Shown: positions 1 through 34,743 of the stretch, in pieces | Layout: the number at the start of each line of letters is the position of its first letter | Numbering within the stretch: position 1 is the first letter of the stretch | Translations under genes and position numbers: made by a program | NCBI GenBank assembly: GCA_027858955.1 | Contig: JAQIBR010000244.1 | Coordinates: 1-34,743, forward strand | DNA from: Bacteroidales bacterium | GTDB lineage: Bacteria; Bacteroidota; Bacteroidia; Bacteroidales; UBA12170 | Length of the DNA stretch: 34,743 nucleotides | Direction of reading: 5' to 3' | The notes under the pieces: model-generated | Seen by the model: only the letters and a program-made list of their open reading frames with translations | What the model was told of the DNA's origin: nothing | The model's database searches: none

Positions 1-795
1 TAGTTGATTAGCATCAATAAAACCCATGCGATAAGCAATTTCTTCAATATTGCTAATCATCATTCCCTGACGATTTTCTATAACCTCAACAAATTGTGAA
101 GCCTCGTTAAGCGATGTAAAAGTTCCAGTATCAAGCCAGGCAGTTCCGCGATTTAAAACAGTAACTCGCAATTTGCCATGTTCAAGATAATGTTTGTTAA
201 CATCTGTAATTTCATATTCGCCACGAGCGCTTGGTTTAATTTTTTTGGCTATTTCAACAACCGAATTATCATAAAAATACAAACCTGGCACGGCATAATT
301 CGATTTAGGGTTTTTAGGCTTTTCTTCTATCGAAATGGCTACCATGTTTTCGTCGAACTCAACAACGCCATAACGCTGAGGGTCATTAACCTGATAAGCA
401 AATACTACTCCGCCGCTTGGATCATTTACGCTCTTTAGAAGTGCCGACAAGCCTTGCATATAGAAGATATTATCGCCTAATATTAATGCTACTTTATCGT
501 TACCAATAAATTCTTCACCGATCACAAATGCTTGAGCTAAACCATTGGGAACAACTTGTTCTTTATAGCTGAATTTTAGCCCCAAATCTTCTCCGCTTCC
601 AAACAATGTTTTGAAATGTGGCAAATCGTGGGGTGTGGAAATAATCAAGATTTCACGTATTCCGGCCATCATCAGAACCGATAAAGGATAATATATCATT
701 GGTTTGTTGTATATAGGCAAAAGTTGTTTGCTTATAGAAATAGTTAAAGGGTGTAGTCTTGTACCCGAACCGCCAGCTAAAATAATACCTTTCAT
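1..795 (-). CDS. rmlA: Glucose-1-phosphate thymidylyltransferase, 3' end outside window
   Basis: I translated this from the minus strand starting at the ATG at 795-793; 265 codons are open to the window edge. The product would join glucose-1-phosphate and dTTP to make dTDP-glucose, the first step of dTDP-L-rhamnose (surface sugar) synthesis in the cytoplasm. The N-terminus carries the nucleotide-binding signature [11 protein letters not shown] (residues 9-19) followed by [17 protein letters not shown], and further on come [10 protein letters not shown], the sugar-binding [20 protein letters not shown] stretch and [10 protein letters not shown]. The family is about 290 residues long, so only some 25 C-terminal residues are missing. 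The RND exporter gene ends 35 bases upstream on the same strand, so read-through from it is possible. The rest of a rhamnose operon may lie to the left of the window. Identification is firm; the local operon is not visible. Confidence 0.95.
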
Positions 796-830
796 GTGTA
801 TATAATTTATTTTATAATTGTAAGATTAGC

Positions 831-3191
831 TTAATCGCCATTGTCTGCATCATTTTCTTCAGCTTCTAGTATGGACACTTTAAATGCTCGAGTAGTCATA
901 AATTTATCAAGCGTTAAGAGCAATGAGGGTAATAAGAATAGATTCGAAATAAGTGCAACTAACAAAGTAAAAGAAATAAGATATCCCATTGCTTCTGTTC
1001 CACCGAATTTCGATAATGTGAAAATATAGAATCCGAAAAAGAGAACTATTGACGAATAAACCATGCTAAAACCGGTTTCTTTCAATGCCTTCATTACAGA
1101 AACATTAATTTGCCAATTGTTATGCTTTAACTGTAAGCGATATCTTGATAAGAAATGTATTGAGTTATCTACTGAGATACCTAGCGCAATACTAAATATC
1201 AAAATGGTTGAAGGTTTTATCGAGATTCCGAAATACCCCATCATTGCAGCAGTTAATAATTGAGGCAAAAGATTGGGGATCAGCGATAAAACAATCATTC
1301 TTGCAGATGTAAACAATAAAGCCATTAGAAGAGAGATAGCAACCAGTGCTAATAATAAACTTTGTAAAAGATTCTTAATCAGGTATTTAGTTCCTTCAAG
1401 AAAAACAACGCTTGTGCCTGTGACTTCAACATCAAATTTTTCAGGATTGAAAATTTTATCAATTTTAGGCTGCAAATCATTTTTCAGATCTTCAATTTCG
1501 TTAGTTCCTAAATTAGCCATTTGGACTGTCACTCGAGTCCTACGCAAGTCATTATCGACAAAACTGTTCAAAGTGTTTTGGTTGCCCGAATCTATTTTGG
1601 GCATATAGGCCAAAATGAAATTCTTTTCCTGATTATTAGGTAATGCGTATTTTTTTTCATCGCCATTATAGAATGCTTGCTTGGAAAATTTTACTACTTC
1701 CGTTAATGACATTGGTCGAGAAAGTTCAGGATATTGTAATAATTCATTCTGCAATTGTTCAAGCTTTTGAATGGTGCTCAATTGCATGATTCCTCTAGGT
1801 TTTTTAGTATCAATTGTGATCTCAAATGGCATCACTCCATTAAAATGTTTTTCAAAAAACATCAGATCCTGATAAAGAACATCATCCTTTGGAATATCAT
1901 CTACAATATTGCCCGTTGTTTTTAGCATGCTAACTCCAATAACACCAGCAATAAATATAATGAAGCTTAGGATATACACTCGAGTGCGGTATCTGGAAAC
2001 AACAAATAATATTCGATCTACAATCTTCGAAACGAGACCACTATCAACATTAGAAAGCAGACGTGGTTTTGGTGTTCCTCTAAATGAAAAGAATATTGGA
2101 ATAAGGATAAGTGTAAGTAAATAGATTCCAAAGATATTCAATGCTGCCACTATTCCAAATTCAACAAGTAAATCATTTCCGGTGACAATAAACGCAGCAA
2201 AACCCGCAGCAGTTGTCGCGTTTGTTAAAAAATTTGCGCTACCAATACGGCTAACCATCCTTGTTAGCGCTTTCATTTTATTTTGATGAATACTATATTC
2301 CGCTATATATTTGTTTAGAAGAAAAATGCTGTTTTCTATTCCTATTATGATTAATAAAGGAGGTATAATTCCTGTTAGGATAGTAATTTTATAACCCAAT
2401 AAAGCTGTCATTCCAAGTGTCCAAATAACACTTATTCCCACTGTCAGCACAGGATAAAAAACCATTTTAAAAGAACGGAAGAAAATAAAAAGGATAAATG
2501 CGGCTACAAAAAGAGCATAGAACACAAATTTGTTTAATTCGCTTCTAATCAAATCACTTGTAACGGTTCTTATATAAGGCAAGCCTGATAAATGAACTTC
2601 TATATTTTCTTCTTCGGCGAAGGCGCTTATCTTGTCTTTAATCTTGTATATTAAAGGAAAGCGTTCTTTGGTATTCAGTAACTCTTTGTCAAGTGTTATC
2701 ATTAACATGAATACGTTTGCATCACGATTATAAAGCAAACCATCATAAAAAGGTAGTGAATAAATAAGCTTTTTTAAGGAGTCGAGTTCTTGCTGAGTTT
2801 CAGGTCTTTTCTTAACAACCGCTGCGAAATCGAATTTTTTCTCTTCTGTATTTTTTACGAGAGTATATATCTGAGCAATAGATACAACCCCCTCTACTCC
2901 TTTTATTTCTTGAATTTGATGAGAAAGGTCGTAGAGTGCATTAAATTGATCAAGCTGAAATATATTAGGATTTACAGCACCAGCAAACAATACCGCGCCA
3001 TCTTGACCAAATTCTTCTTTGAACTTTTCGTAAGCCGTTAAAGTAGGATGGTTTTCTGGAAGCATTTGTGGAAGCTCGTATAAAAGCTTTAAAGAGCGCA
3101 TCTGAAAAGCAAAAAATACGGTTATCAATCCTATGATAATCAGATGGGTAATGCGATATCTTAAAATCCACCTAGCTATATATTTCCACAT
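831..3191 (-). CDS. RND superfamily exporter (MMPL/HAE3 type), 786 aa
   Basis: This is an inner-membrane proton-driven exporter of the RND superfamily, most like the HAE3/MMPL branch that exports lipids or hydrophobic compounds. The protein shows the duplicated RND plan: one membrane segment near residues 14-30, a large periplasmic loop to about 220, a block of five segments to about 380, then a repeat (segment near 405, loop to about 625, five segments to about 765). The paired transmembrane motifs are IGIENSIFLLNKYIAEY in the first half and LGISVDNSIHFLSRYR in the second, which carry the acidic residues expected of the proton relay. No membrane-fusion or outer-membrane partner is adjacent. 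A TAnnTTTG box lies about 45 bases upstream of the start. The substrate cannot be told from sequence. The C-terminus is acidic (EAEENDADNGD). Confidence 0.88.
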   Translation of the reverse strand: MWKYIARWILRYRITHLIIIGLITVFFAFQMRSLKLLYELPQMLPENHPTLTAYEKFKEEFGQDGAVLFAGAVNPNIFQLDQFNALYDLSHQIQEIKGVEGVVSIAQIYTLVKNTEEKKFDFAAVVKKRPETQQELDSLKKLIYSLPFYDGLLYNRDANVFMLMITLDKELLNTKERFPLIYKIKDKISAFAEEENIEVHLSGLPYIRTVTSDLIRSELNKFVFYALFVAAFILFIFFRSFKMVFYPVLTVGISVIWTLGMTALLGYKITILTGIIPPLLIIIGIENSIFLLNKYIAEYSIHQNKMKALTRMVSRIGSANFLTNATTAAGFAAFIVTGNDLLVEFGIVAALNIFGIYLLTLILIPIFFSFRGTPKPRLLSNVDSGLVSKIVDRILFVVSRYRTRVYILSFIIFIAGVIGVSMLKTTGNIVDDIPKDDVLYQDLMFFEKHFNGVMPFEITIDTKKPRGIMQLSTIQKLEQLQNELLQYPELSRPMSLTEVVKFSKQAFYNGDEKKYALPNNQEKNFILAYMPKIDSGNQNTLNSFVDNDLRRTRVTVQMANLGTNEIEDLKNDLQPKIDKIFNPEKFDVEVTGTSVVFLEGTKYLIKNLLQSLLLALVAISLLMALLFTSARMIVLSLIPNLLPQLLTAAMMGYFGISIKPSTILIFSIALGISVDNSIHFLSRYRLQLKHNNWQINVSVMKALKETGFSMVYSSIVLFFGFYIFTLSKFGGTEAMGYLISFTLLVALISNLFLLPSLLLTLDKFMTTRAFKVSILEAEENDADNGD

Positions 3192-3238
3192 TTTTCTTAA
3201 TGAATTTAAGCTTTGTAGCTGCTTTAAATAAATAGTCG

Positions 3239-3246
3239 CAAAGCTA
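3239..3246 (-). promoter_or_regulatory. Bacteroidota -7 box for the RND exporter gene
   Basis: The minus strand reads TAGCTTTG, an exact match to the TAnnTTTG -7 element of Bacteroidota primary-sigma promoters, 47 bases before the RND start codon. No clear -33 TTTG was found. Confidence 0.5.
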
Positions 3247-3283
3247 GTATTTTTTCCTCTAATAAAAAATTGAGATATCCCTT

Positions 3284-4513
3284 TTATTTTTTATCTGACC
3301 AGATTAGAATCTTGTGAAAATCAAAGTCTTCTGGATTTTTAACGTAATTTCTAACGGTATCATAATCTGATTCAACAATGTATTGCTGGTTATCTTCGTA
3401 GACCATTTTAAAACGTTCTGAATTGATATTCACTAATCGCGGTTTAATTTTACCGTCTTCATCTTCAACATCTTTTAAATAAAGAGGATGGATATCACCT
3501 CTTTGATCAGAAGTTACCATAGCACCACTTACACCTTGATCGAATAATTTTTTTACTCCCATTCCCAATAAAGCACAGTAAACTAAATCAAAAGCAACAG
3601 GAGGAACGCATCTAATTTCGTAACCAATTTCTACCGGTCGGCTTTTTACCAAAATGTCAAGTTCTTTTAATTTTTGTTGAAGCAATACGTTAAAGATATG
3701 TGCTTTACTCAAATTACCTAACTCGGGGTGACCATGTTCATCGTAAGTAAATACAATACTCGAGCTTTCAATTTCTTCATCGCCCATCGAATGGAATACT
3801 CCTTCACTAACAATGACAACACCATAGTTGATACCTAATATCTTTCGTTTTAAAATCGAAGAAATAATTAAACGAATAATCTTATCTAAAGAAACATTTG
3901 TTTTATTAAACATTTCCGGAATAATAATAAGAGGATAATGACAAGCTGCTCCAATACCAAATGCGAGGTGTCCAGCTTCTCTTCCCATTGCACTTACAAT
4001 GAACCAGTTACCACTAGTTCGGGCATCTTCATAAATAGTAGTTGCAATTCTAACTCCTTCGCTTTTAGCTGAATGATAACCAAATGTAGGTGATCCTTCA
4101 GGCAAGGGTAAATCATTATCTATAGTTTTTGGTACGTGTATATTGTGAATAGTTACATTGTTTTCCGCTAAAAACTTAGAAATTCGATTAGCCGTACTGG
4201 CAGTATCGTCTCCACCTATAGTAACCAATAGTTTTACATTGTTATCAATAAAAATCTTTGTATTAAACTCACTATCTTTAGGTTTATGACGACTCATTTG
4301 AATGGCCGAACCTCCTTCTTTATGTATACGGTCAGCTAATTGAAAATCGATATCAACTATGTTAGGTACATCGTCAAATAAAGCTTTATATCCTCCATTT
4401 AATCCTATTATACGAAAGCCGTCTTTAATAAAGACCTTTGCTACTGTAGCAATTACAGTATTTATGCCAGGAGCGGGGCCGCCTCCTGCAAGAATTATTA
4501 TTGATTTTTGCAT
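3284..4513 (-). CDS. 6-phosphofructokinase, PPi-dependent type, 409 aa
   Basis: The enzyme phosphorylates fructose 6-phosphate to the 1,6-bisphosphate in glycolysis. Visible motifs are GGGPAPGIN (10-18), IGGDDT (99-104), PKTIDND (128-134, with the catalytic Asp-132 in TIDND) and MGREAGH (176-182). In this family ATP-dependent enzymes have GGDG and PGTIDND, whereas Asp in GGDD together with Lys in PKTIDND is the known signature of pyrophosphate-dependent, usually reversible enzymes; both changes are present here. A PPi donor is therefore inferred, not proven. It is a monocistronic-looking minus gene whose promoter region faces that of the DEAD-box helicase across a 217-base gap. Length fits single-domain bacterial PPi-type PFKs of about 400 residues. 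Confidence 0.9.
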   Translation of the reverse strand: MQKSIIILAGGGPAPGINTVIATVAKVFIKDGFRIIGLNGGYKALFDDVPNIVDIDFQLADRIHKEGGSAIQMSRHKPKDSEFNTKIFIDNNVKLLVTIGGDDTASTANRISKFLAENNVTIHNIHVPKTIDNDLPLPEGSPTFGYHSAKSEGVRIATTIYEDARTSGNWFIVSAMGREAGHLAFGIGAACHYPLIIIPEMFNKTNVSLDKIIRLIISSILKRKILGINYGVVIVSEGVFHSMGDEEIESSSIVFTYDEHGHPELGNLSKAHIFNVLLQQKLKELDILVKSRPVEIGYEIRCVPPVAFDLVYCALLGMGVKKLFDQGVSGAMVTSDQRGDIHPLYLKDVEDEDGKIKPRLVNINSERFKMVYEDNQQYIVESDYDTVRNYVKNPEDFDFHKILIWSDKK

Positions 4514-4542
4514 TTAAGAAGATATTAAATTTTATGGTTTGG

Positions 4543-4550
4543 CAAAGGTA
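4543..4550 (-). promoter_or_regulatory. Bacteroidota -7 box for phosphofructokinase
   Basis: The minus strand reads TACCTTTG, an exact TAnnTTTG match 29 bases upstream of the phosphofructokinase ATG. A small perfect palindrome, ATCATT-CA-AATGAT, sits at 4585-4598 in the same divergent region and could be a regulator site. Confidence 0.5.
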
Positions 4551-4662
4551 TAAAGAATTAGTTTGACGACCAATAGGAAAAAATATCATTCAAATGATTT
4601 TTGCTAAATACGGATATTAACATAAATTATTTATTTAAAAGTAATTATTGATAAATTAAGCA

Positions 4663-4670
4663 TACTTTTG
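4663..4670 (+). promoter_or_regulatory. Bacteroidota -7 box for the DEAD-box helicase
   Basis: TACTTTTG matches TAnnTTTG. The start codon follows 60 bases later, leaving a leader of roughly 55 bases, longer than others in this window. Cold-shock helicases often have regulated leaders, but I see no defined structure here. Confidence 0.5.
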
Positions 4671-4730
4671 CACACTTTTTTGAATGAGCTAATTGATTTG
4701 ATTCTCATTCTATTAATTTAAATAAAATAA

Positions 4731-6575
4731 ATGAAATTCGATCAATTAGGGTTAAAACCCAACATTCAACAAGCATTAGACAAAATGGGCTTTATTGAGC
4801 CTACACCTATTCAGGAACTAGCGATTCCTTTTTTACTCGAACAAGATAAAGATTTGGTTGCCAACGCTCAAACAGGCACTGGAAAAACAGCTGCCTTTGG
4901 TTTACCTATTTTAGAGCAAATAGATAATGAATCATTAGATATTCAAGCATTAATTTTATCACCTACACGCGAACTAGCTCTGCAGATTGCTAAAGACATG
5001 GGAACTTTTTCCGCTTTTATACCTAAGCTCAAAGTTATTCCTGTATACGGCGGTGCTAGTATAGAGACTCAAATAAGTGCTCTTAAGCGCGGTGGTCAAA
5101 TAGTAGTTGGCACACCCGGCAGAATGCTGGATTTAATAAAACGCAGAAGATTAAACGTTGAGCGCATTAAGTATCTTGTTCTTGATGAAGCCGATGAAAT
5201 GTTAAGTATGGGTTTTAAGGAAGAATTGGATGAAATTCTTGCTAATACTCCAAAAGAAAAGCAAACAATGCTTTTTTCTGCAACGATGCCAAAAGGGATT
5301 GCTAATTTGGCCCGAAACTATATGGGCGATTACCACGAGATAACTGTTGGCACAAAAAATAGCGGTGCAAAAAATGTTGAACATATCTTTTACCAAGTAG
5401 CAGCAAGAGATAAATATGCAGCTTTGAAACGTTTAGCCGATATCCATTCAGGTATTTATGGTATAGTGTTCTGCCGTACTCGTATGGAAACCAAAGAAGT
5501 AGCAGATAAATTAATGGCCGATGGTTATAATGCAGATGCTTTACATGGCGATTTATCGCAAGATCAACGAGATAAAGTTATGGGTCGTTTCCGTAAGCGG
5601 AAACTTCAAATTCTTGTAGCTACTGATGTTGCTGCTCGTGGATTAGACGTTGATAAACTTACACATGTAATTAACTATAATATTCCTGATGACAACGAAA
5701 TCTATATTCACCGAAGTGGAAGAACTGGCCGTGCTGGTGAAAAAGGAATTTCTATTTCTTTGATTCACTCTCGCGAAAGGGGTAAACTTCGTGATATGGA
5801 ACGTAAAATAGGTAAGGATTTTGAGCGCAAACAAATACCGGGGGGCGCTGAAATCTGCAATGTTCGCTTATTTAATTTGATTGAGAAGGTAGAAAAAATA
5901 GAAGTAAATACAGATCAGATTGGACAGTTTTTACCGGCTATTTATGAAAAACTAGAAAGCTTAAGTCGTGAAGAGCTAATTCAACATTTTGTTTCTTACG
6001 AATTTAACGCGGTTTTAAAATATTATAAAAATGCACCTGACCTTAATGTTTCATCTAGCGACAGAAGCGATCGTGGATCGAGAAGTAGAGACGGAAGAGA
6101 CAGAGACAGAGGAGGTAGAGATAACGATAGAGGCAGAGGCAATAGAGACCGTGGCGAAAGAAGATCCGGTCGCGATGAGAATAGAGGATCTGATGGTTAC
6201 CAGAAAAATAAAAGAGCCAAAAAAATGAATATGTCTCGCTTTCATATAAATGTCGGAAGCAAGGATAAGTTGAATCCCGGTCGTTTAATGGGAATGATTA
6301 ATGATAGTTCTAAATTAAATGGTGTTGAAATAGGAGATATTGAAATTCTTAAAAAATTCTCCTTTTTTGAAGTGGATCAATCAAAATCCAATGAAATTCT
6401 CGAGTTATTCAATAATAAGGACTTCCAAGGTGTTGATTTAAAGGTTGAATTGACCAAAAGCAAATCAGCTCCAAGTGCAGTCAGACAAGACTCAAGCGGA
6501 AGAAGCTATACTCCAAGAGGCGAAAATAAGTATAAGAAAGAAAACAAACCGCGCAGAAGTAGTCGTAGAGATTAG
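4731..6575 (+). CDS. DEAD-box ATP-dependent RNA helicase with DbpA-like C-terminal domain, 614 aa
   Basis: This is an RNA helicase of the DeaD/CsdA type, acting in ribosome assembly, RNA unwinding and probably cold adaptation. All core motifs are visible: Q motif PTPIQ (24-28), Walker A AQTGTGKT (46-53), DEAD box (152-155), SAT (183-185) and HRSGRTGRAG (327-336). After the two RecA-like domains there is a linker at about 442-500 very rich in Arg, Asp and Gly with many RD, RG and DR pairs, a likely RNA-binding disordered segment. Residues about 500-580 form a DbpA RNA-binding-like domain (starts MSRFHINVGSKD), and the tail is again basic (KENKPRRSSRRD). The start was chosen as the first ATG after a 54-base leader and gives the usual N-terminus. 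Bacteroidota typically carry this architecture; E. coli deaD or dbpA are relatives rather than certain orthologues. Confidence 0.93.
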   Translation: MKFDQLGLKPNIQQALDKMGFIEPTPIQELAIPFLLEQDKDLVANAQTGTGKTAAFGLPILEQIDNESLDIQALILSPTRELALQIAKDMGTFSAFIPKLKVIPVYGGASIETQISALKRGGQIVVGTPGRMLDLIKRRRLNVERIKYLVLDEADEMLSMGFKEELDEILANTPKEKQTMLFSATMPKGIANLARNYMGDYHEITVGTKNSGAKNVEHIFYQVAARDKYAALKRLADIHSGIYGIVFCRTRMETKEVADKLMADGYNADALHGDLSQDQRDKVMGRFRKRKLQILVATDVAARGLDVDKLTHVINYNIPDDNEIYIHRSGRTGRAGEKGISISLIHSRERGKLRDMERKIGKDFERKQIPGGAEICNVRLFNLIEKVEKIEVNTDQIGQFLPAIYEKLESLSREELIQHFVSYEFNAVLKYYKNAPDLNVSSSDRSDRGSRSRDGRDRDRGGRDNDRGRGNRDRGERRSGRDENRGSDGYQKNKRAKKMNMSRFHINVGSKDKLNPGRLMGMINDSSKLNGVEIGDIEILKKFSFFEVDQSKSNEILELFNNKDFQGVDLKVELTKSKSAPSAVRQDSSGRSYTPRGENKYKKENKPRRSSRRD

Positions 6576-6604
6576 TTTTCAAAGGAATTTTCTTAGTATT
6601 TGTT

Positions 6605-6612
6605 TAGCTTTG
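6605..6612 (+). promoter_or_regulatory. Bacteroidota -7 box for the 113-aa orphan gene
   Basis: TAGCTTTG is an exact TAnnTTTG match 37 bases before the ATG at 6650. It supports independent expression of the small gene and supports that start codon. Confidence 0.45.
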
Positions 6613-6649
6613 TATTTGCATGTAAATTTACTCATTACAAAGAATTATC

Positions 6650-6991
6650 ATGGATTTAATAGGCGAAACGGCATTTTTGTTGAATAAAGATTTTGGACAG
6701 GAAGAAGAGACTGTTCTTAAAATACGTAATGATTTAACAAAGAACGATTTAAAGTCTTATTTGCAATTTGCGATAGCCTGGTATATTGAGTATGATTTTC
6801 ACGCATTGGTTAATATTTTCTATCGACTCGATATCAACGAGCTTAAATTCAATACATTGATGCAAGAGAAAATAGGTGATGAGCTTACCTCTGGTTTAGC
6901 GGATTTAGTTTTGGAGCGAGAAATGCAAAAGGCAAAAACCAGATTAGCTTATCGCGAATATCTTAAGAATAAGCAAAATAACGAAAACTAA
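6650..6991 (+). CDS. Uncharacterised small protein, 113 aa
   Basis: I do not recognise this protein. It has no signal peptide, no membrane segment and no cysteine. It looks all-helical, with a hydrophobic and aromatic middle (LQFAIAWYIEYDFHALVNIFYRL, about residues 40-62) and a charged C-terminal helix rich in Lys, Arg and Glu (VLEREMQKAKTRLAYREYLKNK), suggestive of a small helical bundle. It begins 74 bases after the DEAD-box helicase, has its own -7 box, and is convergent with exodeoxyribonuclease III, the two stops being only 14 bases apart. That it is a real gene is supported by the promoter match and the lack of any competing frame. Function is unknown. Confidence 0.7.
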   Translation: MDLIGETAFLLNKDFGQEEETVLKIRNDLTKNDLKSYLQFAIAWYIEYDFHALVNIFYRLDINELKFNTLMQEKIGDELTSGLADLVLEREMQKAKTRLAYREYLKNKQNNEN

Positions 6992-7005
6992 TTTGTTTCT
7001 CTTTG

Positions 7006-7770
7006 TTAGAAACTAAGCTCAACCCAAGTTGGACAATGATCTGATTGCATGGCTGAAGGCATTATTCCGGCAGCTCTAAGATTCTTTTTTAGATTTTCTG
7101 ATAACATATTATAATCTATACGCCAACCTTTGTTGTTATTGCGGGCATTTGCACGATAAGACCACCAGGTATAATTATGAGGAGCATCATTTAGAAAGCG
7201 AAACGAATCAATAAATCCTAAATCCAAAAATCTGCTCATCCATTCTCTTTCTTCGGGTAAAAAACCTGAGCTTTTTGCATTGCCTTTGGGATCGTGGATA
7301 TCGATAGCTTTGTGACAAATATTATAATCCCCTGAAACTATTAATTTGGGCCTTGATTTTCTAAGTTCCTGAATGTAATCTGCAAAATCATTAAGCCATT
7401 CCATTTTAAATGCTTGACGTTCATCGCCACTGGAACCTGATGGATGATAAACACTTACAACAGAAATATCGCCAAAGTCGGCTCTTATAAAACGTCCTTC
7501 AAAGTCGTATTTTTCGATACCCATGCCATATTCTACATGGTTGGGTTCTTGTTTACAAAGAATTGCCACGCCGCTATAGCCTTTTTTTTGCGCTGAAAAG
7601 GAATAAGTATGATATCCGGCTTCGGTAAATTCAAAAACCGGAATCTGATCTGATTGAGCTTTGGTTTCCTGAAGGCAAACAATATCCGCATTTTCCTCTT
7701 TTAACCATTCGATAAAGCCTTTTTTCATTGCAGCCCGAATACCATTTACATTATAAGTGACAATTTTCAT
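7006..7770 (-). CDS. xth: Exodeoxyribonuclease III (AP endonuclease family), 254 aa
   Basis: This is a base-excision-repair enzyme that cleaves DNA 5' of abasic sites and removes nucleotides from 3' ends. The protein belongs to the endonuclease/exonuclease/phosphatase fold: Asn-7 in TYNVNGIR, the metal-binding Glu-35 in CLQETKAQ, the catalytic SGDYNICH stretch, YTWWSYRANAR, the WRIDY motif and the C-terminal SDHCPTW histidine are all present. Length matches bacterial ExoIII/ExoA (about 255). It appears monocistronic and reads towards the small orphan gene. The start at 7770 gives the canonical MKIVTYNVNGIRAA N-terminus. Confidence 0.94.
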   Translation of the reverse strand: MKIVTYNVNGIRAAMKKGFIEWLKEENADIVCLQETKAQSDQIPVFEFTEAGYHTYSFSAQKKGYSGVAILCKQEPNHVEYGMGIEKYDFEGRFIRADFGDISVVSVYHPSGSSGDERQAFKMEWLNDFADYIQELRKSRPKLIVSGDYNICHKAIDIHDPKGNAKSSGFLPEEREWMSRFLDLGFIDSFRFLNDAPHNYTWWSYRANARNNNKGWRIDYNMLSENLKKNLRAAGIMPSAMQSDHCPTWVELSF

Positions 7771-7922
7771 AGTTATAATTTTTGGCTAAAATACCAAAAA
7801 TCAGTTTGACATAAATAGCAAATGTTAGCAATTAGTATAATAATCTTTTGTTAATTTGCAGGCTGAATTTATTGAAAGAAATTCAGTTTTTGTATATTGG
7901 AAATCAGTCTTATAAATATTTA

Positions 7923-9695
7923 ATGAATAATAAATTAGCTCGACGAATAGGCTTACTTCGTTTTAAAAAGTTAACCGGAAAACATTTTCTGTACTATGTT
8001 AGTATATTAATCGGTGTTCTTGTAGGTATGGCTGCAGTTGTAATAAAGAGTGGTGTTCATTATTTGCAAAATCTTTTAACTTTAATCGATGGCTTCGATT
8101 ATCAGCAATTTTTACTTTTCTTTTATCCGATAATAGGCATTGGTCTTTCAGCTCTGTTTATTAATTTTATTGTTAAGCGCCATGTAGGACACGGTATTCC
8201 TTCGGTATTGTATGCAATTTCTAAGCAAAGCGGAATCATTCCGAAACACAATATATTTTCAAGTATTATTTCTTCCATTTTAACAGTTGGCTTCGGTGGT
8301 TCTGTTGGATTGGAAGGACCTACAGTAGCAACAGGAGCTGCCGTTGGAAGCGGCGTTGGGCAAATGTTCAGATTAAATTATCGCCAGATAACACACATGT
8401 TGGCATTTGCCAGTGCAGCAGCTTTGGCGGCAATTTTTAAAGCGCCCATTACAGCAATTGTATTTGCTTTGGAAGTTATTATGATAGATTTGACAATGGT
8501 CTCGTTGGTTCCATTGTTGCTGGCATCTGTAACAGCTGTACTTACTTCTTATGTATTTATGGGTAGAGGTGCTATTTATGCCATTCAATCTGTGGATCCT
8601 TTTTCTTATTCCGACTTGATTTGGTATGCTCTTTTAGGTGTATTTGCAGGTTTTATATCTATCTATTTTACAAAAGTTTATATTAAAATAGCCAAAATAT
8701 TTTCTGAGATAAAAAGTAAAATTAAACGCTTAATTATTGGAGGAAGCATTTTAGGCTTTTTGATATTCCTTTTCCCCACTTTATTTGGTGAGGGATATGA
8801 ATTTATTAATGCTGCCCTACACGGCGAATATTCCAATATGTTTGATAATAGTCTGTTTTCAGACTTCCAAGACAATGTTTGGATAGTTTTAGGCCTAATG
8901 CTTGTGGTTATTTTAATGAAAGCAGTGGCAACTTCTGTAACTTTTGGTGCCGGTGGAATTGGAGGTATCTTTGCACCATCCTTGTTTTTAGGAACTTATT
9001 CCGGTTTATTTTTTGCAAAAGTGGTAAATTTGTCAAGTCTGGCTAAGGTGTCGGAATCTAATTTTGCCTTGGTTGGAATGGCAGGGGTTATATCTGGTGT
9101 TTTGCATGCACCTTTAACGGCCATTTTCTTAATTGCCGAAATAACTACAGGCTACCAATTATTTGTTCCCTTGATGATTACGGCAACTTTATCTTATGCA
9201 ACTGCTCGTATATTTGTTCCTAATTCGGTTTATACATATCAGTTAGCAGAAAGCGGAGAATTAATGACTCACCATAAAGATAAAGCCGTTCTGCAATTAA
9301 TGCGAGTTGATAAGGTAATAGAAAAGGATTTTAAATCCATTCATCCAGATGCCAGTTTAGGCGATATGGTAAAATTAGTGTCCAAATCAAAACGTAATAT
9401 TTTTCCAGTAGTTGACGATAAGAATCACTTTTATGGCTTGGTTACTCTAGACGTTATTCGCGATTTAATGTTTAAGCCTGATCTTTATGATGAAGTGAAA
9501 ATATCAGAATTTATTTTTCGGCCTTTGGCAACTGTAAGTCCCGACGAATCGATGGAAGAGGTAGCTAACAAATTCAATAAATCGGGAAACTTTACTATGC
9601 CTGTTGTTCAAAATGGTAAATACTACGGCTTTGTTTCAAGAGCTAATGTTTATTCAGCTTACAGGAAATTGCTTAAAGATTTCTCTGATGATTAA
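7923..9695 (+). CDS. ClC-family chloride channel/transporter with two CBS domains, 590 aa
   Basis: An inner-membrane ClC protein moving chloride or a similar anion. I start it at the ATG at 7923, not at the upstream TTG at 7848, because the residues before [10 protein letters not shown] look unlike a ClC N-terminus. Selectivity-filter motifs are visible: GHGIP (89-93), GSVGLEGP with the gating Glu-131, and [11 protein letters not shown]. The position that aligns with the internal proton glutamate of E. coli ClC (second Glu of its IIEE motif) is Val-185 in ALEVI, which may mean channel-like or altered proton coupling; this pattern is also found in other prokaryotic ClC-CBS proteins. Two C-terminal CBS domains (about 460-515 and 525-585) probably bind nucleotides and regulate transport. 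pdxJ begins 11 bases after its stop, so the two are probably co-transcribed. Confidence 0.92.
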
Positions 9696-9706
9696 ATTTC
9701 TTTATA

Positions 9707-10423
9707 ATGACTAAATTAAGCGTAAATATCAATAAAATAGCCACTTTGCGAAATGCACGCGGGGGCAATATTCCTAATGTTTTACAAGTTGCTTTGGATT
9801 TAGAGCGTTTCGGTGCTCAAGGAATTACAGTGCATCCAAGACCAAACGAACGCCATATTCGCTATCGCGATGTTTATGATTTAAAACCTGCTCTAAGTAC
9901 CGAATTTAATATTGAAGGTTATCCAAATAAAGCTTTTCTCGATTTAGTTCTTCAAGTAAAACCTTCACAAGTTACTCTTGTTCCTGATCCTCCTGAAGTT
10001 CTAACTTCCAATGCAGGTTGGGATACACTTACTCATCAGGCTTTTTTGACTGATGTTATTGGCCAATTAAAAGAAGCAGGAATTCGCACTAGCATTTTTA
10101 TTGAAACTGATGAAAAAATGATTCGAAATGCAATTAAAACAAATGCTGACAGAGTTGAGCTTTATACTGAATCTTATGCTGCAAATTATGCAAAAAACAG
10201 ATCGGAAGCAATAAAACCATTTATTGGAGCTGCAATTGTGGCAAACGAAGTTGGTTTAGGATTAAATGCCGGTCATGATTTAAGTCTGGAAAACCTTAAA
10301 TATTTTTCGGATAATATTCCAGGTCTCCTTGAAGTTTCAATCGGTCATGCTTTAATCAGCGAAGCTTTATATTTAGGACTTGAAAATACGGTTCAGATGT
10401 ATTTGAATCGTTTGAGGAAATGA
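9707..10423 (+). CDS. pdxJ: Pyridoxine 5'-phosphate synthase, 238 aa
   Basis: PdxJ condenses 1-deoxy-D-xylulose 5-phosphate with 3-amino-2-oxopropyl phosphate to form pyridoxine 5'-phosphate, the last step of the DXP-dependent vitamin B6 route. The protein has the family's TIM-barrel landmarks: [16 protein letters not shown] at the N-terminus, [13 protein letters not shown] with the active-site histidine and arginines (about 40-52), the glutamate-bearing TLVPDPP strand (about 91-97), ELYTESYA, and [15 protein letters not shown] with the late histidine, ending in [17 protein letters not shown]. Length agrees with the family (about 240). It lies 11 bases behind the ClC gene in an apparent operon, with no functional link that I know of. 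Confidence 0.95.
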
Positions 10424-10504
10424 GAAACTATTGATTTGTTGTTTCAACATTAAATATTTTAGTGAATTTTGGTGAATTGGTGATTTGGCGACATTAATTT
10501 TTTG

Positions 10505-10534
10505 CCACCAATGCACTAAAACACTAAAGAACAC
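10505..10534. repeat. Possible dispersed intergenic repeat fragment (CACTAAA-rich)
   Basis: Between pdxJ and the hydrolase there is a run of near-repeats of the form CCACCAATGCACTAAAACAC followed by TAAAGAACAC. Similar CACTAAGRCACTAA-type strings are scattered in intergenic DNA of many Bacteroidota. Only one copy is seen in this window, so the call rests on recall of the pattern. Confidence 0.25.
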
Positions 10535-10596
10535 AAAAAATGAAATTAAGAAAATGACTTGTCCTTAATCGAAATAAATTTATCAAGTTTCAACCT

Positions 10597-11370
10597 ATGC
10601 AACTTTTTTACAGAACCTACGGCCAAGGAAAACCATTTATAATTTTACACGGATTATTCGGAATATCAGATAATTGGGTAAGTTTTTCTAAGAAAATTGC
10701 TGAACTGGGTTATCAAGTTTTTGTGCTAGATCAAAGAAATCATGGTCAATCGCCGCACAGTCCTAATTTTAATTATTTAGCTTTAGTCGATGATTTATTT
10801 GAGTTTATTGACGAGCACGAATTGGAAAATGCCGTAATTCTTGGTCATTCCATGGGTGGAAAAGTCGCTATACGATTTGCATTGGAAAATCCTGATTATC
10901 TCTCAAAACTAATTGTTGTTGATATCAGTTTACGTCAATATCCGCCTCGCGATTACCATTTAAAAGTAATTCGCGCTATGAAAAAGATTGATTTTTCGAT
11001 AGTAAAAAACAGGAAAGAAGTTAATACAATTTTATCTGAAGATATTGAATCTCCACGAATTCGTCAGTTTATAATGAAAAACTTATATCGAAAAGAAAAA
11101 GATGAATTGGCATGGCGTATGTGTTTAGATGCAATTGCCAATAATCTCGATGAGATGTTTGACGGCATTGAGCCGGAAAATCCTTTAGATAAACCTGCGC
11201 TTGTAGTTAGAGGTGGAAAATCAGATTATGTATTAGATTCCGATCTGCCACCGATAAAAATCGCTTTCCCACAAGCAGAAATTAAAACTATTCCAAATGC
11301 AACGCATTGGGTGCATGCAGAGGAACCTGAGCTGTTTTTTAAGTATGTATATGAATTTCTAATTGATTAA
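10597..11370 (+). CDS. Alpha/beta-fold hydrolase (YbfF-like esterase), 257 aa
   Basis: This is a cytoplasmic serine hydrolase of the alpha/beta fold. It starts MQLFYRTYGQGKP with the oxyanion-hole segment ILHGLFGISDNW, followed by DQRNHGQSPHS. The nucleophile elbow is GHSMGG with Ser-85; the acid is probably Asp-210 in GGKSDY and the base His-237 in NATHWVHAEEPE. This arrangement, including the HGLFGxxDNW and DxRNHGxSP motifs, matches the YbfF acyl-ester hydrolase group. The natural substrate is unknown. The gene is single and convergent with tatC: the two stop codons overlap in a shared TTAA. Confidence 0.88.
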   Translation: MQLFYRTYGQGKPFIILHGLFGISDNWVSFSKKIAELGYQVFVLDQRNHGQSPHSPNFNYLALVDDLFEFIDEHELENAVILGHSMGGKVAIRFALENPDYLSKLIVVDISLRQYPPRDYHLKVIRAMKKIDFSIVKNRKEVNTILSEDIESPRIRQFIMKNLYRKEKDELAWRMCLDAIANNLDEMFDGIEPENPLDKPALVVRGGKSDYVLDSDLPPIKIAFPQAEIKTIPNATHWVHAEEPELFFKYVYEFLID

Positions 11371-12221
11371 TTTTCAATCGCATTCTTTTTCACTGCCCTC
11401 TTCGCCAAGAAAATACTAAACTCATACAATAACATCAATGGTGCTGTAACAAGTACCTGGCTAAATACATCTGGTGGAGTGACAATTGCAGACAATATTA
11501 ATACAATTACCAGAGTGTATTTCCGATTTCTCTTTAAGAAATCAATATCTACAATTCCAACTTTTGCTAAAAAATAAATGACAATTGGAAGCTCGAAAAT
11601 TAAACCAATTGAAAGAGTAACGCTTACAACAGTACTGATATATGAACTTAATGATATTTGGTTTCTCACCATTTCACTAACATGATATGATCCAAAGAAA
11701 TTCAAAGTAAGCGGAACAATTAAAAAGTAAGAAAAAAGAACCCCCAAATAAAACAAAAAGGAAAAGACAAGAACAGCACCTCCTGAACTTTTACGCTCAA
11801 CATCGTAAAGTGCAGGCTTTACAAATCGCCAAAACTCATAAATAATATAGGGTGCGGCAACAATAAATCCTACAACAAAACTAATATACATATGGGTCAT
11901 AAATTGGCCCGACATATTGATGTTGATAATCTCTAAGGCCAAATCCTTTACACAGAAATAATCAATTCCTAAAAGCTGCCCAAGTGTGCATAATATTCGG
12001 TTGGTTAAAAAAACAGGTTCTTTTGGAGCAAGTATTATTTCGTTGAAAATAAAGCCTTTATTGGCAAAGGCTATAATGGCTAGAATTACAATGGCAACTA
12101 AAGAACGTACAAAAGTACCACGCAACTCAGTAAGATGATCCCAAAAAGTCATCTCCCTTTCTTCGCTGACAGGAGCTTTCTTTTTATTCTTATTTTTTTT
12201 TGAGCTGATTTGTTCGGCCAT
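11367..12221 (-). CDS. tatC: Sec-independent protein translocase TatC, 284 aa
   Basis: TatC is the multi-spanning core of the twin-arginine translocase and binds signal peptides of folded cofactor-containing proteins. After a Lys-rich N-terminus the conserved cytoplasmic motif EMTFWDHLTELRGTFVRSL appears (about 22-40). Six membrane segments follow, with the family motif AAPYIIYEFWRFVKPALYDVERK (about 120-142) and late LILSAIVTPPDVFSQ. Length is slightly above E. coli TatC (258) because of the longer tails and the periplasmic loop. No tatA or tatB gene is adjacent; partner subunits must be encoded elsewhere. A TAnnTTTG box lies directly upstream. Confidence 0.95.
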   Translation of the reverse strand: MAEQISSKKNKNKKKAPVSEEREMTFWDHLTELRGTFVRSLVAIVILAIIAFANKGFIFNEIILAPKEPVFLTNRILCTLGQLLGIDYFCVKDLALEIININMSGQFMTHMYISFVVGFIVAAPYIIYEFWRFVKPALYDVERKSSGGAVLVFSFLFYLGVLFSYFLIVPLTLNFFGSYHVSEMVRNQISLSSYISTVVSVTLSIGLIFELPIVIYFLAKVGIVDIDFLKRNRKYTLVIVLILSAIVTPPDVFSQVLVTAPLMLLYEFSIFLAKRAVKKNAIEN

Positions 12222-12235
12222 AATTATAATAAAGG

Positions 12236-12243
12236 CAAATTTA
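12236..12243 (-). promoter_or_regulatory. Bacteroidota -7 box for tatC
   Basis: The minus strand reads TAAATTTG, matching TAnnTTTG, 14 bases before the tatC ATG, which implies a very short leader. Confidence 0.45.
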
Positions 12244-12357
12244 AAAATATTTTCGGCTTAATTGGCTTGAAGTCGTAAGTAATAATTTGAATGAAAAATA
12301 CTAATTTTACTCTGTGAACATCAGTGAAATAGCAATTACATTTCCCTTGTCTTTGGC

Positions 12358-12927
12358 TTATAGACTATCACTCATTTTTATTAACTTGTTTAATAGAGCA
12401 TAAACAGTAAGTCCAGAAACAGTTTTAATTCCAAGCTTCCTGGTTATGTTTTTACGGTGTGTAATAACAGTATGCGCACTAATAAACAATTTATCGGCAA
12501 TTTCTTTGTTCGTGTTTCCAAGCGCTACTTCTCTTACAATATCAAGTTCTCGATCGCTTAATACTGATTCAGGTTTGCTGCCAGAGCTATTCTTGTCCAT
12601 CAAAGCAAGATTTCGTTTTAGAATATGTAATATGGCTGATTCAGTATCATCTAAAAAAAGTAATTCAGAATTAATATTATCAGTTTCAATATAATCTGGC
12701 CGAGAATTAATCAGCTTTATCAATTGAATATCTTTTAATAGATATAAGTCTATGTTTGAAAGAATTTCGGCAGATGCCAATAGTAGAGATATATTATTCT
12801 TTTCTTGTATAAAGTTCAATTCTTCTATGAAGCCTATACTCATGATTTTTTTGCCTGGATACAATTCTTTAATTATATCGGCAAGGCCTTTACGAACAAT
12901 AAAAGATGATATGGCAATAACTATCAT
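12358..12927 (-). CDS. LuxR-type helix-turn-helix regulator, 189 aa
   Basis: This is a transcription regulator with a C-terminal LuxR/NarL DNA-binding domain: LSDRELDIVREVALGNTNKEIADKLFISAHTVITHRKNITRKLG (about 125-168) contains the typical four-helix pattern. The N-terminal ~110 residues resemble a response-regulator receiver in size and in the VIVIAISS-type first strand, but I do not see the acidic pair or the phospho-acceptor Asp in the usual places, so it may be a pseudo-receiver that senses protein or redox state instead. It follows the hemerythrin gene with a single base between stop and start, so the two are surely co-transcribed and probably functionally linked; such pairs occur in other Bacteroidota. 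Target genes are unknown. Confidence 0.85.
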   Translation of the reverse strand: MIVIAISSFIVRKGLADIIKELYPGKKIMSIGFIEELNFIQEKNNISLLLASAEILSNIDLYLLKDIQLIKLINSRPDYIETDNINSELLFLDDTESAILHILKRNLALMDKNSSGSKPESVLSDRELDIVREVALGNTNKEIADKLFISAHTVITHRKNITRKLGIKTVSGLTVYALLNKLIKMSDSL

Positions 12928-12928
12928 A

Positions 12929-13660
12929 TTACTTTTTTAATGCTAATAATGCTGCTTCCATCTCAGTAATTTTTGGAACGAGTACCATATTTTCTATGCG
13001 GGCATGATCACTAAGATCTTGCTCCAAAGTATATAGCTCAGTCAAAACCCGATTGCGAATATGACTGTCCTTAGGTGCCGGAAGATATTTAATCAGAATG
13101 TTTTTAAGGTCGAAAAGTTTAGCTTCAATGTCAGAATGTTCCTTTTCGTAACTAGTTATGGGATAGATATTTATTTTATTCTCAAGAGCCTGGCTTAATG
13201 ATTTTTTATGATAAGAATCAGCTATTTCAAGTATATATGGATAAACGTGTTCTTCCTCCAAAGCAATATGTGCGTAAAGCTCTTTTTCATATTCTTCAAA
13301 AAAATTCTTTACAAGCAAAAACTCTTCTTTACTTAATTGCGAATACTGAATTAGCAAATTTATCCTATTTTCAATTTCAGGTATAATCCTTTCCAGATAA
13401 TAGGAATGGGTCTTTAATAAATAAGACACAACTTCTTTAACAGAGTGAGATTGTAGTTGTTTCGATAATTTATTATCAGAACCTAAAAAAGCATTTATAA
13501 TTGTTAGAAAAAACTCAACATCAACGTTTTGTTCAACACAGACTTTTTCGATGCTTTTATCTTGAAAACCCAATTGAATTTCAAGTCTATTGATAACAGG
13601 AAGCAACAAATAATTGCTATGAATGGCATCGGCCATTTTCATTTCTTTTGTAATCTGCAT
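12929..13660 (-). CDS. Hemerythrin-domain protein (RIC/YtfE-like), 243 aa
   Basis: The protein resembles di-iron hemerythrin-fold proteins of the RIC/YtfE group, linked to repair of nitrosative or oxidative damage to iron centres. Counting from the chosen start, candidate iron ligands are His-85 (LKTHSYYLE), His-131 and Glu-135 (YAHIALEEEHVYP), a histidine in YEKEHSDIE and one in DHARIENMVLVPKI. The first ~70 residues resemble the ScdA-type N-terminal region but lack its Cys pair. An in-frame ATG at 13681 exists, but it falls inside a TAnnTTTG promoter box (13679-13686), so I place the start at 13660; ATGs slightly downstream (MKMADAIHSN) are also possible. It leads a two-gene unit with the LuxR regulator. 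Function as a sensor partner or repair protein is inference. Confidence 0.82.
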   Translation of the reverse strand: MQITKEMKMADAIHSNYLLLPVINRLEIQLGFQDKSIEKVCVEQNVDVEFFLTIINAFLGSDNKLSKQLQSHSVKEVVSYLLKTHSYYLERIIPEIENRINLLIQYSQLSKEEFLLVKNFFEEYEKELYAHIALEEEHVYPYILEIADSYHKKSLSQALENKINIYPITSYEKEHSDIEAKLFDLKNILIKYLPAPKDSHIRNRVLTELYTLEQDLSDHARIENMVLVPKITEMEAALLALKK

Positions 13661-13678
13661 AATGATGGAATTAAAGTA

Positions 13679-13686
13679 CAAAAGTA
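13679..13686 (-). promoter_or_regulatory. Bacteroidota -7 box for the hemerythrin-LuxR unit
   Basis: The minus strand reads TACTTTTG, an exact TAnnTTTG match 19 bases before the ATG at 13660. It overlaps the alternative upstream ATG, which decides the start in favour of 13660. Confidence 0.5.
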
Positions 13687-13790
13687 CGAATTTCTTTGTG
13701 CTAAGCGTTTGGAATAAAAAGCAGTCTAAATATTATTTTGTTCCTTCAGCATTATCAACAAAACATCAAAAAAAATATGGGAATACAGGT

Positions 13791-14019
13791 ATTGAGCTTG
13801 CCGAAATAAGGTTTTAAGTCTTGTATTACCGATTTCTCTGCTCAGATTAAAAAGCTGAATATAAGGTTTTTAAACATGATTCAGCCCGATAATGAGTGTG
13901 ATTATAACATATTACAAAACCTTATTTTTTTCAATGTTTTTTAACATTAGTAGAAAAAATGACCACGTCTCAACTAACCTTATTTCGACTACGCTCCTTT
14001 GGGTATTTCGGCAAACTCA
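13791..14019. repeat. Nested inverted repeats, MITE/REP-like
   Basis: CGAAATAAGGTT (13802-13813) is exactly inverted as AACCTTATTTCG (13976-13987). Inside it, ATAAGGTTTT (13861-13870) is exactly inverted as AAAACCTTAT (13916-13925). An outer pair, TGAGCTTGCCGAAATA (13793-13808) and the complement of 14004-14019, matches at 15 of 16 bases. TATTTCGACTACGCTC at 13981-13996 is a further relative of the same GAGC-N-CGAAATA string. The arrangement looks like remnants of dispersed palindromic elements rather than a single terminator. Confidence 0.6.
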
Positions 14020-14125
14020 GTAAAGGTATTGCGGTTTCGCTCAAATTAAATTTCGCTTAGTATAAATACTAACTGTTGAAGTCAAATTTTAATAAAGTTA
14101 AAATACATATATGCATAATGCTACA

Positions 14126-14155
14126 GCACATCTCCAAAGGCGTCCTTTGGACAAA
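14126..14155 (+). repeat. 30-base hairpin repeat, copy 1
   Basis: The motif contains a perfect stem, TCCAAAGG-CGT-CCTTTGGA. It matches a second copy at 16119-16148 at 26 of 30 positions and in the same orientation. The two copies flank the thioredoxin-like lipoprotein and panC genes. Confidence 0.6.
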
Positions 14156-14231
14156 ATAATATTTAACAAAAATACATATATTCAAAATCATTTTAGCGAT
14201 AAATTTTTCATCATCACAAAAAAATCATTTA

Positions 14232-14239
14232 TATCTTTG
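14232..14239 (+). promoter_or_regulatory. Bacteroidota -7 box for the lipoprotein-panC unit
   Basis: TATCTTTG matches TAnnTTTG and lies 27 bases before the lipoprotein ATG. panC probably shares this promoter. Confidence 0.5.
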
Positions 14240-14258
14240 TTTAATTAAACTGAAAATT

Positions 14259-14768
14259 ATGAAAAAATTTGTATTAGGCTTTTTTTTGATGCTTTTATTG
14301 GGAGGGTGTAAGCAACAATTAAACAAAGTAATAATTGACCCGGACTTGAATCGTGAAATTTTAATTGGCTGGGTTAACAGAGAAGGAATCGCATCTAAGG
14401 ATTTTCTCGAAGACGAACAATTAAAATATAAAGCATATCAAGCAGATCCTGAATTAATTACGATTTTGAAAACTACTTTTGAATCAGACGAAAGTTTGAA
14501 TATACTAGTTGTGTTTGCAACTTGGTGTGGCGATTCCAAATACCAGGTTCCCGATTTTTTTAAAATTGCTGATCTCGCTCAAATAAAAGAAGTTAAATAT
14601 CTAGCTGTAGATAGAAAAAAGAATGCCGAAGATATTGATATGAGTAAGATGGATATTCAACTTGTTCCAACTTTTATTGTTTACCAGGGCGATATTGAAT
14701 TAGGTAGAATTATAGAGAGTCCTTCATATACTCTGGAAAATGATTTGGTTTCAATTCTAAAAAAGTAG
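14259..14768 (+). CDS. Thioredoxin-like lipoprotein, 169 aa
   Basis: The N-terminus MKKFVLGFFLMLLLGGC is a lipoprotein signal with a lipobox (LGGC) and predicted acylated Cys-17, so the mature protein is membrane-anchored outside the cytoplasm. The rest is a thioredoxin fold: VVFATWCGDSKYQVPDFF contains the active-site tryptophan and a single cysteine (WCGDS, not WCxxC), and VPTFIVY holds the expected cis-proline. With only the first of the two redox cysteines it cannot act as a classical dithiol oxidoreductase; a monothiol or non-redox role is likelier. panC begins 8 bases after its stop, so the two are probably co-transcribed, which may be simple operon crowding. Specific function unknown. 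Confidence 0.82.
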   Translation: MKKFVLGFFLMLLLGGCKQQLNKVIIDPDLNREILIGWVNREGIASKDFLEDEQLKYKAYQADPELITILKTTFESDESLNILVVFATWCGDSKYQVPDFFKIADLAQIKEVKYLAVDRKKNAEDIDMSKMDIQLVPTFIVYQGDIELGRIIESPSYTLENDLVSILKK

Positions 14769-14776
14769 GAAAATCA

Positions 14777-15616
14777 ATGTTTGTTTTTGAGCGAAAAACC
14801 GACTTAAATCAATTTGTTAATCAGGCAAAAGCCGATGGAAAAACAATTGGTTTTGTGCCAACTATGGGGGCATTGCATTCAGGTCATTTAGCTTTGGTTT
14901 CAGCGGCAAAAGAATGCTGTAGTAAAGTTGTAGCAAGTATTTTCGTCAATCCTTTACAATTTAACAATCCTGATGATTTGAAGAAGTATCCTCGCACCTT
15001 CGAAAGTGATAAAATAATGCTTGAAGATGCCGGTTGCGATGCTGTTTTCTTTCCAGCGGTTAAAGAAATGTATCCTAATCCTGATGAAGCGGAGGATGTA
15101 TTTAATTTTGGCACTCTTGAAACGGTTATGGAAGGAGCTTCTCGACCGGGTCATTTTAATGGTGTTGCAATTGTTGTGAAAAAATTGTTCGATTTAGTTC
15201 AACCGGATAAGGCTTTTTTCGGGAAGAAGGATTTTCAGCAATTGGCAATTATAAAAGCCTTAGTTAAACAAACAGCGAGCCGAATTCAGATAATTGGACT
15301 AGATACAGTTCGTGAAGAAGATGGCCTTGCTATGAGTTCTCGCAATCGAAGACTATCAAAGCAAGAACGTGAAGATGCTGTCGAGCTCTCTCAAGCATTG
15401 AATATTATTAAGAAAAATAAGAATATTCTTGAACCCGCATCGCTTGAGACTGAGGCAGTAAATATGTTAAGCAAAAAATTCAGAGTCGAATATGTTCAAA
15501 TTATAGATGGCCACAGTTTGCAGCAAATTACAAATTGGAATCAAAGCAATTATCCGGTTGTTTGTGCTGCCGCTTTTATAGGTGATGTGCGTTTAATTGA
15601 TAATTTGGAGCTTTAG
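14777..15616 (+). CDS. panC: Pantothenate synthetase (pantoate-beta-alanine ligase), 279 aa
   Basis: PanC joins pantoate and beta-alanine with ATP to make pantothenate, the precursor of coenzyme A. Motifs in order: GFVPTMGALHSGHLALV (24-40, with the HxGH nucleotide-binding motif), SIFVNPLQFN, GHFNGVAIVVKKLFDLVQPDKAFFGKKDFQQL (central substrate-binding block) and LAMSSRNRRLS (the KMSKS-like segment). Length is the family norm of about 280. The beta-alanine it needs comes from PanD, encoded 761 bases downstream beyond a repeat-filled gap. Confidence 0.96.
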   Translation: MFVFERKTDLNQFVNQAKADGKTIGFVPTMGALHSGHLALVSAAKECCSKVVASIFVNPLQFNNPDDLKKYPRTFESDKIMLEDAGCDAVFFPAVKEMYPNPDEAEDVFNFGTLETVMEGASRPGHFNGVAIVVKKLFDLVQPDKAFFGKKDFQQLAIIKALVKQTASRIQIIGLDTVREEDGLAMSSRNRRLSKQEREDAVELSQALNIIKKNKNILEPASLETEAVNMLSKKFRVEYVQIIDGHSLQQITNWNQSNYPVVCAAAFIGDVRLIDNLEL

Positions 15617-15817
15617 CTTTTAAGTAGTCTAAAAATACAATATCTCAACCATCCTTCATTTCAGGCACACTCTTTATTTCGAGCGCTCCTTTCATTTAGA
15701 GTGAAACGAGGAATCTCTTTATTCTTTTTCGAATTGGACACAAGTTTTCAAACGCACTACATGGCTTCTTCAGTAAATGATGTGCTGAGTTAATGTTTAA
15801 TTGAAATTAATTCGCTA

Positions 15818-15882
15818 GTGCCATTAGGCACAAAATATTTATAGAAAATTTAAGATGGCATTAATCAAGTGCCTTTAGGTAC
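15818..15882 (+). repeat. Pair of GTGCCnTTAGG hairpins
   Basis: GTGCC-ATTA-GGCAC (15818-15831) forms a perfect five-base stem. GTGCCTTTAGGTAC (15869-15882) is a second, near-identical copy with one G-T pair. Both are followed by an A-rich ACAAAAT or ACGAAAT string, typical of dispersed REP-like families. Confidence 0.5.
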
Positions 15883-15960
15883 GAAATCAATTAAAACAAC
15901 AATAAATTTGATATGTCATTTGATTAGAAAAATATTTTTAATTCGTTGAATAATAATATA

Positions 15961-16026
15961 TTGTCCCGAGTGGGACAAAAGATAAGAAATGAATTATATT
16001 TCTATAAACATTAAATCCCTAACGGG
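15961..16026 (+). repeat. TTGTCCC hairpin and related CCCTAACGGGG motif
   Basis: TTGTCCC-GAGT-GGGACAA (15961-15978) is a perfect seven-base stem with a four-base loop. About 40 bases on, TTTCTATAAACATTAAATCC followed by CTAACGGGG has a CCC/GGG stem of the same general design. Such 'CTACAAACATTnnGTCCCTAACGGGAC' strings recur in Bacteroidota intergenic DNA. They could fold in RNA, but no adjacent T-run suggests a terminator. Confidence 0.5.
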
Positions 16027-16118
16027 GTTGTTTATGAAACAGTTGACGTGAGCAGTATTTTAAATTTAGCTTTAGTGAGTGATGGCCATCTCTTTGTAAG
16101 GTACAAAAACTATTTCCA

Positions 16119-16148
16119 GCGCATCTCCATTGGAGTCCTTTGGACAAA
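16119..16148 (+). repeat. 30-base hairpin repeat, copy 2
   Basis: This copy shares 26 of 30 bases with 14126-14155, the strictly shared part being CATCTCCA and GTCCTTTGGACAAA. Two of the differences break the stem that is perfect in copy 1. Confidence 0.6.
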
Positions 16149-16184
16149 TAAAGAATTAGCCCACTACAGCCGTTAAAAATCGTT

Positions 16185-16325
16185 TAATACCGATTAGTCA
16201 ACTAAATGCCGCATATTTTCACTTCGTTCAATTTGCGGTTTTGTTGATCTATCGGCATTAATCCCGAAAATTCGGGATAAATTCAAAATTTGCTATGCGG
16301 CATTTTGAACTACAATTGGTATAAA
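16185..16325. repeat. MITE-like element with ~30-base imperfect terminal inverted repeats
   Basis: AAATGCCGCAT (16204-16214) is exactly inverted as ATGCGGCATTT (16295-16305). The similarity continues outward with small gaps (TTTAATACCGATTAGTCAAC on the left against TTGAACTACAATTGGTATAA on the right). The interior holds a second perfect palindrome, ATCCCGAA-AA-TTCGGGAT (16260-16277). No transposase is present, so mobilisation would need to be in trans. Confidence 0.5.
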
Positions 16326-16362
16326 TTAGCTGACTACCTTAATGATATTCTAAAAAAATAGT

Positions 16363-16370
16363 TATTTTTG
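16363..16370 (+). promoter_or_regulatory. Bacteroidota -7 box for panD
   Basis: TATTTTTG matches TAnnTTTG and ends only seven bases before the panD ATG. Transcription would begin at or next to the start codon, suggesting a leaderless or nearly leaderless mRNA. Confidence 0.5.
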
Positions 16371-16377
16371 CCGCCTT

Positions 16378-16728
16378 ATGCATATTGAAGTTTTAAAATC
16401 GAAAATTCACCGAATTGGTATTACAGAAGCCAATCTGGAGTATATTGGCAGCATTACTATTGATGAAGATCTTATGGACGCTGTAAATCTCATTGAAAAT
16501 GAGAGAGTTCATATTTATAATATTAATAATGGGAACCGTTTTGATACCTATGTAATTAAAGGCGAACGTGGTAGTAGTGTTATTGGAATTAATGGCGCGG
16601 CTGCTCGTAAAGTTGCTGTTAAAGATAAAATTATTATCGTTTCATATGCCAGTATGGACTTTGAAGATGCAAAAAAACATCAGCCATTAATAATTTTTCC
16701 TGACGATAATAATAAAATCCCCAGATAA
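16378..16728 (+). CDS. panD: Aspartate 1-decarboxylase precursor, 116 aa
   Basis: PanD decarboxylates aspartate to beta-alanine for pantothenate synthesis. It is made as a proenzyme that cleaves itself between Gly-24 and Ser-25; exactly that pair is present in EYIGSITID, with Ser-25 becoming the pyruvoyl group. Other family landmarks are the N-terminal [11 protein letters not shown] with Lys-9, ITEANLEY, the [15 protein letters not shown] strand with the substrate-binding Arg, and [10 protein letters not shown]. Length matches the family. The flippase-like gene starts with GTG at the base right after its stop, so they are co-transcribed. Confidence 0.96.
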
Positions 16729-17742
16729 GTGAAGGAAGTCATCATTTCCATTATAAAATATTTGTTTTTCATTGCACTTGGAGTGGCACTGCTTTTTCTT
16801 GCTTTTCGTGGTTTAGCATGGGCTGAGTTATGGGAAGAATTAAAGCTGGCCAATTATTGGTGGTTTTTAGGAGCTTTTATTTTGGCAATTATAAGCCATG
16901 TTTTTCGAGCATTACGATGGAATCTACTTATTGGTCAAATGGGATATAAAACTCGATCTTCTACAACTTTTTATGCAGTTATGATTGGCTACTTGGCAAA
17001 TCTTGCTCTTCCTCGTTTAGGCGAAGTTACTCGATGCGGGGTTTTAAGTAAAAAAGAAAACATTCCCTTTAATGCTTTATTTGGAACAGTTATAGCCGAA
17101 CGTGTTTTTGATATGGTAGTACTAATATTTATAATTGGCATAGTTATTCTTGCCCAAATTAAAAAAATTGGAGGTTTTTTAAACGATATCTTGATAGAAC
17201 CTATAATGGGTGTTTATTCAGGCAATTTTATGGCCATTATATTAGTTTTCGCTCTTTTAATTGCTTTGGTAATTATTTTCCTTATTGTATTCCGAAAATT
17301 GAAGCCGTGGCTAAAAACTACTATGCTCTATCAAAAATTAGAATCTTTTATTGAAGGCTTTGTTGATGGCATTAAGAGTATTGGGAAATTGAAACAAAAG
17401 GGATTATTTCTCTTTCACACTTTCATCATATGGCTTCTTTATTTATTAATGGTTGTTCTGCCATTCAATGCTTTTCCGGAAACTTCATTCCTAACATTTT
17501 TTGATGGTGCAACGATTCTTGGAATAGGCAGCTTGGGTATTGTTGCCCCAGTACCTGGAGGAATTGGTTCTTACCATTTTGTAGTTACGGAATTACTTAC
17601 TCAGCTTTTTGATATTCCCGTGAAAGTCGCAGCCGCCTATGCAACTGCAAATCATGCGACTCAAACTATAATGGTCATTGTTGTTGGCATTGTATCTTAT
17701 TTTCTATTAATTTTGGTGAAAACAAAAGCACGAAATGAATAG
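16729..17742 (+). CDS. Lysylphosphatidylglycerol-synthase-like transmembrane protein (UPF0104/AglD type), 337 aa
   Basis: An inner-membrane protein with about eight hydrophobic segments resembling the membrane domain of MprF and the AglD/UPF0104 group. Typical family strings are HVFRALRWNLLIG (near 60-72), GYLANLALPRLGEVTRCGVL (near 87-106), TVIAERVFDMVVL and the late VAPVPGGIGSYHFVVTELL. It lacks the cytoplasmic aminoacyltransferase domain of MprF, so lipid translocation or an unknown transport role is likelier than lysyl-lipid synthesis. It starts with GTG immediately after the panD stop and overlaps the next gene (rfaE2) by 8 bases. In Bacteroidota this gene is often seen next to panD and radA. 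Confidence 0.85.
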   Translation: MKEVIISIIKYLFFIALGVALLFLAFRGLAWAELWEELKLANYWWFLGAFILAIISHVFRALRWNLLIGQMGYKTRSSTTFYAVMIGYLANLALPRLGEVTRCGVLSKKENIPFNALFGTVIAERVFDMVVLIFIIGIVILAQIKKIGGFLNDILIEPIMGVYSGNFMAIILVFALLIALVIIFLIVFRKLKPWLKTTMLYQKLESFIEGFVDGIKSIGKLKQKGLFLFHTFIIWLLYLLMVVLPFNAFPETSFLTFFDGATILGIGSLGIVAPVPGGIGSYHFVVTELLTQLFDIPVKVAAAYATANHATQTIMVIVVGIVSYFLLILVKTKARNE

Positions 17743-18226
17743 TATTGCCAAAATCAAACAAAAAATTCAATCACAAGAGTCGCTGGATGCATTATTAAGT
17801 CGATGGAAAAATCAAAATAAGAAAATTGTTTTCACAAACGGCTGTTTTGATATTCTACATAGAGGTCATATTGAATATCTTTCCAAAGCTGCTGATTTAG
17901 GTGATGTTTTATTTATTGGCGTGAATACGGATTCGTCTGTTCGTAAGTTGAAAGGGAATAATAGACCTTTGCAAGATGAAAATAGTAGATTACTGATATT
18001 GGGAGCCCTAGAGTTTGTTGATGCCTTAATTCTTTTTGATGAAGATACTCCTTATGATCTTATTAAAATGGTACAACCGCACATTTTGGTAAAAGGTTCT
18101 GATTATAAACCCGAAGATATTGTTGGGTATGATATTGTAAAAGCTAGAGGAGGAGAAATAAAAACTATTGATTTCTTACAAGGCTATTCAACAAGCGATA
18201 TTGAACAAAGAATAAAACAAGGATAA
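17735..18226 (+). CDS. rfaE2: D-glycero-beta-D-manno-heptose 1-phosphate adenylyltransferase, 163 aa
   Basis: This corresponds to the C-terminal nucleotidyltransferase half of HldE, making ADP-heptose for the lipopolysaccharide core. The cytidylyltransferase-fold signature is FTNGCFDILHRGHIEYL (about 33-49, HxGH present), with GVNTDSSVRKLKG, the R-containing ENSRLLILGAL and LVKGSDYKPEDIVG following. The kinase half (RfaE1) is not fused here and is not in the window. The ATG lies inside the end of the flippase-like gene. Glycerol-3-phosphate cytidylyltransferase is a relative, but the KGSDYKPEDIVG segment favours RfaE2. Confidence 0.9.
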   Translation: MNSIAKIKQKIQSQESLDALLSRWKNQNKKIVFTNGCFDILHRGHIEYLSKAADLGDVLFIGVNTDSSVRKLKGNNRPLQDENSRLLILGALEFVDALILFDEDTPYDLIKMVQPHILVKGSDYKPEDIVGYDIVKARGGEIKTIDFLQGYSTSDIEQRIKQG

Positions 18227-18290
18227 TATAATACGCTAATGTGTATTTCGAGCCGAATGCTTACCTTCGTACTCTCTAGAATAATTTTTA

Positions 18291-19658
18291 ATGGCCAAAA
18301 TTAAAACCACTTTCTTTTGTCAGAATTGCGGTGCTGAATCACCAAAATGGATTGGGAAATGCCCCTCCTGTCAACAATGGAATACTTTTGTTGAAGAAGT
18401 AGTGCAAAAAACCGCCGCCAAAGAACAATGGGCTGCACCCAATATGCAGGCAAACAAAATCCATCCTAAAAGAATTTCCGAAATAGAACTCGGCGAACAA
18501 CATCGCATTGATACGCAAAATGAGGAGTTGAATCGAGTTTTAGGTGGAGGTCTTGTTCCCGGCTCAATTGTTCTCCTTGGTGGTGAGCCCGGAATTGGAA
18601 AATCAACATTATTATTGCAGGTTGCCTTGCAGATGAAAAATCAGAAAGTGCTTTATGTTTCAGGCGAGGAAAGTGAACAGCAGATTCGTATGCGTGCCGA
18701 GCGTTTAAATATGACTATGTCTGAAACATTTGTTCTTACTGAAACAAATACTCAAAGAATAGCGCAAGCAATAAAGCTGATTCAGCCCACGGTTTTAATT
18801 GTCGATTCCATCCAAACAATACATACAGAGCATATAGAATCGTCAGCTGGCAGTATTTCTCAGATTCGAGAAAGTGCAGGAGAGTTTCATAAGTATGCTA
18901 AACTAAGTAATACACCTGTCCTTTTGATTGGCCATATTACAAAAGACGGAAGCCTTGCCGGCCCAAAAATTTTGGAGCATATGGTTGATAGTGTATTGCA
19001 TTTCGAAGGAGATAGAAATTATGATTATCGGATTTTACGTTCAGTAAAAAATCGATTTGGATCAACTTCGGAGCTGGGAATTTATGAAATGCAAAATACG
19101 GGTTTACGACAAGTTTCCAATCCTTCGGAAATATTATTATCTCATCGCGATCAAATGCTTAGTGGAATTGCAATTGGCTCAACAATGGAAGGAATGAGAC
19201 CGATGTTGATTGAAATTCAAGCACTTGTGAGTACGGCAGCTTACGGAACTCCTCAACGCTCAACGACAGGTTTTGATAGTCGACGATTAAATATGCTGCT
19301 TGCTGTTTTAGAAAAAAGAGCAGGATTTCGCTTAGGCTCCAAAGATGTATTTGTAAATGTTGCAGGCGGAATAAAAGTTGACGATCCTGCTATTGATTTA
19401 GCTGTTGTTTGTGCTATTTTATCATCTAATGAAGATATCGAAATTAATGATAAAACTTGTTTTGCTGCCGAAGTTGGATTGTCAGGCGAAATTAGATCAG
19501 TAAATAGGATTGAACAAAGAATTACCGAGGCCGAAAAATTAGGTTTCGAGCGTATTATTATTTCAAAATTTAATCAGAAGGCAATCCCCAAAAGCGGTAA
19601 AATAGAAGTTATTGCTGTAAATAAAGTAGAAGATGTTTTTAAATATGTATTTGCCTGA
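18291..19658 (+). CDS. radA: DNA repair protein RadA/Sms, 455 aa
   Basis: RadA is a RecA-like ATPase that promotes branch migration during recombination and repair. Domains in order: a four-cysteine zinc finger (Cys-10, Cys-13, Cys-24, Cys-27), RecA-like core with Walker A GGEPGIGKST (97-106), the diagnostic KNRFG motif (253-257), and a C-terminal Lon-protease-like domain (GSKDVFVNVAGGIKVDDPAIDLAV and the AEVGLSGEIRSV segment). Length is normal. It starts 64 bases after rfaE2 and may share that transcript; no exact -7 box is seen in the gap (the closest is TACCTTCG). The stop is directly adjacent to the convergent stop of the next gene. Confidence 0.96.
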   Translation: MAKIKTTFFCQNCGAESPKWIGKCPSCQQWNTFVEEVVQKTAAKEQWAAPNMQANKIHPKRISEIELGEQHRIDTQNEELNRVLGGGLVPGSIVLLGGEPGIGKSTLLLQVALQMKNQKVLYVSGEESEQQIRMRAERLNMTMSETFVLTETNTQRIAQAIKLIQPTVLIVDSIQTIHTEHIESSAGSISQIRESAGEFHKYAKLSNTPVLLIGHITKDGSLAGPKILEHMVDSVLHFEGDRNYDYRILRSVKNRFGSTSELGIYEMQNTGLRQVSNPSEILLSHRDQMLSGIAIGSTMEGMRPMLIEIQALVSTAAYGTPQRSTTGFDSRRLNMLLAVLEKRAGFRLGSKDVFVNVAGGIKVDDPAIDLAVVCAILSSNEDIEINDKTCFAAEVGLSGEIRSVNRIEQRITEAEKLGFERIIISKFNQKAIPKSGKIEVIAVNKVEDVFKYVFA

Positions 19659-20447
19659 TTAAAGACTGTTTGTTAATATATATTCCGAATATTTTCGTTG
19701 AATAGCTGCAATTAATTCGTATTCTGAGGCATTCAAAAGAAAGCTAAAATCAAAGCAACAGAATTCAATAAAAGCATCTAACTCTTCGTTTGTTTCAATA
19801 GGAACAATACTAGCAACCAAATTTCGATTAAACTTTTTTTGAACTATTTTGCCTTTATAATCATTGGCCATTAGAATACGATATTTCTTATTCATTTTTC
19901 CTTTGTGGCTAAATGTATTATACAAAAAAGAAATTGGACTCATAAAGGAAATTGTTGCCGGATATTCTTCATCGCCACTAGGTAAATGACGTTTAATTTG
20001 AGGCAAATTTAATTCTAAAGAAAGATTACTTTCGGGTAATTCTAATTGAGCCACAGCATGTTTAAACTGAAGGACAGTTTTGTATGGAGTAAGAGTAAAT
20101 TCTTTCAATTCGTAAATACGAGGCTTTAATTGAACGGGAAAGTCAGTGATTAGTTCAGAGGAATCGTTAACAATGTAAAATCCATCATCAAAGCCAATAG
20201 CTGTTATTTTTAAAAGATCGCCACGATTAAAGGGAATAATAAATTGACCTTGCTCATCAGAAATAATTTTTGTTCTACGCATTTCGTTTTTTACAATCGC
20301 AAAACTTATAGGTTCATAGTTGCTGCTGTTGCGAACTGTTCCCATAACAATCTGCAGCGTGTCTTGAGCGGAAAGTTGTAAACTTATCCCTAAAAGCATA
20401 ATTATTAGTATTGCTTTAGCAGGATTATAGGAATTGTCCCAATTCAT
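19659..20447 (-). CDS. Exported protein with carboxypeptidase-regulatory-like domain, 262 aa
   Basis: The first ~28 residues form a signal peptide (hydrophobic AILIIMLLGISLQLSAQ, cleavage after AQ). Residues ~33-110 match the CarboxypepD_reg-like beta-sandwich common in Bacteroidota envelope proteins (VMGTVRNSSNYEPISFAIV ... DEQGQFIIPFNRGDLLKITAIGFD). The remainder is a mixed region with Lys/Arg-rich IVQKKFNRNLVA and a Tyr-rich helical end. It is not followed by a TonB-dependent receptor domain, so it is a stand-alone periplasmic or outer-surface protein. Role unknown. It is single, in minus orientation, convergent with radA. Confidence 0.8.
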   Translation of the reverse strand: MNWDNSYNPAKAILIIMLLGISLQLSAQDTLQIVMGTVRNSSNYEPISFAIVKNEMRRTKIISDEQGQFIIPFNRGDLLKITAIGFDDGFYIVNDSSELITDFPVQLKPRIYELKEFTLTPYKTVLQFKHAVAQLELPESNLSLELNLPQIKRHLPSGDEEYPATISFMSPISFLYNTFSHKGKMNKKYRILMANDYKGKIVQKKFNRNLVASIVPIETNEELDAFIEFCCFDFSFLLNASEYELIAAIQRKYSEYILTNSL

Positions 20448-20524
20448 TCACTTGTTTCGTGCTAAAGTAAAGAAGAAGTGGAACTTGATTTGTTAAGAAG
20501 ATTTAATTGCTGTTAATGCTTGTT

Positions 20525-20569
20525 AAAACAAAAGGTCACCTTAGTAAAGCTTAAAACTCCAAGATGACC
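20525..20569 (-). terminator. Intrinsic terminator behind the outer-membrane protein gene
   Basis: On the minus strand GGTCATCTT and AAGGTGACC pair over nine positions with one mismatch around an 18-base loop, and the stem is followed at once by TTTTGTTTT. It starts 10 bases past the stop of the outer-membrane protein gene, so it would end the lipoprotein-barrel transcript. Confidence 0.6.
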
Positions 20570-20578
20570 CATGAGAAA

Positions 20579-22039
20579 CTAAAACTTATACCCCATTGTA
20601 AAAACATAATTACTTGTTGTATTAGATAAGCTTGCAGGATTTACATAGTCGGGGTTGTATATGTAAAATAAACTGTCGGTCGTTCTTTTTGAATATGCAA
20701 AATCGAAATAAGCACTGCCTATTCTGTATCCGGCACCCCAAGAATATGCAGAGCTAATAATGTCGTTAACATGAGGATTTGTTGGTGAGCTAACTAGATT
20801 GTAACCTCCTCGCAAAGTAAAATAGTCCATTCTCCACTCAGCACCAATGCGTAAATTATGTGTAGATTGAAAATCGGCTCTAATATCATGATTTTCATCC
20901 ACAAAAGAATATGACGAAGATGATAATTTAGATGTCCCATAATCTAAATATTCATAATCAAGACTAATAAAACCATTTTTATAAAAGAAAGAGCTGATAC
21001 CTAACATTAGACGTGAAGGTGTGCTAAGGTTGTAAACCATATTTCCAATAGGTGATTCACTATAATAGGAATTGTCATCGCCCATAAAACTTTCAAGACT
21101 TGTGTAATATTCGTCTGTTAACTCACCATAATAAGTAGGTGTGTGAAATGCTCCGCTAAATCTAAAACTAGGTGAAGCGATAAAGATAAATCCTACTTTA
21201 GCATTAATACCAGTTCCTTCCGTTAACAAGTTTTCTGTATATATAAACTCTTCAAATTCATAATCAGCGGGATTTCCTAAAGAATATTCATTATATTCAA
21301 TTTTACGTTTATAATAAAGCGTTGTAACTCCTATACTTACACCTATAATGAGTTTATCGTTATAATTAGCCGACATAGCAAAAGACATTTCATTTATATA
21401 TCCTTTTGATTCTTCCCAATAGGTCTGTAAAACACCATCAATCGGTGCGCCACTATAATATTGTGAAGGGTTACCCGGTACGGTATCTAAAATATAAGTA
21501 TCCCATGCTAGTCCACTCGAGAAAGGATGTAAATCTTCCGGATAATTGCCGTTTGCATCATCACGCCAAACATTGGCCATTGAAGAACTTCGCGATTCTC
21601 CAGAAATGAACATGGTATTATTAAAATTCTTTGTTCGATTTATTGAGAAACCGTAGTTAAGTGCTTTCCATCCAGAATTATATGCTTTAGAACCTTCGTG
21701 AAAATTACGCGTATTTACAATTCCTATCATTCCGATATTGAAGTTTGCTTTAGAATCCACACCCATACTGCCATTATAGATGGCATCGGTTGCAGAATAA
21801 TTCAGAGTGGGTGAGAAAGTAAATTCTGTTGATTGAAAAATTCCTAAACCTGCAGGATTGTAGTTCAATGTACTTAAATCTCCACCAATAGCTCCATATG
21901 CTCCACCAAGGGCTACAAAACGAGCTGAACCTAATATATCATATGATGAAAAGCGAAAGGCATCAGAGCTATTTTGAGAATGGCCGGTTTGGATAATTAT
22001 ACCAACCAAAAGTATTAGAAGTATATGACGTGTTTTCAT
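20579..22039 (-). CDS. Outer-membrane beta-barrel protein, OmpP1/FadL-like, 486 aa
   Basis: A signal peptide (MKTRHILLILLVGIIIQTGHSQ) precedes a protein of alternating polar and aromatic residues typical of a beta-barrel, ending in YVFTMGYKF with the C-terminal Phe used by the BAM machinery. The N-terminal SARFVALGGAYGAIGGDLSTLNYNPAGLG is the hallmark of OmpP1/FadL/TodX-like transporters; many Bacteroidota relatives are labelled 'hemin receptor' without proof. The likely role is passage or binding of a hydrophobic compound. It lies 36 bases behind the Tyr- and Ser/Arg-rich lipoprotein gene on the same strand and ahead of a good terminator, so the two form a unit. Confidence 0.85.
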   Translation of the reverse strand: MKTRHILLILLVGIIIQTGHSQNSSDAFRFSSYDILGSARFVALGGAYGAIGGDLSTLNYNPAGLGIFQSTEFTFSPTLNYSATDAIYNGSMGVDSKANFNIGMIGIVNTRNFHEGSKAYNSGWKALNYGFSINRTKNFNNTMFISGESRSSSMANVWRDDANGNYPEDLHPFSSGLAWDTYILDTVPGNPSQYYSGAPIDGVLQTYWEESKGYINEMSFAMSANYNDKLIIGVSIGVTTLYYKRKIEYNEYSLGNPADYEFEEFIYTENLLTEGTGINAKVGFIFIASPSFRFSGAFHTPTYYGELTDEYYTSLESFMGDDNSYYSESPIGNMVYNLSTPSRLMLGISSFFYKNGFISLDYEYLDYGTSKLSSSSYSFVDENHDIRADFQSTHNLRIGAEWRMDYFTLRGGYNLVSSPTNPHVNDIISSAYSWGAGYRIGSAYFDFAYSKRTTDSLFYIYNPDYVNPASLSNTTSNYVFTMGYKF

Positions 22040-22075
22040 TTTTTTTAATTTGATGATATTATTTGAGATATTAAT

Positions 22076-23593
22076 TTATCGCTTGCTAGTTGATCTTCCT
22101 CCAGAACTTCTACTAGTTCCTCCAGAACTTCTACTGGTTCCTCCAGAGCTTCTGCTGGAGCTAGATGAAGACCTAACGGAGGTCCCGCTACTGCTACTTT
22201 TAGATGGTCTTGAAACTGAGCGGCTTGTACCGGAAGAGTTTGATTTTTTTGATGTATTTACTGGACGACTCACGGAATTGCTTCGAGTAGTTGTTCTTCG
22301 GTAACCTGGTGAATTACTTCTTGTTTTTGCAGGTCTGCTCGATCTTACATTTCTATTTGTAGTAGAAGATGGTTTTTGATATCTGCTGTTTGATCGTGTA
22401 GTTGAAAATTCTCTACTCGATCTTTCAGTTCTATTACTTGGTGCATTGTACTGATAAGTTCGACTAGAGTTTGGGTTACTTATATTTGACTTGCTAGGAT
22501 CTGCACTTCGGGTGCTTTGATATCTAGATACTGTATTTGTATTAGTGGTGCCACGATCGAAAGAATAGCGAGAACCAGTTGTTTGTCTTGAGCTGTTTGC
22601 TTTATCGTAAACATTTTGCCTTGAATCGGCGGCACTTCTACTAGTTGAGCTACCAACAGTTACGGTTTTTGATTGTGTGGCTCTGTGGTTTTCAGGGCGA
22701 AGCGAAGAACTGTTCCTGTCTTCTTTAACACTTGATGTTTGACGACTGCTAGAAAAGTAACCAGTATTTTCCGAAACTGTTTTAGCTGTACGGGAACTCG
22801 AAACTCTGCTACCTAAATTGGAACTGATTGTACTTCGATTGCTAGATGTACTACTAACGGGCGATTTAAGTGAACTTGTTGAAATTGCACTGCGACTTCT
22901 TCCTAAATTAGCTGTGCTGTGACTACGATGACCGTAGTAGCGTGAATTAAGATCGTAAGGATTAGTACCGTAATTATATCCTGTATAATAACCAGTGTAA
23001 TAACCACTATTATACATATTGCCATAAGAATAAGGACTCCAATAATTATATCCATAGTAAGGACTATAATAGCCCGAATACCAAAAGCTATTGTAAGGAT
23101 AGTAATTAGAATAACGATAGTAGCTAGAGAATGGTGAGTAGAAGTTATTATAAGCATAATTATGACGATAATCGTATCCTATATAAATACTTGTTCCCCA
23201 GTAGTATGGATTATAATCGTACCAATACAAATTTGTATAATAAGAATCGTAGTAACCGGCACCATATAAAGGGTTGTTAAAACGTCTAATCCTGGATGCA
23301 TAAGAATAATCGTAATAATCATCATATTGAAAATTGTCTTCATAATAATAATTATCGTCGATTAATACTTCTCCATAATTATCGTTTTGACCCTCTTTCA
23401 TAGGTTGATTTTCTTGAACTTGAGGCGAAGATGTAGAGTAAACAGGCTCCTCATTAACTATTACCGGAGTCAATCCTTGCGATCTTGCTCCAAATGAATA
23501 TACATCATCGTTATAAATGCCTGAATATTGTGGCGTAATGCAGGATGTAAGTGGAACTAGCAAGATTGTTAAAAGTTTAATGAGCGTTTTCAT
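22076..23593 (-). CDS. Tyr-rich and Ser/Arg-rich low-complexity lipoprotein, 505 aa
   Basis: I start this at the ATG at 23593, which has a strong AAGGAGG Shine-Dalgarno five bases away, instead of the open-frame ATG at 23629. The N-terminus [18 protein letters not shown] is a lipoprotein signal with Cys-18. The next part is acidic and Tyr-rich (dozens of Tyr in about 90-215, with YY, YYDSYY and SPYYGYNY-like strings). The C-terminal half is Ser/Arg/Thr-rich and basic, ending in three exact or near-exact SSGGTSR repeats. The opposed charge of the two halves suggests surface binding or self-association. Similar proteins sit beside 'hemin receptor'-type barrels and proS in Bacteroidales as I recall them. 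Function unknown. Confidence 0.75.
22096..22158 (-). repeat. Three tandem 21-base units encoding SSGGTSR
   Basis: Three head-to-tail 21-base units (22096-22116, 22117-22137, 22138-22158) differ at one to three positions. They encode the C-terminal SSGGTSR repeats of the lipoprotein and could change in number by slippage without shifting frame. Confidence 0.85.
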
Positions 23594-23598
23594 AATTA

Positions 23599-23605
23599 CC
23601 TCCTT
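23599..23605 (-). promoter_or_regulatory. Strong Shine-Dalgarno (AAGGAGG) for the lipoprotein
   Basis: The minus strand reads AAGGAGG, then five bases, then ATG at 23593. Few other starts in the window have such a site, and it decides this start over the ATG 36 bases upstream. Confidence 0.75.
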
Positions 23606-23651
23606 GGTTTTATATTTCAATTTTTTCAAATGTCTATTTTCAAATTATGCT

Positions 23652-23659
23652 TAGTTTTG
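23652..23659 (+). promoter_or_regulatory. Bacteroidota -7 box for proS
   Basis: TAGTTTTG matches TAnnTTTG. It lies inside the N-terminal extension of the longest open frame, which shows that translation must begin downstream, at the ATG at 23711. Confidence 0.5.
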
Positions 23660-23710
23660 CACCAATTCAAATCAATCAATAAAAAAGCAAATACTATACC
23701 ACAATTTAAT

Positions 23711-25180
23711 ATGGCTAAAAAATTTTCAACACGAGCAGAAGATTATTCTCAATGGTACAACGATATTGTAAAACACGCTGAACTTGCCGAAAACTCTTCG
23801 GTTAGAGGAAGTATGGTGATAAAGCCTTATGGCTATGCACTTTGGGAAAATATGCAACACGAACTGGATCGTATGTTTAAGGAAACTGGACACGAAAATG
23901 CTTATTTCCCTTTATTTATTCCTAAATCATTTTTTTCTAAAGAAGCAAGTCATGTTGAAGGTTTTGCCAAGGAATGTGCTGTTGTTACTCATTATCGTCT
24001 AAAAACTGATGAAAATGGTGATATAGTTGTTGATCCCGATGCAAAACTTGACGAAGAGCTAATTGTTCGTCCAACATCAGAAACTATTATTTGGGATACT
24101 TATAAGCGTTGGGTACAATCTTATCGCGATTTGCCAATTTTGATTAATCAGTGGGCCAATGTGGTACGTTGGGAAATGCGTACTCGTTTGTTTTTAAGGA
24201 CGGCTGAATTTTTATGGCAAGAAGGACATACCGCACATGCCCTTGAAAGTGAAGCTGTCGCTGAAGCTAATCAGATGCTGGAAGTGTATGCTGATTTTGC
24301 AGAGAACTATATGGCTATCCCTGTTTTGAAAGGTACTAAATCACCAAACGAACGTTTTGCAGGTGCAATAGAGACCTATTGTATTGAAGCTATGATGCAG
24401 GATGGAAAAGCGTTACAAGCTGGAACATCTCATTTTTTAGGACAGAATTTTGCAAAAGCATTTGATGTTAAATATTTAAGCAAAGATAATAAACTCGAAT
24501 ATGTTTGGGCTACCAGTTGGGGCGTTTCTACTCGTTTAATTGGCGCTATCATTATGGGACATAGTGATGACAATGGTTTGATTTTGCCGCCGAAATTGGC
24601 ACCTATTCAAGTTGTAATTGTTCCCATTTATCGAAACGAAGATCAATTGGATGCTATTTCAGAAGAAGTGAAAGGAATTACAAAGCGTCTCCGAGCTAAA
24701 GGAATTCGTGTAAAATATGATAATCGCGATACTCAAAAACCAGGCTTTAAATTTGCTGAATACGAATACAAAGGTGTGCCTGTCAGATTTGGAATTGGAC
24801 CTCGTGATTTGGAAAATAAAACAATAGAAGTTGTTCGCCGCGATACTCTTACGAAAGAAATAATGCCAATGGAAGGCATTGAAGATAAGATACTTGTTTT
24901 GCTTGATGAAATTCAGCAAAATCTATTTGATAGAGCAGTAGAATTCAGAATGAATAATTCCAGAAATGTTAATTCTTGGGAAGAATTTAAAATTGAGATT
25001 GAAAAAGGTGGATTTCTTTATGCACATTGGGATGGCACATCTGAAACTGAGCAAAGAATTAAAGATGAGACAAAGGCAACTATTCGAACAATTCCTTTGG
25101 ATGCTAAAGATGAAGTAGGAAAATGTATTTATTCAGGGAATCCGTCTACTAAACGTGTCGTATTTGCTCGAGCGTATTAA
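23711..25180 (+). CDS. proS: Proline-tRNA ligase, archaeal/eukaryotic type, 489 aa
   Basis: The enzyme charges tRNA-Pro with proline. I start at [18 protein letters not shown], the usual N-terminus for this class; the open frame reaches back to 23630 but a promoter box lies within that part. Class II motifs are visible: RPTSETIIW, motif 2 [36 protein letters not shown] and motif 3 [24 protein letters not shown]. The anticodon-binding domain follows (VPIYR ... [20 protein letters not shown]), and the C-terminus ends in ARAY with the terminal Tyr typical of the archaeal-type enzyme. It lacks the YbaK-like editing insert of E. coli ProRS. mazG follows after 43 bases. Confidence 0.95.
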
Positions 25181-25223
25181 ACTATTTCTCTGTTAATTTT
25201 ATTATATATTCAAAATCAATCCA

Positions 25224-25994
25224 ATGGAACGAAAACTTAAAGCTTTTGAGCGTTTGCTTAATATTATGGACGATTTACGAACAGCCTGTCCGTGGGACAA
25301 AAAACAAACGCTTGAAAGCCTTCGCTACTTGACTATTGAAGAAGTTTATGAACTTTCTGATGCGATTCTTAATAATGATTTGGATGAAATAAAAAAGGAA
25401 CTTGGCGACTTAATGTTGCATATGGTTTTTTATGCTAAAATTGGATCGGAGAAAAAAGCTTTTGATATGGCCGATATATTGGATAGCATTAGCGATAAAT
25501 TGGTGTATCGTCATCCTCATATTTATAGCGATGTTGTTGCTGATGATGCCGAAACAGTAAAGCAAAACTGGGAGCATTTAAAAATGAAAGAAGGAAGAAA
25601 CTCTGTTTTAGAAGGCGTTCCTCAATCTTTACCGGCAATAATAAAAGCCTATCGGATGCAAGAAAAAGTTCGTGGCGTTGGATTTGATTGGGAAAAGCCT
25701 AAGCAGGTTTGGGAGAAAGTACAGGAAGAGCTGGCCGAATTTCATAAAGAAGTAAGTGTATCTCGCAATAAAAAAAGAATGGAATCCGAATTTGGCGATG
25801 TTCTTTTTTCCTTAATTAATTATGCTCGTTTCTTAGATATCAATCCTGAAGATGCATTGGAAAGAACCAATAAGAAATTCAAGAAGCGATTCGAATATCT
25901 GGAAAAAGAAACGATTGCCCAAGGCAAATCTCTACACGATATGAGCCTGGACGAAATGGATGTGTATTGGGAAGCAGCTAAGAAGATTGAGTAG
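25224..25994 (+). CDS. mazG: Nucleoside triphosphate pyrophosphohydrolase MazG, 256 aa
   Basis: MazG hydrolyses (d)NTPs to NMP and pyrophosphate and is implicated in nucleotide-pool cleaning and stress responses. The protein has the standard tandem arrangement: the first MazG domain (CPWDKKQTLESLRYLTIEEVYEL ... KKELGDLMLHMVFYAKI, about 21-75, with the EEVYE and ELGDL metal-binding acids), then a second domain from about 135 (WEKVQEELAEFHKEV ... EFGDVLFSLINYARF). Length fits the family. It is probably expressed with proS; its stop is the last housekeeping gene before the accessory region. Confidence 0.95.
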   Translation: MERKLKAFERLLNIMDDLRTACPWDKKQTLESLRYLTIEEVYELSDAILNNDLDEIKKELGDLMLHMVFYAKIGSEKKAFDMADILDSISDKLVYRHPHIYSDVVADDAETVKQNWEHLKMKEGRNSVLEGVPQSLPAIIKAYRMQEKVRGVGFDWEKPKQVWEKVQEELAEFHKEVSVSRNKKRMESEFGDVLFSLINYARFLDINPEDALERTNKKFKKRFEYLEKETIAQGKSLHDMSLDEMDVYWEAAKKIE

Positions 25995-26137
25995 TAGTTG
26001 GAATTTCGCCCCTATTTCTTTTTTTTCATTCTTTAAATGCCTGACTTAAAAAAATCTGTTTCATCAAAAAATTACTTAAATATGCGTTCAAAACCGAAAA
26101 ATTAGTGTTAAAATTTCGATTTCATACGAAAATATTG

Positions 26138-26145
26138 TATATTTG
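26138..26145 (+). promoter_or_regulatory. Bacteroidota -7 box for the DUF4143-type ATPase
   Basis: TATATTTG matches TAnnTTTG and ends 20 bases before the ATG at 26166, implying an independent promoter for this gene. Confidence 0.5.
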
Positions 26146-26165
26146 AATTGAAATAAGAATTTGAT

Positions 26166-27293
26166 ATGATTCCAAGACAAGTATATAAGTTGATTCAAAA
26201 GAGAATTGATGACAAGAAAGTAATAATTGTTTTAGGCCCACGGCAATCTGGAAAAACAACATTGCTAGAAAAATTTGCAGCAGATAATTTTCCAAATGCA
26301 TTGTGGTGGAATGGTGATGAGACTGATACAAGGCAATTCCTTAAGAATCCAACTTCAACGATTTTAAAATCCTTGATTGGGGTCAATAAGCTGTTAATCA
26401 TAGACGAAGCTCAAAGAATTGAGAATATTGGATTGTGCATAAAATTAATATATGATAATATTAATGGTGTGAAAGTGATAGCATCAGGATCATCTGCTTT
26501 TGAACTTGCAAATAAAATTAATGAGCCATTAACAGGAAGGAAATGGGAATATTTTCTTTATCCAATTTCGTATTCTGAAATGATTGAATATCATGGAGCG
26601 ATAAATGAACGTAGGCTTTTTGAAAGCCGAATAATTTATGGTTATTATCCAGATGTGTTAAATAATTCTGGCGATGAGAAAATAATTTTACAACAACTAG
26701 CTGACAGTTATTTATATAAAGATATTCTAATTTGGGAAAAGATTCAAAAACCCGACCGTTTAGAAGCTTTAGTTCAGGCCTTAGCTTATCAGCTTGGAAA
26801 CGAGGTCTCTTTTTTAGAGCTAGCTAGGATTACAGGATTGGATAAGGAAACTGTAGAGCGATATATCATACTTCTTGAGCGAGCATTTGTAGTTTTTCGT
26901 TTGCGCTCGTTTAGTCGAAATCACAGATCAGAATTAAAGAAAAGTCGCAAAATTTACTTTTATGATAATGGTTTGCGCAATGCTATTATAAAAAATTTCA
27001 ATCCTCTAGGTTTACGGAATGATGTTGGTGCGCTATGGGAGAATTTTCTTATGAGCGAAAGGCTAAAGTTTCTTCAATATAATGAAATTTTTACTAATAG
27101 ATATTTTTGGAGAACCCATAGCCAGCAAGAAATAGATTATCTGGAGGAAAGGGAAGGGAAGCTTTTTGCATATGAGTTTAAATGGAATATTAATGCAAAA
27201 GCCAAATTTTCAAAGACATTTACAAACACTTATCCTGATAACGAAACTCAATTAATCACTCCAGCTAATTTTGAAAAATTTATATGTTCCTAG
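26166..27293 (+). CDS. AAA ATPase with DUF4143-type C-terminal domain, 375 aa
   Basis: The protein has Walker A GPRQSGKTT (24-32), Walker B LLIIDEAQ (near 77-84) and the sensor string IASGSSAFEL, the usual pattern of the AAA_14/DUF4143 family. The middle region carries a winged-helix-like part (LARITGLDKETVERYIILLERAFVVFRL). The C-terminus has EIDYLEEREGKLFAYEFKW, a spacing of Asp and Glu-x-Lys that recalls PD-(D/E)xK nuclease folds and is typical for the family. These ATPases are common in mobile and variable regions; their biochemical function is unsettled. It has its own promoter box, 171 bases after mazG, and is separated by 272 bases from the restriction operon. Involvement in defence is a guess from position. 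Confidence 0.85.
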   Translation: MIPRQVYKLIQKRIDDKKVIIVLGPRQSGKTTLLEKFAADNFPNALWWNGDETDTRQFLKNPTSTILKSLIGVNKLLIIDEAQRIENIGLCIKLIYDNINGVKVIASGSSAFELANKINEPLTGRKWEYFLYPISYSEMIEYHGAINERRLFESRIIYGYYPDVLNNSGDEKIILQQLADSYLYKDILIWEKIQKPDRLEALVQALAYQLGNEVSFLELARITGLDKETVERYIILLERAFVVFRLRSFSRNHRSELKKSRKIYFYDNGLRNAIIKNFNPLGLRNDVGALWENFLMSERLKFLQYNEIFTNRYFWRTHSQQEIDYLEEREGKLFAYEFKWNINAKAKFSKTFTNTYPDNETQLITPANFEKFICS

Positions 27294-27393
27294 ATATATA
27301 AAGTTTTTTAATTTTTGCAAAAAGAAACAGTTGCAGAAGGAAGATATCCCTAGGTTACCCACAAGCTAAAATCCCGACACACATTCATACACA

Positions 27394-27435
27394 TTTGGTT
27401 TTTTTCAACACGAAATCCAACCCTAAAAAACCAAA
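27394..27435. repeat. A/T-stem inverted repeat upstream of the restriction operon
   Basis: TTTGGTTTTTT (27394-27404) is exactly inverted as AAAAAACCAAA (27425-27435), with 20 bases between. It could act as a weak terminator after the ATPase gene or be a boundary remnant. A second inverted pair, GCTCAAC (27456-27462) and GTTGAGC (27475-27481), follows. Confidence 0.4.
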
Positions 27436-27513
27436 AGAGTATAAATCTCCCCATCGCTCAACGACTGTTAATAAGTTGAGCAAAACTAAATAGATAAAAG
27501 CACAAAAAGAAAC

Positions 27514-27549
27514 GATTAATTTGACTATCATTGTCAAATGAAATTAATC
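27514..27549. promoter_or_regulatory. Compound palindrome, candidate operator of the XRE regulator
   Basis: GATTAATTT (27514-27522) is exactly inverted as AAATTAATC (27541-27549). Overlapping it, ATTTGAC (27519-27525) is exactly inverted as GTCAAAT (27533-27539) around seven bases. A smaller palindrome, GTGAT-AA-ATCAC (27552-27563), lies between this and the ATG at 27566. Paired palindromes right before an XRE gene that leads a restriction-modification operon are the classic layout of controller-protein (C-box) sites, so autoregulation is inferred. Confidence 0.55.
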
Positions 27550-27565
27550 AAGTGATAAATCACAA

Positions 27566-27883
27566 ATGAAAATAGACAAATCAACAGGAGAAATACTTCG
27601 GGAGAAAAGAGAAGAAAAAGGATTGCTTCTTCGACAAGTAGCTGCCAAACTCGACATTGACACCGCAATACTCAGTAAAATTGAGAGAAGCGAAAGAAAA
27701 GCGAGTAAAGAACAGATAATAAAGCTGGCAAAAATTCTTGATTTAAAAGAAGAAAATTTACTCATTCAATATTTGAGTGAAAAAATACTGTACGAAATAA
27801 AAGATGAAGAACTTGGGAGCAAAGCACTAAAAGTAGCTGAAAAAAAAATGAAATACATAAGAAAAAATAAAAGCGGAAATTGA
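27566..27883 (+). CDS. XRE-family HTH regulator, controller-like, 105 aa
   Basis: A small DNA-binding protein whose residues about 8-62 form an XRE/Cro helix-turn-helix (ILREKREEKGLLLRQVAAKL, DTAILSKIERSERKASKEQI, KLAKILDLKEENLL), followed by a Lys-rich helical tail. It lies directly ahead of the restriction gene; its TGA overlaps the ATG of res (TGATG), so the two are translationally coupled. The family, position and the palindromes upstream suggest a controller protein that sets timing and level of restriction-modification. It is slightly longer than classic C proteins (about 80 residues). Other roles, such as an antitoxin-like repressor, cannot be excluded. Confidence 0.85.
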   Translation: MKIDKSTGEILREKREEKGLLLRQVAAKLDIDTAILSKIERSERKASKEQIIKLAKILDLKEENLLIQYLSEKILYEIKDEELGSKALKVAEKKMKYIRKNKSGN

Positions 27884-30600
27884 TGGAATTAAAATTAGAA
27901 CTATTAGAATACCAAGAAACCGCAATTAAATCAGTTGTGAATGTATTTGACGGAAACGACAAAAACACATTTGACAATGCTTGTACGGATGGTATTCGTT
28001 CAAATATTTGTTCACTCTCAAACGAACAATTAACAGAAAATATCAAATCAATTTTGCTTGAAAATGCAATTGATGAAAAAATTGCAGAACTCAAAGAAGA
28101 AAGGGAGTTGACTATTGAAATGGAAACTGGAACAGGAAAAACACTTGTTTACATTAAGTCCATTTACGAAATGTTCAAACATTACGGATTTACAAAATTT
28201 ATTATCCTTGTTCCTTCGATTGCTATTCGACAAGGAGTTTTAAGCACGCTCTCAACTTTTGAAAAACAATTGGAAGAAATTTACGGGTTTACACCCAAAG
28301 CATTTGAATACAGTAGTAAACGACTGAACAAAGTAACCAACTTTGTAGAAGAACAGCATCCGCAAATAATGGTAATGACCTTGGCTTCTTTTAACTCGGA
28401 AGATAAAATTTTGAACCAAGCCAAAAGAGAAGATTTATTTGCAAACATTCCGTTTATTGAAGCTATTGGGCGAACAAATCCAATCATCATAATGGATGAG
28501 CCACAAGAAGGAATGGACACGCCAAATTCCATTAAACAAATTGCAAAACTCAATCCACTTTTTAAAATTAGATATTCGGCAACACACAAAGTTGCAAAAA
28601 ACAAAACTTATCGTCTAACTCCCTACGACAGTTACACACAAGGTTTAGTCAAAAAGATTGAAGTTTTAACTGTTACCGAAAAGAATGATGAAGCCACTTT
28701 GAAATTGGAACTTACAGAAACCAAACACGGAAAGAATCTAATACAAGCACAAAATCAAGCTTGGCAACTATTGGCAAGTGGAAAGATTGAATTTAAGAAT
28801 ACAAAATGGCTGAAAGATGGAGATAACTTAGGAAAAGTAACTAACAACCCAAGTTATTTAAAATATTCGATTAGCAGAATAAACAAAAGTTTAAGAACAG
28901 GAAAATGGTCTGTTAGTTTTCATAATGGTGTTGAAATTTTTGAAAAACAAGCTTCTGGAAATGTACAAAGTATTTGGGCGTTACAATTTGAGTGGCTCAT
29001 ACTTCGTCATTTTACAAAAAAGCAAAAACTACAAGAAAAAGGCATAAAATGCCTTTCGCTTATTTTTATTGATAAAGTTGCCAATTACGTAAGTGATGAC
29101 CCAATAATCAAAAACCTTTTCATTGTAAAATACAAAGAAATTTATCCTGAATTTCATGAAAATAAAGAACCAACCGCAGAGCATATTGAAATGATTCAAG
29201 GTTCTTATTTTGCGAAAACCACAAAAAACGAGTTTACAGATAATGAAACATCAATGCGAAAAAACAAGGATGTTTTTGATGCAATTTTAAAAGACAAACA
29301 AGGCTTGTTAAGTTTTGGTGATTCCGTTTCCAATCAAATTGAATTTATCTTTTCACACTCCGCTTTAGGTGTTGGTTGGGATAATCCAAATATCTTTAAC
29401 ATTGCTACATTAAGCAATTCTTTTTCTGAAATCAAAAAACGCCAAGAAATTGGTAGAGGCTTACGAATATGTGTAGATACTAACGGACAGCGTATTTATG
29501 ACAAATTAAATGTAGATGATGCTGAACGAATTAACCAACTGACAGTAATTCCAAACGAGACTTACGAAACTTTTGTAACGCAATATCAAGAGGAAATAAA
29601 AGAGGTTTATGGTGATTCTGGTGCTGGTGCGGGAATGACCCATACACACAAAGGAGAAAAACAAAATGAAATTCATTTTAAGCGAAGCGAAAATGACACT
29701 ATCAATAAAGCTTTTATACGATTCTGGAATGCTTTAGCTAAGAAAACAACTTACACCGTAGGTTTTGATGAAGCATCATTGATTAAAAGAAGTAAAGAGG
29801 CTTTGAATACTATTGAAATTGCTGATTATGTAGCAGAAGTGAGTAGCAGAACCATTGGCTCTATTACAGAAGAAGGCATTGAAGATGAATTTGGAGGTAA
29901 AGAAAACTACAAACTAAAAGCTCATTTCTCAGCATTGGATTTAGTAGAAGAAATAAGTGAGAGCACAGGGCTAAGTTATAATACAACTATTGAAATAATT
30001 GAAAAAACAAATCACGAGAATTTCGCTAAAAATCCTCCTCAATTTATTCATCAAGCATCTGCATTAATAAAGAATATTGAGTTAGAAGAAATGATAAGAG
30101 GTTTAAATTATCATTTGACAGACGAAACTTTTCCTTTTGAATTTAACGACTTTGTAAAACAAGTTGATGACTCTCAGTACAGAGATACTCCAAATAGAGG
30201 TTTTTACAACAGAATGCTCACTGATAGTAATATTGAAAGAAGTTTTGCATTAGGGGCAGATTTAGATGATGAAATCATTTGCTTTATGAAACTCCCTGCT
30301 TATTACAAAATTCCAACTCCTATTGGAAAATACAATCCCGATTTTGGTATTGTAATGAAACGTAAAAGTTTAAGGGATGGAAAAGAAAGTGAGTTCTACT
30401 TTGTAATTGAAACCAAAGGAACAAACGACATCAACGATAAAAAAGCTCTAAAAGAAAGTGAGATTTATAAAATTGAATGTGCCTTAAAGCATTTTGCCAC
30501 ATTAGGAGTAGAAGTACAATACAAAGCACCTGTTAAAGACTACCAATATTTTAAAACAGAAGCTACCAAAAACATTAGCGCATTAATTGAAGAAGTATAA
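27883..30600 (+). CDS. Type III restriction enzyme subunit Res (helicase-nuclease), 905 aa
   Basis: Res is the translocating and cleaving subunit of a type III restriction-modification complex and acts with Mod on unmodified foreign DNA. The start is the ATG at 27883, overlapping the XRE stop; a TTG one codon earlier is less likely. The SF2 helicase core shows Walker A METGTGKT (80-87), the DEPQ box (205-208) typical of type III Res in place of DEAH, an SAT motif (YSATHK) and motif VI EIGRGLRI. At the C-terminus NPDF (Asp-820) and ETKG (Glu-843, Lys-845) give the PD-(D/E)xK nuclease centre. Length and order agree with known Res proteins. All motifs are intact, so the enzyme is probably active. 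KilA-N follows with a one-base overlap. Confidence 0.93.
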   Translation: MELKLELLEYQETAIKSVVNVFDGNDKNTFDNACTDGIRSNICSLSNEQLTENIKSILLENAIDEKIAELKEERELTIEMETGTGKTLVYIKSIYEMFKHYGFTKFIILVPSIAIRQGVLSTLSTFEKQLEEIYGFTPKAFEYSSKRLNKVTNFVEEQHPQIMVMTLASFNSEDKILNQAKREDLFANIPFIEAIGRTNPIIIMDEPQEGMDTPNSIKQIAKLNPLFKIRYSATHKVAKNKTYRLTPYDSYTQGLVKKIEVLTVTEKNDEATLKLELTETKHGKNLIQAQNQAWQLLASGKIEFKNTKWLKDGDNLGKVTNNPSYLKYSISRINKSLRTGKWSVSFHNGVEIFEKQASGNVQSIWALQFEWLILRHFTKKQKLQEKGIKCLSLIFIDKVANYVSDDPIIKNLFIVKYKEIYPEFHENKEPTAEHIEMIQGSYFAKTTKNEFTDNETSMRKNKDVFDAILKDKQGLLSFGDSVSNQIEFIFSHSALGVGWDNPNIFNIATLSNSFSEIKKRQEIGRGLRICVDTNGQRIYDKLNVDDAERINQLTVIPNETYETFVTQYQEEIKEVYGDSGAGAGMTHTHKGEKQNEIHFKRSENDTINKAFIRFWNALAKKTTYTVGFDEASLIKRSKEALNTIEIADYVAEVSSRTIGSITEEGIEDEFGGKENYKLKAHFSALDLVEEISESTGLSYNTTIEIIEKTNHENFAKNPPQFIHQASALIKNIELEEMIRGLNYHLTDETFPFEFNDFVKQVDDSQYRDTPNRGFYNRMLTDSNIERSFALGADLDDEIICFMKLPAYYKIPTPIGKYNPDFGIVMKRKSLRDGKESEFYFVIETKGTNDINDKKALKESEIYKIECALKHFATLGVEVQYKAPVKDYQYFKTEATKNISALIEEV

Positions 30601-31424
30601 TGGGAAAAACAAAAAAAATAAATATTGAAGGCACTTCAATAACAGTACTTTCCCAAAAGAAAGATGATTTTATTTCTCTTACCGATATGGCGAAAAGTCA
30701 ATTGCAGGATGTTGTAATTATAAAATGGCTTAGCTTAAAAAGTACTATTGAATATCTTGGTGAATGGGAAGCATTGTACAATCCTGATTTTAATTATACC
30801 GAATTCGGTACAATTAAAAATGAATCAGGTAGTAACAACTTTGTTTTATCTGTAAAAAATTGGATTGAAGCTACTAACGCAATAGGCTTAACTGCTAGAG
30901 CAGGAAGATACGGAGGAACTTATGGACATAAAGATATTGCCTTTCATTTTGGAATGTGGATTAGTCCAAAATTCCAATTACTACTTGTAAAAGAATACCA
31001 ACGACTAAAAGAAGATGAAAGTGATAGACTAAAACTACAATGGAATTTCCAAAGAACATTAGCAAAAGTAAATTACAAAATTCATACAGATGCCATAAAG
31101 AAAAACCTAATTCCTAATCAATTAAGTGGCAAACAAACGTCTATTATATATGCCAATGAAGCAGATGTACTAAACATTGCCTTATTTGGAAAAACAGCTA
31201 AACAATGGAGAGAAGAAAACCCTAACGAAAAAGGTAATGTTAGAGATTTTGCTACCATTCAGCAATTGGTTGTATTATCAAATTTGGAAAGCATCAATGC
31301 TATGCTTATTCATCAAGAGTTGTCTCAAAAAGACAGATTGATACAACTCAATTCAATGGCAATTACACAAATGAAATCGCTGGTAGAAAATATCATTATA
31401 AAGAAATTAGACAATGAGCAATAA
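30600..31424 (+). CDS. KilA-N domain protein, 274 aa
   Basis: The N-terminal half (FISLTDMAKSQLQDVVIIKWLSLKSTIEYLGEWEALYNPDFN and VKNWIEATNAIGLTARAGRYGGTYGHKDIAFHFGMWI) is a KilA-N DNA-binding domain, otherwise known from phage proteins. The C-terminal half is helical with GKQTSIIYANEADVLNIALFGKTAKQWREENP and a late coil. The ATG overlaps the res stop by one base (TAATG) and its own stop is 10 bases inside mod, so it is tightly bound into the operon. KilA-N genes between res and mod are known from other Bacteroidota type III loci. The role is unknown; DNA binding, regulation or target modulation are all possible. Confidence 0.88.
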   Translation: MGKTKKINIEGTSITVLSQKKDDFISLTDMAKSQLQDVVIIKWLSLKSTIEYLGEWEALYNPDFNYTEFGTIKNESGSNNFVLSVKNWIEATNAIGLTARAGRYGGTYGHKDIAFHFGMWISPKFQLLLVKEYQRLKEDESDRLKLQWNFQRTLAKVNYKIHTDAIKKNLIPNQLSGKQTSIIYANEADVLNIALFGKTAKQWREENPNEKGNVRDFATIQQLVVLSNLESINAMLIHQELSQKDRLIQLNSMAITQMKSLVENIIIKKLDNEQ

Positions 31425-33336
31425 CATAAACGATACAGAAAACCCAATGGAAAACGTACAAACGCACGATTGGAACAAAGAACGTTTGGAACAATTAAAA
31501 CTATTAATGCCAGACCTTTTTACCAATGATGGTAAACTTAACATTAGCGAATTAAAAAAAGTAATTGACCTTGAAAGCGTAAACGAAACTGAGCGTTACG
31601 AATTTAGATGGTTTGGAAAAAGCAATGCTAAAAGAGAAGCCTTTACACCTACTGATGCTACACTTGTTTATGATGATGAAAGAAGTGTAAACCCTACCGA
31701 AAGCGAAAACCTAATTATTGAAGGCGAAAATTTAGCGGTATTGAAATTACTAAGCAATAGCTACCGAGAACAAGTAAAGTGTATTTACATTGACCCACCA
31801 TACAATACAGGAAAAGACTTTGTGTATTCTGATAAATTTAACCAAGACAAAAAGGAATACTGGGAGGATGCTGAAATAACTGAAAATGGTTTTAAAATAG
31901 ATACCAATGCAGAAACTGATGGGCGTTTTCATAGCAATTGGCTGAATATGATGTACAGCAGACTACTGATTGCAAGACAGTTGTTAAAAGAAGATGGCGT
32001 AATTTTTATTTCCATCGATGATAATGAGGTACACCACTTAAGAAAATTATGTGATGATGTTTTTGGGGAGGAGAATTTTTTAGGAAACATTGTATGGAAG
32101 CATACAGAACAAAGTAAAAATGACGAAAAATATTTTTCTCGACAATTCAATAATATAATGGTGTTTAGAAAATCAGAAGCAATTGAAAGCTTTAGATTTC
32201 CAAGAACAGAAGAAGATAATGTAAATTATTCCAACCCCGATAATGACCCTGAAGGAGAATGGAGGGGTGGAGATACAAGAAGTCCAAACTACAGAAAGAC
32301 TTTATTATTTGACATTACTACTCCAAGCGGAAAAACAATTGCACCTCCTGAAAATGGGTGGAGATGGCAAGAATCAGAAATACTGTCAAAAATTGAAAAC
32401 AGAGAAATTATTTTCAGTGATGATGAAACAAGAATAATTAGAAAAATATATCTAAAAAATCAAAATGGTAGAGTTGCTGAAAACATATGGCAAGGTGGTC
32501 TTTTTGGTACAACAAGAAGTGCCAATGCGGAAATCAAAACCCTTTTCAATGATGAAGTGATTTTTGACACTCCCAAGCCCTCATCTTTGATTAAAATGAT
32601 TGTAAATCTATTTTTCAACGAACAAGATTTTAAAAAATTTTTGATATTAGATTTTTTCGCAGGTTCAGGCACAACAGGACAAGCAGTAACAGAGCTAAAC
32701 AAAGAAGATGGCGGAAACAGAAAATACATTTTAGTACAACTACCAGAAACCACAGACAAAAAAAGTGAGGCATACAAAGCAGGTTACAAAAAAATAAGTG
32801 ACATCACTATTGAGCGAAACAAGCGAGTGGTTGAAAAAATTATTAAAGAAAAGGCAGCCGCATCTCCTGATTTATTCAGCAAAAAAGAAAGTGAGCAAGA
32901 GCAATTAAAAGGTTTGGGTTTTAAAGTATTCAAACTTCAAAAATCAAACTTCCCAAGAGTTGAGTTTGCCCCAGACCCGGAAAAATCAGAAGAAGAAAAT
33001 ATTGAGTTACTTAAAAAATACATCAAAGACAAAGAAGCCCAATTGGTTTCTGCTTTCAATAAAGATGAATTGATTACCGAAATATTAATCAAAAACGGTT
33101 TCAAACTCAATTACACTCTAACCAAACAAGAAGAATTCAAAAAGAATGAAATACTGTTTGTTACAGATGGAGACAAAGAAACTTTAATTTGTTTAGATGT
33201 AATTATTGCAGACGAAACCGTAGAACATTTCAAAACCCATACAGACCAAAAATTAATTGTATTGGAACGTGCTTTAGACACCACCAAAAAATGGAATTTA
33301 AAACACGCTATGGGCGATAAGTTTAATGCTTTTTAA
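31414..33336 (+). CDS. Type III DNA methyltransferase Mod (beta class), 640 aa
   Basis: Mod methylates adenine at its recognition site and gives sequence specificity to Res. The beta-class order is visible: catalytic motif DPPYNTG (127-133) first, then a variable target-recognition region (about 200-400), then the S-adenosylmethionine motif DFFAGSGTTGQAV (413-425). The N-terminus carries the typical type III RYEFRWFGKSNAKREAF and ENLIIEGENLAVLKLL segments. The C-terminal ~170 residues are helical and probably contact Res. Catalytic motifs look intact. Overlaps the KilA-N gene by 11 bases, and the GIY-YIG-like gene follows after 3 bases. Confidence 0.95.
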   Translation: MSNNINDTENPMENVQTHDWNKERLEQLKLLMPDLFTNDGKLNISELKKVIDLESVNETERYEFRWFGKSNAKREAFTPTDATLVYDDERSVNPTESENLIIEGENLAVLKLLSNSYREQVKCIYIDPPYNTGKDFVYSDKFNQDKKEYWEDAEITENGFKIDTNAETDGRFHSNWLNMMYSRLLIARQLLKEDGVIFISIDDNEVHHLRKLCDDVFGEENFLGNIVWKHTEQSKNDEKYFSRQFNNIMVFRKSEAIESFRFPRTEEDNVNYSNPDNDPEGEWRGGDTRSPNYRKTLLFDITTPSGKTIAPPENGWRWQESEILSKIENREIIFSDDETRIIRKIYLKNQNGRVAENIWQGGLFGTTRSANAEIKTLFNDEVIFDTPKPSSLIKMIVNLFFNEQDFKKFLILDFFAGSGTTGQAVTELNKEDGGNRKYILVQLPETTDKKSEAYKAGYKKISDITIERNKRVVEKIIKEKAAASPDLFSKKESEQEQLKGLGFKVFKLQKSNFPRVEFAPDPEKSEEENIELLKKYIKDKEAQLVSAFNKDELITEILIKNGFKLNYTLTKQEEFKKNEILFVTDGDKETLICLDVIIADETVEHFKTHTDQKLIVLERALDTTKKWNLKHAMGDKFNAF

Positions 33337-33339
33337 AGA

Positions 33340-33795
33340 ATGACAAATGAAGTAACCATATATTTTGACAGTCCAAAGTCATTTGAGCCATCCAATATAA
33401 AACCATTGAATGGTATTGCGGGATTATACTTCATTTTTACTCAATCTATTGATATACAATATCCATTTGACAAGTCAAAACTATTGTATATCGGAATGAG
33501 CGAGAAGAAAACTAATAGTATTGGCAGTAGATTAGTAGGGCATTTTGATGGTAAATCAAAAAACTTAGGTTTAAGCAATTACAGAAAAGTTGAACCTTTA
33601 CTATTTACCTACATTAATTTTGAAATGCTTAAAAATATTTGGCAATTCCGAATCGAAGATTTGGAAAGTTATTTCATTCTGGATTTTGTGGAACAATATG
33701 GGGTTTACCCGATTTGCAATAACAAATCTGGTTTTGAAATTCAAAATAAAACGCTATCCTCCAGTTTTAAAATTGATTGGAAATACTTTAAATAA
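33340..33795 (+). CDS. GIY-YIG-like nuclease domain protein, 151 aa
   Basis: The protein shows the pattern of a small GIY-YIG nuclease: GLY (28-30) and YIG (50-52) joined by a beta hairpin, then an Arg in IGSRLVGHF (Arg-64), a glutamate in IEDLESYFI (Glu-106 or Glu-109) and an Asn in YPICNNKSG (127-128). These are the positions of the two tyrosines, the Arg, the metal-binding Glu and the Asn of the family. It has no partner DNA-binding domain. Three bases follow the mod stop, and a small acidic gene follows after 6 bases, so it belongs to the same operon. It may be a second nuclease of the defence system or an unrelated passenger; assignment is from motif reading only. Confidence 0.65.
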   Translation: MTNEVTIYFDSPKSFEPSNIKPLNGIAGLYFIFTQSIDIQYPFDKSKLLYIGMSEKKTNSIGSRLVGHFDGKSKNLGLSNYRKVEPLLFTYINFEMLKNIWQFRIEDLESYFILDFVEQYGVYPICNNKSGFEIQNKTLSSSFKIDWKYFK

Positions 33796-33801
33796 ACCAC
33801 T

Positions 33802-33984
33802 ATGGCAGACAAAGTAAAATCTGGAAAAGAAATATTAGATGATTTTTTCAATGATATTGAAGAAATTGAGAATGTAGATACGGACATTGCAAAAATGCTA
33901 GCGGAACTTTATCAGAATGATAAATTGACAGATACTAATGTTAAGAATGAACTTCAAAAACTGAGAGATGGAAGTAAAGATTAA
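33802..33984 (+). CDS. Small acidic protein of unknown function, 60 aa
   Basis: I do not recognise this small protein. It is strongly acidic in the middle (ILDDFFNDIEEIENVDTDIAKMLAELY) and basic at both ends, with predicted helices and no signal peptide or cysteine. The next gene (the ATPase) starts inside it, overlapping by 17 bases, and it follows the GIY-YIG-like gene by 6 bases. That tight fit makes it likely to be real and to be a partner of the ATPase, perhaps a regulatory subunit or an inhibitor; this is inference. Confidence 0.7.
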   Translation: MADKVKSGKEILDDFFNDIEEIENVDTDIAKMLAELYQNDKLTDTNVKNELQKLRDGSKD

Positions 33985-34743
33985 TAACATTACCATCAAA
34001 GGAATTAGAGGTGCTAAAAATAATTTAGAATTACCGCTAAATGGGAAATCTATTTTGCTTTATGGTGATAATGGAACTGGAAAAAGTAGCATCTCAGATT
34101 CTATTGAATGGTTTTATACAAACCGAGTATCTCACTTATCAAGCAATAGTGAAATAGATTTAAAAGATGCTTTAAGAAATTCAGCACTTGATTCTGTTGA
34201 TATTTCGGAAGTAAATATCTCATTTATTAAAGAGTCAGATTTGGATTGCTCCAAAACGCTTTTCAACAAACGAGATAAATTAACAACTGAATTTTCAAAC
34301 ACTTCTGATGCTTTCAAGCTATATATCGATGAATCGAAGGAAGAAAATTTATTGTTACGATATCAACACCTAACGAGTTTTATTGATGATACTAAAGGAG
34401 ATAAATTAAAATATTTATCTGACATCATTGGGTTTTCAGAGGTAACAAAGAAGAAAGATGTTCTTAAAAAAAGTTACAACTCCATAAAGACAGAAATCAA
34501 AAATCAAAATTTTGAGGCTCAAACAAATACTCAAAAACAAGTACTTATTGAAAAATTAGGCGCAGTTATTAGTCAAAAAGAGAACCTTTTTGAAAAGATA
34601 AATGAAAAAATAAAACCTTTAAAAACAGGTCTTGAGGTTAATAATATTGAGGATATTGATAAAGTTCTTTTGCACTTAAAAAATTTAACAAATAGTAAGT
34701 TAAATAAGGAATTTGCTTTTTTAGAAAAATCTAATATTGTTCT
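33968..34743 (+). CDS. SMC/RecF-like AAA ATPase, 3' end outside window
   Basis: The frame opens at ATG 33968 (MEVKINNITIKGIRGAKN) and stays open for 258 codons to the window edge. The N-terminus has the ABC-type head of SMC, RecF and related ATPases: IKGIRG followed by Walker A GDNGTGKSS (33-41) and SDSIEWFYTNR. From about residue 140 on the sequence is Lys/Glu-rich and coiled-coil-like (KKKDVLKKSYNSIKTEIKNQ, QKQVLIEKLGAVISQKENLFE), as expected before a hinge. The C-terminal half with the ABC signature and Walker B is not visible. It overlaps the small acidic gene by 17 bases. Such ATPases are frequent in phage-defence operons, often with a nuclease domain; that cannot be judged here. Confidence 0.85.
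   Translation, partial: MEVKINNITIKGIRGAKNNLELPLNGKSILLYGDNGTGKSSISDSIEWFYTNRVSHLSSNSEIDLKDALRNSALDSVDISEVNISFIKESDLDCSKTLFNKRDKLTTEFSNTSDAFKLYIDESKEENLLLRYQHLTSFIDDTKGDKLKYLSDIIGFSEVTKKKDVLKKSYNSIKTEIKNQNFEAQTNTQKQVLIEKLGAVISQKENLFEKINEKIKPLKTGLEVNNIEDIDKVLLHLKNLTNSKLNKEFAFLEKSNIV

Follow-up and report, generated by a model that had tools for sequence, protein, structure and literature searches.

The window analysed here is an entire contig (positions 1-34743), whose end falls inside an ATPase gene. Towards that end, the ORF listing shows seven ORFs, all on the plus strand, encoding XRE, Res, KilA-N, Mod, GIY-YIG-like, small and ATPase proteins, with intergenic distances of -4, -1, -11, +3, +6 and -17 nt. 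This agrees with the first-pass annotation, which had described seven plus-strand genes with overlaps or gaps of at most 6 bases. The genes are as follows.

27566..27883, plus strand: XRE regulator (Pfam HTH_3, E=1.1e-10), in the neighbouring operon and outside the trio formed by the last three genes
27880..30600, plus strand: type III Res subunit (Pfam ResIII, E=8e-17, and RE_endonuc, E=1.3e-29; PADLOC REase_III, E=7.7e-169); the coordinates use the TTG start as listed, and the true start may differ
30600..31424, plus strand: KilA-N protein (Pfam KilA-N, E=2e-20; PADLOC candidate PDC-S22, E=2.2e-128 over residues 1-272)
31414..33336, plus strand: type III Mod methyltransferase (Pfam N6_N4_Mtase, E=3.2e-33; PADLOC MTase_III, E=1.2e-164)
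33340..33795, plus strand: GIY-YIG nuclease of 151 aa, predicted effector (sub-threshold Pfam match, conserved active-site positions, predicted fold)
33802..33984, plus strand: acidic protein of 60 aa, whose predicted role is to couple or safeguard the ATPase as a subunit (conserved in trio loci)
33968..34741, plus strand: Rad50/SMC-like ABC ATPase, N-terminal 258 aa, with no stop before the contig end (Pfam AAA_23, E=3.6e-10; PADLOC LmuB, E=2.4e-14)

Genes 1 to 4 make up a type III restriction-modification operon that includes XRE and KilA-N genes. Genes 2 and 4 encode the Res helicase-endonuclease and the Mod methylase by which type III systems are recognised, and their Pfam and PADLOC matches agree with the earlier description of a normal type III core. 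The last three genes are a self-contained cassette, here called the trio, composed of a GIY-YIG nuclease, a protein of ~60 aa and an ABC ATPase of ~810 aa. The trio adjoins the type III operon in the window, where the two are probably co-transcribed, but it is a cassette of its own and not an extension of that operon. Of 81 loci, the window included, only 6 have homologues of both res and mod close to the trio, and the res and mod pair is missing from the other 75, in line with the earlier remark that the last three genes have no known place in type III systems. In the nearest relative of the window, L014, res and mod form one fused ORF without most of the Res endonuclease region, beside an intact trio; since L014 is a metagenome bin, this fusion could be an assembly error. 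The reading of the three proteins as type III subunits was dropped on both the locus counts and the degraded res/mod of L014.

The lead to further members was provided by an Aliiroseovarius crassostreae plasmid. The ATPase fragment had 11 plasmid matches, of which 10 were examined, a second Phaeobacter record being left out; those in Pantoea (L012) and Streptomyces (L013), with 25% and 18% query cover, were dropped as non-members. A genome scan with the GIY protein yielded 111 relatives, and the best 80, ranked by GIY similarity, were kept. In all 80, which come from many phyla, the three genes share one order and one strand, so the association of the last three genes of the run is not due to chance, and the refuting case named by the first-pass annotation, a lack of conservation of the GIY and acidic genes, does not hold. 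The order effector, small protein, ATPase occurs in 81 of 82 loci, the exception being L004, a plasmid locus beyond the 80 kept relatives, with a reversed GIY gene. Pairwise protein distances within the trio are correlated across 77 loci (r 0.73-0.88, with none of 999 permutations as high). Some trio loci lie in metagenome bins, whose taxon labels may be wrong, and the number of independent events is below 81, given the near-duplicates L017/L018, L020/L021 and L048-L050. When the ATPase fragment (E<=1e-15) or the GIY protein (E<=1e-3) was run as a single query sequence against 296 genomes of the window's phylum, only the window's own genome gave a match. Searches of phage and viral collections, scans of viral contigs among them, turned up no relative, and a phage home was dropped on that basis.

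A GIY-less pair, consisting of the small gene and the ATPase gene, occurs in alphaproteobacteria and haloarchaea, with copies on plasmids; the small genes were aligned in 3 of 14 such cases and assigned by position in the others. In a quick tree, the trio ATPases form their own clade, and the joining point of the GIY-less ATPases is not resolved.

For the GIY protein, a single domain of ~150 aa, the Pfam match to GIY_YIG_2 (PF20815) is weak taken alone (E=0.001; score 19.5 bits, cut-off 22.4); the assignment is supported by the active-site positions and the predicted fold. G28, Y30, Y50-I51-G52, R64, H68, E109 and N127 are invariant in 82 of 82 sequences, and among them we take the Tyr, Arg, Glu and Asn to be the catalytic residues of the GIY-YIG superfamily. 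The structure model (pLDDT 91.1) retrieved UvrC GIY-YIG domains at Foldseek ranks 1 and 2 (E 0.32 and 0.69), an unrelated chain at rank 3 and T4 EndoII at rank 4, with E values running from 0.32 to 2.5; the GIY profile gave no match against PDB sequences. By motif positions and modelled fold, the protein belongs to the GIY-YIG superfamily, and nuclease activity is predicted. It is unusually conserved for an effector, a figure that is biased upward because the kept loci were ranked by GIY similarity.

The gene for the small protein is present in all 82 trio loci, and its product is net negative in 75 of them. One Phe is invariant across 34 aligned rows, which include the partners in GIY-less pairs. 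Because the gene is kept in those pairs, the protein tracks the ATPase rather than the GIY gene. No usable match was found in Pfam, PADLOC-DB, NCBIfam or the PDB, the profile search of PDB sequences giving chance-level matches only (best E 0.021, a syntaxin). An apparent fusion of the small protein with the ATPase in L016-L018 was rejected, being explained by an upstream in-frame start.

The window holds 258 of about 811 ATPase residues; over this part, the L014 protein, which has 811 aa, shows 88% identity to it. Rad50/SMC heads are its only sequence relatives in the PDB; the Pfam SMC_N match (3.7e-8) lies under its curated cut-off. Full-length relatives (median 807 aa across trio loci) carry a zinc hook, a C-terminal HEPN-like domain and a zinc ribbon, all out of the earlier reader's sight, since the contig stops within the gene. 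The hook is CPLC in 77 of 82 ATPases and CPFC in one, the remaining four being too short to score. In the C-terminal domain, R677 (69/70), E681 (69/69), S747 (69/69) and H748 (68/69) are conserved. Its model is helical (pLDDT 84.5), and Foldseek searches against the PDB returned named HEPN domains at ranks 3 and 8 and the sacsin HEPN at rank 25 (best E 0.019, TM 0.38-0.45); ranks 1, 2 and 4 belong to one Sulfolobus protein, which we presume to be a HEPN protein. At E<=0.001, Foldseek gave no match for this model or the GIY model. The domain is thus predicted to have a HEPN-like helical fold, for which the structural matches are supportive without amounting to proof. A second HEPN motif, Ex3[KR], is present as E681-x3-K685 (69/69 each). 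The HEPN RNase motif, given as Rx4-6H in PMC3710099, is absent: His748 (68/69) has an Asn four positions earlier and no conserved Arg 5-7 positions upstream. Lacking that Arg, the domain may be inactive. In L063, L075 and L087 the ATPase ORF is complete at 646-656 aa and has no HEPN-like domain.

The first-pass annotation had asked whether the trio recurs beside other defence genes, and it does. Using 16 defence seeds, and counting neighbours for seeded families only, we found a known defence gene near 29 of 81 loci with leave-one-out seeds, compared with 0 of 33 control stretches, which total 660 kb and were drawn from eight genomes in the phylum to which the window belongs, while the trio loci span many phyla. 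With the seed loci counted too, the figure rises to 36 of 81, and 45 of 81 loci match none of the seeds. Genes of type I and IIG restriction, Shedu, Wadjet, SIR2-HerA and Cas9 are among the neighbours; two seeds were named indirectly, a second HsdM by likeness and JetC by Pfam SbcC-type domains beside JetA. Of the two readings offered earlier, a second defence module fits these neighbourhoods, and an accessory complex of the type III system does not fit the 6 of 81 loci with res and mod. In Halorhabdus the two-gene form is linked to BREX, but three more plasmids of haloarchaea with this form showed no such link. A larger cluster of ~72-aa genes also adjoins the trio; its one scanned member has no Pfam match, and its comparison with the KTSC cluster gave a weak match (hhalign probability 3.9%).

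The trio is probably a separate defence system. We lean, with some reserve, towards an autonomous, horizontally spread defence cassette, located here behind a type III operon and combining a sensor ATPase with two nucleases. The constant trio, the GIY-YIG active site, the zinc hook, the modelled HEPN-like fold and the defence neighbourhood are its basis in sequence and prediction; complex formation, DNA sensing, both nuclease activities and an anti-phage effect are what we infer. The ATPase would dimerise via its zinc hook and monitor DNA for ends or abnormal structures, for example those arising from restriction or phage replication. On engagement, ATP binding or hydrolysis would release two effectors: the GIY-YIG nuclease, cutting DNA in trans, and the HEPN-like tail, cutting RNA, perhaps tRNA, in cis. 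Their release would stop phage growth. The small protein, whose gene overlaps that of the ATPase, may serve as a coupling or safety subunit.

More tentatively, and at somewhat less than even odds, the trio may represent an undescribed family, in which a Rad50-like sensor with a constant ~60-aa partner fires two chemically different nucleases, a DNase of the GIY-YIG type acting in trans and an RNase of the HEPN type acting in cis. The wider two-gene core would reach into haloarchaea; a single lineage would have gained the GIY-YIG gene, after which the three genes would have travelled together, settling behind any restriction system that they came upon. If this is true, a new family would join the DNA-sensing SMC/Rad50-like immune systems, and DNA-cutting and RNA-cutting outputs may share one sensor. 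The occurrence in widely separated bacteria and archaea, together with the repeated siting by restriction genes, would make the long-standing question of how ABC-type guards oversee restriction enzymes, as in the PrrC case, testable in three genes. Neither the GIY protein nor the small protein had a relevant model in the searched releases of PADLOC-DB and NCBIfam, and the ATPase matched distant ABC families only; pipelines built on these collections would therefore miss the system.

The trio resembles RloC and Lamassu in plan, yet differs from both in some of the features that define them. Like RloC and PrrC, its ATPase is a coiled-coil-split ABC ATPase with a CxxC zinc hook and a C-terminal R-x3-E followed later by Ser-His, and its median length lies within the 658-897 aa given for RloC in PMC2610378; PrrC, too, sits in restriction operons. 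However, the RloC triad is R-x3-E-x36-52-H, often with Ser before His, whereas the trio's Glu-His spacing is 60-69 in 38 of 39 domain sequences, the remaining one, L052, being without S-H. A profile comparison of the C-terminal domains gave an hhalign probability of 0.5%, the RloC alignment holding two RloC-like C-termini only. RloC orthology was dropped on these two grounds. The trio ATPase also has an extra zinc ribbon, and the small protein and GIY-YIG partners have no counterpart in the RloC descriptions available to us. By description only, the DndD/DndE pair is also similar, combining an ABC ATPase, a constant small partner and GIY-YIG: PMC10853773 gives a DndD/CxC ATPase with DndE, itself two ribbon-helix-helix units, and varied nucleases including GIY-YIG (URI). 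The DndD hook is CxC, compared with CPxC in the trio.

The strongest competing explanation, though an unlikely one, is a Lamassu/ABC-3C system with a new effector, in which the GIY-YIG protein would be LmuA, the 60-aa protein LmuC and the ATPase LmuB, the C-terminal domain being structural only. Lamassu shows the same succession of effector, small protein and ABC ATPase genes (PMC10586767), the Rad50-like ATPase and zinc hook are shared with Lamassu/ABC-3C/DdmABC, and LmuB is the best PADLOC model for three full-length trio ATPases (E 4e-26 to 8.7e-23). In contrast, nine fetched bona fide LmuB proteins have LmuC-like genes of 161-231 aa upstream, compared, by size only, with ~60 aa in the trio, and 7 of 9 have the Glu-to-Gln change at Walker B, where LmuB (~650 aa) reads LDQ and the longer trio ATPases LDD, with Asp at position 585 in 76 of 77. 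The single-domain GIY protein lacks the C-terminal docking domain of LmuA, and the HEPN-like tail further sets the ATPase apart. Lamassu membership was dropped on the Walker B residue, the size of the middle protein and the separate ATPase clade.

Distinctly less probable is a DNA-repair machine analogous to SbcCD/Mre11-Rad50, with GIY-YIG replacing Mre11. It accounts for a hooked, Rad50-like ATPase with a nuclease gene alongside and for its PDB relatives, and in plasmid annotation a role in double-strand break repair is transferred to family members; against it stand the nature of the nuclease, the small third protein, the HEPN-like tail, the defence neighbours and a patchy, rare distribution within the phylum. 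A selfish toxin-antitoxin-like cassette, with the GIY protein and/or the HEPN-like tail as toxin, the small protein as antitoxin and defence as a side effect, would suit an acidic partner, horizontal spread and a two-gene form on plasmids. We consider it very improbable, given that the small protein stays with the ATPase and not with the GIY gene in GIY-less pairs; moreover, simple toxin-antitoxin pairs do not typically include a large ABC sensor. Hardly credible is a type III accessory functional only with Mod/Res, which would be favoured by the short distance (2-3 nt) between the mod and GIY genes of L017, L018, L032 and the window, but which the scarcity of res and mod across trio loci and the intact trio beside the degraded genes of L014 contradict.

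Seven plus-strand genes, at successive distances of -4, -1, -11, +3, +6 and -17 nt in the ORF listing of the window, make up a real run, as the first-pass annotation had described:

27566-27883, plus strand, XRE protein
27880-30600, plus strand, res
30600-31424, plus strand, KilA-N protein
31414-33336, plus strand, mod
33340-33795, plus strand, GIY-YIG nuclease
33802-33984, plus strand, 60-aa acidic protein
33968-34741, plus strand, Rad50/SMC-like ABC ATPase (cut)

By Pfam and PADLOC, the first four genes (XRE, res, KilA-N and mod) are a type III operon of the ordinary kind, and the KilA-N protein matches the PADLOC candidate PDC-S22 over nearly its full length (2.2e-128). A KilA-N gene likewise separates res from mod in L061, one of the fetched loci (L numbers) carrying the trio of the last three genes or relatives of its ATPase. 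An AAA_14/DUF4143 ATPase gene (26166-27293; Pfam) stands directly upstream of the window's operon. The window ATPase ends after 258 residues because the window is one entire contig, out of 273 in the assembly.

The trio had been read as a possible second defence module or an accessory complex extending the type III operon; its conservation as a unit was borne out, while membership of type III restriction was not. We searched a collection holding one genome per species, using as query an alignment of the window's GIY-YIG protein with its Aliiroseovarius crassostreae relative, and retrieved 111 relatives. In all of the best 80, which were kept, the GIY-YIG, small and ATPase genes follow in the same order on one strand. 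Across these loci and the window, the GIY-YIG and small genes are separated by -17 to +28 nt (one exception, 183 nt in L075), and the small gene overlaps the ATPase gene in 78 of 81, the other three lying at 0, +1 and +6 nt. Pairwise protein distances from 77 loci correlate (GIY-ATPase 0.82, GIY-small 0.73, small-ATPase 0.88), with 0 of 999 permutations as high. Record titles include Bacteroidota, Nitrospirota, Aminicenantes, Cloacimonadota, Dehalococcoidia, Patescibacteria, an Aenigmatarchaeon and others, and many of the loci are metagenome bins. The family is rare: the window's genome was alone among 296 genomes of its phylum, and 395 genomes of the class yielded one further genome with a relative, divergent and GIY-less.

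Homologues of both res and mod were present in the fetched flanks of 6 of the 81 loci (the window, L014, L017, L018, L032 and L061), and the trio was therefore rejected as a part of type III restriction. In L014, whose trio is the nearest relative of the window's (proteins 96, 95 and 88% identical), a single 1364-aa ORF (3199-7293) runs from res residues 2-798 into mod 107-640. With the trio present, this ORF has lost the greater part of the Res endonuclease domain (residues 774-886 of the window's Res, Pfam); it may be a fused gene, a remnant or an assembly error.

Defence genes were counted with 16 seed proteins covering some defence families only. With leave-one-out at E<=1e-10, a seed match lay near the trio in 29/81 loci vs 0/33 control stretches (Fisher p 9.6e-6), and at E<=1e-20 in 26/81 vs 0/33. 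Including the seed-source loci, 36 of 81 had a defence gene; the other 45 gave no match to these seeds, which represent part of the defence repertoire. Neighbours other than type III genes include further restriction genes (type I subunits and type IIG enzymes) as well as Cas9, Shedu, SIR2 together with HerA, Wadjet JetA accompanied by a JetC-like protein, an OLD/PARIS-like ATPase and an RloC-like (AAA_13) protein.

Shedu (SduA-type) genes were found near 5 of 81 trios, upstream in L065, L082, L085 and L086 and downstream in L044. In four of these loci (L044, L065, L082 and L086) the Shedu gene has a WYL-like gene ahead of it. The AAA_13 (RloC-like) protein adjoins the trio in L039 (7682-18484 region) and L046 (13313-15610), and L039 has a Wadjet-like JetA/JetC set after it too, placing several SMC/Rad50-like systems side by side.

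Full-length ATPase relatives (median length 807 aa) carry a Walker A motif, an SES-H-x-N signature, an H-loop, a Walker B ending in Asp (76/77) and a CPxC zinc hook (78/82, the remaining four rows being too short). Pfam matches were SMC_N, AAA_23 and AAA_13, some below cut-off, and the best PADLOC models were LmuB and mad3. The C-terminal ~170 aa hold R677-x3-E681-x3-K685, N700, N703-E704, R706-M707, S747-H748 and the four cysteines of a zinc ribbon. This domain is modelled as a helical bundle (pLDDT 84.5), and named HEPN domains are among its best structural matches (lowest E 0.019). PMC3710099 describes HEPN domains that have Rx4-6H as metal-independent RNases, with Ex3[KR] as a second common motif. 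Here Ex3K is present and the Arg of Rx4-6H is absent, so RNase activity is putative. Complete ATPase ORFs of 646-656 aa in L063, L075 and L087 have no HEPN-like domain, and in L045 (10634-13062) and L057 (1679-4110) the ATPase is divided between two ORFs with the domain on the second, reflecting either a frameshift or two genes.

The single-domain GIY-YIG protein retains its active-site set (G28, Y30, Y50-I51-G52, R64, H68, E109 and N127) in 82/82 sequences. Against 350,542 PDB chains, its model (pLDDT 91.1) ranked the UvrC GIY-YIG domain first and second, an unrelated chain third and T4 EndoII fourth, all at E-values of 0.32 or worse. In 99% of pairs this protein varies less from locus to locus than the ATPase does, in part because GIY similarity was the basis for picking loci.

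The small protein (median 62 aa, net negative in 75/82) gave no usable match in Pfam, PADLOC-DB/NCBIfam or PDB sequence searches. One Phe is invariant in 34 aligned rows, including three partners of GIY-less ATPases, and the small protein therefore goes with the ATPase, not the nuclease. Two of the genes form a core of wider occurrence: in each of the 13 plasmid loci judged to be members (Sphingomonas, Roseibium, Mesorhizobium, Phaeobacter, Rhizobium, Pseudohalocynthiibacter and haloarchaea) a small gene overlaps the ATPase, and the flanks fetched contain no GIY gene. Such a pair also occurs in a single genome of the class that includes the window. On a Halorhabdus tiamatea plasmid (L007, 5811-8475), the pair lies between pglX and pglZ of BREX; three further haloarchaeal plasmids examined did not show this placement. 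The one GIY relative from the plasmid tblastn (43% identity, Aliiroseovarius crassostreae) adjoins a small gene and ATPase, with the GIY gene reversed.

The trio is best placed among ABC-ATPase-anchored conflict systems. Its ATPase tail is close in arrangement (R-x3-E, Ser-His) to the RloC triad, given in PMC2610378 as R-x3-E-x36-52-H, the His being preceded by Ser, but here 60-69 residues separate Glu and His. A profile comparison with RloC-like C-termini (two sequences only) found nothing; the ATPase is RloC-like in plan. In a quick tree, the 20 trio ATPases included formed one clade (support 0.99) that excluded the nine LmuB and two RloC-like proteins; eight GIY-less ATPases grouped weakly (support 0.59), their join to the trio clade poorly placed. 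GIY-YIG (URI) nucleases are also noted near DndD/DndE systems in PMC10853773; the ATPase there is of another family.

The analysis shows how the genes are arranged and conserved, which folds are predicted and what lies nearby; every functional step of the mechanism that follows is inferred. The hooked ATPase would be a sensor firing on broken DNA left by restriction or phage replication, and the GIY-YIG protein a DNase acting in trans, beside the ATPase's own HEPN-like tail. Such a sensor would account for the hooked ATPase and also for the trio's recurrence next to restriction systems. In RloC, linear DNA or breaks activate the hooked ATPase, which then permits the protein's own nuclease to cut tRNA (PMC3874168); a type I enzyme holds PrrC and lets it go when a phage blocks restriction (PMC3710099, PMC2610378). 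To this plan the trio would add a trans-acting DNase. The GIY-YIG and small proteins had no relevant match in PADLOC-DB or NCBIfam, and the trio was not found in searches of open-access papers, with an earlier mention of the ATPase family possible. There is a real chance that the trio is a defence family of its own, with two nucleases.

In 16 of 81 loci, a small gene of ~72 aa is found at most 118 nt upstream or downstream of the trio (for example L029, 1149-1364; L043, 13062-13292; L089, 2114-2329). Two of the 16 fall in a cluster from which the member scanned gave a Pfam KTSC match (1.5e-27), and the other 14 form a separate cluster, KTSC-like by eye only. This gene is a possible fourth component of the system.
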